From Bacillota bacterium (lineage in GTDB: Bacteria; Bacillota; Desulfitobacteriia; Desulfitobacteriales; JAJXUE01): a stretch of 61,860 nucleotides of DNA. This document shows positions 1 to 61,860 of this stretch, one piece after another (position 1 is the first letter of the stretch; every line of letters starts with the position of its first letter). The stretch is taken from NCBI GenBank assembly GCA_021811155.1, contig JAJZPO010000006.1, positions 1 to 61,860 of the forward strand, given 5' to 3'. The position numbers were made by a program, and so were the translations under genes. The notes beneath the pieces are model-generated. The model was given only the letters and a program-made list of their open reading frames with translations, was not told where the DNA came from and ran no database searches.

Positions 1-25
1 ATCTCACCGACAAGGAGGAGAAGCG

Positions 26-1339
26 ATGCAAAAGTTGCCGCTAAAGATAGGGCTATTGGGCCTTGGCACCGTGGGCAGCGGTGTAGTCAAGATTCTGCAG
101 GACAACCAGGAATCCATCTCCATCAAAGTGGGCCGGGGGGTGGAAGTTGTCAAGGCCCTGGTGCGCAACCCCGACCTGCCTCGCGCAGTTAACTGCGATT
201 CCTTTACCCTGACTACAGACGCCAGGGATATTATAGATGACCCGGAAATTGACATAGTAGTGGAAGTAATGGGCAGCATTGAACCTGCCCGCAGCTATAT
301 TATCGAGTCCCTTAAGTCCGGCAAGAACGTAGTCACTGCCAACAAGGACCTGCTGGCCCTGCACGGCCGGGAACTGTTGGATGCGGCCAAGGAAGCCGGC
401 AAAGACCTCCTGTTTGAAGCAAGTGTTGCCGGCGGCATACCGATTGTCGCCGCCCTGAAACACAGTCTGGCCGGCAACCAAATCAAACAGCTGGCCGGTA
501 TAATCAACGGCACCACCAATTACATCCTCACAGCCATGGCGGATCAGGGCAGGGATTACGCCGATGTGCTCAAAGAGGCCCAGGACCTGGGCTATGCTGA
601 AGCAGATCCCTCTTCTGATGTGGACGGACTGGATGCAGCCCGGAAACTGGCTATCCTGGCCTCCATCGCTTTTGGCTCCAGGGTGACAATCCATGATGTG
701 TTTACCGAGGGAATCTCCAAAATCAGCAAAGTTGACCTGGCCTATGCCAGGGAACTGGACTGCAGCGTTAAGCTCCTGGCTCTGGCCCAGGAGGATGAAG
801 AACGCATAGAGGTCAGGGTTCACCCCGCCTTCATTCCCAACTCCCATCCCCTCAGTTCGGTCAAAGGGGTATTCAACGCCGTCTACGTGGTGGGGGACGC
901 AGTGGGAGAAACCATGTTTTACGGGCGCGGCGCCGGCTCCCTGCCCACGGGCAGCGCCGTTGTGTCTGACTTGATGCAGGTTGCCCACAACCTGGAAACC
1001 TACGCCAACGGCAGTTTAAACTGCACTTGTTACCGCCAGTTGGAGATAAAACCGGTCTCTGAATTTAAATCGGCTTATTATGTCAGGCTTAATGTTAAGG
1101 ATGAACCGAGGGTTCTGGCCAGTTTAGCCCATATGTTCGCTGAAGCGGGGATCAGCTTTGCTTCTATCATCCAGAAACCGAAGCCGGGACAGGAAGCGGA
1201 AATTGTATTGGTAACGCACCCCTGTCAGGAAGGTCAATTGCAGCAGGCGGTCGAATACCTCAAAGTTTACTCCAAAGTCTTGGACATCTGCAATATTATT
1301 CGCGTTGAGGGAGGACAATCATGGTCTGGCAGGGATTAA
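26..1339 (+). CDS. hom: homoserine dehydrogenase
   Basis: Reduces aspartate semialdehyde to homoserine, the branch step towards threonine and methionine, in the cytoplasm. The 437-residue product has an N-terminal Rossmann domain with [12 protein letters not shown] at about residues 9-20, the NAD(P)-site segment VTANKDLLA, the substrate-domain signature NGTTNYIL at about residue 160, and a C-terminal ACT domain from about residue 350 ([18 protein letters not shown]) that in this family mediates threonine feedback. The length is normal for Gram-positive Hom. The ATG is preceded by AAGGAGG at positions 12-18. The stop lies 19 bp inside thrC, so the two are translationally coupled. The promoter lies outside the window. 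Confidence 0.96.
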
Positions 1340-2364
1340 TCGAAAAGTTCCGGGCACATCTGCCTGTGAACGAAAAAACACCGCACCTTACCCTTTTGGA
1401 AGGGAACACACCGCTGATCAAAGCTGAAAACCTGTCGCGGGAACTGGATTTAAACATCTATTTTAAGTATGAAGGTTTGAACCCCACAGGCTCATTCAAG
1501 GACAGGGGAATGGTGGTTGCCGTAGCCAAAGCTCTGGAGGAAGGTTCCCAGGCTATTTTGTGCGCTTCCACGGGGAATACCGCTGCATCAGCCGCTGCTT
1601 ACGCCGCCCGAGCAGGCATCAAATGCTATGTGCTTTTGCCCGGGGGATACGTAGCCAGGGGCAAACTGGCTCAGGCTCTGCTCTACGGCGCCACCGCCCT
1701 GGCGGTAAACGGCAACTTTGACGAAGCTCTGAACATCGCCCGTTCCCTTACGGCCAAGCGCCCTATAACCCTGGTCAATTCCGTCAATCCTTACCGGATC
1801 GAGGGACAGAAAACCTCTGCCTTTGAGATTTGCGAACAATTGGGCAAGGCCCCTGATTTTCTCTGCATCCCTGTAGGAAACGCCGGGAACATCACCGCCT
1901 ACTGGCGCGGCTTTAAGGAGTATAACCAACTGGGTAAAACAAGCGCCAGGCCAAAGCTGATGGGTTTTCAGGCCGCGGGCTCCGCGCCCATCGTCCTGGG
2001 GCGCCCGGTGGAGAAACCGGAGACCGTGGCAACAGCCATCCGCATCGGCAACCCGGCTTCCTGGCAGTTTGCCGTTGACGCCGCCCTGGAATCAGAGGGC
2101 AAAATCAGGCTGGTGAGCGACGAAGAAATCCTCTCCGCCTACCGCACCCTTGCCGCCAAAGAAGGTGTTTTTGCCGAGCCGGCTTCCGCCGCTTCCCTCG
2201 CCGGACTGATTAAGTACCGCGCTGATTTCCCCGCCGGGAGCACGGTCGTCTGCGTACTCACCGGCAATGGTCTCAAAGACCCAGAGACCGCTCTGGAAAC
2301 TTCCCCCGCCGGACTGCAAACCATTGAAGCCAGCGAAGAGGCAGTATTGAAAGCAATTCTCTGA
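1321..2364 (+). CDS. thrC: threonine synthase
   Basis: PLP enzyme turning O-phosphohomoserine into threonine. Visible marks are the PLP-lysine motif [11 protein letters not shown] near residue 60, the phosphate-binding [17 protein letters not shown], and the C-terminal [11 protein letters not shown]. At 347 residues it is the short Bacillus-type form. The ATG overlaps the end of hom by 19 bp, with GAGGGAGG at 1307-1314 as ribosome binding site. It is the second gene of the hom-thrC-thrB operon, the order also known from Bacillus. Confidence 0.96.
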
Positions 2365-2379
2365 TTAGGGGGTCTTGTT

Positions 2380-3312
2380 GTGGTCTTGGTCCGAATTCCC
2401 GCCACCTCCGCCAACCTTGGCCCGGGTTTTGACTGCCTGGGCATTGCCCTTGACCTGTATAACTACATTTCCATCAGCGATGCTGACGAACCGCTGCAAA
2501 TCACCCTAGGCGGGAAGTACCGGGACGGGATTCCACAAGATGAAACCAACCTGGTTTACCGGGCCGCCCTCCAGGTATGGCGCAAAACCGGTTACAAGCC
2601 TAAAGGCATCTCCCTGCACCTGGTAAACGATATCCCTCCCGCCCGCGGCTTAGGCAGCAGTTCAGCGGCCATAGTAGGCGGGATGTACGCTGCCAACCTT
2701 CAGGCCGGTTCTCCCCTCACCAGGGAAGAAATACTGGCGCTGGCCGCCGAACTGGAAGGGCATCCTGACAATGTGGCTCCTGCCCTTTACGGGGGGGCAA
2801 CTCTGGCAATCCGGCAATCAGACGGACAGTATCTCTGCCGTTCCCTGGGCAATGCCGCAGACTTGAAATTGGTTGCGGCGGTGCCCGATATGCTCCTTTC
2901 GACAGAGCTTTCCCGGGGGCTTCTGCCTTCCCAGGTTCCCCTTACGGATGCGGTCTGGAACCTAAGCAGAACCGGCCTCCTGGTGACCTCGCTGCTGACT
3001 AAGGATTATTCACTGCTCAAAGACGCTATGGAAGACCGTTTGCATGAACCCTACAGGGCCAAACAGATTCCCGGCATGCAGAGCGCCCTGGCTGCCGCCC
3101 GGGGAGCAGGCGCCCTGGGGGCGGTATTGAGCGGCGCCGGACCAACCCTCATTGCCTTTACAACAGGCTCTGCGTCTGCCAGCCAGGTAGGCAGCGCCAT
3201 GCAAAGCGTCTTTCTTGCCCATGGAACAAAGGCTGAGATTCATTACCTGAACCCTGATAGCCAGGGAGCGGTGGAAATTGGAGGAAATTATGGCAGTATT
3301 GAGGCCGTTTAA
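2380..3312 (+). CDS. thrB: homoserine kinase
   Basis: Phosphorylates homoserine to supply the substrate of ThrC. It is a GHMP-family kinase: N-terminal VRIPATSANLGPGFDCLG, the ATP-binding motif PPARGLGSSSAA at about residue 87, and the C-terminal GAVLSGAGPTLIAF loop. The 310 residues are normal. It starts at a GTG 15 bp after the thrC stop, with AGGGGGT about 7 bases upstream; a TTG one codon earlier is possible. Its last 23 bp overlap the next gene. Confidence 0.95.
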   Translation: MVLVRIPATSANLGPGFDCLGIALDLYNYISISDADEPLQITLGGKYRDGIPQDETNLVYRAALQVWRKTGYKPKGISLHLVNDIPPARGLGSSSAAIVGGMYAANLQAGSPLTREEILALAAELEGHPDNVAPALYGGATLAIRQSDGQYLCRSLGNAADLKLVAAVPDMLLSTELSRGLLPSQVPLTDAVWNLSRTGLLVTSLLTKDYSLLKDAMEDRLHEPYRAKQIPGMQSALAAARGAGALGAVLSGAGPTLIAFTTGSASASQVGSAMQSVFLAHGTKAEIHYLNPDSQGAVEIGGNYGSIEAV

Positions 3313-4534
3313 GGCCGTTAGACCGGTCCAATCTCTGGCCGCCAAGGTTGCAGCCCTGCCCTACGATGTTATGGATACCGAAGAAGCGCGCGCAATGGTC
3401 AAGGGCAATCCTTATTCCTTCCTGCATGTTGACAGGGCTGAGATTGACCTTGAGGTTGGGATAAACCCTTACAGCGAAGCTGTTTATGAAAAAGCGCGGC
3501 AGAACCTGAACGCCATGATGCGTGAAGGCACATTGGTCCAGGACCAGGCTGCAAATCTCTATGTCTACAGGCAGAAACTGCATAGCCGGGTTCAGACCGG
3601 ACTGGTTGGCTGTGTTGCCATTGATGACTATCTGGACAATGTTATCAAAAAACATGAACATACCCGTCCAGACAAGGAACAGGACAGAATAAACCATGTC
3701 GACTATTGCGACGCCAACACAGGGCCGATTTTTCTGACCTATAAAAGCAAAAATGAAATCGCCCGGATAATTACGGAATGGACGGAGCGTACACCTCTTT
3801 ACGACTTTGTTGCGGAAGATGGCATTTCCCACACAGTCTGGTGCATAGATGACGCCGGGAGCATTGACTGGCTATGTCAGCTCTTCGGCTCGATTCCCAG
3901 CCTTTATATTGCGGATGGGCATCACCGGGCTGCTTCAGCTGTGAAGGTCGGACAACTGAGGAGAAAACAGAATCCCGCTTTCACCGGTGACGAGGAGTTT
4001 AACTTCTTCCTGGCCGTGTTATTCCCTGACAAGGACCTGAATATCATGGATTACAACAGAGTTGTTGCGGATTTAAACGGTTTGTCAGAGGGTGAATTCA
4101 TGCGTAAAGCAGCGGAACGCTTTGAGGTCAGTGAGTTGGGGGCGAATCAGCCCCATAAACCTGAGGCCAGGCATACTTTCGGCATGTACCTGGCCGGCAG
4201 GTGGTACAAACTGACGGCCCGGGATGAGATTTTTGACCCGGCGGATTCGGTTGCCAGACTCGATGTTTCCATCCTCCAGGACAACCTGCTGGCCCCAATA
4301 TTGGGGATTGAAGACCCCAGGACAGACAAAAGGATCGACTTCATCGGTGGCATCAGAGGACTTGATGAGGTGCAGCGCAGAGTTGATTCAGGCATGAAAG
4401 TGGGGTTTGCCATGTACCCCACCTCCATAGAGGACCTGATGGATGTGGCGGACGCAGGCAAAGTAATGCCCCCTAAATCAACCTGGTTTGAACCAAAGCT
4501 CAGAAGCGGCCTGTTTATTCACAACTTGAGCTGA
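3290..4534 (+). CDS. DUF1015 family protein
   Basis: A 414-residue soluble protein of the DUF1015 family, whose biochemical role I do not know. Recognisable family segments are the N-terminal LRPFKAVRPV and AALPYDVMDTEEAR, the central YIADGHHRAASAVK, and the C-terminal GGIRGLDEVQRRVDSG and MPPKSTWFEPKLRSGL. I chose the ATG at 3290 because GGAGG at 3280-3284 precedes it with proper spacing; a TTG four codons earlier is open but sits on that binding site. It overlaps the end of thrB and precedes the operon terminator, so it is cotranscribed with the threonine genes. DUF1015 genes are often found near amino acid or serine/threonine metabolism, which suggests but does not prove a metabolic role. 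Confidence 0.88.
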   Translation: MAVLRPFKAVRPVQSLAAKVAALPYDVMDTEEARAMVKGNPYSFLHVDRAEIDLEVGINPYSEAVYEKARQNLNAMMREGTLVQDQAANLYVYRQKLHSRVQTGLVGCVAIDDYLDNVIKKHEHTRPDKEQDRINHVDYCDANTGPIFLTYKSKNEIARIITEWTERTPLYDFVAEDGISHTVWCIDDAGSIDWLCQLFGSIPSLYIADGHHRAASAVKVGQLRRKQNPAFTGDEEFNFFLAVLFPDKDLNIMDYNRVVADLNGLSEGEFMRKAAERFEVSELGANQPHKPEARHTFGMYLAGRWYKLTARDEIFDPADSVARLDVSILQDNLLAPILGIEDPRTDKRIDFIGGIRGLDEVQRRVDSGMKVGFAMYPTSIEDLMDVADAGKVMPPKSTWFEPKLRSGLFIHNLS

Positions 4535-4545
4535 ATGCCATTCAA

Positions 4546-4575
4546 CCCCGCAAAACGACCGGCGGGGCTTTTTTT
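4546..4575 (+). terminator. terminator of the hom-thrC-thrB-DUF1015 operon
   Basis: CCCCGC at 4546-4551 pairs with GCGGGG at 4562-4567 around a 10-base loop and is followed by a C and seven Ts. It lies 11 bp after the DUF1015 stop and separates the threonine operon from the next transcription unit. Confidence 0.88.
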
Positions 4576-4642
4576 ATTGTCTTTCGGCGTAAGCTGAGAT
4601 ATGTTAAAAGAGAGATAATTCTGAATTTTCGGGGGAATTTTT

Positions 4643-6547
4643 TTGTCCAGCTCCTTACAAGGTTTCCAGCCGTTCGACAGCCTGTCCGCTGCGGCATTGG
4701 AAGAATTAAGTCCTAAACTTGCGCAAAAGACCTTTCCCAAGGACAGCTATGTGTTTACCCAGGGCCAGCGCTCCCTCGGCTACCTCTTTCTGGTTGTTTC
4801 CGGCCTGGCTGAAATCATTATCCGCAGCGATGCCGGTTCCTCCAGCGTGGTGGGGCTGCGCCACCCGGGCGAGTTCTTTGGTGAAACTGTACTCTTAACC
4901 GGCAAGCGGTACCCTGCTTCTGTCAAGGCAGTGGAGGACCTCACCTGTTACCTGTTGGAAAAGGAAACGTTCGAGAAAATGCTGCGGACTCACAAGGAAT
5001 TTGCCGGCTATTTCAGCCACATCCTCACAGACAGGCTGAGAGACCTGTATGAGGAAATGGTTCAGGAGCAGCCTGCCGAATCTTTTGGCCTTAGTTCTGA
5101 GCCTTTTAAGAAACGGGTTTGCGATATCATGTCCTCACCGGTGATAACCTGCGCCCCAAACACACCTGTTACCCAGGTGGCGCGCATCTTCAGCCAGCAA
5201 AAAATAACTTCAGTTGTTGTCACAGCTGCCAACGGCAAAACCATGGGGCTTGTAAGCGAGCGGGATTTGATCAGCAAGGTCCTGGCTCTGGACAGCAATC
5301 CGGCTGTAGTCAACGCGGAAGACGTGATGGAAAAAAAACCTTCCACCCTTCCTCCCGATGCCTATTTCTATCAGGCCCTGCTCACCATGCTTAAGCAGCA
5401 GAGCAAGTACATCCTGGTGATGGAACAGGGCCGGCCTATCGGAGTTGTCACCATCGGCGACCTGACCCGGGCCAGGATTACCAGTTCCCTCGCCATTGTC
5501 AAAGCCATTGAGTCCTCGGGCAGCGTCAGCGAACTGGCTGAAGCTTCTAAGCTGATCAACAATGTCCTGGTGACCATGCTGGCAGAAAAGGCCCCCGCCA
5601 ACGAAATCTGCGCCGTTGTTTCCGAGCTGAACGACAGCATCACCAAGCGGATACTGGTGATGGCGGAAGAGCATTTGGCCGACGCCGGTCTGGGCCTGCC
5701 CCCCATCGATTACTGTTGGCTCACCTTGGGCAGCGGCGGGCGCAAGGAGCAAACCCTGTCCTCAGATCAGGATAACGCTATTATCTATGCTGACCCATCC
5801 CCGGGACAGGAAGATAAAATCAAGGAATATTTTACAGCTTTAGCCGGTTATGTGGTGGACGGCCTGGAAGCCTGCGGCATCTCCAGGTGCCCTGGCAACA
5901 CCATGGCTACCAATCCTGATTGGTGCCTGTCCCTGACGGGGTGGAAAACTGTTATTAACAAGGCTGTCTATTCGCCCAACCCGGATTCGTCACGCCAGTT
6001 CAGCATCATGCTGGATTTTCGTCCGGTTTACGGCCAGGAAAACCTGGCCCGGGAACTACGCGAATTCACAGCCCGCCTGTTCCGCATAGCCCCGATGATC
6101 TTACACCACATGGCCAAAGACGACCTGTCTCACCGGGTGCCCCTGAACCTGTTTAAGCACGTGATTGTGGAAAAGTCCAAGGAGCATAAAGACCAGGTTG
6201 ACCTGAAGAAAGCTGCCTGTGTGCATATTGTTGACTGCATTCGTATTTTCGCGATGCGGGAAGGGCTGAGCGAAACGAATACCCTGGAAAGGATGAACAA
6301 GCTGGTGCAGCTGGAGGCCCTTTCCGCCGAGGAAGCCGAATACTACGAAGCGGCCTTTCAGTCCCTGATGATGTTCCGCATCCGGGAAAATCTAAGCAAA
6401 GTGAGCAGCGGCCTCGTAGCGGACAATTACATCAACCCCGGCAAGCTCAGCAGGAGACAAAAAACAGTCCTGAGAGAAAGTTTCCTGGCCATCGACCGCC
6501 TGCAATCTTTCACCAGTACAGTTTTTCAGGTGGATGGCCATCTGTAA
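4643..6547 (+). CDS. cNMP-binding, CBS and DUF294 nucleotidyltransferase protein
   Basis: A 634-residue cytoplasmic signalling-type protein. A cyclic-nucleotide-binding domain spans about residues 10-130 (HPGEFFGETVLLTGKRYPAS). Two CBS domains span about 155-285 (VCDIMSSPVITCAPNTPVTQ, then VMEKKPSTLPPDAYFYQALL). A nucleotidyltransferase core carries LGSGGRKEQTLSSDQDNA at about 361-378, where GS and the DQD aspartates are the expected catalytic elements. The DUF294 C-terminal helical domain follows from about residue 480. This is the architecture of the GlnD-like 'DUF294 plus CBS' proteins; substrate and target are unknown. It starts at a TTG behind a weak GGGGGA site. The next gene, an exonuclease, follows 14 bp later, a pairing I recall from many bacteria. 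Confidence 0.9.
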   Translation: MSSSLQGFQPFDSLSAAALEELSPKLAQKTFPKDSYVFTQGQRSLGYLFLVVSGLAEIIIRSDAGSSSVVGLRHPGEFFGETVLLTGKRYPASVKAVEDLTCYLLEKETFEKMLRTHKEFAGYFSHILTDRLRDLYEEMVQEQPAESFGLSSEPFKKRVCDIMSSPVITCAPNTPVTQVARIFSQQKITSVVVTAANGKTMGLVSERDLISKVLALDSNPAVVNAEDVMEKKPSTLPPDAYFYQALLTMLKQQSKYILVMEQGRPIGVVTIGDLTRARITSSLAIVKAIESSGSVSELAEASKLINNVLVTMLAEKAPANEICAVVSELNDSITKRILVMAEEHLADAGLGLPPIDYCWLTLGSGGRKEQTLSSDQDNAIIYADPSPGQEDKIKEYFTALAGYVVDGLEACGISRCPGNTMATNPDWCLSLTGWKTVINKAVYSPNPDSSRQFSIMLDFRPVYGQENLARELREFTARLFRIAPMILHHMAKDDLSHRVPLNLFKHVIVEKSKEHKDQVDLKKAACVHIVDCIRIFAMREGLSETNTLERMNKLVQLEALSAEEAEYYEAAFQSLMMFRIRENLSKVSSGLVADNYINPGKLSRRQKTVLRESFLAIDRLQSFTSTVFQVDGHL

Positions 6548-6561
6548 GGGAGTGAAGAATT

Positions 6562-7263
6562 GTGTTTAGCGCTCTGCTCAATCTCAACAGGCGCAGCGCC
6601 GATAATTTGAGCAACTCTCCAGGGTTAACAGGCTTGTACACCAAACTGGCCTCCCTGAAAAACCACCCCTGGCCTGATGCGCGCCTGGACAAGGGCAGGT
6701 TCATTATTTTTGACACGGAGACAACAGGTTTGTCCTGCAACAAGGGGGATGAAATCATTTCCCTCGGCGCAGCAGAAATTTGTGACGGTCAACTTACCGG
6801 TTCTTTCTTCGCCCAATTGGTCAACCCAAACCGGGCAATTCCCCCTGTCGCCAGCGAGCTCACCGGAATCCGCGACGAAATGGTCGCTGACAGCCCCGAT
6901 GTGCTGACCGCGCTTGACCGCTTCCTGGAATTTGCGGGTCCCACACCCCTGGTGGCTCACAACGCCCATTTTGACCTCAGCTTTATTAACACCAAACTGC
7001 GCAAATACTGCGGCCAACGGCTACGGATTCCCACCCTGGACACCTACATGCTTTCCCACCTGCTTTTTCCCTACCGTCGCTCCCACTCTCTGGATTCCCT
7101 GGCCAGCCACTTCGGCGTGCCGCTGGAAGGGCGCCACACAGCCCTGGGAGATTCCCAGATTACCGCCAAAATCTTCCTGGAGATGTCCTCCACCTTGGTT
7201 TCCCGGGGCATCAGAACGACTTCCGAGCTAACAAGCTATCTCCAATTCCGCAGACTGATCTGA
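6562..7263 (+). CDS. DnaQ-like 3'-5' exonuclease
   Basis: A 233-residue DEDDh exonuclease of the DNA polymerase III epsilon family. Exo I is FIIFDTETTGL (D and E ligands), Exo II is LVAHNAHFDLSFI, and Exo III is HTALGDSQITAKIF with the catalytic His and Asp. An N-terminal extension of about 45 residues precedes the fold. The GTG start has AAGGGAG at 6546-6552, and the gene is cotranscribed with the CBS/DUF294 gene upstream. With PolC-type replication expected in this group, it is more likely a repair or RNA-processing nuclease than the replicative proofreader; that is inference. Confidence 0.9.
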   Translation: MFSALLNLNRRSADNLSNSPGLTGLYTKLASLKNHPWPDARLDKGRFIIFDTETTGLSCNKGDEIISLGAAEICDGQLTGSFFAQLVNPNRAIPPVASELTGIRDEMVADSPDVLTALDRFLEFAGPTPLVAHNAHFDLSFINTKLRKYCGQRLRIPTLDTYMLSHLLFPYRRSHSLDSLASHFGVPLEGRHTALGDSQITAKIFLEMSSTLVSRGIRTTSELTSYLQFRRLI

Positions 7264-7275
7264 ACAATCAAAGCA

Positions 7276-7331
7276 TTCAGAAGTCAGAACTCAGACTACT
7301 TTGACCGTTTGTCTTATTCTGACTACTGATC
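7276..7331. repeat. degenerate GACT/TCAGA low-complexity repeat
   Basis: A short intergenic run of CAGAAGTCAGAACTCAGACT followed 20 bp later by TTCTGACTACTGA. The same family of 6-8 base words recurs at 21905-21952, 38179-38251 and 50824-50863, always between genes. Function unknown. Confidence 0.6.
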
Positions 7332-7340
7332 CAAGAAGGA

Positions 7341-7368
7341 AGCAGGGGCCGCTAAGCCCCTGCTTTTT
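7341..7368 (+). terminator. terminator after the exonuclease gene
   Basis: AGCAGGGGC at 7341-7349 pairs perfectly with GCCCCTGCT at 7356-7364 and runs into a short T tract. It ends the rightward transcription unit and lies just before the leftward trxB remnant. Confidence 0.85.
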
Positions 7369-7375
7369 CATTAGA

Positions 7376-7885
7376 TTAATGAAGCCGGATGAAGGGCAGG
7401 TCGGGACTGGTTTGGCCGGCAGTATGTTCCACCACAGTACTGATGTCTGCCTCACCCAGGTTGTCCAGGTACCTGACCGCACTCAGAGCGGCAGCAGCCC
7501 CTTCGCCTACCGCCTTTGCCAGCTGGTAGGGTTTCCCAGTACAATCGCCTGCCGCAAAAACCCCCGGGATATTTGTCTGCATTTCCCGGTCTACGCTGAT
7601 AGTCCCATCCCGCAGTTCCAAACCGGGGAGCAGCTGTTCCGCCGGCATGGTCTCCCTCAGGATAAAGACCCCGTCCACCGGAATCCGTTCCTCGCCCAGT
7701 TCAATCCCGCTTACAGCCTCCGCCCCTGCAATCCTGACGGGCTTGCCGTTCTTGAGCGTTACCTTTGGATTCATGGTTCCCGGGTCTGGGTATTGGGGAA
7801 TGTAGACGAGATCTGACCCCCTTGAAAACTCAATCACCCATAATATGCCCGCCTGGGCTGGCTTTAAACACTCCAGACATGGCAC
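7376..7885 (-). pseudogene. thioredoxin reductase remnant (C-terminal part only)
   Basis: The reading frame matches only the C-terminal part of TrxB-type flavoproteins, with IPVDGVFI, then TNIPGVFAAGDCTGKPYQL for the second FAD contact, then AVGEGAAAALSAVRYL. The N-terminal GxGxxG FAD site and the redox CxxC of a roughly 310-residue TrxB are absent. Recognisable homology begins near position 7775; the further upstream codons look unrelated. With no redox centre it cannot act as a thioredoxin reductase. The neighbouring rhodanese fragment on the other strand has also lost its 5' part, so one deletion may have removed the starts of both genes. Confidence 0.75.
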
Positions 7886-7927
7886 TTACAGGGTTGTTAC
7901 CAAAAACTAACCTTGCATATGGGTCCA

Positions 7928-8041
7928 ATGGGGGAGACCTCGGGCCAGCTTCTGGTGGAAAAGGGGTACACCAAGGTCTTTAACCTTTCCGGAGGCGTGG
8001 AGGCCTGGCGCGGCCAGAACGGGCCGCTGGTGAACCAATAA
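7928..8041 (+). pseudogene. rhodanese-domain remnant (3' end only)
   Basis: A 37-codon frame reading LLVEKGYTKVFNLSGGVEAW, the typical last third of a rhodanese domain, with a stop at 8039-8041 and a terminator directly behind. The first two thirds, including the catalytic cysteine loop, are missing; the open frame can be extended only a few codons upstream (ATG at 7919). It is divergent from the trxB remnant with the two broken ends facing each other across about 150 bp. Confidence 0.7.
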
Positions 8042-8046
8042 GAAGC

Positions 8047-8087
8047 AAAAAATGGAGGAACAGCTTCCTAGCTGTCCTCCATTTTTT
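8047..8087. terminator. bidirectional terminator between the rhodanese remnant and gap
   Basis: AAAAAATGGAGGA and CAGCT on the left pair with AGCTG and TCCTCCATTTTTT on the right around a four-base loop, with one bulged A. The A run and T run at the two ends allow it to stop transcription from both sides, serving gap on the minus strand. Confidence 0.85.
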
Positions 8088-8158
8088 GTTGCATGCAGGC
8101 TCGCGCTGCCATTTGGCAGTTTGCCAAAATTGTTGCCCGGCTCAAGTTGGTTTACTGA

Positions 8159-9169
8159 CTACAAACCCTGGGATGCGAGATACGTCACCAGATCGATTAC
8201 CCGGTTGGAGTATCCCCATTCATTGTCATACCAGGCCAAAACTTTAACCATGCGTTCACCCAGCATCATGGTGGACAGGCCGTCGACTATGGAACTGGCG
8301 GGATTGCCGTTAAAGTCGCGGGAAACCAAAGGAAGCTCAGTATATTCCAGATAACCTTTTAATGTTGTTTCGGCTGCCTGTCTGAGTTTGGCATTTACCT
8401 CTTCTTTACTTGTGGGCCGGGAAAGATTGGCGACTAAATCCACCAGGGATACATTTGGTGTCGGCACTCGAACAGCCAGCCCATTGAGCTTGCCCTTCAG
8501 TTCCGGCAAAACAAGCGCAACCGCCTTTGCAGCCCCGGTCGTGGTGGGAATCATGGATTCGTAGGCCGCCCTGGCCCTGCGCCAGTCTTTGTGCCCCAGG
8601 TCCAGGATCTGCTGGTCATTGGTTACAGAGTGGGTTGTGGTCATCATGCCATTCTCAATCCCAAACTCCTCCAGCAGAACCTTTGCCACCGGAGCCAGGC
8701 AGTTGGTCGTGCAGGAGGCGTTTGAAATAACATGATGTTGGGCCGGATCATAGTTTTGTTCGTTTACACCCATCACAACGGTAATATCTTCATTTTTGCC
8801 GGGAGCTGAGATAACCACTTTCTTGGCCCCCGCATTCAGATGTTGGGCTGCACCTTCTCTGTCGGTGAACCGGCCGGTGGATTCGATAACCAAGTCAACA
8901 CCTAAGTCACGCCAGGGCAGGTTGGCGGGATTCTTTTCCGCCAGCAAGCGAATTCTCTGGCCTGCTACCCTAACCGTGTTTCCGTCAAGTTCAACACTTT
9001 CCTGCAATATTCCATGGATAGAATCGTACTTGAGCAGATGGGCCAGCAAATCGGGACTCCCCAAATCATTGACAGCCACAACCTCAACCGGGGCGTTTTT
9101 GCTCAAAGCAGCCCGCAAAGAGAGCCGGCCAATCCGGCCAAAACCGTTAATCGCAATTCTTACACTCAT
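8159..9169 (-). CDS. gap: glyceraldehyde-3-phosphate dehydrogenase
   Basis: Oxidises glyceraldehyde 3-phosphate to 1,3-bisphosphoglycerate in glycolysis, or the reverse in gluconeogenesis. The 336-residue product has the NAD site INGFGRIGRL, the catalytic cysteine in SNASCTTNCLAPVAKVL, the loop TTTHSVTNDQQILDLGHKDW, and the C-terminal WYDNEWGYSNRVIDL. The ATG has AGGAGG at 9180-9185. It stands alone, not with pgk and tpi as in many Clostridia. Upstream is mgsA, which acts on the neighbouring triose phosphate, so the two may share carbon-flux control. Confidence 0.96.
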   Translation of the reverse strand: MSVRIAINGFGRIGRLSLRAALSKNAPVEVVAVNDLGSPDLLAHLLKYDSIHGILQESVELDGNTVRVAGQRIRLLAEKNPANLPWRDLGVDLVIESTGRFTDREGAAQHLNAGAKKVVISAPGKNEDITVVMGVNEQNYDPAQHHVISNASCTTNCLAPVAKVLLEEFGIENGMMTTTHSVTNDQQILDLGHKDWRRARAAYESMIPTTTGAAKAVALVLPELKGKLNGLAVRVPTPNVSLVDLVANLSRPTSKEEVNAKLRQAAETTLKGYLEYTELPLVSRDFNGNPASSIVDGLSTMMLGERMVKVLAWYDNEWGYSNRVIDLVTYLASQGL

Positions 9170-9265
9170 GTCTTTTTAACCTCCTCTGTTTCTATCATAA
9201 ATTTTCGCTGCGCACAGTTTCAATGCCTGCTGTTCAATCGAACATGGTCCGTCCCATATCCAGCC

Positions 9266-9688
9266 TCAGCCAAGCCCGGCGACGTTTGCAGGACGGAGCA
9301 TCTTGGCCTCCCCTTGCTGCACTTTGATTACGTGTTCAATCAGGATCTCCGCGCTGTTCCAGTTCGTTGCCAGAGGAATATTATGAACATCGCACAGACG
9401 CAATAAAGCGGATATGTCCGGTTCGTGAGGTTGGGCGGTCAAAGGGTCACGCAGGAAAATCACCATGTCCATTTCATTACAGGCGATTAAGCTGCCGATT
9501 TGCTGGTCACCGCCAAGGGGTCCGGACAAGACCCGGGTCACCTTTAACCCGGTGGCTTCCTGAATAATTCTTCCCGTCGTACCGGTCGCAGTTAAGTCAC
9601 ACCCGGCCAGAATCTCCTTATACTTGTTTGCAAACTGCACCATTTCCTGTTTTTTGGCGTCATGGGCAATCAATGCCAGTTTTATCAA
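9266..9688 (-). CDS. mgsA: methylglyoxal synthase
   Basis: Converts dihydroxyacetone phosphate to methylglyoxal and phosphate, a glycolytic bypass. The 140-residue product carries IALIAHD-like [10 protein letters not shown], the phosphate-binding ATGTTGRII, the catalytic [11 protein letters not shown], and [12 protein letters not shown] chose the TTG at 9688 because GGAGG at 9697-9701 precedes it by 8 bases; an in-frame GTG at 9697 overlaps that site and is unlikely. It lies about 95 bp upstream of gap in the same direction, with gap having its own strong ribosome binding site. Confidence 0.93.
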
Positions 9689-9856
9689 TGACCCCACCTC
9701 CTTTGCCCAATCCCATTACTGTACATTTGAGCCATGTTTCCCAATATCATATGTTCGAATGAACAATATATTCTGCGCAATAATGCCTTTTTCCTCTTTT
9801 TATTCTGTTCTTTCAAACATTTTTTTGCACTTGCATAAAAGCTTCCGTCCAACAAA

Positions 9857-9892
9857 CAAATGCGCGCTTCGTTTTTCCTCGAGCGCGCATTC
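9857..9892. repeat. GCGCGC hairpin repeat, copy 1
   Basis: ATGCGCGCT and AGCGCGCAT form a 9-bp stem around TCGTTTTTCCTCG. A 23-base stretch starting AAATGCGCGCTTCG is repeated exactly at about 56378-56400. Here it lies between the start of mgsA and the end of the glucan synthase gene. There is a T run in the loop but no clear T tail, so it is more likely a dispersed repeat than a terminator. Confidence 0.6.
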
Positions 9893-9923
9893 AGTACTCA
9901 ATTTCCGTGTCCTGGCCAGATAT

Positions 9924-12900
9924 CTACATGATCACCTTAACCTGGTGCTGTCTGCCGTCATCACTTAAGACAATGGTATCTCCGGCAGTTTCCTGGCCGT
10001 CCACCATAAGCTTCTCCACCCCGGTATTCTTGCCTGCCGGGTTTTCCACCTCGATATTGTACAAGGTATTTTTGTAGCGGTATTCCAGGCGGTAGCCCGG
10101 CCAATGCTTAGGGATGCAGGGCCGGATGGACAGCTTGTCAGCCTGCAGGCGGAATCCCAGAATCCCTTCCAAACCCGCCTGGTACATCCAGCCAGCCGCC
10201 CCCGTGTACCAGGACCAGCCTCCCCTGCCGCCGTGGGGCGGGATAGCATAGACGTCGGCAGCCATGACATAAGGCTCTGCCTTGTAACGGGCCACTTCCG
10301 CTTCCGTTCTGGTGTGATTGATGGGGTTGAGCATCTGGAAAACCTCCGCAGCCCTGTTCCCTTCACCCATCTCCGCCCAGGCCAGCACAGCCCAGATTGC
10401 TCCATGGGTGTACTGTCCCCCGTTTTCCCGCACTCCCGGCACATAACCCTTGATATAGCCAGGATCCAGCTTGGAGTGGTCAAAGGGAGGAGCCAAAAGC
10501 AGCAGGATTCCTTCATCCCGGCGCAGGAGGTAATGTTCCAGGGCCAGCATAGCATCCCTGGCCCGGCTGGGTTTGGCCGCACCAGAAATCACGGCCCAGG
10601 ACTGCGCAATGCAGTCGATCTGGCACTCATCGTTGCGGGCGGAGCCCAAAGGCGTCCCATCGTCAAAATAGGCCCTGCGGTACCATCCCCCGTCCCAACC
10701 CTGCCGTTCCAGGTTTTCTTTCAGTTCCTCCGCTGTTGCCAGGTAGCTCTTGGACCGTTCTTCGTCGCCGCGAGCCTGGCACAGCCGGGCAAACCGCTGC
10801 AGGGTTACATAGAGGAACCAGCCCAACCAGACACTTTCTCCTTTGCCTTTAATGCCGATACGGCTGAAACCATCATTCCAGTCGCCGGAACCGATGAGGG
10901 GGAGTCCGTGTGAGCCGAAGCGCAGGCCCCTGTCGATGGCCCTCAGGCAGTGTTCATAAACACTGCCTGTTTCACCCGAGATCCCTGGCACAAAATAACG
11001 TTCATCCTCGTTCTCGCCCAGGAACTCTCCTGCCAGAAAACCTGCCTGCTCATCCAGGATGGAGTAGTCCCCGGTATGCTCCACATAGTCGGCGGTTACG
11101 TAGGGAAGCCACAACAGGTCATCGGAAAATTTGGTCCGGATGCCTTTGTTTTTCTCCTGGTGCCACCAATGCTGTACATCCCCTTCCACAAACTGGTGGG
11201 AAGCATGGTGCAGGATCTGCTGTCTCGTCCATTGGGGAGCAGCAATAACCAGAGCCATGCTGTCCTGAAGCTGGTCCCGGAATCCGAAAGCGCCACCCGA
11301 CTGGTAGAAGGCGGAGCGGGCCCAAATGCGGCACACCACGGTTTGATACAAGAGCCAGCGGTTTAAGAGCAAATCCATTGACCTGTCCGGGGTTTGAACC
11401 TGGACAACGCCCAGGACCTGGTCCCACATCTCATGTACCTGACTGAGTGCTGAATGCACCTGGTCCGGTTCTGAGTATTTGGCTGCCAGCCGGCTGAGGT
11501 CCTCTCGCCCAGCAGCTTCTCCCAGAACAAACCACAGTGTTTTCTCTTCCCCTGGCTTAAGGTTTACAGCCAACTGCAGAACGGCACAGGGGTCAAGCCC
11601 GGCCCCTACGCTGCCGGAAAGGGTTTCCCGCCTCAGGGCTGCCGGATTAGTCAAACTGCCGTTTCTGCCGATAAATTCTGTGCGGTCCCCTGTATATGAC
11701 AGGGTCGTGCCGCCGCAGCCGCAGAGGAAGGCGTATCGCCCGGCGAATTCCTCCTGATAAACGTTACGCGCCAGGATTGCTCCCTGTTCAGGCGACAACC
11801 CGGTTACCAGGTAAGGCAAGGTCAACTCCCGCGTCACCCCCAACACCAGTTCGGCGTAGTAAAAGGCAGTCAACCTGATTTCTTGCTCAGAATGGTTCCG
11901 CAAACTCAACTGAACTATTTTCACCGGATCCGCAGGCGGCACAAACATCAGCAGACGCTGTTCCAACCCGTTGCTGGAGTGTTCGAACACCGTATAGCCC
12001 TGGCCGTGGCGGACCAGATATTTCTCTCCGCCCGGCACCGGACCAGGTGTGGGTGTCCAAAAATCGCCGCTTTCTTCATCCCTCAGGTATAGCACCTCGC
12101 CGTGAGGGTCCGTTACCGGGTCATTGGACCAGGGCGTCAGCTTATTTTCCCTGCTGTTTTGCGACCAGGTATAGCCTGCTCCGGACTCAGAGACTTGAAA
12201 ACCGAAACCCGGATTGGCGATGACATTGATCCAGGGCAGTGGAGTCTTGCACCTTTCTCCCAGAGCCATGATGTATTCCCTACCATCAGGGCTGAACCCG
12301 CCATAACCGTTGGGATATTGCAGACTGGCTGGAAGTTCCGGGCAGGCCGGACCCTTCAGCCGATGTTCCACATGCCGATCTTTTTCCCAGACTACACCCG
12401 GTCCCGGATAAGCGGCGGTTTCCGTTTTCTGCTTCAAAAGCTTGCTTTGCTTGCGGATTTGTATCGTGCAGGAACCTCCCTGGCCGGAAAATACCGCCCT
12501 TGCCACCGTCAGGAGCAGGGTCAAGTCTTCCGGCGGCAGTAAATCCTTCTGCAGCAGGAATATTCCACCCGCCCGGTTCAGCAGTTCCCGGGCGTGACCG
12601 GTGGATATCAGATCCCTCAAAGCGTCCTGTAAATCCTGAATATAGCCGCTCTGGTCTTCATTCAGGATAACCAGGTCCACCTGCAGCCCTTTCAGGCGCC
12701 AGTATTCGTGCACCACCAGGAATTGCCGCACCATGTCCAGGTGGGCTTGTTCCTGCACCCGCAAAAGGACTACCGGCAGATCCCCGGAGATGGCGTAAGG
12801 CCAGAGGGAGGATTGACCCCGCGTATTTCGGGCCAGTTCTGTCCCCAGTTCCTGGCGACACGGGCTTAAGTATAAGAGGTTGCCGGCCAGGTTCAGGGCC

Positions 12901-15900
12901 TCATTGGCCTGGAGGGGAGGGAAATTCAAATGACGCAGTTCCATCTGGCTGTAAGTCCAGGCCAGCTGAAAAGCCCGCTCCGCAGACCCGTGGTCCTGGT
13001 ACTTTTCCGCCAGGCGGATGACTTCCTCGCGGTTCTCGCCGATGCCTGTACCAAAGGATACCCTTACTGTCTGGCCCGGGCGGATCCTTACGCGCTGGCG
13101 CAGACTCATGATGGGGTCCAGTACCGCTCCGGTGGTGTTGGAAAGGGGTTGGTTGGGCTCCATGGCCTGGGGCCTGGCCAATGTTTTGCCCCTGCCGATG
13201 AAGCGGGAACGATCCGTCTCGTATTGAATTGACCCTACCCCTTCACCCTCCAGCGCCACGGTATGCATCAGCCAGAGCCTGGCCTGGTTTTCCCGCCTTG
13301 GCCGCCGGGAGGCTAAAAGGGCCCGGTGCGTAAATTCGGTTTGGATAAACAGGTTGCCGAAGGCCGGATGGGCCAGGTCCTCGCTGGGGCGGGCCAGGAC
13401 TGTTTCGAAATAGCTGGTGATCTCCAGCGTACGGTCATGCTGGCTGTGGTTGGTGAGAGAAAGCCTGCGCACCTCGACCTGATCTTCCGGCGATACACAA
13501 ATTTCGGTACGGGTGACTATATTGCCATCTTTGCGGTAATACTCCACCCGGTCCGGAGCGAAAGTCACTTTGTAGCCATCGCCCTGAACACCGCAGGGGA
13601 GAAAACCCGAAGACCAGACCGAACCGGAATTCAGGTTCTGGATATAGAAATACATGCCCCAACTGTCCCTGGTGACATCTTCCCGCCAGCGGGAAACGGA
13701 GATGTTCCCCCACCTGCTGTAACCCGAGCCCGCATTGCTCAACATCACTGAATACTGCCCGTTAGCCAGGAAGTGGGTCACAGGAATCACGCTGTCGGCA
13801 GTATTAAGCGATATATAGGCAGGCCCCTCCATGTCAGGCATGTCCCAACCGCCCGCCTCGATTCTGTGTTCCTCGGGCTGTGACGCGATATGGGTTTCCG
13901 CCGGCGCACGTTCCTGCAGCAGCAATTCACTGGACTGGATTATGGCATCGGCGTGGAAGCGGCGCTGCATGATATTCCCATGCAGAACATTATCCAAAGC
14001 CAAAAGGGACATGCCCTGGTGGTGCGCCATAAAACTCTGCACTATCCCCAGGCCCGGTCCTACCGGCACCCGTTCCGAAGTATAGTCTATAGCCTCAAAT
14101 AAGCCGTAAGCCCCCGCAAATCCCTTTTCCCGCATGGTTTTCAGGTTTGCCAAGGCTGCGCGGGGATCAACCATCAGGGCCAAAAAAGTAGCATATGGGG
14201 CAATGACCAGTTCCTGCACCAGCCCCCGCTTCAGTCCCAGCCCCGGCACACCGAAAGCTTTGTACTGATAGTTTCGCTGCGCGTCAAACATGTAGAATCC
14301 GGACTCGGATATTCCCCAGGGGATGGAGCGCTGAGCGGCGTACAGGCGCTGTACTTCTACCACCGACCTGTATGTTTCGTCCAGCAAGGTTCCCGGAAAA
14401 GTGCGCATGACCAGAAGCGGCATCAGAAACTCAAACATGGTCCCGCTCCAGGAAGCAAGGCTTCTCCTTCCCTTAACCCTGGTCAAGGTCCGCCCCAGCC
14501 GGAACCAATGGCTCTGAGGCACTTCGCCCCTGGCGATGGCAAGATAACTGGCTTGTCTTGCCTCCGAGGCCAAAAGGTCATAATATGATTTGTCCAGAGC
14601 CTGGTCGTTGATCCTGTACCCAATGGAAAACAGCTGCCGCTGTTCATTGTAGAGCGGTTTGAAGTCCGTGGCATCAACCATCGTCCGCAGCCGTTTCTGC
14701 AACTCTTCACTCTGGCGCAGCAGGTCCTGGGCTTGCTCCTGCGCCCCGGCCGACCATTCTGCCCCGGCTCCGCTTTCCTGCAAACGGACATAGCTTTCGG
14801 CCAAGCGGCGGAGGTCGAGTCCGGCGGTCAACCCAGCCAGGGTATCTGCCTCCGTCCCGCTTACCTGGCCCAGCCAGGGATAGAGCGCTGTCAGTTCGCT
14901 CTTGAAGGATTCTATCATGCCCATCAAATGCTGCGCCCAGAACTCTGACTTTTCCGGCAAGCCGGAGGGCAGGGAGAATTCCTGCAGCAAAGTGTGAAAC
15001 TGCCTGATGTCCAGCTCCTCTTCCTGCAGCAGCTTATCCAATGAGCGTCTAAAAGACTCAAACTCAGGATAGGCCTGATCCAAATCCTCCAACAGCAGTT
15101 CATAGGTTTGCCTGAGGCCCCTGAGCATACTCATATTCAAAACAGGGCCCTTGACCATTTCCTGCAGTCCCGCCAGCAGGGTGAGGACGTAAACCACAAA
15201 GTTTCCGCTGTCCACGCTGGAGACGTAAAGAGGCTGCAGCGGCTGCAGGGTCTTGGTGTCATACCAGTTATAAAAATGCCCCTTCCAGCGCTCCAGTTTT
15301 TCCAGGGTATTCAGGCTCTTGGCCGTACGCCTGAGCGCTTCCGTCAGGGTTAAATACCCCTGGTCCCTGGCAGCCAGGTTGGTCAGCAAAGCCAGGCCCA
15401 TGTTTGTGGGCGATGTTCTGTGAGCCACCCCGTTAGGGGGGTCTGCCTGCACATTGTCGGGCGGGAGCCAGTTATCATCATCGGCCACAAAATCCTCAAA
15501 GAAAGCCCAAATCCGCCGCGCCCACCGGTTAAGTTCCGCCTGTTCCCCGGGAGAGAGGGTCCCGGTTCCCTGGGCCAGAGGCAGACTCACCTTATAGGCC
15601 AGCCAGGGCGCTGCCAGCCAGATCAGGGCCAGGGGGGAAAACATTACAGCCGCTCCGGGTGTGAGCCAGAGCAAAACGGCAAAATAGAGCAGGACTGCAG
15701 CCACGGCCGGAAACATCAATTGCCAGGATGTCCTGTGTCTGGTATCCACCCTCCGCTCCGTGTCAGCAGCCGTTTCCCATTCCAGCATACCCCTGTGGCT
15801 GACAAACTGGCGGTACAGGCTGCGCGCGATGGCATCAAGCTGAACATAAGCCTGAAATGGCAGAAAGGCCAGAAGCAGAAAAACCTGGGTAAGGCTTTCC

Positions 15901-18452
15901 AGCAAATCCAACGGCCCGTTTTTGCCGCTTCGGTCCAGGAAGTGATTGATCACACCCAGCATCACCGGTATGAGCAGGTTAAGCAGGACCAGGCCGGCCC
16001 ACACCCAGGGCTGGCCCGGGAAGAGAACAAAGCCCAGCAGTATCAACAGCGCCTGCGTTGCAGCTTCCAGGCTCCGCCGCAAGTTGTCAAAGATTTTCCA
16101 ACGCGAAATCAAAGGCAGTGGTTTGAACAGCCAGGGCAGGATCTGCCAGTCCCCCCTGACCCAGCGGTGCAGGCGGCGCACAAAAGAGTGATATTTCGCC
16201 GGAAAGCCGTCAATAAGCTCGATGTCCGTCACAAGCCCGGTTCTGGCGTAGAGACCTTCCAACAGGTCATGGCTCAAAATCGTGTTCTCTGGAAAGTCCT
16301 CTGTCACCTGGTGGAACACGGCAAGATCATAAATTCCCTTGCCGGTAAAACTTCCTTCACCAAACAGGTCCTGGTAGACATCAGACACAGCTGTGGTATA
16401 AGGGTCGATGCCTACCTTGCCTGAGAAGATGCGGGAGAAGAAGGATGCTCCGGCGTTAAGAATGGAAACACCCACCCGGGGCTGCAAAATTCCATAGCCG
16501 CCTGTTACCCGTTTGCCGTCCTCACTCAGCCGGGGCGCGTGCAGGGGATGGGCCATGGTCCCGATCAATTTCTTGGCTGCACCACGGGGGAGTTGGGTGT
16601 CAGCGTCCAGGGTGATTACGTAGCGCACGCCCTGGAGCAGTGAAAGCTCTCCGATTTGAGTCTCATAGCTGGTAGGCGACTTTCCGAGCAGCAGGCGGTT
16701 GAATTCAATCAATTTGCCCCGTTTGCGCTCCCAGCCCATCCAGAGCCCTTCTGCCTCATTCCACTGCCTTTTGCGGTTAAACAGGTAAAAACGGCCGGAG
16801 CCGTATTTCTGGTTTAGGGCTTCAATTCCCGAGACTGCCGCCGCCAGCACTTCCGGGTCCCCCGGCGCAACTTCGCTGTCAGCGTCAGGGTAATCCCCCA
16901 ACAGGGCAAAATGCAGGTTAGGATCCTGGTTGGCCAGGAAGTAAACCTCCATTTGCCCCAAGAGTTCCCTTACACGCGGCACGCTGTTCAAAAAGGTCGG
17001 AATCACCACTAATGTTCGCAGTTCTTCCGGGATCTTCTCCTGCAGCTCCAGCTTCGGGAAAAAGGATGGGGGCAGAATCCGGGTAACTCCCCAGTGAACC
17101 AGGGCTATAGCAATACTGCTGGCAGGAATGCACATGACTGCCAGAGCCAGGAGTACCATGCCCAGGCCGCTGTACTTAGCCGCATAAGCTCCAAAGAAGT
17201 AGAGGATGAGGGCGGTGAGCAGGAAAATGCCCCCGAAATATGTGGTCCCCGGGTTGCTGCGCACCCCTCGCCGCAAACGCGACCAAAAGTGGCGCAGCGG
17301 CCCCCACTCCTTTTCCAGGTCCTCCTCCAGCTGTTGGCAGCCAGGCCCAAGCAGATAATATCCCACGTGAGAAGCAGGTTGGTTTCCGTTTTTGGAGGCC
17401 TGTTCCGACCACTCCAGCACTTTGCGGGCCACAACCAGTTCAGACACCCCGAAACGCCGCGCCAGTTTTTCCACCCGGTGCCTGTACTTGTCGCGTGAAT
17501 CAAAGTCCATGCGGGGATAGGTGCCGTCCGGGTCGGACAGCAGAACTTTTTCCACCAAGCTTATTTCTTCAAAAAACCGCGGCCAGTCCTCCTCGCTTAA
17601 AAAGCGCAGGCTGGTGATGGCGTGTCCCATGGATACCTGGGCCATAGCCTGGCGCTGGTGTTCCAGCTTGGCCATCCCTTCGGCCGTGGCATCCTGTTTA
17701 GCCAGGACGCGGTCAAACCAATGCAGGACCGGCGCCCCCTCCGGGCCCAAATCCCGCAGGCGGCGCAGAAGGCGCTCCGCATAGGCCGGTGAATAACTGT
17801 CTCTGCGCCCGGCCGCGTCAAGCAGTTCCGTCCATTCCTCAGGCTTGTGCTCGACGTGGGCAAAAGGCACAATCCACCTGTCTGCCCCTTCCCGCTCATG
17901 CTGGGTGAACACTACCTGCTCCACCATGCGGCGGATATTTTCCAAAAGGGCAATGCGCAGCATGATCGGGATAGCCCACAGCTCTCCGCTGGATAAGGGG
18001 ACCTCCGCCTGGTAGGTGTTGATAAAATCCCTCAGGGTTTCGGCCTGCAGGTGGCTGTCCGTATGCTCAATCAGTTCCACCATGAGGGCGAAAACCCGCG
18101 GGTACCCCTGAAACAACCCGCCGGCCAACCGGGGGAGCTGGCGCTCGTACCTGGACGGGAGATTGCTTTCAATCTCCTGCCTCAAGTCTTTCAACAGGTA
18201 GAAATTGTCCAGAAACCACTCGGCAGCGGGTATCATGTCCCCCGTCCGCTTTACATAGTCAGAAACCTCGCTGTAAGCCAACTGCAGAAATTCCATGTTT
18301 TCCGCCACACGCGGAAAGAGATACCGTCTTTTCTTTTCCAAACCGGCATGGGCATGAAACCGGGCTATCTCAAAGGCATGGTTAAGCAGGTCGTCCTTGC
18401 TCAGCACGATGTCCCGCAGTGGTTTGTCCGCTGGATTTATGGTAAACTTCAT
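9924..18452 (-). CDS. giant cyclic beta-1,2-glucan synthase-like protein (GT84 plus GH94)
   Basis: A protein of about 2842 residues with the layout of NdvB/ChvB, which polymerise and cyclise beta-1,2-glucan from UDP-glucose at the inner membrane. An N-terminal soluble region is followed by membrane segments near 404-447. A processive glycosyltransferase follows with TLDADTQLP near 619, SHDLLEG, and RRLHRWVRGDWQ near 766. More membrane segments reach about 990. A glycoamylase-like domain (SGTMFEFLMP near 1337, FMAHHQGMS near 1474) comes next. The C-terminal half is GH94-like, with FRDQLQDS near 2394 and GSGDWNDG near 2523, where the Asp is the expected catalytic acid. The start is uncertain: ATG at 18452 fits the protein best, while a TTG at 18512 is also open. 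No NdvA-type exporter is in the window. Confidence 0.88.
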   Translation of the reverse strand: MKFTINPADKPLRDIVLSKDDLLNHAFEIARFHAHAGLEKKRRYLFPRVAENMEFLQLAYSEVSDYVKRTGDMIPAAEWFLDNFYLLKDLRQEIESNLPSRYERQLPRLAGGLFQGYPRVFALMVELIEHTDSHLQAETLRDFINTYQAEVPLSSGELWAIPIMLRIALLENIRRMVEQVVFTQHEREGADRWIVPFAHVEHKPEEWTELLDAAGRRDSYSPAYAERLLRRLRDLGPEGAPVLHWFDRVLAKQDATAEGMAKLEHQRQAMAQVSMGHAITSLRFLSEEDWPRFFEEISLVEKVLLSDPDGTYPRMDFDSRDKYRHRVEKLARRFGVSELVVARKVLEWSEQASKNGNQPASHVGYYLLGPGCQQLEEDLEKEWGPLRHFWSRLRRGVRSNPGTTYFGGIFLLTALILYFFGAYAAKYSGLGMVLLALAVMCIPASSIAIALVHWGVTRILPPSFFPKLELQEKIPEELRTLVVIPTFLNSVPRVRELLGQMEVYFLANQDPNLHFALLGDYPDADSEVAPGDPEVLAAAVSGIEALNQKYGSGRFYLFNRKRQWNEAEGLWMGWERKRGKLIEFNRLLLGKSPTSYETQIGELSLLQGVRYVITLDADTQLPRGAAKKLIGTMAHPLHAPRLSEDGKRVTGGYGILQPRVGVSILNAGASFFSRIFSGKVGIDPYTTAVSDVYQDLFGEGSFTGKGIYDLAVFHQVTEDFPENTILSHDLLEGLYARTGLVTDIELIDGFPAKYHSFVRRLHRWVRGDWQILPWLFKPLPLISRWKIFDNLRRSLEAATQALLILLGFVLFPGQPWVWAGLVLLNLLIPVMLGVINHFLDRSGKNGPLDLLESLTQVFLLLAFLPFQAYVQLDAIARSLYRQFVSHRGMLEWETAADTERRVDTRHRTSWQLMFPAVAAVLLYFAVLLWLTPGAAVMFSPLALIWLAAPWLAYKVSLPLAQGTGTLSPGEQAELNRWARRIWAFFEDFVADDDNWLPPDNVQADPPNGVAHRTSPTNMGLALLTNLAARDQGYLTLTEALRRTAKSLNTLEKLERWKGHFYNWYDTKTLQPLQPLYVSSVDSGNFVVYVLTLLAGLQEMVKGPVLNMSMLRGLRQTYELLLEDLDQAYPEFESFRRSLDKLLQEEELDIRQFHTLLQEFSLPSGLPEKSEFWAQHLMGMIESFKSELTALYPWLGQVSGTEADTLAGLTAGLDLRRLAESYVRLQESGAGAEWSAGAQEQAQDLLRQSEELQKRLRTMVDATDFKPLYNEQRQLFSIGYRINDQALDKSYYDLLASEARQASYLAIARGEVPQSHWFRLGRTLTRVKGRRSLASWSGTMFEFLMPLLVMRTFPGTLLDETYRSVVEVQRLYAAQRSIPWGISESGFYMFDAQRNYQYKAFGVPGLGLKRGLVQELVIAPYATFLALMVDPRAALANLKTMREKGFAGAYGLFEAIDYTSERVPVGPGLGIVQSFMAHHQGMSLLALDNVLHGNIMQRRFHADAIIQSSELLLQERAPAETHIASQPEEHRIEAGGWDMPDMEGPAYISLNTADSVIPVTHFLANGQYSVMLSNAGSGYSRWGNISVSRWREDVTRDSWGMYFYIQNLNSGSVWSSGFLPCGVQGDGYKVTFAPDRVEYYRKDGNIVTRTEICVSPEDQVEVRRLSLTNHSQHDRTLEITSYFETVLARPSEDLAHPAFGNLFIQTEFTHRALLASRRPRRENQARLWLMHTVALEGEGVGSIQYETDRSRFIGRGKTLARPQAMEPNQPLSNTTGAVLDPIMSLRQRVRIRPGQTVRVSFGTGIGENREEVIRLAEKYQDHGSAERAFQLAWTYSQMELRHLNFPPLQANEALNLAGNLLYLSPCRQELGTELARNTRGQSSLWPYAISGDLPVVLLRVQEQAHLDMVRQFLVVHEYWRLKGLQVDLVILNEDQSGYIQDLQDALRDLISTGHARELLNRAGGIFLLQKDLLPPEDLTLLLTVARAVFSGQGGSCTIQIRKQSKLLKQKTETAAYPGPGVVWEKDRHVEHRLKGPACPELPASLQYPNGYGGFSPDGREYIMALGERCKTPLPWINVIANPGFGFQVSESGAGYTWSQNSRENKLTPWSNDPVTDPHGEVLYLRDEESGDFWTPTPGPVPGGEKYLVRHGQGYTVFEHSSNGLEQRLLMFVPPADPVKIVQLSLRNHSEQEIRLTAFYYAELVLGVTRELTLPYLVTGLSPEQGAILARNVYQEEFAGRYAFLCGCGGTTLSYTGDRTEFIGRNGSLTNPAALRRETLSGSVGAGLDPCAVLQLAVNLKPGEEKTLWFVLGEAAGREDLSRLAAKYSEPDQVHSALSQVHEMWDQVLGVVQVQTPDRSMDLLLNRWLLYQTVVCRIWARSAFYQSGGAFGFRDQLQDSMALVIAAPQWTRQQILHHASHQFVEGDVQHWWHQEKNKGIRTKFSDDLLWLPYVTADYVEHTGDYSILDEQAGFLAGEFLGENEDERYFVPGISGETGSVYEHCLRAIDRGLRFGSHGLPLIGSGDWNDGFSRIGIKGKGESVWLGWFLYVTLQRFARLCQARGDEERSKSYLATAEELKENLERQGWDGGWYRRAYFDDGTPLGSARNDECQIDCIAQSWAVISGAAKPSRARDAMLALEHYLLRRDEGILLLLAPPFDHSKLDPGYIKGYVPGVRENGGQYTHGAIWAVLAWAEMGEGNRAAEVFQMLNPINHTRTEAEVARYKAEPYVMAADVYAIPPHGGRGGWSWYTGAAGWMYQAGLEGILGFRLQADKLSIRPCIPKHWPGYRLEYRYKNTLYNIEVENPAGKNTGVEKLMVDGQETAGDTIVLSDDGRQHQVKVIM

Positions 18453-18601
18453 TTCCGTTATCACCGTAACCCGAGATGTTATTTTTTCGCAATCTTTATG
18501 AATTATGTCCAATTCTATGCGTCGGGATTCATCAATGCTGCATCCGCTGCCTTCACAACGGATAACTTATTCCATTTTTTCCAATATATTTCTTTCGCTG
18601 C

Positions 18602-18634
18602 AAAAAAAATAAATCCCTGCAGCTTCAGGGATTT
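18602..18634 (-). terminator. terminator of the lytic transglycosylase transcript
   Basis: On the minus strand AAATCCCTG pairs with CAGGGATTT around six bases and is followed by A and eight Ts. The stem begins within the stop codon region of the transglycosylase gene and ends the leftward mutM-ytaF-coaE-transglycosylase series. Confidence 0.88.
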
Positions 18635-19200
18635 GTCTCCGGATATAACTCTTTATATTTGTTGTAACTGTAAAGTACTTTCTTCACGTACTCCCTTGTT
18701 TCTTTGATTGGTATTTCATCTATCTGTCCCTGGGGACTGATGTCTCCCTTGCTGAGCCATTCCTGGACCCGTCCCCGTCCACCGTTATAGGATGCAAGCA
18801 CCAGCACCAGGTTGTTGTTAAACTGTTTGGACAAGTTGGCAAGGTACCAGGACCCGAGCATGATATTGGTTTCCGGTTCATAGAGCTGATCTTTGCTGTA
18901 ATTCTTCAACCCCATCTTTTCCGCCGCCCATTCAGCTGTGTCAGGCATTAGCTGCATCACCCCGCGGGCACCGGCCGAGGACTCGGACTTGGGCATGAAT
19001 CTGCTCTCCTCCCTGATTACAGCAGTCACCAGGAGAGGGTCAACGCCAAAGCGGTTGGCCTGCTGCTGCACTATGAGCTTGTAAGGCATTGGATAACGCA
19101 GTTTTTGCACCGGGGGAAGTTCATACAGCACAAACAAAAAGAACACCCCGGCCAAAACCAGGGAGACCCATTTTACCACTTTTCTCGCAACAATAACCAT
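18625..19200 (-). CDS. Slt-type lytic transglycosylase
   Basis: A 191-residue peptidoglycan lytic transglycosylase (GH23). One N-terminal membrane anchor (WVSLVLAGVFFLFVLYEL) precedes the catalytic domain, with the catalytic Glu in VIREESRF, then SAGARGVMQLMPDTA and LASYNGGRGRVQEW. It should cleave murein glycan strands outside the membrane. I chose the ATG at 19200 because GGAGGG lies 5 bases upstream at 19206-19211; the longer open frame starting 13 codons earlier has no such site. It follows coaE by 54 bp and ends in a terminator. Confidence 0.92.
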   Translation of the reverse strand: MVIVARKVVKWVSLVLAGVFFLFVLYELPPVQKLRYPMPYKLIVQQQANRFGVDPLLVTAVIREESRFMPKSESSAGARGVMQLMPDTAEWAAEKMGLKNYSKDQLYEPETNIMLGSWYLANLSKQFNNNLVLVLASYNGGRGRVQEWLSKGDISPQGQIDEIPIKETREYVKKVLYSYNKYKELYPETNP

Positions 19201-19254
19201 ATTTGCCCTCCGGCCCACCGCTAAAAAGAATATTACCAAACCGGGACCGCAGTC

Positions 19255-19869
19255 TTAACGGTCTCCCATAGTTATTCTATGCAGGAGATCTTTCCATAGA
19301 ATGCCAACCTGCTGCCGCGTTTCCTCCAGAGAGCCGCTGTTATCAATAATGATATCGGCATAGGAACGCTTTTCCTTTAAAGGCATCTGGGATCGAAGAC
19401 GGGCCAGGGCCTCTCCCCGCGTAAAACCGTTGCGGGCCATGAGCCGGGTTATCTGTACTTCTTCCGGCACAGCCACAAGCCATATTTCATCAGCCAAGGA
19501 TGCCATGTTTGCCTCGATAAGCAAGGGAGCGTCCAACACCGCCACCTTCCCGCCCGCCCTCTCAAATTCCCGCATCAATTCGTAGGCGCGCTGAGTTACC
19601 CCTGGGTGCACAATCCCGTTCAGCTTCTGCAGAGCCTCAGGATTGTTAAAGACAACTTGTCCCAAAGCCTTGCGGTCTAAGGTTTCGTCCTCCTCCAGTA
19701 TTTCCCTGCCAAAGCTATCGACAATCGCCTGCCACACTAGGGTGTGGGGCTCCTGCAAATCTTTTGCCACCCGGTCCGCATCAATAATTGCTGCGCCAAA
19801 GTCGCGCAGCATGTTGGAAACTGTGCTTTTTCCGCTAGCTATTCCGCCGGTAAGGCCGATTACAAACAT
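19255..19869 (-). CDS. coaE: dephospho-CoA kinase
   Basis: Phosphorylates dephospho-CoA in the last step of coenzyme A synthesis. The 204-residue product has the P-loop GLTGGIASGKST at the N terminus, ADRVAKDLQEP, VLDAPLLIEANM, and the RxxxQ-like stretch LRSQMPLKEKRSYADIIIDN. The ATG at 19869 has GAGGAA upstream; a TTG one codon earlier is also possible. The order mutM-ytaF-coaE matches the Bacillus subtilis polA-mutM-ytaF-coaE operon, except that polA is here 13 kb away. CoaD, the preceding enzyme of the pathway, is encoded at 57 kb. Confidence 0.94.
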   Translation of the reverse strand: MFVIGLTGGIASGKSTVSNMLRDFGAAIIDADRVAKDLQEPHTLVWQAIVDSFGREILEEDETLDRKALGQVVFNNPEALQKLNGIVHPGVTQRAYELMREFERAGGKVAVLDAPLLIEANMASLADEIWLVAVPEEVQITRLMARNGFTRGEALARLRSQMPLKEKRSYADIIIDNSGSLEETRQQVGILWKDLLHRITMGDR

Positions 19870-19887
19870 CAAGAATTCCTCGCATGC

Positions 19888-20547
19888 TTAGAACTTAAAA
19901 ATCCCTATTAAGATTAACACTATTCCCGGTAATAAAGCAAACCGTTTGCTGAGGCTGAGCGGAATAAACTTGTGCCCGAGCACCCCGCCAAGAGATACCA
20001 TCAAAAGCTGACAGAAAGCCACACCGGGTACCACCCAGGTGGAAAAGCCCGCCAAGGCGGCGCCAAAGCCGGCGCCGAAGGCGTCAAGGTTTAATGCGAG
20101 CCCAAGCAGCAAGGCTTCCCGGAAATTTATCGCCCCTGAGCCATCCATATCCGCTACTGCAGGAGTGCGCAGGACCCGGATCACAAGTCCCATCGGTCTT
20201 ATGTAAATATTAAATAGAAGATCCTCCTCCACAGCCCCGAGATTATAACTCAGGGCAGGCACTGCCTCGTCCTCCGGCCCGGGCTTGCGCAGCGTCGCCT
20301 GGGCGACCTGCCACACCCCTACGCCAACCAGAATGACCGCCCCTATCCGGGATGTCTCTATACCATTGGTGAGGTTGATTACCCCGTGGCCTACCAGCAT
20401 CGAAAAGGTCATTGCAAGCATGGAACAGACGGCGATGGTCAGCAATGACCCCAAAGGAATTCTTATTTTACGAATGCCATAAGCCAGTCCCACTCCCAGC
20501 CCGTCAAGGCTTAAAGCGAACGCCAAAACCACTCCAGACCAGAACAT
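19888..20547 (-). CDS. ytaF: sporulation membrane protein YtaF (MntP-like)
   Basis: A 219-residue integral membrane protein with about six hydrophobic segments. It has the repeated MntP-type motif: ALSLDGLGVGLAYGIR near the N terminus and ALNLDAFGAGFGAALAG in the second half, each with a membrane-embedded Asp. YtaF is known as a sporulation-linked member of this cation-exporter-like family; the transported ion is not established. The ATG has GGAGG at 20556-20560. The stop is 18 bp before coaE, indicating one operon. Confidence 0.88.
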   Translation of the reverse strand: MFWSGVVLAFALSLDGLGVGLAYGIRKIRIPLGSLLTIAVCSMLAMTFSMLVGHGVINLTNGIETSRIGAVILVGVGVWQVAQATLRKPGPEDEAVPALSYNLGAVEEDLLFNIYIRPMGLVIRVLRTPAVADMDGSGAINFREALLLGLALNLDAFGAGFGAALAGFSTWVVPGVAFCQLLMVSLGGVLGHKFIPLSLSKRFALLPGIVLILIGIFKF

Positions 20548-20647
20548 TTCCCAGTCCTCCCCGCCAATACCCGTTAGAACACCTAAACTACTATATTGGC
20601 TGGGAGATGCCGAGGTGCATGTTCAGCTTATGGCAAAGTCCCCCTGT

Positions 20648-20674
20648 GTGTCACGGGGACAGTCCCCATGACAC
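20648..20674. repeat. 27-bp GTGTCA...TGACAC palindrome
   Basis: GTGTCACGGGGAC and GTCCCCATGACAC form an inverted repeat with one mismatch around a single A. It lies in the ytaF-mutM gap, 34 bp from a larger palindromic element. It resembles the short REP-type palindromes mobilised by Y1 transposases, but no transposase is present. Confidence 0.65.
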
Positions 20675-20707
20675 TCCTTTGAGACGGACCCTAAATGGCC
20701 CGCAAGC

Positions 20708-20832
20708 GGAGGCAGTTCAAAAACAAGCATAGCGCGAAGCCGGGGCTGCCGGCACCGGAAGCGTACTGGACGTACGCTGAGGATGCCGGCAGCTCCGGCG
20801 ACAAAGCTAGGCGCCGTTTTTCAACTGCCTCC
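20708..20832. repeat. 125-bp palindromic mobile-type element overlapping the mutM stop
   Basis: The outer arms GGAGGCAGTTCAAAAAC (20708-20724) and GTTTTTCAACTGCCTCC (20816-20832) pair with one mismatch. Inside them GCCGGGGCTGCCGGCA pairs with TGCCGGCAGCTCCGGC, and AGCGTAC with GTACGCT at the tip. The right arm contains the mutM stop codon, so the last codons of mutM come from the element. A relative with the same TTCAAAAAC/GTTTTTCAA mismatch and the same GGAAGCGTAC...GACGTAC core occurs at 26986-27107. Confidence 0.8.
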
Positions 20833-21651
20833 CTGGCAGTTCGGACAATAGACGCTGCTCCGGCCCCCTATGCGGAGCTTAGCCAGGGGCATGCCGCAGG
20901 TTACACACTCCAGTCCGCTTCTGCCGTATACCTTGAGGCTGAGCTGGTTCTGGCCCTGCCGGCCTTCCCCGTCCACGTAGTCCCGAAAGGAAGTTCCCTT
21001 GTTGGCTATCCCTTCTTCAAGCACATGCCGGATAGCCAGGTGAAGGCGCTTCAGCTCCTCCTGGGAAAGGGTACCGGCTTCACGGCCAGGGTGAATCCCG
21101 GCCAGGAACAGAGCCTCATCGGCGTAGATATTGCCCAGTCCCGCGAGTTTGCTCTGGTCAAGAATTAACGGCTTTATCCTGGCCTTTTTGTTGCGGGTTA
21201 TTTCCCCCAGGTACTCAGGCGAAAAACCTTCACTCAGGGGTTCGACACCCAGCTTGGCCAGCCCGGAATGTGCTTCAAGCGCCTCCGCCAGGACAATTTC
21301 CATCCCGCCAAAACGCCTGACGTCGGTAAAGCGGAGTTCATTCCCGTCGCTCAGCCTGAACACCACGTGGGTGTGTTTCGCCAGCGGCGCTTCCGGAGCG
21401 CAGTAAACCCATCTTCCGGTCATCCTCAGATGCACCACCAGGCGTATGCCTTTTTCCAGTACGGCAACCAGGTACTTGCCGCGCCGCTCAAAATCCAGGA
21501 ATTTCAACCCTTGCAGGGCTGAGGCAAAATCTGCAAACGCCCCGGCCCTGGCTACCTGGGGAGTATGCACTGTGACCTCAATTATGGTCAGACCCTTCGC
21601 TTTCTTCTCAAGCGACTGTCTGACCGTTTCCACCTCGGGAAGCTCAGGCAT
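20821..21651 (-). CDS. mutM: formamidopyrimidine-DNA glycosylase
   Basis: Excises 8-oxoguanine and ring-opened purines from DNA and nicks the strand. The 276-residue product begins MPELPEVETVRQSLEKK, where Pro2 and Glu3 are the catalytic residues after Met removal. It contains the H2TH region LAGLGNIYADEALFLAGIHP and ends in a zinc finger with C-x2-C (CVTCG) and C-x2-C (CPNCQ). The ATG at 21651 was chosen so that Pro follows Met; AGGAG lies about 10 bases upstream, and the nine extra codons further up are not conserved. The final residues GGS and the stop lie inside a palindromic repeat. Confidence 0.95.
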   Translation of the reverse strand: MPELPEVETVRQSLEKKAKGLTIIEVTVHTPQVARAGAFADFASALQGLKFLDFERRGKYLVAVLEKGIRLVVHLRMTGRWVYCAPEAPLAKHTHVVFRLSDGNELRFTDVRRFGGMEIVLAEALEAHSGLAKLGVEPLSEGFSPEYLGEITRNKKARIKPLILDQSKLAGLGNIYADEALFLAGIHPGREAGTLSQEELKRLHLAIRHVLEEGIANKGTSFRDYVDGEGRQGQNQLSLKVYGRSGLECVTCGMPLAKLRIGGRSSVYCPNCQGGS

Positions 21652-21800
21652 GATGTCAATTCTCCTCTGTATTAGCAAATCCTGCCGAATCTTGACTTGT
21701 CACTTTCTTTCGATGTTGCAGGACAGACCCCCATGCTGGATTCAGCACCAGCAGCGGATGAAAATGAATCCGTCTTGGGTTTTGAGCAATCACTGCTACA

Positions 21801-21874
21801 GTCATTCTGAGGCGGAGCCGAAGAATCTTGGATCTGCCATTTGGGTCAAGATCCTTCGCTTTGCTCAGGATGAC
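21801..21874. repeat. 74-bp GTCATTCTGAG palindromic repeat
   Basis: GTCATTCTGAGGCGGAGCCG, AAGAATCTTG on the left mirrors CAAGATCCTTCGCTTTGCTC, AGGATGAC on the right. This is the widely dispersed 'GTCATTCTGAG...CTCAGGATGAC' palindrome that I recall from many bacterial genomes. It lies in the gap between the VWA block and mutM. Confidence 0.75.
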
Positions 21875-21904
21875 AGTGGGTAGGCAACTTATTTTCAGGG
21901 TAGG

Positions 21905-21952
21905 GTAGAACTCAGAATTCTGACTCCTGACTCCTGACTACTGACTACTGCT
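21905..21952. repeat. tandem CTGACTCCTGACTACTGA repeat
   Basis: Runs of 7-mers of the form CTGACTC/CTGACTA, preceded by GAACTCAGAATT, forming a degenerate tandem array. It is related to the arrays at 7276, 38179 and 50824. Confidence 0.65.
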
Positions 21953-22101
21953 TTAAGTCTATTTTACCAGAAAAGAAGCAAATGCTATACCGGATGAAGA
22001 TACTTTGAGCCGCAACCTTCTTTGTTACGGCTCAAATTCCCTGATAGCGTTATTGCAGTTTGCATCCTTCTCGGATTAGAGCACTCATGCCGTTCACGGG
22101 A

Positions 22102-24987
22102 CTAGTTCCGGCCTGAGCGCTTTTTGGCTGCCAGGAGCCGGGCAGTGAAGTCTTTCCCCTCGTTTTCACTCGCCTCGGATTGCAATTTTTCTTTTGACCG
22201 TTCTCTCGCTTCAGCGGTGTCCACCGGCTTGAAACTGTTTGACTTTCCTGCCGCAGCGGTACGCGCCGGTTCAGCCGGTTCGGATCCTGGGGAGGTTTCT
22301 TGTTTCACCCGCCCCTGGTAAAACTGCTCCCGGGCCAGTTTCCTTTCCTGCATGGACTCCACCAGAGCTCCCGGCGCATGTTCAACCCGCCTGGCCCGCT
22401 GCGACAGCCTGTTTTTGAGGCGCAGCCAAAGGGTAGACTTTAAGTTCAGATTGAACCTGCGCGCGGCAATATCCAGCGGCAGGAGCAGGGTTGCCAGTGC
22501 CAGAGCCCAGGGTGAGAGCGGAACCCTGCCGGTAACAGCGGGCACGGCAAGCTTCCCCACCAAGTCCGCTCCGCCGCCGGGCTGAAGCACCTGCCCCCCG
22601 CCCGCTGACGCAAGCTGCTGCAAGAATTCTCTTTGGTCCGGCTGGATCTGATACTCGGGCGAATACGGCTGTACCAGGCCGGTGGTTTGCTCTCTGACCA
22701 CCTGATCCCCCGAGCGTTCTATGACCTGGACCATGTAGGTTCCCTGCTGCTCCATGGGGAAGCCGGCCTGGTAACGCCCAGGGCCTTGGGCCGGCAGGGC
22801 TGATTCCACAGCGCTCCCGTCCGGAGCTATAATCCTCGCCTGCAGGTCATGTGCCGCTCGGCGTTCGCCCGGCATCTCGACGGTGATCTTGCCCTCTCCA
22901 CCGTCACGGGAGGCAGACAGGATCATGCCGTTGTCCTGTTCCTGGGGCAGGGTCCAGGATATCACCTTGCCCCAGAATTGGGCAAAGCCGCTCCAGTTGA
23001 GCCACTGTCCGGCCCAGCGTCCCTTGGCATCACTGGTCCAGGCCGCGGCCCGGCCCAAGCCGTAGCTCCAGCGAGCCAGCACAGGATCATCCTTGGGGCT
23101 CGCAAGGATTACTTCGGCTGTGTCTTTAGCTGTCGTGCCTACGTAGCCGAGTAAAGGGGGCATGCCCCGGTTGGCCGGCAGCATTGATGGGCTCCCGGTC
23201 AGGGCGGGAGTGAAAGGTTCCTGTACGATGTAACTGCGGCTGGCCAAAAAGGTTTCCTTGGCGAAGATTTTCGGAATGGTAGAGATGTCGTCGGTGTAAT
23301 AATACCTGCCTTTGCCTGCCTCAGCCAGGCGTTTCAAGAGTCCTGTGTCCGAATCACTGCCCAAAGCGACCGTAGTAAGTGTGATTTTGGCTTCATTGAG
23401 CTTTCCTACCAGTTCATCGTAGTTCCCACCTGACTGGGAAACACCGTCCGAGAGCAGGATAATGTGCTTCACCTTGACCTTGGCGTCTTTCAGGGAATTA
23501 TAGGCCGCCTCCAGTGCGGGAAACAGGTTGGTCCCGCCGCTTGGTTCAATTGAAGCAATTTTGTCCTGGACCTCCTGCTTGTTATTTAGCGGCGCAGTTT
23601 TCACCACCCATTTATATTCGCTGTCAAAAGTGATTACCCCCAACTGGTCTTTGGCTGTGAGAATTTCCGTAGACCTGATGGCGGCTTCCTTGGCCATGTC
23701 TATCTTGCGCACCCCATTCATCGTGTGGCACATGCTGCCTGACTTGTCCAGCACTATTTCCAGCCCGATGCTCGGGATTTCCCCGTTCTTGCGGATATCC
23801 ATGTGTACCGGTAATGCCCTCTCCACAGGGGTGTTAAAGTAGCCGCCCGGGCCGAAGCTGTCCTCCCCGCCAACCATAACCAGTCCCCGGCCCAGGTCCT
23901 TAATGTAGTTTTCCAGCGCTGTCATGGTTTGCTCCGGCAAGCGCGTGGCCGGAACGTTTACCAGGACTACACCCGCGTACCGGGCCAGGCCGGGCAAGTC
24001 CTTCGGCATGCCCTCCGGCGCTGTGGTGTCGGCCTGCATCTTCACCGCTGTCAGGGCCTCTTGCAGCGCTTTAGCCTCTCCAGGCGCTCCCTCCACCAGA
24101 AGGACGCGCGGCGCCCCGCTAACCTCGGTTAGGGCCATCCCCACGTTGTTTTCAACCCTGGTATCCTCTGCTGCGGTAATCTCCAGGCGGTAGGTATAGA
24201 AACCGGGACCTTCAGCCCCTGCGCCCCAGACAAGCTTGTTGGAGCCCTTGGAAAGCTGAACCTTCTCCTGCCGCAGCACCTTGTTTCCCACCATGATCCG
24301 GGCCGTGCCGCTGGTCGGAACCGTGCTTTCCAGCGCAGCCTGGATGTTAAACTCTTCCCCTTCCTTCAGGTGCGCAGGAACACCTAAATCTTTGACGGCA
24401 ACTTCCGGCCCTGATTCGGACAGGAGCGGTTCCACGTCAACCCTTACCCCCTGCCGCTGCAGGCCTGCAGCAGCCTCCAGGGCATCCCCCCTGTTCTGTT
24501 TCCCGTCTGTAAGGAGCACAATCTGCTTAGCCTGGTCTTCCGGCAGCATTGAGCCGGCCAGGCGCAGGCCGGAGGCCAGATCGGTGTAATTTTTGTCCAC
24601 CACCGCCTGCAGGCCGGTAAAATCCGACCGGTATCCGACCGGATACTCAGCCACAGGTTTCTTGCCCAGGCTCACCACCCCTGCCTTGACATCCTGGGGC
24701 AGAGCGGCCAGGGAATGCGCAATCCAATCCTGAGCCTCCTTTTTCTGGTCCAGGACCGAGGCCGAGAGGTCGGCGACGTAGACTACGTTTCTGTCCTTGT
24801 GTTTGAAGGTGAACTGCACTCCGGCCAATGCCAGTACCAGGAGCACGACAATGAGCAGCCGCAGACCCAGAAAAAGCTTCTGCTGCCAGGCCCGGAAAGC
24901 CTTGGCGCTGCGGAGCCACAGGTATACGTAATATATCGCCAGGAGGAGCAGGAGCAAATACCAGGGCCGGGAAAAACTAATGCCCAC
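22102..24987 (-). CDS. large membrane VWA protein with glutamine amidotransferase-like domain
   Basis: A 961-residue membrane protein. Two N-terminal membrane helices (about 10-25 and 40-57) are followed by a first VWA domain whose MIDAS reads DLSAS near residue 73. A beta-rich linker precedes a class-I amidotransferase-like region near 292-395 (RVLLVEG, GRGLVMVGGEDSFGPGGY) lacking an obvious catalytic Cys. A second VWA domain has a full MIDAS, DKSGSM near 411-416, then SGGTNLFPAL and ILLSDGVSQ. A C-terminal helix near 840-860 is followed by a charged tail. GTG start; the first 11 bp overlap the upstream VWA gene. It is the last gene of the MoxR block and probably a large membrane-anchored adhesion or assembly factor; substrate unknown. 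Confidence 0.85.
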   Translation of the reverse strand: MGISFSRPWYLLLLLLAIYYVYLWLRSAKAFRAWQQKLFLGLRLLIVVLLVLALAGVQFTFKHKDRNVVYVADLSASVLDQKKEAQDWIAHSLAALPQDVKAGVVSLGKKPVAEYPVGYRSDFTGLQAVVDKNYTDLASGLRLAGSMLPEDQAKQIVLLTDGKQNRGDALEAAAGLQRQGVRVDVEPLLSESGPEVAVKDLGVPAHLKEGEEFNIQAALESTVPTSGTARIMVGNKVLRQEKVQLSKGSNKLVWGAGAEGPGFYTYRLEITAAEDTRVENNVGMALTEVSGAPRVLLVEGAPGEAKALQEALTAVKMQADTTAPEGMPKDLPGLARYAGVVLVNVPATRLPEQTMTALENYIKDLGRGLVMVGGEDSFGPGGYFNTPVERALPVHMDIRKNGEIPSIGLEIVLDKSGSMCHTMNGVRKIDMAKEAAIRSTEILTAKDQLGVITFDSEYKWVVKTAPLNNKQEVQDKIASIEPSGGTNLFPALEAAYNSLKDAKVKVKHIILLSDGVSQSGGNYDELVGKLNEAKITLTTVALGSDSDTGLLKRLAEAGKGRYYYTDDISTIPKIFAKETFLASRSYIVQEPFTPALTGSPSMLPANRGMPPLLGYVGTTAKDTAEVILASPKDDPVLARWSYGLGRAAAWTSDAKGRWAGQWLNWSGFAQFWGKVISWTLPQEQDNGMILSASRDGGEGKITVEMPGERRAAHDLQARIIAPDGSAVESALPAQGPGRYQAGFPMEQQGTYMVQVIERSGDQVVREQTTGLVQPYSPEYQIQPDQREFLQQLASAGGGQVLQPGGGADLVGKLAVPAVTGRVPLSPWALALATLLLPLDIAARRFNLNLKSTLWLRLKNRLSQRARRVEHAPGALVESMQERKLAREQFYQGRVKQETSPGSEPAEPARTAAAGKSNSFKPVDTAEARERSKEKLQSEASENEGKDFTARLLAAKKRSGRN

Positions 24988-26788
24988 GCAGATACACCCA
25001 CCATTCTACAGACATGACGGCCAGCGCCGCCAGGGCCAGCCAGGGCCAGAATTCTTGCGGCACTTTGGCCGGGGCTCCGGCCGCCACATCTTTTAGACCC
25101 AACTTGACCTGGGCCGCGGGTTTAACCTGGGACTCCTGGACCGGTGCGAAATTCACCGCCAGATAATCCTCCCGCTTCTGGCCGTTAATGACCTGTTCCA
25201 ATCTGTACAGCCCGGGCTCCCCCACTTCCAGCTTTTGCTGAGAAGGGGCCAGGGCCGTCCTGTTCTGATCAGGATTGTATAGATTAGCCGCCTGGGCATC
25301 GGGTGAAATGTTCAGCCCAACAGTTCCCCCTGACTCTGCCTGGGTGTCCCGCAGGCCCCCGGGCGGGAGAATCCAGGATACCAGATTCTGCATCAGAATG
25401 GGGAAAGCAGGCCTTAGCGGCAGATCCGACATGTGCAAATCAAACCCCAAAACCCCTGCCCGGACCTGTCCCAGGGTCCCAGCCGCAGCCAGGGTCCTGC
25501 TGCCGTCCCTCAACAAGCTTTGCCAGCCTGCGGGCATCTTCAGGCCTTTGCTTTTGGCCACATGCACATCAGCCCACGAGACACCGCGCAGCAAGGGCTG
25601 ATCTGGGGCAGGATCCAGTTTTTCCACCATGCCCTCGGCCTTTTCCACAAATGGGCTGTCCGAAGGCGGATTAATAACCAGGAGCTGGCCTGACGGCTGC
25701 TGGCCGGGCCAGAACCCGTCCAGCACGTACAGGTCAAACCGCTCCTTAACCTCCCCGTAAGCTCCTGTGGCGACCTTATGCACGTCCAGCATAGGGTTCA
25801 GCTTCAGCGCCTGTTCCAGGAAAATGTTGCCCTGGGTAACCAGCAGGACTTTAGCCTGTCTAGCCTGGCGGGAGATAAGCCAGGCGCTGTTGTCTGAAGC
25901 CAGGGCGTCAGTTGCATCCAGCCTGGCCTCCAGGTAGGATGCGCCCTGAGGCACATTCCAGAAAAGGTAGGCCGGCTTGCCAGGGGAAACCCTTACGGGC
26001 TGGGCATCTAGAAGTCTGCCGTCTCCAAGCAGCCTGACCGTACCTTCACCTTCTTTTGACCCATAATTATCAATCCTGGTCAAGGCCAAGGGTTGCCCGG
26101 ACCCTTCCTGCATGGAAAAAGCGCCGATAGCCAGATTGTCCTGCCGCTCACCCACCCGGCGGTATTCGAAGTGTTCCAGCCCTACCGCACCCTCAGGCGT
26201 ATCCACACCTCCGTCGCTGAAGAAAAGGACCTGGGTTGCAGTGCCTTTTTCCTGCAAAGCCGCAGCCAAGGAGAGTGCGGTCTCCAGATTTGCCCGGTAA
26301 TACCCGGTCTGCAGGGTTTTTAGCTTGTTAAGGACTTCTTTGACGTCTGTGGTCCGGTTCGCCAGGACCCGGGGCGAAGGTCCGACCCCTATCAGGGAAA
26401 AGCGGGTCTTCCCTTTGCTTTCCTTAATCAGCTTTTCGACTTCGGCCTTGGCCAAATCCAGCCTGCTTCCTCCTGCCTCACTCACAGCCATGCTGGCGGA
26501 GGTGTCCACCAGGATGATAACATCGCTGCCGCCCTGCCTGTTGGCCAGAACGTAAGGCCGTAAAAGAGCGAACACCAACAACAGCGCCAGAAGGAGCTGG
26601 AGCAGGAGCAAAAGGCTTTTGCGCAGCTTCTGCCAGGGGGTCTCTGCCACCGTGTCCGCCAGCACTTTCTGCCAGAGCATGGTGCTGGACACCGGCAGCT
26701 GCTCCCTCTTTTGCTTCAGAAGGTAGAAGATAATGATGACAGGGATAAGCAGCAGAAAAAACAAGCCTGCCGGAGCAAGAAACTGCAT
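24977..26788 (-). CDS. BatA-like VWA membrane protein
   Basis: A 603-residue protein. The N-terminal BatA-type region has two membrane helices (LFFLLLIPVIIIFYLL and SLLLLLQLLLALLLVFALL). A VWA domain follows with MIDAS DTSAS (ILVDTSASMAVSEAGG) and FSDGGVDTPEG. An extracytoplasmic beta-rich part comes next, and a C-terminal helix (LALAALAVMSVEWWVYL) closes it. I chose the ATG at 26788 because AAGGGGGG precedes it and the product then begins directly with the first helix; the longer frame includes repeat DNA. It overlaps the next VWA gene by 11 bp. MoxR-DUF58-VWA sets are known to cooperate, with MoxR probably remodelling VWA complexes. Confidence 0.86.
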   Translation of the reverse strand: MQFLAPAGLFFLLLIPVIIIFYLLKQKREQLPVSSTMLWQKVLADTVAETPWQKLRKSLLLLLQLLLALLLVFALLRPYVLANRQGGSDVIILVDTSASMAVSEAGGSRLDLAKAEVEKLIKESKGKTRFSLIGVGPSPRVLANRTTDVKEVLNKLKTLQTGYYRANLETALSLAAALQEKGTATQVLFFSDGGVDTPEGAVGLEHFEYRRVGERQDNLAIGAFSMQEGSGQPLALTRIDNYGSKEGEGTVRLLGDGRLLDAQPVRVSPGKPAYLFWNVPQGASYLEARLDATDALASDNSAWLISRQARQAKVLLVTQGNIFLEQALKLNPMLDVHKVATGAYGEVKERFDLYVLDGFWPGQQPSGQLLVINPPSDSPFVEKAEGMVEKLDPAPDQPLLRGVSWADVHVAKSKGLKMPAGWQSLLRDGSRTLAAAGTLGQVRAGVLGFDLHMSDLPLRPAFPILMQNLVSWILPPGGLRDTQAESGGTVGLNISPDAQAANLYNPDQNRTALAPSQQKLEVGEPGLYRLEQVINGQKREDYLAVNFAPVQESQVKPAAQVKLGLKDVAAGAPAKVPQEFWPWLALAALAVMSVEWWVYLRGH

Positions 26789-26809
26789 GGCTTTCCCCCC
26801 TTTCTCAAC

Positions 26810-26933
26810 TTCGAGGTTCGATGTTCGATGCACGATATTCGAAAGCATGCGTTTCTTCCACCAACATGCTCATGTGCATGTTCTGTAAATTATGACATTG
26901 TTCGAACCTCGAACTTCGAACTTCGAACCTCGT
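26810..26933. repeat. inverted clusters of GTTCGA words
   Basis: TTCGAGGTTCGATGTTCGAT at about 26810-26829 is mirrored by TTCGAACCTCGAACTTCGAA and further GAACCTCG up to 26933, giving a long imperfect inverted repeat with about 70 bp between the arms. It lies between the DUF58 and BatA-like genes and is distinct from the 125-bp palindrome family next to it. Confidence 0.65.
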
Positions 26934-26934
26934 T

Positions 26935-27107
26935 AAGGACGGCGGGCGGACCGGTAACGCAGCTAGACGAAGTTTTTCAACGACCAGGTCGTTCAAAAAC
27001 GAGTATAGCAAGGAACCGGGGCGTCCGCCGCCGGAAGCGTACATAGACGTACGGTGAGGACGGCGGGCGGACCGGTGACGCAGCTAGACGAAGTTTTTCA
27101 ACGACCT
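26935..27107. repeat. palindromic mobile-type element with a duplicated right half
   Basis: The full copy at 26986-27107 has outer arms AGGTCGTTCAAAAAC and GTTTTTCAACGACCT with the same single mismatch as the 20708 element. The inner core is GGAAGCGTACATAGACGTAC. A second right half of 51 bp (26935-26985) precedes it and differs at about two positions. The right end shares its last base with the stop codon of the DUF58 gene. The 318-bp gap here holds no gene. Confidence 0.8.
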
Positions 27108-27988
27108 CATGTCAGTACGGCGAGAGTGCGGAGGGAGCGGAGTATGATCTCCTCCAGTTCCTCCTCGCTGCTGATCAGGTGGTAGGTGATTTCCCGCGCG
27201 GCGCAGAACTGGCTGAGGCCGTGTAAAAACTCCTCGGTCCGCTTGCGGTAAGCCTGCAAGAGGAGCGGGGTAACGCTTACTTCCTTGACAGTATTGGTCT
27301 CGCAGTCCACCAGTTCGAAATTGCCCAAAAGGTCCGGTTCCCGTTCTTCCGGTTCAAGTATCTGCAGCACCACCACCTGCTGGCCCAGATGCTGCAGGTA
27401 CTTGAGTCCTTCCGTGTATCCGCCCGGGCTCAGCATGTCTGAAATCAGGATCGTAATCCCCGGCCCTTTGATAAACTTCCCGGTCCGCATCAGGGCGGTA
27501 TTCAGGTCCGTGTCTTCCCCGGCCTCAAGTTCCTGCAGGAACCCCCACAGCCTGCTTATCCCTCCCCGGCCGCGCTGGGCAGGCAGGAAGCGGGCCATTC
27601 CCCGGTCAAGCGAGGCGGCGCCGGCCTGTTCGCTGTTGACCAGGGCCAGATAGCCGAGAGCCCCGGCTATCTCTTTCGCCAGTTTAAGCTTCCTGCCCTC
27701 CTTCCAGCCCATAGAAGCGCTGGTATCCACGAGCAGATAGATCAGAAGGTCGTTTTCTTCCATAAACAGCTTGATAAACAGCCGTTCAAGCCTGGCATAG
27801 GCGTGCCAGTCCACCTGCCGCCAGTCATCCCCGGCGGTGTAAGCCCGGTAGTCTGCAAACTCCACAGACTGGCCCTTGCGCGGCGAGCGGTGCTGGCCGC
27901 TGTAGCGTCCGGCCCGAGCCTTTTTTACCAGGAAGGCCATATTCTCCAGTTTTCTTAGGAATTCCGGCTCGAACAACAGGTTGTCCAC
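27107..27988 (-). CDS. DUF58 domain protein
   Basis: A 293-residue soluble VWA-like protein. Family hallmarks are RSPRKGQSVEFADYRAYTAGDDWRQVDWHAYAR in broken form near residues 32-66 (notably GDDWRQVDW), then LLVDTSASMGWKEGRKL as a MIDAS-type motif, and TILISDMLSP. DUF58 proteins are nearly always encoded next to MoxR ATPases, as here. The GTG start directly follows the moxR TAG stop with no intervening base, so translation is coupled. Its role is thought to be as MoxR partner in protein complex assembly; that is family knowledge, not shown here. Confidence 0.9.
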   Translation of the reverse strand: MDNLLFEPEFLRKLENMAFLVKKARAGRYSGQHRSPRKGQSVEFADYRAYTAGDDWRQVDWHAYARLERLFIKLFMEENDLLIYLLVDTSASMGWKEGRKLKLAKEIAGALGYLALVNSEQAGAASLDRGMARFLPAQRGRGGISRLWGFLQELEAGEDTDLNTALMRTGKFIKGPGITILISDMLSPGGYTEGLKYLQHLGQQVVVLQILEPEEREPDLLGNFELVDCETNTVKEVSVTPLLLQAYRKRTEEFLHGLSQFCAAREITYHLISSEEELEEIILRSLRTLAVLT

Positions 27989-28990
27989 CTATTTTACCCC
28001 TTTGGTTTTGGGTACTGTTTCCAGGAGTTCTTTGATCAAGGCATCGGTGCTTACACCTTCAGCCTCAGCTTCAAAATTGATGAAAAAGCGGTGGCGCAGA
28101 GCAGGCAGGGCCACTGCGTCTACATCCTCAAAAGCAACGTTGAAACGCCCGTCCATGAGGGCCCGAATCCGCGCAGTGGTCAGGATTGCCTGAGCGCCCC
28201 TGGGACTGGCCCCGTAGCGAACATATTTTTTGATTCTTTCCGGCGCTTGGGCTTGTTCCGGATGGGTAGCGAGAAGGAGACGGACAATATAATCAGCTAC
28301 ATGGTCGGCCACGGGCACCTGCCTGGCTGAGTTGATCAGGTTCAACAGCCCGTCCCCTTCCACCACCTGCAGAACACTGTCAGCCTGTTCCCCGGTGGTC
28401 GAGGTCAAAATCTGTTTCAGTTCCCCCTCTGAGGGAAACGAGACCATTATCTTGAACAAAAAGCGGTCAAGCTGAGCTTCTGGCAAAGGATAGGTCCCTT
28501 CCATTTCCAGGGGGTTTTGCGTAGCGAGCACAAAGAAAGGCTTGGGCAGGGGCCGTGTCACCCCGGCGACTGAGACCGTTCGCTCCTGCATGGCTTCCAA
28601 CAATGCGCTCTGGGTTTTCGGGGTCGCCCGGTTGATTTCATCCGCCAGGACCAGGTTGGCAAACACCGCTCCCGGCTGAAACTGAAAGCCTCTTTCCCCG
28701 CGCGTCTCCGTCATGATATTCGTACCCATAATATCCGCCGGCATCAGGTCTGGAGTGAACTGAATGCGGGCAAACTTCAGTCCCAGGACCTGGCCCAGGG
28801 TCCGGACCAGGAGCGTTTTGCCCAGGCCGGGCACCCCTTCCAGCAGCGCATGGCCTCCGGCCACCAGGCAGAGCAGGACCTGCCTGATTACATCCTGCTG
28901 GCCAATCATCACCTTGGCAACTTCCCGCTCAATGCCCCGGACCTGCTCCACCACCGCAGATATTTGGTTCTCTTCAATCTCAGGGGTCAA
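27989..28990 (-). CDS. MoxR-family AAA+ ATPase
   Basis: A 333-residue AAA+ ATPase of the MoxR group. Walker A is EGVPGLGKTLL, Walker B is LVLADEINRATPKTQSALLEAMQE, sensor I is FVLATQNPLEMEGTYPLPEAQLDRF, and the C-terminal lid has ASPRGAQAILTTARIRAL. MoxR proteins act as chaperone-like motors for VWA or enzyme complexes. The start is a TTG with AGGAG about 9 bases upstream. It heads the MoxR-DUF58-VWA-VWA half of the block; the 234 bp before it hold a MITE-like repeat, and I see no clear promoter there. Confidence 0.93.
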   Translation of the reverse strand: MTPEIEENQISAVVEQVRGIEREVAKVMIGQQDVIRQVLLCLVAGGHALLEGVPGLGKTLLVRTLGQVLGLKFARIQFTPDLMPADIMGTNIMTETRGERGFQFQPGAVFANLVLADEINRATPKTQSALLEAMQERTVSVAGVTRPLPKPFFVLATQNPLEMEGTYPLPEAQLDRFLFKIMVSFPSEGELKQILTSTTGEQADSVLQVVEGDGLLNLINSARQVPVADHVADYIVRLLLATHPEQAQAPERIKKYVRYGASPRGAQAILTTARIRALMDGRFNVAFEDVDAVALPALRHRFFINFEAEAEGVSTDALIKELLETVPKTKGVK

Positions 28991-29035
28991 ACCAAATCAC
29001 TCCTAACCTGGATAATTATGCTCCTCAAACGTTAG

Positions 29036-29219
29036 TAGGATGACGGGGACGGTTCTAAACGTCCTAGCGAAAAAAGTCGCTTCGTGGCTGCTGTATTTGT
29101 GTAGCACCTATTCTTATCTATTTAAGGGCAAGGTTTTGGCCCTGAAACGCCGCTGGACAGAGGCCCGCTAAGATTCGGCAAAATTTGCTAGGACGTCAAG
29201 AACCGTCCCCAATGTCCTA
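29036..29219. repeat. 184-bp MITE-like element with GGGGACGGTTCT ends
   Basis: The left arm GGGGACGGTTCT, then ACGTCCTAGC (29045-29071) is mirrored at 29184-29210, with two small differences. Outside these, TAGGA and TCCTA extend the inverted repeat. The interior of about 110 bp has no coding potential. GGGGACGGTTCT-type ends are familiar from REP or Y1-transposase-mobilised repeats. It ends 6 bp before the stop codon of the Gly-rich membrane protein gene and lies 45 bp upstream of moxR. Confidence 0.75.
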
Positions 29220-29224
29220 GTGAC

Positions 29225-30982
29225 TCAGTCTCCGGAGAGGCTGAGGAAGTAGCCTTTTACCAGGTCCTGCAGGTCGGCAGGGACATCCTGCTTCTCCAGG
29301 CTCTCCAGGGCTTCCGACCGGTACTGGGCAAAGACCTGGGAGTAGGGCAGGAGGCTTCCTCCGCTGACCAGGCCATTAGCCGAGTCTACCTGGGTAGAAC
29401 CGCCCTGATCTCCTGCGGTCCCGTTCAATTGGCTTTCCTGGCCGCTCCCGCCCAGCCTGTTAGGCGCGTATATCTGTTCCCATTGCCCTTCCCTGCCTTG
29501 GGCATCCCCTCCGGAACTTCCCAGGGTATTGGAACCCAGGCCCCCGGCCATGCCTTTCAGGTTGCTGGTGCCGTTGCCGGCCGGGCCGCCGAGCTTGCCT
29601 GAGCCCCCGCCCTGGCCCCCGCCGCTTCCGCCGCCGCTGCCTCCGCTGTTCCCGCCTTGGCCCGCGCCTCCGTTTTGCCCCCCTTGGCCGGCGTTGTTCC
29701 CGCCTTGACCGTTTCCGGCTCCGCTTTGAGCATTCTGGCCACCGGCGCCCCCCTGGCCCCCGGAGTTTGCTCCCCCGGAACCTGAGCCGGACTGACCGTT
29801 CTGCCCGGCGGAGGCCAACTGGGTTTTCCCCCCTTGGCCGGAGGCTGCCAGCATGTTCGACTTAGCCTGGCCCAGCGCTCTTTGCAAAGCTCCGGCCAGG
29901 GTGGCCGCAGCCGTAACCCCGTCCATCCGCCCCGCAACCTGGCCTTTAACTCCATTTAACTCCCCTGAGCCCTGGCCGGTTCCCTGGCCCAGGGCCTGGG
30001 ACGCCTTGTCTAGGCTTGCCGCCAGTTGATTATCTCCCTTGTCCAACATGGCCTGGGCCATTTCCAGCATCCGTCTGGCCAGGTCAATTTGCTCTTCTTT
30101 GCTCATATCCTTGATTTTGGCGGCCAGCTCCTCCATCTGTTTGCGGAATTCCTGCACGTCCCCTTGTGCCAGCGCCTCGCCGGCCCCTTTGGTTTGAGGA
30201 TTCTCCTGGAGCATGCTTGCCAGGCGGTTCAGCTTCTCCTTTTGCTCCTGCTGTGACAAGGTTTTGTTTATCCCAGCCTGTGCCTTGGACAAGGCCGAGG
30301 CTCCCTCTTCCACGGACTTGGCCTTATTGAGTTCAGCCCTCAGGTTCGCCAGCTCTTTGGCAATCTGCTCTTTGGCTGCTTCAGACAATTTGCTGTCCTG
30401 TTCCAATACTTCTTCTGTCCGCTTAACTTCTTCTTTGGCCTGGGCCAGCCCCGCCGCAGTGAGCTTGCGGGCCTCAGCCACCTGGTCCTGGCGGTTGGGA
30501 AGTATAGCTGTAACCAGGGACAGGGCAAGAAGGCCCGCAGCAAGCACCAGGGTGCGCCTGCCTATCCCCCCCGTTAAAACCTTTTGCCCATCCAAACCTG
30601 CCAGGTGCTCCAAAGCGTCCCGCCGTTGCCGGTAAGCCAAAGGGTCTCCCGAGTCCCGCAGCTGCCAGGCAGTAGCAGCCCTTTCTTTGAGCCCGGCCCG
30701 GTCAGCCGCAAGCGCCGCCTCCCACCAGCCGGGCCGCACGCTCCATGCCCATGCCAAGGCCAGGGCCAGCCCTGCCAGAGCGAGGATTCCCGCCAAAAGC
30801 CTGTTGCCCTCCAGCGGTACGACACGCGCCGTGACCAATACAACCAACCCGAGTCCGGACCCCAGGGCCAGCCCCCGCGCCAGAAACTTCCGGTAATGGT
30901 GCAGTGTAATGCGCCGCAGGACCGGCATGAGCGCCCTCTTTAAGCCGGCTTCAGCCGGGTTTGCTTCCCTTGCCATACTCAT
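29225..30982 (-). CDS. membrane protein with coiled coil and Gly-rich region (MoxR-block protein)
   Basis: A 585-residue protein with two N-terminal hydrophobic zones at about 40-95 and 145-165. A helical coiled-coil-prone stretch spans about 170-330, rich in Ala, Glu, Lys and Gln. A striking low-complexity stretch of Gly, Gln, Ser and Asn spans roughly 385-480. A short C-terminal segment reads ALESLEKQDVPADLQDLVKGYFLSL in broken form, with the VPADLQDLVKGYF portion. Proteins with this plan (N-terminal helices, coiled coil, low complexity, VPxxxxxLVxxYF end) occur in MoxR clusters, but I know no function. The ATG overlaps the permease stop as ATGA, so the two are coupled. Confidence 0.8.
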   Translation of the reverse strand: MSMAREANPAEAGLKRALMPVLRRITLHHYRKFLARGLALGSGLGLVVLVTARVVPLEGNRLLAGILALAGLALALAWAWSVRPGWWEAALAADRAGLKERAATAWQLRDSGDPLAYRQRRDALEHLAGLDGQKVLTGGIGRRTLVLAAGLLALSLVTAILPNRQDQVAEARKLTAAGLAQAKEEVKRTEEVLEQDSKLSEAAKEQIAKELANLRAELNKAKSVEEGASALSKAQAGINKTLSQQEQKEKLNRLASMLQENPQTKGAGEALAQGDVQEFRKQMEELAAKIKDMSKEEQIDLARRMLEMAQAMLDKGDNQLAASLDKASQALGQGTGQGSGELNGVKGQVAGRMDGVTAAATLAGALQRALGQAKSNMLAASGQGGKTQLASAGQNGQSGSGSGGANSGGQGGAGGQNAQSGAGNGQGGNNAGQGGQNGGAGQGGNSGGSGGGSGGGQGGGSGKLGGPAGNGTSNLKGMAGGLGSNTLGSSGGDAQGREGQWEQIYAPNRLGGSGQESQLNGTAGDQGGSTQVDSANGLVSGGSLLPYSQVFAQYRSEALESLEKQDVPADLQDLVKGYFLSLSGD

Positions 30983-31833
30983 TCACCTCGCCGGTTGCCC
31001 TTGCGCAGCGGCCGGATCAGATAAACTGTCAAGCCGGTAGTTAGCAGCACAATCACCAGCCCGGTGAGCAGGTACCCCTCCCACAGAGGCATTGCGCCTG
31101 GTCCGCCGCCAAACTCGCCGTTCCCGGAAAAAGGAATAAAGCCGCTGCCTGGGAGCGCCGAGCCCAGGGCCGCAAGCGGATTGAAGTAAAGTATCCTGGG
31201 AATAGAGGGGAACTGGCCCGGAGCCAGGACCCGGGAGCCCAGCTCCCGGCTCATAATCCCGAAAAACAATGTGCCCGCCATCAGGAAAAACGTCGTCATA
31301 TAGGCCCCTACTATGGCTACCGGCGTCCGCTTGAAAGCCGCCGAAAAGAAAATCCCGATGCTGCCCAGGATTATGGTGGTTGCCAGCAGAACCCCGGCAG
31401 CCTTGAGCAAGTCCAGCAGGGACACTCCGCCAAACAGGAAGACAATGCTGAACAGGGGCAGAGATGAGATTATGAGCAGCAGGATATAGCTTATGGCTGA
31501 GAGAAGCTTGCCCCAGGTTACAGCGAAGGGTGAAACCCTGGTTACCAGGAGCAGGGGCAGGGTCTGCCTCTCCCTTTCCCCGCTGATTATTCCCGCGGTC
31601 ATACCGGGTGTCAAAAAGGCAATCAGTAAGAGTTCCAAAAGGGCCAGGAGCCCGAATATTTCGATTCCCAGGCGCAGAGTGTTTGTCCCGCCGAAGCTGA
31701 ACCTGGTCTGGGTATAGTAGAAGAAGCCGCCCACCAGGGACAGGACCCCGAGGTAGACAGTGATCAGAAGCGGGGATCGCCAGGTCCTTACCCGGTCCTT
31801 GAGTTCCTTGGCCAGCACGGGATTGATTGTCAC
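30979..31833 (-). CDS. ABC-2 type transporter permease
   Basis: A 284-residue membrane protein with six predicted helices. It begins NPVLAKELKDRVRTWRSP, an N-terminal amphipathic stretch common in ABC-2 permeases, and has the conserved PGMTAGIISGERERQTLPLL after the second helix. I chose the GTG at 31833: its GTGA overlaps the ATPase stop, and GGGGGGTGG precedes it. The much longer open frame upstream is a shadow of the ATPase gene. With the adjacent ATPase it forms an ABC exporter; the substrate is unknown and may be extracytoplasmic components of the VWA complex. Confidence 0.88.
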   Translation of the reverse strand: MTINPVLAKELKDRVRTWRSPLLITVYLGVLSLVGGFFYYTQTRFSFGGTNTLRLGIEIFGLLALLELLLIAFLTPGMTAGIISGERERQTLPLLLVTRVSPFAVTWGKLLSAISYILLLIISSLPLFSIVFLFGGVSLLDLLKAAGVLLATTIILGSIGIFFSAAFKRTPVAIVGAYMTTFFLMAGTLFFGIMSRELGSRVLAPGQFPSIPRILYFNPLAALGSALPGSGFIPFSGNGEFGGGPGAMPLWEGYLLTGLVIVLLTTGLTVYLIRPLRKGNRRGE

Positions 31834-32759
31834 TGTACCACCCCCCTGGTCATCTGCATGAACAAATCTTCCAAGCTGTTGTTTGATTCCGCGAAGGAGA
31901 TAACCTGCACACCTGCCTGGATGAGGCGGCGCAGCAAATCTGCCTGTTCGCTGCTGTCCCCCCGGAAGCTTACCTGGAGGACACCGTCCGCGTTCTCGCT
32001 CACCCCGCCTACCTCCGGAGTCTCGCTCAGGATCAGCATAGCTCCATCCCTGGCGCCGTTCACCCGGATTTGGATCAACTTGTCCCCGCTCAGCCGGGCT
32101 GTGATGTCCTCCACGTTCCCAACCGCCGCCATCTCTCCCCCTTCGATTATTCCCACCTCGCTGCACAACTCAGCTAATTCCGGCAGGATGTGGGAGGAAA
32201 CGATGATGCTCTTCCCCATCCGCTGCAGCTCCCGCAACAGTTCCCGCATCTCCACCCTGGCCCTGGGGTCCAGGCCCGAGGCCGGCTCGTCCAGGATCAG
32301 CACCTTGGGGTCGTGCACCAGGCTGCGGGCCAGGCAGAGCCGCTGCTTCATCCCCCTGGAAAGGGAATCGACATAGGTATCCGCCTTGTGGCTGAGATCA
32401 ACAAGCTGCAGCAGATCAGAGATCAGGCCTGTGCGCCTTGACGCCGGAACTTTATAACAGGATGCGTAAAAATCCAGGTATTCGGTGACCTTGAGCCGGT
32501 CGTATACACCAAAGAAGTCGGGCATGTAACCGATCAGCTGCCGCACTTTTTGGGGGTGCCTGGTAACGTCAACCCCATCCACATAAGCCTTACCGGAAGT
32601 AGGGGACAACAGGGTAGCCAGGATTTTCAGCGTTGTAGTCTTGCCCGCGCCGTTTGGCCCGACAAACCCGAAGATGCTCCCTTCCGCGATTTCGAAACTG
32701 ACTCCTTTTAAAGCCTCCATCCTGCCGTACTCTTTTCGCAGCCCTTCCACCCTAATCAC
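31830..32759 (-). CDS. ABC transporter ATP-binding protein
   Basis: A 309-residue ATPase of the CcmA/ABC-2 group. Walker A is GPNGAGKTTTLKIL, the signature is DSLSRGMKQRL, Walker B is KVLILDEPASGLDP, and the switch histidine is IIVSSHILPE. The C-terminal domain of about 90 residues is typical of this group. It starts at a GTG that overlaps the stop of the exported protein gene (GTGA), and its own stop overlaps the permease start in the same way. The signature Gln/Gly arrangement (SRGMKQ) matches gliding or antibiotic-resistance type exporters. Confidence 0.93.
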   Translation of the reverse strand: MIRVEGLRKEYGRMEALKGVSFEIAEGSIFGFVGPNGAGKTTTLKILATLLSPTSGKAYVDGVDVTRHPQKVRQLIGYMPDFFGVYDRLKVTEYLDFYASCYKVPASRRTGLISDLLQLVDLSHKADTYVDSLSRGMKQRLCLARSLVHDPKVLILDEPASGLDPRARVEMRELLRELQRMGKSIIVSSHILPELAELCSEVGIIEGGEMAAVGNVEDITARLSGDKLIQIRVNGARDGAMLILSETPEVGGVSENADGVLQVSFRGDSSEQADLLRRLIQAGVQVISFAESNNSLEDLFMQMTRGVVQ

Positions 32760-35197
32760 TTTGTGCCACCACCTTTAGCGCTCAGGGCAATGCTGACCCC
32801 GGCAATTTCAAAACCGCCTTGCTGGTTTTCCACCTTCAGCCTGACCTGCCGGTCTTTGCTGATATATTTTGCGTAATCCTTAACCTGGGCCGTTCCACTG
32901 TCGAGCATCACTTCCTCCCAGGCTCCCTTCTGCCAGTTGTACAGGACAGTACTCCAGGCGGCGCTTGCGCTTGATGCCTTAGGCGGGCCGTTAAATTTCA
33001 AGTCCACTTCCATCCCGGCAGGGCTCCCTGCCGGCAAATCAAAGCGGTACTCCACTTCCGAGTTAGGCTGCAGGTAGACTGATCCGGTGCCGCCGTTAAA
33101 GCCAACGTTTTTGGAGTCAATTATCGACCCGTTGATGATTCCCGGCGGGACCTCCAGGTTCGAGATATCAAAGTTCACCTTCACCGGCACTTTAAATACC
33201 GAGGTGTAGTACTGCTTGATGGACTTGTCCGGCAAAGTCAAGGCGCCTTTCACCGGCTGATCGGACCAGCCGATAAACATGGCCTGGTTGGTCTGAGCCG
33301 TACGCCCGTTTGCATTCATGACTATGGGCTGGTTAAATAAATAGTCCATGATCTGCTGGCGCAGCATGTCTTTGGCGTCGGGCGGCTGTCCGGGAACCGG
33401 TCCTCCTTTAAAATTCCCGTAAATCTGCCAGGAGAGCGGACGCCCGCCCATCATAGAGCTCCCGATGCTGCTCAGGGGGATTTCCGCTTCCGTTTTGCCC
33501 CCGGCCTCGAGCTTGTCAATTTTGCTGAACCAGAACGGATTGGAGATTACCACCCCGTCCGTAAAATCATACTGGGTGTTGTTGCTGATCTGAGCTATCC
33601 ATTTTTCACCCCTGCGAATTATCCCGACATCTATGCTCCCTGCCAGGTCAGCAGTTCCGCCAGCGGCAAAACTGCGCATTACCCAGGAGCGCATTTTCTT
33701 CAGGTCCACCACGGTCTTACCCGGGTTTTCCTCTACTTCCAGGGTGGGTTCCGGCTTTTGGTTCGGCATCATCACCACCCCTTCGGGGCTGGCGAGAGCC
33801 TGTACCAGGTATTCGCCGTCAAGTTCAAGCCTGTAAGTGTTGTAGGTCGGGGCAAAAATCCCGGTAGCTGTCGTAAGCTGAACCAGCGGGGTATTCTGGC
33901 CGGCCTCCACCACAGTTATCTGATTGGCAATGACTTCGCTGGGGCGGGACTGAAAAGAAGTAAAATAAATCACGGCGACAACAAGCAGCGAGAAAAGCGG
34001 CAATGTGACCCAGGTCCACTCCCGCTTGTCAAGCTTTTTCAGGATAAGGTAATTCAGGATGCCCGCCACAAAGAGGTAGACAGCCAAGACCGCAAACATG
34101 TTTTTGATTGTAGGGAGCTGCATGGACGGAATATTGCTGAGGGCGTTGGACAAGCCCCAGAGATTTTTTTCCTGTGCTCCCATCATGGCGAATTTATCCG
34201 ACGGGAAGTTGTTGGCATTTGCGGACCTGGCGGGAAACAGCAAATCCTGCCATAGCTGCTTGGAGCCCTTCCAGCCTGACATAGGCTCCAGGGCCGGATC
34301 AAAGGCCAGGAAAACCACTTTGCCGCTGCCATATCCCCGCTCCAACACCAGGGGAGTTCCTCCTGCGCTGAAGCGCACAGTGGCGCCGGGGCTCTCGAAG
34401 AGCGCCAAATCCACCGTCCCCGGAGATGAGTTCACTGGCGTGCTAAGGGCTGCGGCGAGCGCGCCCAAATCCTTCTTCTGCATCCCTTTTACTTCAACAG
34501 CCGGAAGTTCCTGCGGCAGTTTTGGCATCACCTTTTGCCAGCCCGGCCCGCCTCCCACCACCAGGGTGCCACCGTTGCTGACCCAGCCGGACAGGGCTTT
34601 CCCCTGTGCGGGATTAAGTTTGAGGTTCACATCGTCTAAAACCAGCACGTCGAACAAACTCAATAACTCCGGGTTGGCAGGCAAATCCTCGCTTTTCAGA
34701 TTCGAAGCCACAGTGGCTAAAGAAGCGGATATTTGGCTCAAGGCCCCGAAGCCTGCGTCACCCCGGTCCACCAACCCGATCAGTTTCTGGCCCGGACTGA
34801 TTACGCTGAACTCGCCCTTTCCCTTGGCCACAGTTTTCCCTGCAGACACCAACTCTACCGTGACACTGCTCAAAATCTCATTTACAGGCACGTTCAGGCT
34901 GAACAGCTTGGTGGACCCTTGCGGCGCCACCGCGCTCACACTGTAGTCAACTGCGTAGGGAGGTCCGGTACGCCCATCGCTGCTGAAGTTCGCCACCAGT
35001 TTGCCGCTCACATCTGGTCCCTGGTTGCTCACCTCCACCTGCAGCGGCAGCCAGGCACCCTGCCTGCTGTAATTGCCCAACGCCCCTGTAACCTTGACAG
35101 AAACCGGGTTCTGCTCCGGTTCTGCCAGGGCCGCTCCTCCTTGTAGCGCCAGCAGCAAGGTAAAGATTAAAACCGCTGCCCACTTCCTAAGCCTCAT
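32756..35197 (-). CDS. exported membrane protein of the MoxR/ABC block
   Basis: An 813-residue protein with a clear signal peptide (LRKWAAVLIFTLLLALQGGAALA), so most of it faces outward. The first 380 residues are beta-rich and include an amidotransferase-like fold (LLSLFDVLVLDDVNL, LSGWVSNGGTLVVGGGPGW, GSGKVVFLAFDP). Two membrane helices lie near residues 390-435 (MFAVLAVYLFVAGILNYLIL and LPLFSLLVVAVIYF), followed by a long extracytoplasmic beta-rich C-terminal half. I chose the ATG at 35197 for its GGAGA site 7 bases upstream; a TTG 13 codons earlier is open. It is coupled to the ABC ATPase by a GTGA overlap and may be the accessory component of that transporter, in the manner of GldG-like proteins; that is inference. 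Confidence 0.8.
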   Translation of the reverse strand: MRLRKWAAVLIFTLLLALQGGAALAEPEQNPVSVKVTGALGNYSRQGAWLPLQVEVSNQGPDVSGKLVANFSSDGRTGPPYAVDYSVSAVAPQGSTKLFSLNVPVNEILSSVTVELVSAGKTVAKGKGEFSVISPGQKLIGLVDRGDAGFGALSQISASLATVASNLKSEDLPANPELLSLFDVLVLDDVNLKLNPAQGKALSGWVSNGGTLVVGGGPGWQKVMPKLPQELPAVEVKGMQKKDLGALAAALSTPVNSSPGTVDLALFESPGATVRFSAGGTPLVLERGYGSGKVVFLAFDPALEPMSGWKGSKQLWQDLLFPARSANANNFPSDKFAMMGAQEKNLWGLSNALSNIPSMQLPTIKNMFAVLAVYLFVAGILNYLILKKLDKREWTWVTLPLFSLLVVAVIYFTSFQSRPSEVIANQITVVEAGQNTPLVQLTTATGIFAPTYNTYRLELDGEYLVQALASPEGVVMMPNQKPEPTLEVEENPGKTVVDLKKMRSWVMRSFAAGGTADLAGSIDVGIIRRGEKWIAQISNNTQYDFTDGVVISNPFWFSKIDKLEAGGKTEAEIPLSSIGSSMMGGRPLSWQIYGNFKGGPVPGQPPDAKDMLRQQIMDYLFNQPIVMNANGRTAQTNQAMFIGWSDQPVKGALTLPDKSIKQYYTSVFKVPVKVNFDISNLEVPPGIINGSIIDSKNVGFNGGTGSVYLQPNSEVEYRFDLPAGSPAGMEVDLKFNGPPKASSASAAWSTVLYNWQKGAWEEVMLDSGTAQVKDYAKYISKDRQVRLKVENQQGGFEIAGVSIALSAKGGGTK

Positions 35198-35366
35198 TCC
35201 TTGTCTCCTTCCACTCAGTACACCGTTTTCTGCCAACAGGTACGTGATACCGGCCTCAAAACCCCTTCACAAGGGCAGAAGCGTCCAATAATGTAGACGA
35301 GATATTCTCGCATTTAGTTGCAGGTTAACCGTGTAATAATCTGTCATATTGTGTCGATATCTCTCT
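35198..35366. other. upstream region of the MoxR/ABC block
   Basis: No gene visible. It holds a palindrome CGAGATATTCTCG at about 35299-35311 preceded by AATGTAGACGAGAT, a 14-base string also found at 7799-7812 next to the broken trxB remnant. I see no convincing sigma-A promoter for the block. Confidence 0.45.
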
Positions 35367-35402
35367 AAAATAGTAAGACCCACTGCTCCAGCAGTAGGTC
35401 TT
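35367..35402 (-). terminator. terminator of polA
   Basis: On the minus strand AAGACCTACTGCT pairs with AGCAGTGGGTCTT, using one U-G pair and a two-base loop, and is followed by ACTATTTT. It lies 80 bp after the polA stop and before the exported-protein gene, so the MoxR/ABC block is not simply a continuation of the polA transcript. Confidence 0.75.
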
Positions 35403-35482
35403 AGCGCTATGGCTTTTCAAACTAGTTCTACCAGAAAGGAGTGAATTCCTACCGGGCAGAAAAATTTTCCACCCTTGCTGCA

Positions 35483-38110
35483 TTAGATTTTACTCAGCTC
35501 GTACCAGTTGGGACCGGCTTTCAGATCTACCTGCAGCCTGACTTTCATCGGCAGGGCATTCTCCATGGTTTCGCGCACCAACTGTTTCATGGCCGGCAGC
35601 TCAGCCTCGGGTACTTCAAAAATCAGTTCGTCGTGTACCTGCAAGAGCATCTTGGTCCTGTAACCGTCCAGGGCGGCGTCCATTTTTACCATTGCCAGCT
35701 TGATCACATCCGCTGCCGTCCCCTGGATAGGCGTATTCATGGCCGTCCTTTCCCCGAAGGCGCGCACAACCTTGTTGGAACTGAACAAGTCAGGCAGGTT
35801 GCGCCTGCGTTTGTACAGGGTAGTAACGTATCCTTTCTCCCGCCCCTCCTTGATCACATTTTCGATCCAGGTTTTCACCCTGGGGTAGCGGGCAAAATAG
35901 CTGTCTATGTACGCTTTGGCCTCCTTACGGGACACGCCGATGTCCCTGGAGAGGCTGAAATCCCCTATGCCGTATACTATCCCGAAATTTACCGCCTTGG
36001 CCTTGCGGCGCATATCGGAGTTCACCTCGGCTAAGTCTGCTCCGAATATCTCCGAGGCCGTGCGGGTATGGATATCCTCACCGCAGCGAAAGGCCTCCTG
36101 CAGGTTTTCATCGCCGGAAATCTCGGCCAGGATTCGCAGCTCAATTTGCGAATAGTCCGCTGCCAGAATCACCATCCCGGGACCGCCGGGCACGAAGGCC
36201 CTGCGAATCTGCCGCCCCAATTCCAGCCGGATGGGAATGTTCTGCAGGTTCGGTTCCGTGCTTGAGAGCCTCCCTGTAGCTGTGACAGCCTGGTTGAAGC
36301 TGGTGTGAATCTTGCCGCTTTCGGGATCCTGCAAAGCCTTAAGTCCCTCGATGTAGGTGGAATTGAGCTTGCTCAGCTGCCTGTACTCAAGGATTTTCTC
36401 CAGGACAGGGTGATGCGGGGCCAGTTCCTCCAGGACTTCAGCGCTGGTAGAAAAGCCGGTCTTCGTTTTCTTCAGTACCGGCAGCTTTAGCTTTTCAAAC
36501 AGGACTGTGCCCAGCTGCTGGGGTGAATTGATGTTGAATCTTTCTCCGGCCAGCTGATAGATTTCGTCCTCCACTGCCCCCAGCCGCAGTGTGAGCCTCA
36601 CTCCCATCTCGGCCAGAATCCCCCGGTCCGCCTTGACTCCCTGCAGCTCCATTTTACTTAGTACCCTGGCCAGAGGGAGTTCGATGTCCCAAAACAGCGG
36701 ATACAGTTCCATCTCCATCAGTTTGCCCCGGTAAATCAGCGCCATCTGCTGAATGACCGAGCTTCTCACGCCGAAGTATCCGTGTTCAAAGTTTAATACC
36801 AGGTTCATCTGGTCAAAGGCCAGATCTTCCAGGTCGTATTTCCCGCTCAAAGGATTAATCAAATAGGCAGCCAGCATCAGATCCATCTCTACGGCTGCAG
36901 GTTCAATGCCCCGGACGCTCAGAAAACTGTAAGCCTTTTTCAGGTCGTGAACCGCTTTGGGCTGGGAACCGGCAAAGAATCCTGCCAGACCCTGCCATAC
37001 CTCTGCCTGTTCCAGCACATCCCCTGTCAGGTAGCCGCACACCCTGTTGCTCCCTGCCAGCCCCACGCCGCTGATGCGCCCCGTCCTGGCGTTTTCCCCC
37101 TCATATTCCAGGTAAACGCCCACCGGAGGCTCGATCTCTCTGAGCAGTTCCTTGAGCCTGCCGGCGCTCTGTACCTCCACGATTTCCGAGGGCTCCGTGA
37201 ACCCGGTGGGGATAGCGGCTGCCAAATCCGGCTTATCATTAAGTTTAGCGCTAACAGTCTTAATCAGGTTCTTAAACTCCAGCTCTTTAAAAACCTCCAG
37301 CAGCTTGACGTAATCCGGCTCACTCAGGGCGCAGGTTTCCAGATCCAGCTGCACGGGAGCATCGGTCAAGATAGTGGCCAGTTTTTTGCTCAGGAAGGCC
37401 TGCTCCCGGTACTGCCGCAAATTCTCCTGCAGCTTCTTGGCCCCTACCTGTTCCAGGTTGGCATATACCCCTTCCACACTGCCAAATTCCCAGAGCAGCT
37501 TGAGGGCAGTCTTTTCGCCCACCCCAGGGACCCCGGGGATATTGTCGGAAGAATCGCCCATCAAACCTTTCAGGTCGATAACCTGCCCAGGTTCCAGGTT
37601 ATACTTTTCCTTTAAGGCCGGGACGTCCATCTTCTCCGTTTCGCTGATTCCTTTCCGGGTCAACATAACTGAGGTCTGCGGCGAGATCAGCTGCAAAGCG
37701 TCCTTGTCCCCGGTGAAAATGATATTCTGCCAACCCCTTTGTTCCCCTTGACGCACCAGGGCGCCGATAACATCATCAGCCTCATACCCTTCCAATTCCA
37801 GCACAGGCACGTCCAGTGCCCCAAGGATTTCCTTGGCCAGGGGAAACTGAGTGCGCAGCTCTTCCGGCGTGCCTTTTCTGTTGGCCTTGTACTCGGCATA
37901 TTCCGCTAGCCTGATATGGGCCTTGGTCTTGTCAAAAGCAACAGCCAGGTAACAGGGCTTGTACTCATCAATGATGCGGAACAGCATATTGGTAAAGCCG
38001 TAAACGGCATTGGTAAATACCCCTTGCCCGTTTGACAGCAGGGGAATGGCGTAATAAGCCCGGTTCAGCAGGCTGTTCCCGTCCAAAATAATAAATTTAT
38101 CCACGGGCAT
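35483..38110 (-). CDS. polA: DNA polymerase I
   Basis: Gap-filling repair polymerase of 875 residues. The N-terminal 5' nuclease domain spans about 1-290 (LDGNSLLNRAYYAIP, GDKDALQLISP, GLMGDSSDNIPGVPGVGEKTA). The middle domain, 300-460, is exonuclease-shaped, but where proofreading enzymes have FDTET this one reads YLEYEGENARTG, so 3'-5' activity is probably lost, as in Taq and Geobacillus Pol I. The polymerase domain has motif A DYSQIELR near 653, motif B RRKAKAVNFGIVYG, and motif C LQVHDELIFEVPE near 830. The ATG is only 3 bases from GGAGG; a GTG at 38104 is better spaced. In B. subtilis polA precedes mutM directly, but here it does not. Confidence 0.96.
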   Translation of the reverse strand: MPVDKFIILDGNSLLNRAYYAIPLLSNGQGVFTNAVYGFTNMLFRIIDEYKPCYLAVAFDKTKAHIRLAEYAEYKANRKGTPEELRTQFPLAKEILGALDVPVLELEGYEADDVIGALVRQGEQRGWQNIIFTGDKDALQLISPQTSVMLTRKGISETEKMDVPALKEKYNLEPGQVIDLKGLMGDSSDNIPGVPGVGEKTALKLLWEFGSVEGVYANLEQVGAKKLQENLRQYREQAFLSKKLATILTDAPVQLDLETCALSEPDYVKLLEVFKELEFKNLIKTVSAKLNDKPDLAAAIPTGFTEPSEIVEVQSAGRLKELLREIEPPVGVYLEYEGENARTGRISGVGLAGSNRVCGYLTGDVLEQAEVWQGLAGFFAGSQPKAVHDLKKAYSFLSVRGIEPAAVEMDLMLAAYLINPLSGKYDLEDLAFDQMNLVLNFEHGYFGVRSSVIQQMALIYRGKLMEMELYPLFWDIELPLARVLSKMELQGVKADRGILAEMGVRLTLRLGAVEDEIYQLAGERFNINSPQQLGTVLFEKLKLPVLKKTKTGFSTSAEVLEELAPHHPVLEKILEYRQLSKLNSTYIEGLKALQDPESGKIHTSFNQAVTATGRLSSTEPNLQNIPIRLELGRQIRRAFVPGGPGMVILAADYSQIELRILAEISGDENLQEAFRCGEDIHTRTASEIFGADLAEVNSDMRRKAKAVNFGIVYGIGDFSLSRDIGVSRKEAKAYIDSYFARYPRVKTWIENVIKEGREKGYVTTLYKRRRNLPDLFSSNKVVRAFGERTAMNTPIQGTAADVIKLAMVKMDAALDGYRTKMLLQVHDELIFEVPEAELPAMKQLVRETMENALPMKVRLQVDLKAGPNWYELSKI

Positions 38111-38178
38111 TCTCCTCCGGCAAGACCCCGCTTACAGGGTTCTTACCTATTAGCTTTTCCCATTTTTACTATTCAGGT

Positions 38179-38251
38179 ATTCAGAACTCAGTAGTCAAAC
38201 TCAGAATGATCCTAGCTCATACTCCTTCCGGCTCCTGACTTCTGACTCCTC
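38179..38251. repeat. GACT/TCAGA low-complexity repeat upstream of polA
   Basis: TTCAGAACTCAGTAGTC and AACTCAGAAT on the left face GGCTCCTGACTTCTGACTCC on the right, giving loose inverted symmetry around about 38215. It shares words with the arrays at 7276, 21905 and 50824. It lies in the 255-bp gap between dinB and polA, where the polA promoter must lie. Confidence 0.6.
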
Positions 38252-38266
38252 TACATAATAGTAACA

Positions 38267-38311
38267 TACTTGCACAAAACACAAAACAGGCCCTTTGCCG
38301 GGCCCGGTTTT
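38267..38311 (-). terminator. terminator of dinB
   Basis: On the minus strand AAAACCGGGCCC pairs with GGGCCTGTTTT (38283-38311) around six bases, and the transcript continues into T-rich TGTTTTGTGC. It separates dinB from polA. Confidence 0.75.
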
Positions 38312-38365
38312 GCTTGGCCTTTATCCATAGACGCATTTTCGGCTCAAAAGTTCCAAAGCCTGTGA

Positions 38366-39535
38366 TTACTTGTCTTTCGGCTCCAGGAGCCTCGCCCGGG
38401 TGATACTGCCTTCGCCGAACTTGTCCTTGACAGCATCGATGGCCCGGGTGAGTCTTTCCTTTTCCTCACTGCGTTCGCCAAACAAGGATAACTGGGCGTC
38501 ATCCTGGTCCGAAAGGTTGTGGAGCGAAATCCCGGCTAGCCTCACCGGGTCCCGCAGGGAAATTTCCCGCAACAAGTCACACGCCGCCTGGTAGATATCT
38601 TGATCCAGGTCGGTCAGGGCTGCCAACGTCCTGGCCCGAGTCACAGTTCGAAAATCATGGTAACGGATCTTCAGGCTTACCGTCCGGGCCTTCAAAGCTT
38701 CCTGCCGCAGCCGCCTGGCCACACTGACCGCCAGTTTCAGCAGTATAGTTTCGAGCGCCTGTCTCTCTCTGATATCTGCATCAAAAGTTATTTCCCGCCC
38801 GATTGACTTGGCCTCCCTGCCGCTTTCCACCGGCCGGTCGTCTATTCCCCTGGCCAAAAGGTAGAGCTGGCTTCCCAGGCTGCCGAATAGCCCCGCCAGA
38901 CGTTCCTCCTCCAGGCTGCGCAAATCCCTGACCGTCTTAATGTTTAACCCATGCAGGCGCTGAGCCGTCTTTATGCCCACACCCCACACCCGCTCCACCG
39001 ACAGAGGGTCGAGAAATTCCTGAACGCGGTCCGGATCTACTATTACGATGCCATTTGGCTTTCGCAAATCAGAAGCCAGTTTTGCCAGGAATTTATTGCC
39101 TGCCACCCCGACTGAGGCGGTAAGGTCCAGTTCCGCGGCAATACGTGCCTTGATCTCCCGGGCAATGGATGGGGCAGAGCCGAAAAGAAGGGTGGAACCG
39201 CTCACATCCAGGAACGCCTCGTCCAGGGAAAGAGGCTCGACGAGCGGTGTGTAACCGGTGAAAATCTTGTGGATCTGTTTGGAAACCGCCTTGTATTTGG
39301 CGCCGTCTACAGGCAGGAAAACGGCAGAAGGGCAGCGCCTGTAGGCCTCCGCCAAAGGCATGGCCGAGTGGATGCCAAACTTGCGCGCCTCATATGACGC
39401 CGTGGAAACCACCCCGCGGCTCTGGGGACTGCCTCCCACCACCACCGGCCTCCCCTTTAACTCCGGCCTGTCTCTCTGTTCAACGGCAGCGTAAAAGGCG
39501 TCCATATCCACATGAATTATCTTTCGCGTTTCCAT
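38366..39535 (-). CDS. dinB: DNA polymerase IV
   Basis: Y-family translesion polymerase of 389 residues. It begins IIHVDMDAFYAAVEQRD with the first metal-binding Asp, then VVGGSPQSRGVVSTASYEAR, the catalytic SLDEAFLDVSG, the helix-hairpin-helix VWGVGIKTAQRLHGLNI, and the C-terminal little-finger domain. I chose the ATG at 39535 because homology starts there; the open frame runs 35 codons further upstream but is not conserved. A LexA-like site lies about 30 bp upstream. No beta-clamp motif was sought in detail. Confidence 0.94.
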   Translation of the reverse strand: METRKIIHVDMDAFYAAVEQRDRPELKGRPVVVGGSPQSRGVVSTASYEARKFGIHSAMPLAEAYRRCPSAVFLPVDGAKYKAVSKQIHKIFTGYTPLVEPLSLDEAFLDVSGSTLLFGSAPSIAREIKARIAAELDLTASVGVAGNKFLAKLASDLRKPNGIVIVDPDRVQEFLDPLSVERVWGVGIKTAQRLHGLNIKTVRDLRSLEEERLAGLFGSLGSQLYLLARGIDDRPVESGREAKSIGREITFDADIRERQALETILLKLAVSVARRLRQEALKARTVSLKIRYHDFRTVTRARTLAALTDLDQDIYQAACDLLREISLRDPVRLAGISLHNLSDQDDAQLSLFGERSEEKERLTRAIDAVKDKFGEGSITRARLLEPKDK

Positions 39536-39563
39536 GCCAATATCCCCGGAAAGTTTAATGACA

Positions 39564-39575
39564 GTACATTCGTTC
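39564..39575 (-). promoter_or_regulatory. possible LexA/DinR box upstream of dinB
   Basis: Minus strand GAACGAATGTAC compares with the Gram-positive LexA consensus GAAC-N4-GTTC, with one mismatch, and it is preceded by C as in CGAAC. Its position 30 bp before the dinB start would suit repression. A single site with one mismatch is weak evidence. Confidence 0.35.
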
Positions 39576-39661
39576 GCTTTAGCCGGAAATCCTGCAAAAT
39601 ATTTGTTTAAATCCTTGCCAATCCAAAACTTTTTTAACACAATTTAGATCACGTCAAACTC

Positions 39662-39690
39662 TTGCGAAAACAAAACTCTTGTGTTATTAT
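39662..39690 (+). promoter_or_regulatory. sigma-A promoter of the tRNA-Leu gene
   Basis: TTGCGA at 39662-39667, a 17-base spacer, and TATTAT at 39685-39690, placing the transcription start a few bases before the tRNA 5' end at 39706. Confidence 0.65.
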
Positions 39691-39705
39691 ATCAAAGTAT
39701 CAAAT

Positions 39706-39792
39706 GCCGAAGTGGCGGAATAGGCAGACGCGCTGGTCTCAAAAACCAGTGGTTTTACGACCGTGCCGGTTCGACCCCGGCCTTCGGCACCA
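39706..39792 (+). tRNA. tRNA-Leu (anticodon CAA)
   Basis: An 87-nt class II tRNA including an encoded CCA. The acceptor stem is GCCGAAG/CTTCGGC, and the D arm contains TGGCGGAATAGGCAGACGC. The anticodon stem-loop CTGGTCTCAAAAACCAG gives anticodon CAA, and a long variable arm and the T arm GCCGGTTCGACCCCGGC follow. It reads UUG codons and is a single gene with its own promoter and terminator. Confidence 0.95.
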
Positions 39793-39874
39793 ACGATTTC
39801 ATGGCATTTTGTTTGACGGCTAAAAATGGTCAATACCCAACAAATGCCTAACAAAGTATTAATAGACTAATTGT

Positions 39875-39906
39875 CAGGGTGCTTCATTCGAAGCACCCTG
39901 ATTCTT
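39875..39906 (+). terminator. terminator of the tRNA-Leu transcript
   Basis: CAGGGTGCTT pairs with AAGCACCCTG, with an inner C-G pair extending it around a short loop, and is followed by ATTCTTT. It lies 83 bp beyond the tRNA and also faces the convergent ptb gene. Confidence 0.75.
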
Positions 39907-40015
39907 TAAATTATACTTGGAATCGCAAAGCAACCATTAGAAATCCAGTCTCGGCCTCTTTGCCTATACTTATTCTCCTTCCTCAACCCGGAGACCTACC
40001 CCATAATATGCCGAT

Positions 40016-40951
40016 TTACTTCCCCGCCAGAGACAGGTGGTTTGCCAAAGACTGACGGCTCAAAGCTGCCAGGGCCAGAGACATCAGCTTGCTGCGGGGA
40101 GTGTCGCTGCGGGAAGTCAGAACGATAGGCACCTTAGCTCCCAGGATAATTCCCGCCATAGTGGCCCCGGCGAAATAAACCAGCGATTTGGCAAAGACAT
40201 TACCCACTTCTATCGTGGGCGCCAAAAACAAATCCGCTTCACCGTTGATTTTGCTTTTGATTCCTTTCTGCTTTAGGGACTTGGCGCTGATTGCCCCGTC
40301 AAGTGCAAGCGGTCCTTCCACAACCGCGCCTGCAAACTCCCCTGCCTGATTTATCTCTGTCAGGGCCAGCGCATCCATTGCCGCCTGCATTTTTGCGTTG
40401 GGAACTTCATTGGCCGCCAGGACCGCTACATTCACTGAATTCATCCCGATCCGATGGAGAAAGTCCAAAGAGCTTTGCAGTATTTCCTTTTTCTGAGCCA
40501 AATCAGGGGCGATGTTTATGCCTCCGTCAGTGATAAACAGGAGGCGGGACAGCCCCTTCACCTCAAAAGCGCCGATATGGCTTAGCAGCCTGCCTGTTCT
40601 TAAGCCGCGTTCTGAACGCAGGACAGCCCTCAGGAAATCAGCGCTGTTCACAAGCCCTTTCATTAAGAAATGAGCCTGGCCGTCAACCACCGCATCGACA
40701 GCCGCATTGGCCGCAGCCGCCTGGTTTGGCGCATGGATGATTTGCGACTCTTTTAGCTTCAATCCACTCTCTGTTGCAATTCTTTGAATCTCTTGCATAT
40801 CCCCAAACAGTATCGGTTCAACCAGACCCTCATCCTGTGCCAGCTTTACCGCTTCCAAAACGTCTTTGTCTGCAGCAGCTGCCACGGCAACCCGTGACAG
40901 ACCTAAATTCTTTGCTGAATTCATTATTGCATCTAAGCTGGAAAACCTCAT
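40016..40951 (-). CDS. ptb: phosphate butyryltransferase
   Basis: Exchanges CoA for phosphate on butyryl- or branched-chain acyl-CoA. The 311-residue product is of the phosphate acetyl/butyryltransferase family, with RVAVAAAADKDVLEAVKLA, FLMKGLVNSADFLRAVL, ITDGGINIAPDL, FLAPTIEVGNVFAKSLVYF and the C-terminal GAKVPIVLTSRSDTPRSKL. I chose the ATG at 40951, which has GGAG 8 bases upstream; a GTG three codons earlier sits too close to it. It is the last gene of the leucine dehydrogenase-buk-ptb operon. With Buk it yields one ATP per acyl-CoA. Confidence 0.93.
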   Translation of the reverse strand: MRFSSLDAIMNSAKNLGLSRVAVAAAADKDVLEAVKLAQDEGLVEPILFGDMQEIQRIATESGLKLKESQIIHAPNQAAAANAAVDAVVDGQAHFLMKGLVNSADFLRAVLRSERGLRTGRLLSHIGAFEVKGLSRLLFITDGGINIAPDLAQKKEILQSSLDFLHRIGMNSVNVAVLAANEVPNAKMQAAMDALALTEINQAGEFAGAVVEGPLALDGAISAKSLKQKGIKSKINGEADLFLAPTIEVGNVFAKSLVYFAGATMAGIILGAKVPIVLTSRSDTPRSKLMSLALAALSRQSLANHLSLAGK

Positions 40952-40972
40952 ATCATGCACTCCATTTCGCGG

Positions 40973-42037
40973 TTAAACACTGTACCTCAACGCTTCTTCT
41001 TCCTGCCGCAGGACCCTAAGGGCACCAAAAGCAAGTGATTCCATTTCCTTTTCACCGGGCACCATCGCCACCGGGGCGATAAAGGACACCCGTTTTATGA
41101 TTTCTCCTGTTATAAACTCAGAATGCGCCAGACCGCCGGTAAGAACGATCTTGTCCACTTCCCCGCACAGAACCGTGGACATCGCTCCGATTTCCTTGGC
41201 AACCTGATAGCACATAGCTTCCAACACCAGTTTGGCTTCCCGGTCCCCTTCCCGCATCCGCCTTTCGGCTTCGCGGCCGTCTTTTGTACCCAGATAGGCA
41301 AACATGCCGCCTTCCCTGAGGATTTTCGTCAGGACTTCCTGCTCGGAATATTGACCTGAAAAACACATTTTCACCAGTTGGGCAACCGGTAGGGCGCCGG
41401 CGCGCTCAACGGAAAACGGCCCTTCGTTATTGGCGTTATTAACATCAATCATTTTGCCCCTGCGGTGGGGAGCCACTGAAATACCGCCGCCCAAGTGGGC
41501 GATAATCAGGTTTACCTCGTGGTAGGCTTTGCCCAGTTGACGGGCAACCTTGCGCGCCACCGCTTTCATATTCAAAGCATGGCTCTGGCTTAAGCGGGGC
41601 AATGCCGGCAGCCCGGAAAGACGGGCGGCCGGCTCCATTTCATCCACTGATACTGGATCCACGATATAAGCCGGTACATTGACCTGGCCGCCGAGATGAA
41701 AGGCAATAATTCCCCCCAGGTTTGAGGCATGCTCCCCGCCGGGCGCGTGCCGGAGTTCCTGGACAAGATCTTTGTCCACCAGGTATGTGCCGCCGGTGAG
41801 CGGCTTTAGAAGCCCGCCCCTGCCGACAATCGCACTGAATTCTCCTAATGCGCTGCCCTTTTGGGCAAGCGTGTTCAGGATCGCGTCGATGCGGTATTGG
41901 TATTGGTCGCTGACTCTGGCAAACGCTTTTATAGCCTGAGCCGGATGATCAATCACCTGATTCCACAGACAGGTCTCATCCTCGTAGGCCGCAATCTTAG
42001 TGGATGTTGAGCCGGGATTAACGGCCAGTATTTTCAT
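40973..42037 (-). CDS. buk: butyrate kinase
   Basis: Transfers phosphate from butyryl- or branched-chain acyl phosphate to ADP. This 354-residue ASKHA-fold kinase has the N-terminal ILAVNPGSTSTKIAAYE, HALNMKAVARKVARQLG, LIIAHLGGGISVAPHRRGKM and VLTGGLAHSEFI. The ATG at 42037 has GGGAG 8 bases upstream. It lies 47 bp after the leucine dehydrogenase gene and 21 bp before ptb. Branched acyl-CoA is the likely substrate given the neighbours; the ketoacid oxidoreductase that would supply it is not in the window. Confidence 0.93.
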   Translation of the reverse strand: MKILAVNPGSTSTKIAAYEDETCLWNQVIDHPAQAIKAFARVSDQYQYRIDAILNTLAQKGSALGEFSAIVGRGGLLKPLTGGTYLVDKDLVQELRHAPGGEHASNLGGIIAFHLGGQVNVPAYIVDPVSVDEMEPAARLSGLPALPRLSQSHALNMKAVARKVARQLGKAYHEVNLIIAHLGGGISVAPHRRGKMIDVNNANNEGPFSVERAGALPVAQLVKMCFSGQYSEQEVLTKILREGGMFAYLGTKDGREAERRMREGDREAKLVLEAMCYQVAKEIGAMSTVLCGEVDKIVLTGGLAHSEFITGEIIKRVSFIAPVAMVPGEKEMESLAFGALRVLRQEEEALRYSV

Positions 42038-42084
42038 ATCTGTCACTCCCGATCTACCTGCTGAGCCGGTCCCGCAGCTTGCGG

Positions 42085-43185
42085 TTATTTTCCTCTAAAC
42101 TTGCGGCTCAGGCGGCCGATGGTTTCAATCCGCCTGTCGATCATCAGGTCTGCCGCTTTGTAGGTTGGGATGTTGTCTTTTTTCGCAATCTCAAAGATTT
42201 GAAGCATAATATCGTAGATCAGGCTGGCATTTTTAAAGGCCCGCTCTTTGTTATAACCTTGCAGCTCATCTGCGACTTGAATCAGGCCGCCTGCATTACC
42301 CACATAATCCGGCGCGTAAAGAATGCCTTTTTCATGCAAGACGTCACCATGACGAGGTTGCGCCAGCACATTGTTGGCAGCCCCGCAAATCGCCCTGCAT
42401 TTGAATTGGGGAATGGTTTCATCATTGATGCAGGCCCCCAAGGCATTGGGAGAGAAGATATCGCATTCAACCCCGAAAATTTCCTCAGGCGCTACCACCT
42501 CAATGTCTGGATACTCTGATTTCACCCGGCGAACGCTGTCTTCATTCACATCGGTGACAATCAGTTTGACACCTTCAGCGTGGAGACGCCCAACCAAGTC
42601 AGAGCCCACTTTGCCAAGGCCTTGCACGGCAATAGTCAATCCAGCCAGGTAATCACGGCCAAAGGCTTCTTTGGCCGTGGCTTTTATGGCCTGAAGAGCC
42701 CCAAAAGCCGTAATAATGGCTGAGTTGCCGCTGCCGCCGTATTCTTCCGGCAGGCCCACCAGATACTTGGACTGTTTAGTCGCAGAGACAAAGTCCATCC
42801 CTACCGTCCCCACGTCAGTTCCCGTATAATACCTGCCCTTTAAGGTCTCCACAAAGGTTCCCAGTGCCTGGAATAATTCGTCCGATTTATCTGTTTTGGG
42901 ATCGCCGATAATTACTGTTTTCCCTCCGCCGTGGGTAACTCCGGCCACCGCGCACTTGTAGGTCATGCCGCGGGAAAGACGCAGCGCATCCGTCAGAGCC
43001 GCCTGCTCATTTTCATATGGCCACATGCGGCAGCCCCCTAAGGCAGGCCCAAGGGTCGTGTCGTGAATCGCAATAATCGCTTTCAGCCCGGTCGTCTTGT
43101 CATAGTTGAAGATTACCTGCTCATGCCCATATTGGGCCATCTGCTCAAAAATACTTTGAAAAACCTGTTCTTTTTCGTTAGACAT
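42085..43185 (-). CDS. bcd: leucine (branched-chain) dehydrogenase
   Basis: Oxidatively deaminates leucine, isoleucine and valine to 2-oxo acids with NAD. It has 366 residues of the Glu/Leu/Phe/Val dehydrogenase family: GPALGGCRMWPYENE for substrate binding, the catalytic Lys in RGMTYKCAVAGVTHGGGK, YYTGTDVGT, the dinucleotide site VQGLGKVGSDLV with Asp in VTDVNED, and APDYVGNAGGLIQVADEL. I chose the ATG at 43185 (GGAGG 8 bases upstream); the longer frame has no such site. It is first in the operon with buk and ptb, and a sigma-54 promoter lies about 118 bp upstream. Phenylalanine or valine preference cannot be excluded. Confidence 0.92.
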   Translation of the reverse strand: MSNEKEQVFQSIFEQMAQYGHEQVIFNYDKTTGLKAIIAIHDTTLGPALGGCRMWPYENEQAALTDALRLSRGMTYKCAVAGVTHGGGKTVIIGDPKTDKSDELFQALGTFVETLKGRYYTGTDVGTVGMDFVSATKQSKYLVGLPEEYGGSGNSAIITAFGALQAIKATAKEAFGRDYLAGLTIAVQGLGKVGSDLVGRLHAEGVKLIVTDVNEDSVRRVKSEYPDIEVVAPEEIFGVECDIFSPNALGACINDETIPQFKCRAICGAANNVLAQPRHGDVLHEKGILYAPDYVGNAGGLIQVADELQGYNKERAFKNASLIYDIMLQIFEIAKKDNIPTYKAADLMIDRRIETIGRLSRKFRGK

Positions 43186-43302
43186 CCCTTGTTCCTCCCT
43201 CAATTTAAACTGGAATTGGTCGGCTTGCGGCATTGGAGCACACACCTTTTTTCAGGTCCTAATCTCTAACCGATACTTCCGGGGGAATTATCGGTTTTAT
43301 TT

Positions 43303-43320
43303 GTGCAATTTTGATGCCAA
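43303..43320 (-). promoter_or_regulatory. sigma-54 (-24/-12) promoter of the leucine dehydrogenase operon
   Basis: Minus strand TTGGCATCAAAATTGCAC has GG (43317-43318) and GC (43305-43306) separated by exactly 10 bases, matching the TGGCAY-N5-TTGC consensus closely. It lies upstream of the operon and downstream of a gene for a sigma-54 activator, as expected if that activator controls it. Confidence 0.8.
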
Positions 43321-43380
43321 GCGCCATTAAGTGAATTATGATGAATACAATGCTAATTTTCGTTTTTCGGAAAACAATAA

Positions 43381-43419
43381 TGCCAACTTTTCCTGGCATG
43401 CCGCCAAAAAAAGTTGGCA
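43381..43419. promoter_or_regulatory. inverted repeat, candidate activator site
   Basis: TGCCAACTTTT at 43381-43391 and AAAAGTTGGCA at 43409-43419 are perfect inverted arms with 17 bases between. The centre is about 95 bp upstream of the -12 element, a normal enhancer distance. It also lies just after the activator's stop codon and could fold as its terminator, although no clean T tract follows. Confidence 0.55.
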
Positions 43420-43445
43420 CCGTTGATAAAATATCTTATCAGCGC

Positions 43446-45164
43446 TTAGCTTGAGGTTTCAATCGTGTTGCGCTCTAAATCGATGCCGTAGGCGTTTATT
43501 TTATTGAGAATTGTTGTCCCGGAGACACCTAACATTTTTCCGGCTTTGCGTGAAGATGGGTATTTTTGCAAAACCGAGAGCAAAATTTGCTTTTCGACAT
43601 CCCTGACAAGAGTCTTTAGTTGGGGTAATTGCTTGCCGAGCGGAATCTCCACGTAAATAACGTCACTATCGCCCTGAGCAGACTTCTTGGCTGCGGTTGG
43701 AGCATGAGCGTTCAGGGCGGCTTTTGCCGGAACCAAGGCAAACCGCTCTGCGGCGGAAAAACTGCTTTCATCAACATAATCCGGATCCAAAGGGTGAATA
43801 TTTGCCCATTCATAAAAATCGTCTGGTCTAATCTGATTGATGTCTATGACGTTGATAACCCTTTCTAATAGGTTCTCCAACTGTCTCACATTGCCTCGCC
43901 AATTTTCCCGCATCAGAAATTCCAAGGTTTCTTGCGTCAGGCAAATTTCCGGCCTATTTAACTTTGAGCAGATTTTACGGACAAGGTGTTGAGCAATCAG
44001 TGGAATATCTTCAACTCTTTCCCGCAAGGGCGGAATTCTCAACGGAATAACATTCAGGCGATAATAAAGGTCCTCCCGGAATTGTTCTTTGCGAATCATT
44101 TCTTCCAAATTCCGGTGAGTAGCGGCTATGATTCTTACATCCAATGAGATTTCCTTTGTTCCGCCAACCCGCCGCACCGTGCTTTCTTGCAAAACGCGCA
44201 GCAGCCGGACTTGTACCTGGGGGGAAATTTCTCCAATCTCATCGAGAAACAATGTCCCGCCGTGCGCCTGTTCAAACAGCCCTTTCTTGCCGCCTTTGAG
44301 AGCCCCGGTAAAAGCGCCGTCTTCATACCCAAACAGTTCGCTTTCCAGCAGCGAATCCGGCAAAGCTGCACAATTTATGGCAATAAACGGAGCGTCCGCT
44401 CTATTGCTTTCCATGTGGATGGCCCGCGCAAAAAGTTCTTTTCCCGTACCGCTTTCACCCCGCAGCAGGACAGTGGACTTGCTCATGGCTACGGTTTTGG
44501 CTGTTTCCACAACCTTTTTCATTTTAGCGCTCTGGTAAATAATATCTTCAAATGTCGTTAAATGCTTCCGGCCTACTTTGGAAATCATCTCTTCAACATG
44601 CCGGTAGTTCTGAATCGTGCCGACCCCGCCGATAACTTCCCCTTTTTCATTGAGGATAGGTACTCCGCTTGTGATAAAATGAATATCACCTTGCTCTGTT
44701 TTCATCTTTATTTCTTGATGGGTGTAAGGTAAACCGGTTTCAATTGTATTCTGTAAAGGCGTTTTAATAGTCAGAATATCATCCAGCTTCTTGCCGATCA
44801 CTTCGTGGCGCGAACAATGAAAAATCAAACATGCTACCCGGTTGATATGGGTTATCCTGCCTTCACTGTCAACCGCCACAATGCCTTCGTTGACCGAGTT
44901 CAGCACCGTACGCAGCTCATGCTCACGTTGTTCGCACTCTAAATGCTGCCTGATGTTGACTTCCGTAACTCCTTTAATTTCTTTCAATGAATCAATTAAA
45001 TCTTTAACCTTCTCCATCCCCGGCGATTCCAGTTTGATCATCATGCCGAAATCCGCCGTGGCTTCCATGGCTAATAAGTTCAACTTCTTATTTTTTACAA
45101 CTTCAAAAATTTCATAACCAAGTCCAAAACGGTCGACAAATTTAATCTCTACCACATATTCCAT
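43446..45164 (-). CDS. sigma-54-dependent activator with ACT and PAS domains (TyrR-like)
   Basis: A 572-residue enhancer-binding protein. An N-terminal ACT-like domain (about 1-70, EIKFVDRFGLGYEIFEVV) would sense an amino acid. A PAS domain follows at about 80-190 (SVNEGIVAVDSEGRITHINR). The AAA+ domain spans about 210-440, with Walker A RGESGTGKELFAR, the sigma-54 contact loop GAFTGA intact, GTLFLDEIGEISPQVQ, and arginine-finger region FREDLYYRLNVIPL. A TyrR/Fis-type helix-turn-helix closes it (SRKAGKMLGVSGTTILNKI). I chose the ATG at 45164 with AGGAGGGG upstream. The role parallels B. subtilis BkdR, controlling branched-chain amino acid use, and the operon next door has a matching promoter. 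Confidence 0.92.
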   Translation of the reverse strand: MEYVVEIKFVDRFGLGYEIFEVVKNKKLNLLAMEATADFGMMIKLESPGMEKVKDLIDSLKEIKGVTEVNIRQHLECEQREHELRTVLNSVNEGIVAVDSEGRITHINRVACLIFHCSRHEVIGKKLDDILTIKTPLQNTIETGLPYTHQEIKMKTEQGDIHFITSGVPILNEKGEVIGGVGTIQNYRHVEEMISKVGRKHLTTFEDIIYQSAKMKKVVETAKTVAMSKSTVLLRGESGTGKELFARAIHMESNRADAPFIAINCAALPDSLLESELFGYEDGAFTGALKGGKKGLFEQAHGGTLFLDEIGEISPQVQVRLLRVLQESTVRRVGGTKEISLDVRIIAATHRNLEEMIRKEQFREDLYYRLNVIPLRIPPLRERVEDIPLIAQHLVRKICSKLNRPEICLTQETLEFLMRENWRGNVRQLENLLERVINVIDINQIRPDDFYEWANIHPLDPDYVDESSFSAAERFALVPAKAALNAHAPTAAKKSAQGDSDVIYVEIPLGKQLPQLKTLVRDVEKQILLSVLQKYPSSRKAGKMLGVSGTTILNKINAYGIDLERNTIETSS

Positions 45165-45205
45165 AAGTAATTCCCCTCCTCTCCATTGCGGCATCTCTAT
45201 TGTTC

Positions 45206-45214
45206 ATTATAACA
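45206..45214 (-). promoter_or_regulatory. extended -10 promoter of the activator gene
   Basis: Minus strand TGTTATAAT is a perfect extended -10 element about 45 bp before the activator's ATG. The -35 region is poor, as is common for extended -10 promoters. Confidence 0.55.
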
Positions 45215-45340
45215 TGATTTATTTTGCATAAATTCTGTAGAGTTTTTCCATAAAGACTCAAAATCCGACTGCCCCTAATGACCTAAAATTGGCGTTTTTC
45301 ATCTTCAGGGGTGAAAGGTCATGGTCGTTTCCTGAGGTAC

Positions 45341-45379
45341 AAAAAAGAGAAGCCGGTGAGGAGGTTTTTCCCCGGCTTC
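45341..45379 (-). terminator. terminator of the liv operon
   Basis: On the minus strand GAAGCCGG pairs with CCGGCTTC around a 15-base loop, followed by TC and a T6 run. It lies 23 bp after the livF stop and separates the transporter operon from the activator gene. Confidence 0.85.
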
Positions 45380-45401
45380 CCAAGAGATCGTTATCAGCGT
45401 T

Positions 45402-46109
45402 TTAACCGCCCAGATAAGCTTTGCGGATTTCTTCGCTTTCCGCCATTTCTTTGGCAGGACCGCTAAGGACAATATTGCCTGTTTCCAGCACATAGGCCCG
45501 GTGTGCCACTGACAGCGCCATATGGGCGTTTTGCTCTACCAAAAGGATGGTAGTGCCGCTCTGGTTTATTTCTTTGATGATGTTGAAAATTTGCTTGACC
45601 AAGATCGGCGCCAGGCCCATGGATGGCTCGTCCAGCAGCATTATCTCCGGTTTGGACATCAATCCCCTGGCAGTGGCCAGCATCTGCTGCTCCCCGCCGG
45701 ACAAGGTGCCGGCCATTTGGCTTTTTCTTTCGAGCAGCCGCGGAAAAAGCTCAAAGCAGCGGTCCAAATCCTTTTTAATGCCGTCTTTGTCCTTGCGCAT
45801 AAAGGCGCCCAGTTCGAGGTTTTCATAAACGGTCATGTTGGCAAACACCCTGCGGCCCTCCGGCACCTGAGAAATTCCCAGGCCCACTATCTTCTGGGCC
45901 GGGGCCCCGGCAATATTCTGCCCTTTGAACTCGATTTTGCCGGTTTTGGGTTTCAGCAGACCGGAAATAGTCTTGAGGGTCGTGCTTTTGCCTGCACCGT
46001 TGGCGCCAATCAAGGTGACGATTTCTCCCTGGCTTACCTCGAGGGAAATTCCTTTAAGTGCGTGAATCGCTCCGTAATAAACATCGATGTTTTCGATTTT
46101 GAGCAGCAT
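45402..46109 (-). CDS. livF: branched-chain amino acid ABC transporter ATPase LivF
   Basis: One of the two ATPases of the leucine/isoleucine/valine importer. The 235-residue product has Walker A GANGAGKSTTLKTI, signature GTLSGGEQQML, Walker B EIMLLDEPSMGLAP, and the LivF-type ending ETGNIVLSGPAKEMAES. The ATG at 46109 overlaps the livG stop by one base (TGATG) and has AGGAGG 8 bases upstream. It is last in the operon, before a terminator. Confidence 0.94.
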   Translation of the reverse strand: MLLKIENIDVYYGAIHALKGISLEVSQGEIVTLIGANGAGKSTTLKTISGLLKPKTGKIEFKGQNIAGAPAQKIVGLGISQVPEGRRVFANMTVYENLELGAFMRKDKDGIKKDLDRCFELFPRLLERKSQMAGTLSGGEQQMLATARGLMSKPEIMLLDEPSMGLAPILVKQIFNIIKEINQSGTTILLVEQNAHMALSVAHRAYVLETGNIVLSGPAKEMAESEEIRKAYLGG

Positions 46110-46885
46110 CAATGAACCTCCTCTCCCAGGTAAGCTTCGATGACCTTGGGATTGCTCTTGATCTCGGCCGGGTTGCCGGCAGCAATAACCAACCCGTAGT
46201 CCAGAACGTAAATGCGCTCGCAGACCCCCATGACCAAGGACATGTCATGCTCAATGAGCAGAATTGTCAAATCAAACTCCTTGCGAATCCAGCCGATTAG
46301 CTCCATCAATTCCTTGGTCTCCTGCGGATTCATCCCGGCAGCCGGTTCATCCAGCAGCAGGAGTTTCGGCTTTGCCGCCAAGGCTCTGGCAATCTCCAAA
46401 CGCCGCTGTTCGCCGTATGGAAGGTTCTTGGCTATCTCGTTCCGTTTATGGTCCAGTTTAAATATTTTCAGGAGTTCCAGGGCGTTCTGTTCAAATTCCC
46501 GTTCCCCTTTGTAATATCCCGGCAGGCGGAGCAAGGCGGAAAATACTCCGTAAGAGGCGTGCTGGTGGTAGGCGATTTTGACGTTATCGCTAACCGTCAG
46601 GTCGGCAAACAAACGAATATTCTGGAAGGTCCGGGCCATACCCCGCTGGGTGACCTGGTAGGGCTTTAAACCCGCGATACTTTTGTCCTGAAACACAATC
46701 TTGCCTTCTGACGGTTCATATACACTGGTTAACAAGTTGAATATGGTGGTCTTTCCGGCTCCATTGGGTCCGATCAGGCCGACAAGCTCACCCTTGTCCA
46801 AATGAATATCCACATCCGCGACAGCCTTTAGACCGCCAAAGGCCTTGGACAGTTTCTCTGTCTTAAGCATCTCCATTGCGTCCAT
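46109..46885 (-). CDS. livG: branched-chain amino acid ABC transporter ATPase LivG
   Basis: The second ATPase of the importer, 258 residues. Walker A is GPNGAGKTTIFNLLT, the LivG family segment is RGMARTFQNIRLFADLTV, the signature region reads NLPYGEQRRLEIARAL, Walker B is LLLLDEPAAGMNP, and LLIEHDMSLVMGVCERIYV follows. The start overlaps the end of livM by 23 bp; an ATG three codons downstream has equally good spacing from GGAAGG. Confidence 0.94.
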   Translation of the reverse strand: MDAMEMLKTEKLSKAFGGLKAVADVDIHLDKGELVGLIGPNGAGKTTIFNLLTSVYEPSEGKIVFQDKSIAGLKPYQVTQRGMARTFQNIRLFADLTVSDNVKIAYHQHASYGVFSALLRLPGYYKGEREFEQNALELLKIFKLDHKRNEIAKNLPYGEQRRLEIARALAAKPKLLLLDEPAAGMNPQETKELMELIGWIRKEFDLTILLIEHDMSLVMGVCERIYVLDYGLVIAAGNPAEIKSNPKVIEAYLGEEVH

Positions 46886-47852
46886 CCTTCCTTCCTAGGA
46901 AATTAAGGCTGAATTCCTTATTCCCCAACAACCCCTTGGGACGGAAGAGCATCATTGCCACCAGCAGAATGGCGGTAATAACGAGACGCCACTGGGGATA
47001 ATCGGCCAGCAGAGCTGAAATGGAAGTCATCACCACTGCCCCTACCACGGAACCTGTGATGCTTCCCATGCCGCCGAGAACCACCATGACCAAAATATCA
47101 AAAGACTTCAGGAAGCCAAATGTCGAGGGTTGAATGATATACATATAGTTGGCGTATAAAGCTCCGGCAGCGCCGGCAAAGAAGGCCCCGATGGAAAAAG
47201 CCAGCACTTTGTAACGAGTGGTGTTGACACCCATAGCCTCGGCTGCGATTTCATTTTCCCTGACCGAGATGCAGGCCCTGCCGTGAGTCGACCTGACAAA
47301 GTTGTGAATCAGCGCAACACTAATCACCGTGACAAAGAAAAACCAGGGCCAGGTGGCAATGCGCGGCAGGGTGAGGCCGGCAGCGCTGCCCAGATAATCG
47401 GAGTTTAAGAACACGATCCTGACGATTTCGCCAAAACCCAGGGTGGCGATGGCGAGGTAATCACCTCTCAGGCGCAGGGTAGGCAGGCCGATCAAAAATC
47501 CGGCAATGCCCGCAACCAAGGCGCCGAAAATCAGTCCCAGGAGCAATAATACCGGTTTCGGGTCGTGCAGCGGAATATAGGGGATAATTTTTGGGGCCAG
47601 TTTGGCGGTGATAATTGCGGACATAAAGGCGCCCACCGACATAAATCCGGCATGGCCGATGGAAAACTGGCCGGTAAAACCGTTGATCAGGTTCAGACTG
47701 ACGGCCATAATGACATACACACAGATTAACATCAGATTTAACGTTACAAAAGGCGGCATAATATCCTGGCTGATGGTAAACTGAATCACCGCGTAGAAGG
47801 CCAGGACCGCCACGAGAATGATGCCGTTTTTGAACGAAAACAATTTTTGCAT
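46863..47852 (-). CDS. livM: branched-chain amino acid ABC transporter permease LivM
   Basis: A 329-residue inner-membrane permease with about nine helices. Family segments are SLNLINGFTGQFSIGHAGFMSVGAF in broken form (note GQFSIGHAGF), LRLRGDYLAIATLGFGEI, and SVRENEIAAEAMGVNTTRYK, the loop that contacts the ATPase. The ATG has GGGGGGAAGG upstream. It follows livH by 11 bp. Confidence 0.93.
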   Translation of the reverse strand: MQKLFSFKNGIILVAVLAFYAVIQFTISQDIMPPFVTLNLMLICVYVIMAVSLNLINGFTGQFSIGHAGFMSVGAFMSAIITAKLAPKIIPYIPLHDPKPVLLLLGLIFGALVAGIAGFLIGLPTLRLRGDYLAIATLGFGEIVRIVFLNSDYLGSAAGLTLPRIATWPWFFFVTVISVALIHNFVRSTHGRACISVRENEIAAEAMGVNTTRYKVLAFSIGAFFAGAAGALYANYMYIIQPSTFGFLKSFDILVMVVLGGMGSITGSVVGAVVMTSISALLADYPQWRLVITAILLVAMMLFRPKGLLGNKEFSLNFLGRKDGRNGDA

Positions 47853-47863
47853 GCCCTTCCCCC

Positions 47864-48742
47864 CTACACTTTTTCGCGGATATTCTTACCAAACAAGCCA
47901 GCGGGCTTGACAATCAACACAATAATCAATATGGCAAAGGCCACCGCATCCCGCCAAGTGGAATACCCCGCCCAGCTGACAAAAGATTCAACTATGCCCA
48001 GGAACAGCCCGCCGACCATGGCGCCGGGAATAATGCCGATGCCGCCAAGCACGGCTGCCACAAAGGCCTTAAGGCCGGGGATAATCCCCATCAGGGGGTC
48101 GATAGAATTGTAATAAACCCCGATCAAAACTCCGGCGGCCGCGGCCAGGGCCGAGCCGATAGCAAAAGTAGCCGAAATCGTATTGTTGACGTTGATTCCC
48201 ATCAGCATAGCCGCCTGGTAATCAAAGGAAACCGCGCGCATGGCTTTGCCCGTTTTGGTGTAGTGTACAATAAACTGCAGCAGGACCATTAAGATTACAG
48301 CGGTTGAGATCATGGCAATGTCGCCGATTTTAAAGGTGACGCCGCCCAGGTTGTAGATAGTATCAGGAAAGACCGACGGATAAGTCTGGATCTGGGGCCC
48401 AACCACCAGCATCCCGCCATACTCCAAAAACAGGGAAACGCCGATGGCGGTAATCAGGGCCGTAATGCGCGGATGGCTGCGCAGCGGCTTATAGGCTATC
48501 CTCTCAATCAGCACGCCAAGCAGGGCGCAGACAACCATAGACAGAATCAGTGCAGGCAGAAAAGACATCCCCAGATTGGTGGTGGCAAAGAATCCCACGT
48601 AGGCTCCCACCATGAGCACATCCCCATGGGCAAAATTGATCAGTTTGACGATCCCGTAAACCATGGTATAACCGAGGGCAATTAGGGCATAAATGCTGCC
48701 CACGGACAGACCATTGATTACCTGCTGAATAAATACTTGCAA
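47864..48742 (-). CDS. livH: branched-chain amino acid ABC transporter permease LivH
   Basis: A 292-residue permease with about eight helices. It carries NGLSVGSIYALIALGYTMVYG, INFAHGDVLMVGAYVGF, and VSFDYQAAMLMGINVNNTIS as the ATPase-contact loop. I chose the TTG at 48742, which has AGGAG about 10 bases upstream and gives the family's usual N terminus; the longer frame includes terminator DNA. A strong hairpin separates it from livJ. Confidence 0.92.
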   Translation of the reverse strand: MQVFIQQVINGLSVGSIYALIALGYTMVYGIVKLINFAHGDVLMVGAYVGFFATTNLGMSFLPALILSMVVCALLGVLIERIAYKPLRSHPRITALITAIGVSLFLEYGGMLVVGPQIQTYPSVFPDTIYNLGGVTFKIGDIAMISTAVILMVLLQFIVHYTKTGKAMRAVSFDYQAAMLMGINVNNTISATFAIGSALAAAAGVLIGVYYNSIDPLMGIIPGLKAFVAAVLGGIGIIPGAMVGGLFLGIVESFVSWAGYSTWRDAVAFAILIIVLIVKPAGLFGKNIREKV

Positions 48743-48778
48743 ATTTGTCACTCCTATCCTGAAAAGAATCAACAGGTA

Positions 48779-48807
48779 AAATGAGGGGGGTTTTGCCCCC
48801 CTCATTT
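48779..48807 (-). terminator. intercistronic hairpin between livJ and livH
   Basis: On the minus strand AAATGAGGGGGG and CCCCCCTCATTT form a perfect 12-bp stem with loop CAAAA, and the T's are part of the stem. It lies between the binding-protein gene and the permease genes, where a partial terminator or mRNA-stabilising hairpin commonly raises binding protein over membrane parts. Confidence 0.75.
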
Positions 48808-48865
48808 GAAACTAATGCGGGTTTGCCGGTAAGTAGTTACCTGGATTCGCCCTCAGCTTGCAAGA

Positions 48866-50053
48866 CTACTGTTGGGTAGGATTGATTTTGACCTTGAAGA
48901 CCTTTTGGCCGTCCTTGTTCTCCAGGACAACAGCAGGTTTGATCGGGTTATGTGTCTTGGGATCGATGCTGGTCTTGCCGCTCAAAGTGTTGAAGTCCTT
49001 GATGTTTTCCAGAGCGGTCCGGATCTTGCTGCCGTCAGTGCTGCCGGCATTTTTGATGGCCTCGGCCAAGATGTTCGCGGCGTCATACGCCAGGACGGCC
49101 AGGGCATCGGGTTCTTGGTTGTAGGCTGCCTTGTAGTTTTTCACAAAGGTCTGCACTGTGGGATCGTCGGTGGCCACGTGATTGACAAAATAGGTATTGT
49201 TCAGGTTGTCGGCGCCGCCAATCTTGACCAGTTCGGACGAATCCCAGCCGTCACCGCCGACAATCGGAAGCTTCATCTGGAGTTCGCGGGCTTGCTTGAC
49301 AATCAGTCCAACCTCATTGTAGTAGCCGGGAACGAAGATCATGTCAGGATTGGTGCCCTTAATCCTGGTAAGGGTGGAGCGGAAGTCCTTGTCCTGTGCG
49401 GCAACGTATTTTTCCACAGTGGTGATGGTGCCGCCCTTTTTCTTGAAGACATCCATAAACACATTAGCCAGGCCCTGGGAGTAATCGCTCTTCTGGTCAA
49501 TATAGACAGCGGCGGATTTGGCCTTGAGTTGGTCCCAGGCGAAATTGGCAGCGACTTCACCCTGGAAGGGGTCGATAAAGCAGGCCCGGAAAATGTAGGG
49601 GCGGACTTGCTTCGTGTCGGGGTCAACCGTTACTTTGGGGTTGGTAGACGTCGGGCTGAGGAGAGGAATCTTGTTATCGCCCGCGACCTGAACAGCCGCC
49701 AGGGTGTCGGAGCTGGCCACAGCGCCCAGAACCGCCACTACTTTGTCCTGAGTGATCAGCTTGGTAGCTGCGACAGTGGATTCACCTGGCTCCGATTTGT
49801 TGTCAGCGACAAGGAGTTTGAGCTGTTTGCCCAGGACACCGCCACTGGCGTTGATTTCTTTGAAGGCGAGGTTGATGCCGTTAACAGAAGACTGTCCGAA
49901 GGTAGCAGCGGCGCCTGACATTTCGAAGTCGCCGCCGATCAGGATTTCTCCGCCTTTTTTGTCCCCGGTTCCTGCGCCGGTTGTTGTGCCGCAGCCGGCC
50001 ACTAATGTCAGCAGAATCATGGCCGCGAGCAGAACTGCAATTCTCTTTTTCAT
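48866..50053 (-). CDS. livJ: branched-chain amino acid binding lipoprotein LivJ
   Basis: The extracytoplasmic substrate-binding component of the importer, 395 residues. A lipoprotein signal peptide (MKKRIAVLLAAMILLTLVAG, then Cys21) tethers it to the membrane. Family segments are GGDFEMSGAAATFGQSSVNG, NASGGVLGKQLKLLVADN and AVLGAVASSDTLAAVQVAG. The ATG has GGAGGG upstream. It is the first gene of livJHMGF, behind a leader of about 240 nt with a terminator-like hairpin. Confidence 0.94.
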   Translation of the reverse strand: MKKRIAVLLAAMILLTLVAGCGTTTGAGTGDKKGGEILIGGDFEMSGAAATFGQSSVNGINLAFKEINASGGVLGKQLKLLVADNKSEPGESTVAATKLITQDKVVAVLGAVASSDTLAAVQVAGDNKIPLLSPTSTNPKVTVDPDTKQVRPYIFRACFIDPFQGEVAANFAWDQLKAKSAAVYIDQKSDYSQGLANVFMDVFKKKGGTITTVEKYVAAQDKDFRSTLTRIKGTNPDMIFVPGYYNEVGLIVKQARELQMKLPIVGGDGWDSSELVKIGGADNLNNTYFVNHVATDDPTVQTFVKNYKAAYNQEPDALAVLAYDAANILAEAIKNAGSTDGSKIRTALENIKDFNTLSGKTSIDPKTHNPIKPAVVLENKDGQKVFKVKINPTQQ

Positions 50054-50173
50054 TTCTCTTTTTGCCCTCCTATTATTTGGAAATAAAGGTATCCAAAAAT
50101 CTAACCGGTCTTCCCCTCACCCCCTTTAAAGTAACTTCCATTTTCTAAATATTCGCACTTCGAAATGTTGACA

Positions 50174-50230
50174 AAAGGGGCCCAGCTATAAAACTTTAGC
50201 CTTTACCGAAGGTTTATAGGCTGGGCCCCG
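50174..50230 (-). promoter_or_regulatory. terminator-like hairpin in the livJ leader (possible attenuator)
   Basis: On the minus strand GGGGCCCAGC and CTATAAA pair with TTTATAG and GCTGGGCCCC, and an inner CCTT/AAGG can extend the stem; TTTTGTC follows directly. It lies downstream of the probable livJ promoter and about 120 bp before the livJ start, so it would stop most transcripts unless prevented. No T-box consensus is present, and no clear leader peptide rich in Leu, Ile and Val. Confidence 0.6.
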
Positions 50231-50298
50231 TTGCCAACTTGGAACTTTGTTAAAACTATGCCGATCAACTGTTATGTATTAGAACAAATTTCACCCTA

Positions 50299-50327
50299 AT
50301 CTTATAATTAATCACGAAAACTGTCAA
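50299..50327 (-). promoter_or_regulatory. sigma-A promoter of the liv operon
   Basis: Minus strand TTGACA (50322-50327), a 17-base spacer, and TAAGAT (50299-50304). The predicted start near 50292 gives a leader of about 240 nt. Confidence 0.6.
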
Positions 50328-50502
50328 CCGTTTTTTAGAATTAGAATTTTTCTACCCCTCCTTACCCTGTTAGCGGCATTCAGCAAGTTATGTTATTACC
50401 AATGGAATTCCAATAGAAACTCACCAACCTTTTTTGGAAGCACAGGTTGAATAGCTGGACATGTTACAACCTTAATACTTTTAGAATCAGCAAATCTTAA
50501 CA

Positions 50503-50530
50503 AAGCAAAACCGCCCCATGCGGAGCGGTT
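50503..50530 (-). terminator. terminator of the structured RNA
   Basis: On the minus strand AACCGCTCC pairs with GGGGCGGTT (one U-G pair) around GCAT, followed by TTGCTTTG. It lies 20 bp after the closing stem and separates the RNA gene from livJ. Confidence 0.8.
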
Positions 50531-50757
50531 AGAAAGACATATTTATTAGGGGGGAACGCCGTTATCCGGTTGGTTGAACACAGACTTACAAACCTCTGAA
50601 ATTTCTCCACAACTTTCTAGGTCGGATTCAAACAAGGAACTCCTTGGCGTTCACAGAAAGGTTTCCACACATGGGTTAGACACTAACACACAGGCGAGCT
50701 TACCTTGATACCAAGCTATTGCACACAGATACAGATGCAATCACCGGCGTTCCCCTT
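50503..50757 (-). ncRNA. candidate structured small RNA, about 250 nt (6S-like or unclassified)
   Basis: A consensus promoter starts transcription near 50756. The RNA begins GGGGAACGCCG (50755-50745), which pairs perfectly over 11 bp with CGGCGTTCCCC (minus strand of 50561-50551), closing a domain of about 205 nt. Inside are several local hairpins, such as TTGCA/TGCAA, GTTAG/CTAAC and CAAGGA/TCCTTG. A terminator follows at once. No reading frame of note is present. A closed domain of this size with a strong promoter suits 6S RNA, but the multi-hairpin interior fits that poorly, so the family is open. Confidence 0.65.
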
Positions 50758-50763
50758 AATTAC

Positions 50764-50792
50764 ATTATACCCACTCACAGCGCTTTCGTCAA
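50764..50792 (-). promoter_or_regulatory. consensus sigma-A promoter of the structured RNA
   Basis: Minus strand TTGACG (50787-50792), a 17-base spacer ending in TG-rich sequence, and a perfect TATAAT (50764-50769), seven to eight bases before the start of the closing stem. This is the best sigma-A promoter match I found in the window. Confidence 0.8.
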
Positions 50793-50823
50793 ACCTTTCT
50801 TTTTTTGTCCCTCGCTCCAATCA

Positions 50824-50863
50824 TTCTGACTTCTGAGTTCTGAGTTCTGAGTTCTGAGTTCTT
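50824..50863. repeat. TTCTGAG heptad repeat
   Basis: Four perfect tandem copies of TTCTGAG at 50831-50858, preceded by TTCTGAC and followed by TTCTTA. It belongs with the degenerate arrays at 7276, 21905 and 38179. It lies between the promoter of the structured RNA and the terminator of the mini-genes. Confidence 0.75.
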
Positions 50864-50870
50864 ACTCTCG

Positions 50871-50903
50871 AATAAAAACCCCCCTTGTATTAAGGAGGGT
50901 TTT
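50871..50903 (-). terminator. terminator of the two mini-genes
   Basis: On the minus strand AAAACCCTCCTT pairs with AAGGGGGGTTTT (one U-G pair) around AATAC, continuing into TATT. It lies 27 bp after the second mini-gene. Confidence 0.85.
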
Positions 50904-50929
50904 ACCAGGTCAATTTGCATAGTATAGGT

Positions 50930-51043
50930 TTACAAGAAGCAGAACACTGCGCAAAGGGCTATCAGAATCAATACGCCGATTACCACAGCGCCAATGCCGA
51001 ACCAGCTGCCAACACCTGCATAACCGAAACCGTATCCGTACAT
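50930..51043 (-). CDS. YjcZ-like hydrophobic mini-protein, copy 2
   Basis: A 37-residue protein. A short Gly/Tyr/Phe-rich head (MYGYGFGYAGVGSW) precedes one membrane helix (IGAVVIGVLILIALCAVFCF). This plan matches the YjcZ/sporulation mini-protein family, whose members are found in spores or at the membrane with unknown function. The ATG has GAGGAAGGTG upstream. It follows its paralogue by 35 bp in the same direction. Confidence 0.8.
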   Translation of the reverse strand: MYGYGFGYAGVGSWFGIGAVVIGVLILIALCAVFCFL

Positions 51044-51078
51044 CAATTACACCTTCCTCTCAAAATGATTTGTATTGT

Positions 51079-51186
51079 TTAGAACACCAAGCCCAGGGCG
51101 ATTAAGAGCAAAATCACAATTACTACCGCCGCAATTCCGCCAAACCAAAAACCACCGCCAGCTCCTGCTGCTGCAAATCCTGCCAT
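51079..51186 (-). CDS. YjcZ-like hydrophobic mini-protein, copy 1
   Basis: A 35-residue protein. A Gly/Ala/Phe head (MAGFAAAGAGGGFWF) precedes a single helix (GIAAVVIVILLLIALGLVF). It is clearly related to the following mini-gene: both have W/F-F-G-G/I before the helix and a shared LIAL core. The ATG has GGAGGG about 9 bases upstream. The 177-bp gap before it, back to pyk, holds no gene; a sporulation promoter is plausible there but I could not define one. Confidence 0.8.
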   Translation of the reverse strand: MAGFAAAGAGGGFWFGGIAAVVIVILLLIALGLVF

Positions 51187-51363
51187 TTTGAAATACCCTC
51201 CTTCAAAAGTTAGTTATGGGTTATACTTCAATATATGGTATGAATTGCCAGACGCAGGTGTTAAAAAAGTCCAAGTTTCTGCCCAAAAAAGGGTAAAAAC
51301 TTGTACTTTTTCACATTCTCGTCCCAAAAGCTTAAGCTACGCTGCCCCTAATGTCCAAACTGC

Positions 51364-53118
51364 TTACAAGACCCTCACAATGCCGCGATACACCAGCCCT
51401 CTCCTGCCATCAAGGGTTACCGTTTCACCTTCCGTCAGCAGACTGGTAGCATCTGCCGCTCCTACGATTACAGGTATTCCCAGGTTGAGACAGACGATAG
51501 CTGCGTGGGAAGTAAGCCCGCCCACTTCGGTTACTACTCCTGCGGCCTTTTCCATGGCCGGAACAAATTCCCGTTCCGTGCTGGTGGTTACCAGGATATC
51601 CCCCTGTTCAATCCTGGCCACGGCCTCTTCTCCTGTAGCCACCATCTTCACCGGTCCGGAGGCTATCCTGGAGCCGATACCTATACCCCTCGCAGCTATC
51701 TCTCCCACCACCTGAACCTTGATCAGATTGGTGGAACCCGGAACCCCCACAGGTACACCCGCCGTAATAACCACCAAATCCCCGCTTTTGATCTGACCAG
51801 CAGCCAAGGCCTTGGCCACGGCCTCCGCAACCAAATCGTCCGTGCCTTTGGTTTCATCGATCAAGACGGGGTTTACTCCCCACACCAGCTTGAGTTTGCG
51901 CAGCGCCGACCGCTCGGGAGTAACCGCTATGATGGGCGCCTGGGGCCGGTACATTGAAACCATACGGGCAGTAGAGCCTGATTTGGTAGCGGTGATAATG
52001 GCTGCTGCGCCCAGGTCCCAGGCAATGGTAGAAGTAGCATGGCTGATGGCATCGGGTGTGGTGCGCTGCAGGCAGGAAGAGCGGTTCCGCATCTTCTCTT
52101 CGAAATTGAGTGCCTGTTCTGACCTCTCAGCAATCCTGGCCATAGTCTTGACGGCATCAACCGGGTGCTTGCCGTTAGCTGTTTCCCCCGAGAGCATGAT
52201 AGCATCGCTGCCATCAAAAATAGCATTGGCCACATCACTGGCTTCAGCCCTGGTAGGACGTGGGTTGCGGATCATGGAATCCAGCATCTGGGTGGCGGTA
52301 ATTACAGGTTTGCCGCAATTATTGCACTTGGTGATCAGCATTTTTTGCACAAGCGGGACCTCTTCCGTCGGGATTTCTACCCCCAGGTCCCCCCGTGCTA
52401 CCATCACACCGTCAGCTACTTGCAGAATTTCATCTATGTTGGTTACGCCTTCCTGGCTTTCGATTTTAGCGATAATTTGAATGTCGCCCGCTCCACGGTC
52501 CTCGAGGAGTTTCCGGATTTCCAGCACATCCGCAGCCTTGCGCACGAAAGAAGCGGCAATAAAATCAACCTCTTGCTCAATGCCAAACTCAATATCCGCT
52601 ATGTCCTTGGCTGTTACGGCAGGCAGGTTGATGGAAATACCCGGAACGTTCACCCCTTTGCGGGAACCTAGTACCCCTCCGCTGGTTACGGTGCAGAAAA
52701 TCCGGTCCTGGTCCGCCCGCTCAACCTTAAGCCCGATTAATCCATCATCGATTAAAATTACGGCGCCTGGGTAGACATCCCGGGCTAATCCAGCATAGGA
52801 TACAGATACACTCTGGGCGTCACCCTCTCCGTCCGCGGTTCTGAGCACGAAGGTATCCCCTTCTTTTAGTGTTGCCTCACCTTGAGCCATTGCCCCTGTG
52901 CGGATTTCAGGCCCCTGGGTGTCCAAGAGTATGCCGATTTCTTTACCCAACTCCCGGGCTGCCGCGCGGGCGTTGGAGATCCTTTGGGCGTGCTCATCAT
53001 GGCTGCCATGAGAAAAATTGAACCGGGCCACATCCAATCCGCTGTTGATTAACTCTTTTAGGACTTCCACCGAGCTCGAAGCCGGTCCCAGAGTGCATAC
53101 GATTTTGGTTCTTCTCAC
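51364..53118 (-). CDS. pyk: pyruvate kinase with extra C-terminal phosphohistidine domain
   Basis: Makes pyruvate and ATP from phosphoenolpyruvate in glycolysis. The 584-residue product has TKIVCTLGPASSSVEVL, FNFSHGSHDEH, IIAKIESQEGVTNIDEI for the catalytic Lys and Glu, MVARGDLGVEIPTEEVPL, and TATQMLDSMIRNPRPTRAE. The last 115 residues add the Bacillus-type extra domain, related to PPDK and enzyme I, with GGLTSHAAIVCLNLGIPVIVG and its His. I chose the GTG at 53118 (GGGAGG 8 bases upstream); a GTG nine codons earlier overlaps that site. It stands alone, without pfkA beside it. Confidence 0.96.
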   Translation of the reverse strand: MRRTKIVCTLGPASSSVEVLKELINSGLDVARFNFSHGSHDEHAQRISNARAAARELGKEIGILLDTQGPEIRTGAMAQGEATLKEGDTFVLRTADGEGDAQSVSVSYAGLARDVYPGAVILIDDGLIGLKVERADQDRIFCTVTSGGVLGSRKGVNVPGISINLPAVTAKDIADIEFGIEQEVDFIAASFVRKAADVLEIRKLLEDRGAGDIQIIAKIESQEGVTNIDEILQVADGVMVARGDLGVEIPTEEVPLVQKMLITKCNNCGKPVITATQMLDSMIRNPRPTRAEASDVANAIFDGSDAIMLSGETANGKHPVDAVKTMARIAERSEQALNFEEKMRNRSSCLQRTTPDAISHATSTIAWDLGAAAIITATKSGSTARMVSMYRPQAPIIAVTPERSALRKLKLVWGVNPVLIDETKGTDDLVAEAVAKALAAGQIKSGDLVVITAGVPVGVPGSTNLIKVQVVGEIAARGIGIGSRIASGPVKMVATGEEAVARIEQGDILVTTSTEREFVPAMEKAAGVVTEVGGLTSHAAIVCLNLGIPVIVGAADATSLLTEGETVTLDGRRGLVYRGIVRVL

Positions 53119-53173
53119 GCTGATTTCCTCCCGATTCAGTTGCACAGATTTTGCTTGGATTTGCTTCTTTTTA

Positions 53174-53203
53174 GATTATCTCCTAACCGGGGGGTTCAAT
53201 GCA
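53174..53203 (-). promoter_or_regulatory. possible sigma-A promoter of pyk
   Basis: Minus strand TTGCAT (53198-53203), an 18-base spacer and GATAAT (53174-53179), about 55 bp before the chosen pyk start. The gap from galE is 178 bp. Confidence 0.45.
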
Positions 53204-53296
53204 AGCAAGACCATAACATTTTGGCCTGACTGGCCCCGGAGATTCCACCTGTTAGAATAATAAGCCAAGGATTCAGAGTGTTGAGCAGATTTTTGT

Positions 53297-54286
53297 CTAA
53301 ACGCCGGCAAATCCCTGGGGATGATGTTTATGCCAATTCCAGGCGGTTGCGATGATCTCCTGAAGTCCCGTATAGGCAGGACACCAACCTAATTCAGCTT
53401 GAGCCCTGGCTGCCGAGGCCACCAAGACTGCAGGATCGCCAGGCCGTCGTGCGCTAACCAGCCAAGGGATAGCTTGACCGGTAACCTCCCTAGCCTGAGC
53501 AATAACCTCTTTGACCGAAAATCCCTGGCCATTGCCCAGATTATATACGCGGCTTGAGTTATTTCGGCGCAGATAATGGAGAGCCAGACGGTGGGCCTGG
53601 GCCAGATCCATGACATGAATATAGTCCCGGATACAGGTTCCATCCGTGGTCGGGTAATCATCGCCGAAAATGTCTATGGCTTCACGTTGTCCCAGTGCGA
53701 CTTGCAAAACGATGGGAATCAGGTGACTTTCCGGCTGATGATCTTCGCCGATCTTGCCTGAAGGGTGCGCCCCGGCAGCATTAAAATAACGCAATGCCAC
53801 AGACTTTAACCCATAGGCCGCATCACACCAGTGGAGCATTTTTTCAATGGCCAGTTTGGTCTCCCCATAAGGATTGGTCGGTACAGTTTGATCACTTTCT
53901 TCGATCGGTACCCTTTGCGGCTCGCCGTAAGCAGCCGCCGTGGAAGACAGGACGAATTTCCGCACACCATGTTTCTGCATTGCACTTAATAAACGCTGAG
54001 CGCCAATGACATTGTTATCATAATATTTCAGAGGTTCCTGCGCGCTTTCCCCGACCAGAGAATCCGCGGCAAAATGGATCACGGCTTCAATCTCATAGTT
54101 AGCAAAGATTTCATGCAGGGTTTCCGGATCCCGGACATCACCCCGCATCAATATGCCGGGTGGCACGGCCTGTGCATGTCCTTTTTGCAGGTTATCCAGA
54201 ACGATGACTTCCTCGTCATAGTCCAATAAGTCCGTTACCGTGTGGCTGCCTATATAGCCGGCACCGCCAGTCACAAGAATAGTCAT
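53297..54286 (-). CDS. galE: UDP-glucose 4-epimerase
   Basis: Interconverts UDP-glucose and UDP-galactose, feeding surface polysaccharides. This 329-residue short-chain dehydrogenase fold has the NAD motif VTGGAGYIGSHT, VIHFAADSLVGES, the catalytic SSTAAAYGEP Ser/Thr region and Tyr-x3-Lys in NPYGETKLAIE, and CIRDYIHVMDLAQAH. The ATG has a perfect AAGGAGG four bases upstream. That site directly abuts the T run of the accDA terminator, so galE has no room for its own promoter after it and depends on read-through or an upstream start within accA. Confidence 0.95.
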   Translation of the reverse strand: MTILVTGGAGYIGSHTVTDLLDYDEEVIVLDNLQKGHAQAVPPGILMRGDVRDPETLHEIFANYEIEAVIHFAADSLVGESAQEPLKYYDNNVIGAQRLLSAMQKHGVRKFVLSSTAAAYGEPQRVPIEESDQTVPTNPYGETKLAIEKMLHWCDAAYGLKSVALRYFNAAGAHPSGKIGEDHQPESHLIPIVLQVALGQREAIDIFGDDYPTTDGTCIRDYIHVMDLAQAHRLALHYLRRNNSSRVYNLGNGQGFSVKEVIAQAREVTGQAIPWLVSARRPGDPAVLVASAARAQAELGWCPAYTGLQEIIATAWNWHKHHPQGFAGV

Positions 54287-54297
54287 AAAACCTCCTT

Positions 54298-54322
54298 AAA
54301 AAAACCTGGCCATAAGGCCAGG
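54298..54322 (-). terminator. terminator of the accD-accA transcript, abutting galE
   Basis: On the minus strand CCTGGCC pairs with GGCCAGG around TTAT and is followed by T7. It lies 4 bp after the accA stop. The T run is followed without a gap by the galE ribosome binding site AAGGAGG. Confidence 0.88.
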
Positions 54323-54326
54323 CTGA

Positions 54327-55277
54327 TCAGGCAAATACGCCAATCTCTCTGTATTTGGTGTACCTCCGCTGCAGGAGTTCTTCCGGCGGCAGTTCAAGCA
54401 GTTTTCCCAGTTCTTCTTCCAAGGCTTCTGCCAGGTTTCTTGCTGTGAGGGCGTAATCCCGCTGGGCTCCGCCCAGCGGCTCCGGCACAATCCTGTCACA
54501 CACTCCAAACCTTTGCAAGTCCGGAGCAGTAAACTTCAGGAATTCAGCCGCATCCTTTACCCTGGAAGCATCCTTCCAAAGAATGGTGGCGCAGGATTCC
54601 GGGCTGATGACAGAATAAAATGAGTGCTCAAACATCAGGACCTTGTCTGTAACACCTAAAGCCAAGGCGCCGCCGCTGCCCCCTTCACCGATAACCACAC
54701 AAATAAGCGGAACCTTCAAGGCCGCCATGGTGATCAGATTTTTGGCGATGGCTTCAGCCTGCCCTCTTTCCTCCGCCGCCAGGCCGCTGTAAGCTCCCGG
54801 GGTATCGATAAAGGTGATCACAGGCCGGCCGAATTTTTCAGCCTGTTTCATCAGACGCATGGCCTTGCGGTATCCTTCCGGGTGGGCATAGGCAAAATTG
54901 CGCTGAATCTTTTCTTTGGTGTCTTTTCCCTTGACGTTGCCTATGACAGTCACCGGCATCCCTTTGAACAGGGCCAGTCCGCCGGCAATGGCCCTGTCGT
55001 CGGCAAAAGCGCGGTCTCCGTGCAGTTCAATAAAGTCTTCAAACATCAGCTGGGCATAATTATAAAAATTGGGCCGGTCAGGATGCCGCGCGATCTGGGT
55101 TCTCTGCCAGGGAGTGAGGCTGCCAAAGATAGCCTGTTTCAGGCTTTCAGCCTTTTTTTCCAGGGTAGCGATCTCTTCCGTCAGATCGAGTCCTTTTTCC
55201 TCTGAAAAAGCCCTAAGCTCGCTTATTTTGCTTTCCAATTCCACCAGAGGTTTTTCAAACTCTAATGGCTGGGCCAT
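54327..55277 (-). CDS. accA: acetyl-CoA carboxylase carboxyltransferase subunit alpha
   Basis: With AccD it transfers CO2 from carboxybiotin to acetyl-CoA, giving malonyl-CoA for fatty acid synthesis. The 316-residue product has [19 protein letters not shown] at the N terminus, [52 protein letters not shown] and [19 protein letters not shown]. The ATG overlaps the accD stop by 16 bp and has GAGGGGGG upstream. Confidence 0.96.
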
Positions 55278-56122
55278 GTATGGTCCCCCCTCTGGTGCAG
55301 CTTCAACAGCTTGGTCAAAGTGTTTTTCAACTGTCCTCTTTCCACTACCAAATCAATAAGTCCGTGTTCACAGTTAAATTCCGCCGTCTGGGCTCCGGGC
55401 GGCAATTCCTGGCGGATTGTCTCCTTGATTACCCTGGGGCCGGCAAAACCGATCAATGCGCCAGGTTCGGCGATGATAAAGTCTCCCAGGGATGCAAAAC
55501 TGGCGGTTACGCCGCCAAAGGTTGGATCTGTGAATACGGATATGTACAACAGCCCCGCCTCATTGAACCTGGCCAGGGCTGCGCTGGTTTTGGCCATCTG
55601 CATCAAAGATAAGATTCCCTCCTGCATTCTGGCCCCACCGGAGGTAGAAAAAATAATGAGCGGCAGCTTATGCTCAGTTGCCCGCTCGATAAGCCGGCAA
55701 ATTTTTTCCCCGACGACTGATCCCATGCTGCCCATGACAAAGTTCGAATCCAAAACTCCAATGGCAACGCTAACGCCGTTAACCCTGCCTTCCCCCGTAA
55801 CCACGCCTTCCTGCAGGCCGGTTTCCTCCCTGGCCCGCGCCAGTTTTGCCTCATATTCAGGAAATTCCAGCGGATTGCAGGAAGTCAGGTCAGCATCATA
55901 TTCAGAAAAATCATCCAGGGTAATTTGGAGCCTTTCCCAGGCGGATAAGCGAAAATGGGTACCGCATTTATGACAAACCTTAAGGTTTTTTTCTAACTCT
56001 TTGTTAAAAAGGATCTCTCCGCAGCCGCTGCATTTGACCCAGAGTCCGTCCGGCATCTCTTTTTTGGGGACTGCCGGTGTGACGGTGACATATTTGGGCT
56101 TGCGGAACAAGTCCTTGAGCAT
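55262..56122 (-). CDS. accD: acetyl-CoA carboxylase carboxyltransferase subunit beta
   Basis: The partner of AccA, 286 residues. An N-terminal four-cysteine zinc ribbon (CSGCGEILF and [10 protein letters not shown]) is followed by the crotonase-fold domain with [36 protein letters not shown] and [17 protein letters not shown]. The start has AGAGGA upstream. It overlaps accA, and the pair forms one translational unit downstream of the DUF2007 gene. Confidence 0.96.
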
Positions 56123-56142
56123 AAGCTATCCTCTCTTCCGTG

Positions 56143-56343
56143 TTAGGTTCTCCGGGCGTTAAAGATTATTTCGTGGGCCTCCTCGGCCTCTGATTCCGGC
56201 ACCAGAATCTCAACCGAACCGGCATCGCCTTGAGTGGAGGTGCCGATAGGTCTTAACTGAACCAACAGTCCTTCCGCCTGGAGCACGTTTTTGTAGTTTT
56301 CGGCAGTGGTCTTGTTAGGCGCAATATAAACTACGGTCCACAC
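56143..56343 (-). CDS. DUF2007-like small protein
   Basis: A 66-residue soluble protein: VVYIAPNKTTAENYKNVLQA, then GLLVQLRPI and VEILVPESEAEEAHEII. It fits the DUF2007 'putative signal transducing' family, a small ferredoxin-like fold with no known role. It starts at a GTG behind AGGGGGG. The stop lies 20 bp before accD, so it is the first gene of the accDA transcript. Confidence 0.78.
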   Translation of the reverse strand: MWTVVYIAPNKTTAENYKNVLQAEGLLVQLRPIGTSTQGDAGSVEILVPESEAEEAHEIIFNARRT

Positions 56344-56377
56344 TGTGGCAACCCCCCTGTATGTCCTACTCTACAAG

Positions 56378-56459
56378 AAATGCGCGCTTCGTTTTTCCTC
56401 AGCGCGCGCATTTCAGTGCCCGTGTTCGATATACTCGGCAAAAGTTGCCGAGTATATAC
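56378..56459. repeat. two adjacent hairpins, including the GCGCGC repeat, copy 2
   Basis: The first hairpin, ATGCGCGCT/AGCGCGCGCAT, shares 23 bases with the copy at 9857. The second, about 56432-56459, is TATACTCGGCAA/TTGCCGAGTATA with loop AAG and no T run. The 158-bp gap between mtrB and the DUF2007 gene holds nothing else that I can name. Confidence 0.6.
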
Positions 56460-56501
56460 TTTCCTGAGGTATGAATAATCCGGCCTGACTATGCCGCTTG
56501 A

Positions 56502-56729
56502 TTAGTCAAAAGTACTTACCTGGCCATGCCTGGTAATAATCTGCGCCTTGCCGCGAACTTTAATGGCAGAAGTATGTTCTGTGAACTGGGCAATCATCAC
56601 CTCGCCCTTGTCAAGTTTTTCCGAGTGGTGAAATTTCGTGTCTTTCCCCCTGGTCAGCCCAATAATTGTCACGCCGTTTTCCAGGGCTTTGATTACAACA
56701 TATTCACTGCTGGAGTTCTCCAAAGTCAT
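56502..56729 (-). CDS. mtrB: trp RNA-binding attenuation protein (TRAP)
   Basis: A 75-residue protein very close to Bacillus [24 protein letters not shown], then [18 protein letters not shown], then [19 protein letters not shown] forms an 11-mer ring that binds tryptophan and then wraps GAG/UAG repeats in trp leaders to end transcription or block translation. The RNA-contact Lys and Arg (KLDKGE, IKVRG) and the tryptophan-pocket Thr/Gly/His residues are visible. I chose the ATG at 56729; a GTG one codon earlier is possible. No trp genes, mtrA or anti-TRAP lie in the window. Confidence 0.93.
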
Positions 56730-56801
56730 CACCCCAAGTCCTGTTTCTCAGTTGAGTAATAAATTAGCAGCTTAATGATATCATACGGCTGTCCATTCTG
56801 C

Positions 56802-56833
56802 AATAAAACAGGGGGCGGCGCCCCAGCCCCCTG
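56802..56833 (-). terminator. terminator after coaD
   Basis: On the minus strand CAGGGGGC pairs with GCCCCCTG around a 9-base loop, followed by TTTTATT. It lies 11 bp after the coaD stop and isolates mtrB, which must have its own promoter in the 72 bp that follow. Confidence 0.85.
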
Positions 56834-56844
56834 CAAAGCCTTAA

Positions 56845-57324
56845 TTACAGGCTGTATTTCTTTTTTAAGGCCTCTTCCACTTCCGCTGGGACCAGGCCCT
56901 TGACCGACCCTCCCAGGCTAACCACCCACTTGATCGCGCTCGAACTGATAAAGGAATATTCGCTCTGGGTCATGAGAAACACAGTTTCAATCCCGGCATC
57001 GAGCTTCTTGTTCATCAGGGCCAGCTGAAATTCAAACTCGAAATCCGACATAGCCCTGAGCCCTCGGATCACGGCCACTGCCCCCACTCGCCTGGCATAT
57101 TCAATGGTCAGCCCCTCGAAGGTGTCCACCCTGACTTTCGCAAGCCCTGCAGTTACCCGGCGGAGCAGTTCCACCCTTTCCTCCACACTGAACAAAGGAG
57201 TCTTGGCGCTCTCTCTGGCAACTGCGATGATTACCTGGTCAAAAAGCCCCACTGCTCTGGCGAGAACATCCAAGTGGCCTGAGGTAACAGGATCAAAAGT
57301 CCCCGGGTAAATGGCTATTGACAT
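56845..57324 (-). CDS. coaD: phosphopantetheine adenylyltransferase
   Basis: Adenylates 4'-phosphopantetheine to dephospho-CoA, the step before CoaE. The 159-residue product has the nucleotidyltransferase motif YPGTFDPVTSGHLDVLARA (T/HxGH type, SGHL), IRGLRAMSDFEFEFQLALMN, and YSFISSSAIKWVVSLGG for the second ATP contact. It follows dnaE by 26 bp and ends in a terminator, so the two are probably cotranscribed. Confidence 0.95.
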   Translation of the reverse strand: MSIAIYPGTFDPVTSGHLDVLARAVGLFDQVIIAVARESAKTPLFSVEERVELLRRVTAGLAKVRVDTFEGLTIEYARRVGAVAVIRGLRAMSDFEFEFQLALMNKKLDAGIETVFLMTQSEYSFISSSAIKWVVSLGGSVKGLVPAEVEEALKKKYSL

Positions 57325-57350
57325 CTCATCACCCCGCTTTGGGTTTTCCT

Positions 57351-60300
57351 CTAAGCCTTGATTTTCAGGCTTTCCGGGCCCCAGGTGTCAATTATCTCCT
57401 GTTCCAGCTCCCGGCAAATTTCCACCCACAGGTCCTCCTTGGCTCTGATTACTTTGTTGTCCGGTTCAAAATACAAGTAGACGGGTACCTTGCCCGGAAA
57501 CCTCTTCAACACTTGTTGGACCCGGTCTGCTCCGGACAGGTCGCGGCTGAAAAAGGGCAGCTTGATAAACAATCTGGCTTCGCCTGCCTGAGGCATGGGG
57601 TTTTCTGCCCCGCTAGAGGCCCGTTCCGCCAGCGCCTCGGCCAGGGGCCGAATTCTTTCAGCAAAAACCCTGTATTCTTCCTCGTTGCGCGCCAGGCGGC
57701 CTTCCAATACTATCAGGCTGTCGTCAGCAACCAGAGAGCCAAATTGCAGGAAGACGCGTGGAAAAACCAGTACTTCCACAGCGGAATTGATGTCTTCCAG
57801 CTTAAAATAGGCCATGGCTTCGCCCTTTTTGGTGACAGTTTTGCGGCTGGCGGTAATCACCCCGGCCAGAACAAGTTTGCACTCATCCTCAGCCTGGACC
57901 AGGTCAGTTGCGCTGTGGGAGACAATCTGCTCCAACCGGCCGGAGAACTCCCTCAGGGGGTGACCGCTTAGATACAGCCCCAGCAGTTCTTTCTCCATCG
58001 CCAGGACTTCCTTGCTGCCAAACTCCTCCACCTGGGGTATCTTTACCTGCACCGCCCCGGTCTGGCCCAAATCAAAGAGGGATATCTGCCCGCTGGCCAT
58101 ATCCCTTTGCCTGCTTTGGGCCACTTCCAGGCTGGGTTCCAGCATTTGCAGCAGCTGGGCCCGGTTGAGGCCCAGGGAATGAAAAGCGCCGCTTTTGATT
58201 AAACTTTCCAAAACCCGTTTGTTTAATACTTTGCCATCCACCCGCCCGCAAAAATCAGCCAGGGAGGAATAGGGCCCGCCGGAAGACCTTTCCGCGATCA
58301 CAGACTGGACCGCCCCGGCTCCGACGTTCTTAATCGCGGCCAGGCCAAACCTGATGCTCTTGCCGCTGATACTGAAGGTATGGTAGCTCTCGTTCACGTC
58401 CGGCGGCAGGATTTCTATTCCCATCTTGCGGCATTCCTCTATATAAAAGGATACTTTGTCAGACGACCCCATGACGCTGGTGAGCAGGGCTGCCATGAAT
58501 TCGAGGGGGTAATTGGCCTTCAGCCAGGCAGTCTGGTAGGAAATGACCGCATAGGCCGTAGCGTGGCCCTTGTTAAAACCGTACTCGGCAAACTTGGCCA
58601 TCAAATCAAAGATGGAGTCGGCCAGGTCCTCGGGCACCCCAAGCTTGACGGCGCCCGGGATGATCACCTCGCCGCCAGGGCTCTTCAAACCATGGACAAA
58701 GTTGCGCCTTTCCTCATCCATGATTTCCTTCTTCTTTTTACCCATGGCCCGCCGCAGCAAATCAGCTCGTCCCAGGGAATACCCGGCCAGGTCCCGGGCA
58801 ATCTGCATAACCTGTTCCTGGTAGACAATGATGCCGTAAGTATTGTGCAATATCTCTTCCAGTTTCGGGTGCAGGTATGAAATCGTGGCGCCGTGTTTGC
58901 GGCGGATAAATTCCGGTATCTGCTCCATAGGGCCGGGCCGGTAGAGGGCCAGCACGGCGATGATGTCCTCAAACACCGAGGGCTTCAGCTCTTTCAAAAT
59001 AGCGCGCATCCCCGAACTCTCCAGCTGAAATACTCCTGTTGTCTCACCCGCAGACAGGAGCCGGTAAGTCTCCCCGTCATCCATGGGGATTGAGCCGAGG
59101 TCAAGGGAAATCCCTTTATGCTCCCGCACCAGCCGGATTGTCTCATCGATGATAGTCAGGTTGCGCAGCCCCAGGAAGTCCATCTTCAAGAGGCCGATTT
59201 CCTCCACCGTCTTCATGGGAAACTGGGTTGTCACAAACCCGTCGGAGGTCTTCTGCAGGGGCAGGTAATTTGTTAAGGGCTCCTTGGCTATAACTACCCC
59301 GGCAGCATGGGTGGAGGCGTGCCTTGGCATGCCCTCCACTGCCATGGCCATATCCAGGAGTTCCCTGATCTCTTCCCTCTCCCTGCTCATAGCCGCTAAA
59401 TCGGGTGAAACCTCCAGGGCCCGCCTGATGGTCATGCCCAGTTCACTGGGAATCAGCTTGGCGACCTTGTCCACCAGGGCCAGGGGCAGCCCCAGTGCCC
59501 GGCCCACGTCCCGCACGGCGGCCTTGGCTGCCATAGTTCCGAAGGTAATAATCTGGGCCACCTTATCCGCCCCATACTTGTCCACCACATAGTTAATGAC
59601 TTTTTCCCGTCCTTCCGGGTCAAAGTCGATATCGATATCAGGCATGCTAACCCGTTCCGGATTCAGGAACCGCTCGAACAAAAGCCCGTACTGAAGCGGA
59701 TTTACAGTGGTGATGCCCAACAGGTAGGCCACCAGACTGCCCGCAGCCGACCCCCTACCCGGCCCCACCGTCACCCCGTTGTTCCTGGCGTAAGCGCAGA
59801 AATCGGCTACTATCAGGAAATAGCCTGAGAAGCCTGTTTGGGATATTATCCCCAGCTCATAATCCAGTCTCTGCCTGACCTCAGGCGTCCCCTCACCGAA
59901 ACAAAGTTTCAGGTTTTCACGGCATTTTCCTGCCAGGAATGAATCCAGTGTATGGCCTTCGGGTACGGTAAAATAGGGCAGATGGGACTGTCCGAAAGCA
60001 AAGTCCAAGCTGCAGCGCTCGGCAATCTTCAGCGTATTAGCCAGGGCCTCGGGGTAATCGCCAAAGAGCAGCTGCATCTCGGAAGCTGCTTTCAGGTAAA
60101 ATTCATCACTGGCAAAGCTCAGCCTGCCGGTGTCATTCACGCTACGCCCGGTCCCGATGCACAGGAGCACATCCTGTACCCTGGCGTCGCTTTGCTGCAC
60201 ATAGTGCAGGTCATTGGTAGCAACAAGGGGAATTCCCGTCTCCCTGCTGATTTCAATCAAAGCGCCGTTGATCTTGCGCTGCTCCGCCAGCCCGTGGTCC

Positions 60301-60854
60301 TGGAGTTCGAGAAAGAAATTGCCCGGTCCGAAAATCTCCTGATATTCCAAAGCCTTTTCCCGAGCCTTTTGAGCCTGGTCCCGGATAATCAGACTGGCAA
60401 CCTCGCCTGCCAGGCAGGCGCTCAGCGCGATAAGCCCCTGGCTGTGCCGCCGCAGCAGTTCCTTGTCCACCCTGGGCTTGTAGTAAAACCCCTCCAGGTA
60501 GGCCTGGGACACCAGCTGCAGCAAATTCCTGTACCCCTGTTCATTTTCCGCCAGAAGCACGAGGTGGTTCGGCGAATCATCCAGTTGGGGCGATTTGTCA
60601 AAGCGGCTGCGCGGCGCCACATACACTTCACAGCCCAAAATAGGCTTGATCCCCTGGCTTTTTGCCTCTTTATAAAATTCCAGCACCCCGTACATGACGC
60701 CATGGTCCGTAATGGCCAAAGCCTGCATTCCCTGTTCCCGGGCAGCGGCAATCAGCCGCCTGATCCGGGCAGCGCCGTCCAAGAGGCTGTATTCAGTATG
60801 TACATGCAAGTGAACAAACCCACCATTGGCAGCATATGTATTTTCAGACGCCAC
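57351..60854 (-). CDS. dnaE: DNA polymerase III alpha subunit DnaE
   Basis: A C-family polymerase of 1167 residues. The PHP domain starts HLHVHTEYSLLDGAARIRRL; the palm has GPGRGSAAGSLVAYLLGI and the catalytic PDIDIDFDPEGRE near 405. The fingers and helix-hairpin-helix follow (FNKGHATAYAVISYQTAWLKA), then an OB fold near 985-1060 (VLAGVITASRKTVTKKGEAM). There is no inserted exonuclease domain, so this is DnaE, not PolC; Firmicutes usually carry both, with DnaE extending primers. It starts at a GTG; the ribosome binding site is poor (AAGGAT about 12 bases upstream). Confidence 0.95.
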   Translation of the reverse strand: MASENTYAANGGFVHLHVHTEYSLLDGAARIRRLIAAAREQGMQALAITDHGVMYGVLEFYKEAKSQGIKPILGCEVYVAPRSRFDKSPQLDDSPNHLVLLAENEQGYRNLLQLVSQAYLEGFYYKPRVDKELLRRHSQGLIALSACLAGEVASLIIRDQAQKAREKALEYQEIFGPGNFFLELQDHGLAEQRKINGALIEISRETGIPLVATNDLHYVQQSDARVQDVLLCIGTGRSVNDTGRLSFASDEFYLKAASEMQLLFGDYPEALANTLKIAERCSLDFAFGQSHLPYFTVPEGHTLDSFLAGKCRENLKLCFGEGTPEVRQRLDYELGIISQTGFSGYFLIVADFCAYARNNGVTVGPGRGSAAGSLVAYLLGITTVNPLQYGLLFERFLNPERVSMPDIDIDFDPEGREKVINYVVDKYGADKVAQIITFGTMAAKAAVRDVGRALGLPLALVDKVAKLIPSELGMTIRRALEVSPDLAAMSREREEIRELLDMAMAVEGMPRHASTHAAGVVIAKEPLTNYLPLQKTSDGFVTTQFPMKTVEEIGLLKMDFLGLRNLTIIDETIRLVREHKGISLDLGSIPMDDGETYRLLSAGETTGVFQLESSGMRAILKELKPSVFEDIIAVLALYRPGPMEQIPEFIRRKHGATISYLHPKLEEILHNTYGIIVYQEQVMQIARDLAGYSLGRADLLRRAMGKKKKEIMDEERRNFVHGLKSPGGEVIIPGAVKLGVPEDLADSIFDLMAKFAEYGFNKGHATAYAVISYQTAWLKANYPLEFMAALLTSVMGSSDKVSFYIEECRKMGIEILPPDVNESYHTFSISGKSIRFGLAAIKNVGAGAVQSVIAERSSGGPYSSLADFCGRVDGKVLNKRVLESLIKSGAFHSLGLNRAQLLQMLEPSLEVAQSRQRDMASGQISLFDLGQTGAVQVKIPQVEEFGSKEVLAMEKELLGLYLSGHPLREFSGRLEQIVSHSATDLVQAEDECKLVLAGVITASRKTVTKKGEAMAYFKLEDINSAVEVLVFPRVFLQFGSLVADDSLIVLEGRLARNEEEYRVFAERIRPLAEALAERASSGAENPMPQAGEARLFIKLPFFSRDLSGADRVQQVLKRFPGKVPVYLYFEPDNKVIRAKEDLWVEICRELEQEIIDTWGPESLKIKA

Positions 60855-61049
60855 TGGGATTCAGCATCCTTCCCGCATTGGTATTATTAGCCTGCGGCAT
60901 TCGCTTTAGGAGTTAATTTTTCAAAGCAGGCACTTGGCCTTTGTAGTAATTGTAACAGCTTACTCACCGAATTTCTAACTACATTCTATTGTGCCACAAA
61001 ATTACCTATTTGGCTTGATTAAAACAAATACCTATAAAAACAATGAAGA

Positions 61050-61075
61050 GGGGTACGCTTTCTAAACCGTACCCC
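61050..61075 (-). terminator. hairpin after the lipoprotein gene
   Basis: GGGGTACG and CGTACCCC form an 8-bp stem with a 10-base loop, followed on the minus strand by TCTTCATTGTTTTTAT. The T run is delayed, so it is a moderate terminator at best. The 233-bp gap before dnaE otherwise shows nothing certain. Confidence 0.6.
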
Positions 61076-61087
61076 TTATAGGTATTC

Positions 61088-61585
61088 TCATCTGGCTTTT
61101 TGCTCATAGACCACAGTTCCGGTGTTAAAATCTATGAAAAGTTGGTGGTAGGCTTCAGCTTCAGGAGATCTGACCCACCAGAATACATTACCGGCAGCAT
61201 CACGAAGTTCGTTATGAATATTTTCTTTGGCACTGGACGATACATAGATTAGCTGTACCTGGGCATCCCTAGCAAATCCTTTTTCCCGTGCTATACCCAG
61301 TGCTTTTTCCCGGGAAACTCCCTCATCAAGTGCTACAGAAAAAACTATATGATCGTCAACCCAGACCGCTTTGTGGATTCCAGATGAGTCAGTTCCAAAA
61401 ACCACTCTATATACTGGGCCTGCCGTTTCCATTTCAACGGTGGTTACTTGGGTTAGCCCAGCTTGTTTTGCGAGAGCAATACTGTCGGACTCAGATAGCA
61501 ATTTTGGCCCAACCATTTTACCACATCCTGGGATAACTAGACACAACGTCAATACTAGCGTTAATGTGGAAGAACGTATGTTCAT
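61088..61585 (-). CDS. small lipoprotein with PepSY-like features
   Basis: A 165-residue exported protein. The signal peptide ends in the lipobox VIPGC (Cys21), so it should be membrane-anchored outside. The rest is a small alpha/beta unit with SIALAKQAGLTQVTTVEME, VYRVVFGTDSSGIHKAVWVD, REKALGIAREKG and the C-terminal FIDFNTGTVVYEQ. This resembles PepSY-type domains, which often inhibit or accompany peptidases. The ATG overlaps the stop of the C39-like peptidase gene as ATGA. No specific function can be given. Confidence 0.7.
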   Translation of the reverse strand: MNIRSSTLTLVLTLCLVIPGCGKMVGPKLLSESDSIALAKQAGLTQVTTVEMETAGPVYRVVFGTDSSGIHKAVWVDDHIVFSVALDEGVSREKALGIAREKGFARDAQVQLIYVSSSAKENIHNELRDAAGNVFWWVRSPEAEAYHQLFIDFNTGTVVYEQKAR

Positions 61586-61860
61586 TGCGGGGTGTTTATC
61601 ACGCTAGAATTATAATCTAAATATTTGTTATTAGAAGTATCCCAGGTATCGTGAACAATAATCCAATCCTGATAATCGTCGAAACGGTAGCCCACACCTG
61701 CCATAGTATGGTTCTGATAAGTTGAACTTCCGAAAACGGAAGCAAGTATCGGTCTCCCAGCATAAATCTCGTTTGTATAGTCTGAGTAGGTTGAATAGGA
61801 CCGTCCGCTGCTATCATTGTAAGCCACCCAGTTCGGATACCCGTGGGTTAGAGCAGATCG
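61582..61860 (-). CDS. C39-like cysteine peptidase, 3' part (cut by the window edge)
   Basis: The open frame runs off the right edge, so only the last 92 residues are seen. They read THGYPNWVAYN, RPILASVFGSS, then NHTMAGVGYRFDD with the likely catalytic His, and DWIIVHDTWDTSNNKY with an Asp in the usual acid position, as in C39 or papain-like peptidases that process or degrade exported peptides. The catalytic Cys would lie outside the window. It is coupled to the lipoprotein gene by an ATGA overlap. Confidence 0.65.
   Translation of the reverse strand, partial: RSALTHGYPNWVAYNDSSGRSYSTYSDYTNEIYAGRPILASVFGSSTYQNHTMAGVGYRFDDYQDWIIVHDTWDTSNNKYLDYNSSVINTPQ

Follow-up and report, generated by a model that had tools for sequence, protein, structure and literature searches.

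A candidate stand-alone structured RNA gene with a nearly invariant 3' domain in an uncultured genus of the Bacillota

The locus and its anatomy

The window analysed here is a 61,860-nucleotide stretch of contig JAJZPO010000006.1 (assembly GCA_021811155.1), from a Bacillota bacterium of the order Desulfitobacteriales. On its minus strand, between 50800 and 50500, the elements of a putative RNA gene follow one another in the order TTGACG, 17 bases, TATAAT, 7-8 bases, GGGGAACGCCG, 183 bases and CGGCGTTCCCC, and about 20 bases then separate CGGCGTTCCCC from a GC-rich terminator hairpin, AACCGCTCCGCATGGGGCGGTT, with TTTTGCTTTGTT behind it (Table 1). The arms GGGGAACGCCG and CGGCGTTCCCC pair exactly over 11 bp and enclose about 205 nt. 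The first-pass annotation of this DNA had described a promoter just before an 11-bp closing stem, a closed domain of about 205 nt and a strong terminator after it, and both description and coordinates proved correct. It had also called the promoter the strongest of the window; this promoter is indeed alone within the window in having a perfect -10, but its total of consensus bases is equalled by a second site (TTGACA-17-AATAAT, at 31614 on the minus strand).

Table 1. Features of the RNA gene and their positions in the window
Feature	Position	Strand	Remarks
Sigma-A-type promoter: -35 TTGACG, 17-nt spacer, -10 TATAAT	50764..50792	-	11/12 consensus bases
RNA body, 206 nt	50551..50756	-	Covariance model R1; predicted 5' end at the closing stem or shortly ahead of it
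Closing stem, 5' arm, 11 bp	50745..50755	-	Exact pairing; invariant in the congener
Faster-evolving 5' part, predicted hairpins	50646..50744	-	16 substitutions and one 1-nt indel relative to the congener
Near-invariant 3' domain	50551..50645	-	1 substitution in 95 columns relative to the congener
Imperfect rod-like hairpin (predicted), inside the 3' domain	50565..50638	-	Same fold predicted for both sequences
29-codon TTG frame	50546..50635	-	AAGGAG 4 nt before; rival reading, probably not the function
Closing stem, 3' arm, 11 bp	50551..50561	-	Exact pairing; invariant in the congener
Intrinsic terminator, AACCGCTCCGCATGGGGCGGTT then TTTTGCTTTGTT	50509..50530	-	9-bp stem; hairpin kept in the congener

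Inverted repeats of the 11-bp type are not rare by themselves, with a mean of 3.0 per dinucleotide-shuffled window, and the weight of the closing stem comes from its combination with the promoter and the terminator, plus conservation, and not from the inverted repeat alone. Because such repeats are common in shuffled windows and the interior of the domain folds no better than shuffled sequence (see below), the anatomy by itself would leave the status of the locus as a gene open.

Several further features surround the RNA gene. Directly upstream lie two tandem frames for tiny glycine-rich membrane peptides of 35 and 37 aa (51187-51082 and 51043-50930, minus strand), YjcZ-like by eye and with no Pfam or NCBIfam match. 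Downstream, the stretch from the RNA terminator to livK contains another promoter-like site, TTGACA-17-TAAGAT (50327-50175, minus strand), followed by a long near-perfect hairpin, GGGGCCCAGC...GCTGGGCCCC, and TTTT; this hairpin resembles the attenuator or terminator of a livK leader and has no match in Rfam. A dispersed repeat of TTCTGANTTCTGA-like units flanks the RNA gene (50815-50855, and elsewhere in the window at 38163-38250 and 21912-21948), and is found on many contigs of the same genome.

Conservation and predicted fold

Among 151 genomes searched, one other genome, a congener, carries a DNA match to the locus, on contig JAJYNB010000198.1 of a metagenome-assembled 'Bacillota bacterium'. 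The aligned block is 88% identical over 301 nt; it begins slightly ahead of the -35 and extends to the terminator, while the DNA flanking it on both sides is unalignable except for a patch of dispersed repeats. Within the block neither hexamer of the promoter has changed, nor have the 13 bases ahead of the -35, while the promoter spacer carries 4 changes; the bases of the terminator hairpin have changed and its loop is 1 nt longer in the congener. The element has its own promoter and terminator and is kept as a unit apart from its flanking genes, and on the evidence of this alignment conservation as a unit shows a gene. That an RNA gene exists here, presumably transcribed, is in our judgement very probable. 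The earlier proposal of an independent structured RNA gene of no recognised family holds up well, given the conserved unit in the sister species and the lack of any Rfam match (see below).

Substitutions are distributed very unevenly along the gene. In the 206-column alignment of the body, columns 1-111 hold 16 of the 17 substitutions, and columns 112-206 the remaining one. For comparison, dinB of the same two genomes is 85% identical (about 15% divergence), so that the 5' part diverges roughly as fast as a protein gene and the 3' part is nearly frozen. In the frozen domain it is the sequence, and not pairing alone, that is unchanged on both strands of the predicted hairpin.

The fold of the interior is less clear than its conservation. 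Folding of the whole domain is more stable than that of shuffled sequences (z = -2.96 for the window and -3.61 for the congener). With the closing stem removed, however, the interior is no better than shuffled sequence (z = -0.62 and -1.02), so that most of the folding signal derives from the closing stem and the inner hairpins are weakly backed by energy. The rod-like hairpin of the 3' domain, judged by energy alone, reaches z of -1.7 and -1.5 in the two sequences. Predicted folds are multi-branched in both species, so the several local hairpins that had been noted inside the domain are recovered as predictions, though the interior z values lend them little energetic support.

The substitutions themselves offer a second view of the structure. 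Against the MEA structure the 17 substitutions break 3 pairs, compared to a random mean of 6.3, a value reached by 4% of random mutants; against the centroid structure they break 2, compared to 6.0, which 1% of random mutants reach. If the substitutions are randomised inside the variable part alone, the test loses strength, with values of 2 to 7% for broken pairs and 34% for energy. No compensatory change was seen, that is, no pair altered on both sides between the two sequences compared. Given this weaker signal and the lack of two-sided changes, the structure of the interior is to be read as a model. The alignment of homologous intergenic regions that the first-pass annotation had proposed gave a conserved block in the congener and, with two sequences, no covariation.

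Known families and phylogenetic range

Neither the locus nor its counterpart in the congener matches any of the 4227 Rfam families at the gathering score, and at E values up to 10 neither gives a credible family. A covariance-model scan of the locus, including 6S RNA (RF00013) and raiA, had been suggested from the outset, and no known family was matched.

The search for relatives of the RNA itself used a covariance model, R1, built from the two sequences of the window and the congener, a basis from which distant relatives could be missed; it scores 252 bits at the window locus and 245 bits in the congener. Beyond these two species R1 found nothing in 74 genomes of the order or 83 of the class, nothing with looser filters in 38 relatives, and nothing else in two draws of about 400 genomes of the phylum, the second of which was centred on another genome and had no positive control. 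Likewise, blastn against 150 relatives gave no homolog outside the genus. The sister genus, G002, has both dinB and the tRNA, but the region around them holds no match to the RNA; unfiltered R1 searches of G002 (dinB and pyk regions) and of G005 (dinB region) also gave no homolog.

A number of weaker candidates were set aside. The best unfiltered match (19.9 bits, at 14196-14245 of locus L056) is a bidirectional terminator-like hairpin that was matched on both strands. An 18-mer scan of GTDB returned, besides the congener, Pseudarcicella, Shewanella and Saprospiraceae, none of them backed by the covariance model; exact short matches in viral contigs were similarly unsupported, a single 30-nt match in plasmids is due to chance, and no relative was found in phages. 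The RNA is known from two genomes of one genus. Since its range is this narrow, a lineage-specific regulator is more likely than a housekeeping RNA that has been missed.

Proposed mechanism, rival readings and known systems

The features described above can be combined into a working model. The gene would be transcribed constitutively by the housekeeping sigma factor (sigma-A), starting at or just before the closing stem and ending at the downstream hairpin, to give a stand-alone small RNA of about 250 nt. The 5' and 3' ends of its 206-nt body would pair to close the RNA, which probably protects the 5' end, and the body would fall into a 5' part that varies and a 3' arm that is nearly frozen and most likely serves as the working surface. 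The RNA may act as a structured RNP-type RNA in the style of 6S or raiA, with a bound protein. We judge a stand-alone, sigma-A-driven structured RNA that works through its frozen 3' arm, probably bound to protein, to be the best explanation overall, with confidence that is evenly divided for and against it.

Whether the 3' arm binds a protein or another RNA is the point on which the readings lie closest. A target mRNA, paired to a seed in the frozen 3' arm of a trans-acting antisense sRNA in which the closing stem merely stabilises the molecule, would likewise freeze a sequence, and the fact that the 3' domain is unchanged on both strands of its predicted hairpin is consistent with such a role, as are the promoter and intrinsic terminator, both typical of sRNAs. 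However, the frozen block is about 95 nt long and predicted to be largely paired, so that it is long for a seed and less open to pairing than seeds usually are. A frozen stretch of this length with an imperfect rod as its predicted fold is somewhat more in keeping with a surface for protein binding than with a short antisense seed, and we therefore lean towards the RNP mechanism, though with a little less than even confidence, and hold the antisense reading to be rather unlikely.

A frozen sequence could also be a coding one. The 29-codon frame in the 3' domain begins at a TTG preceded by an SD-like AAGGAG, is open in both species and contains a sole substitution, which is synonymous (TCC to TCT); the locus might then be a dual-function or small-protein mRNA encoding the peptide MFESDLESCGEISEVCKSVFNQPDNGVPP, with the structure secondary. 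Yet, with dinB codons for unchanged residues differing in 31% of cases between the same two genomes, a lone change across 29 codons falls short of what selection on a protein alone would give (binomial P 0.0003), and the constraint therefore acts on the nucleotides. Furthermore, the stop is not conserved, the frame in the congener continuing through the terminator, and just 4 nt separate the SD-like motif from the TTG. No family matches the peptide; in 299 genomes its strong matches are the two loci themselves, with no convincing relative, and those weak matches that were looked at, in two relatives, proved to be ferredoxins. We regard the coding reading as improbable. The original statement that no coding frame fits had passed over this frame, but stands in so far as the frame is unlikely to explain the conservation. 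Two other frames were rejected: a 14-codon GTG frame in the 5' part (50744-50700) shows a few synonymous-looking changes, but its length and stop differ between the species and it is taken to be a chance frame, and a 44-aa frame on the plus strand differs at about a third of its last 22 residues between the species and is not coding.

The size of the RNA, its closing stem and its strong sigma-A promoter raise the possibility of a divergent 6S RNA, or a 6S paralog that binds RNA polymerase, and the genome of the window (G000) has no RF00013 match above noise (13 bits). However, RF00013 exceeds its cut-off in 59 of 61 relatives and gives no match at this locus, either at the gathering score or at E values up to 10. 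The congener has a canonical 6S RNA (113 bits) at aspS-tcdA on another contig, besides the RNA gene described here. In G000, which is 99.5% complete, neither 6S RNA nor tcdA was found, and at first sight the RNA gene might have replaced 6S; an assembly gap is the simpler explanation. In both G001 and G002 the 6S gene lies between aspS and tcdA, and contig C122 of G000 starts (1-150) within 150 bases of aspS, inside the dispersed repeat, which makes a break in the assembly at the repeat the most likely reason for the missing 6S. With the 6S region of the congener as query there are 58 matches in G000 in all, dozens of which are the TTCTGANTTCTGA-like repeat. Several of the repeat matches lie within a few hundred bases of contig ends, which indicates that the repeat probably breaks the assembly; the same repeat also flanks the 6S locus of the congener. 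A 6S identity for this RNA is therefore very improbable, and the suggestion was not borne out.

Least probable of all is a riboswitch or attenuator acting in cis as the leader of the livKHMGF operon: although the RNA lies on the same strand about 500 bases upstream of livK, its terminator and the separate promoter-like site at 50327 intervene, and in the congener no gene follows on the RNA strand, the neighbour being convergent, so that the relative does not share the downstream gene. Both species have dinB and tRNA-Leu(CAA) in the neighbourhood, the distance from tRNA to RNA being about 11 kb including the liv operon in the window and 1.7 kb with a convergent peptidase-like gene in the congener, whose contig carries no liv operon. 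As this neighbourhood is kept and the downstream neighbour differs, the RNA is a stand-alone gene and not the leader of a transport operon, and its adjacency to the amino acid transport operon, to which attention had first been drawn, is incidental.

The RNA gene is real and undescribed by Rfam, and is one of the stand-alone structured bacterial RNAs rather than something categorically new. It is a credible new orphan RNA, although the idea of a new RNA class, compatible with the Rfam result, must be set against a known membership of two genomes of one genus. More tentatively, it may represent a new structured RNA family of one uncultured genus, an abundant RNP alongside 6S whose nearly invariant 3' arm binds a partner. 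Stand-alone structured RNAs of similar length whose ends pair, 6S and raiA/ModT among them, tend to play central roles, and further examples still turn up. The gene is well delimited, and the frozen 3' arm is an internal pointer to its working part.

Among known systems, retron ncRNAs (msr-msd) are also about 200 nt and closed by a long terminal stem, a likeness that the RNA described here shares, but no reverse transcriptase gene is adjacent among the neighbouring frames in either species. 6S RNA (RF00013), which binds RNA polymerase and serves as the template for pRNA, is alike in size class, closing stem and possession of its own promoter; its rod with a large central bubble is not predicted here, where the fold is multi-branched with a weakly supported interior. 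The raiA motif RNA, or ModT (RF03072), is a stand-alone, multi-branched RNA of Bacillota with a core of about 205-215 nt, a sigma-A promoter and a terminator (PMC11706538), and resembles our RNA in all these respects, including a size of about 205 nt. In contrast, the RF03072 model has no match at the RNA locus, none of the 31 nearest genomes is over its cut-off, and raiA is found in over 2,500 species compared to two for the RNA described here. The published raiA model contains two pseudoknots and the elements P1-P8. With orphan trans-acting bacterial sRNAs the gene shares an intergenic position, its own promoter, an intrinsic terminator and a narrow phylogenetic range; it differs from them in the 11-bp pairing of its body ends and in an unusually long frozen 3' domain.
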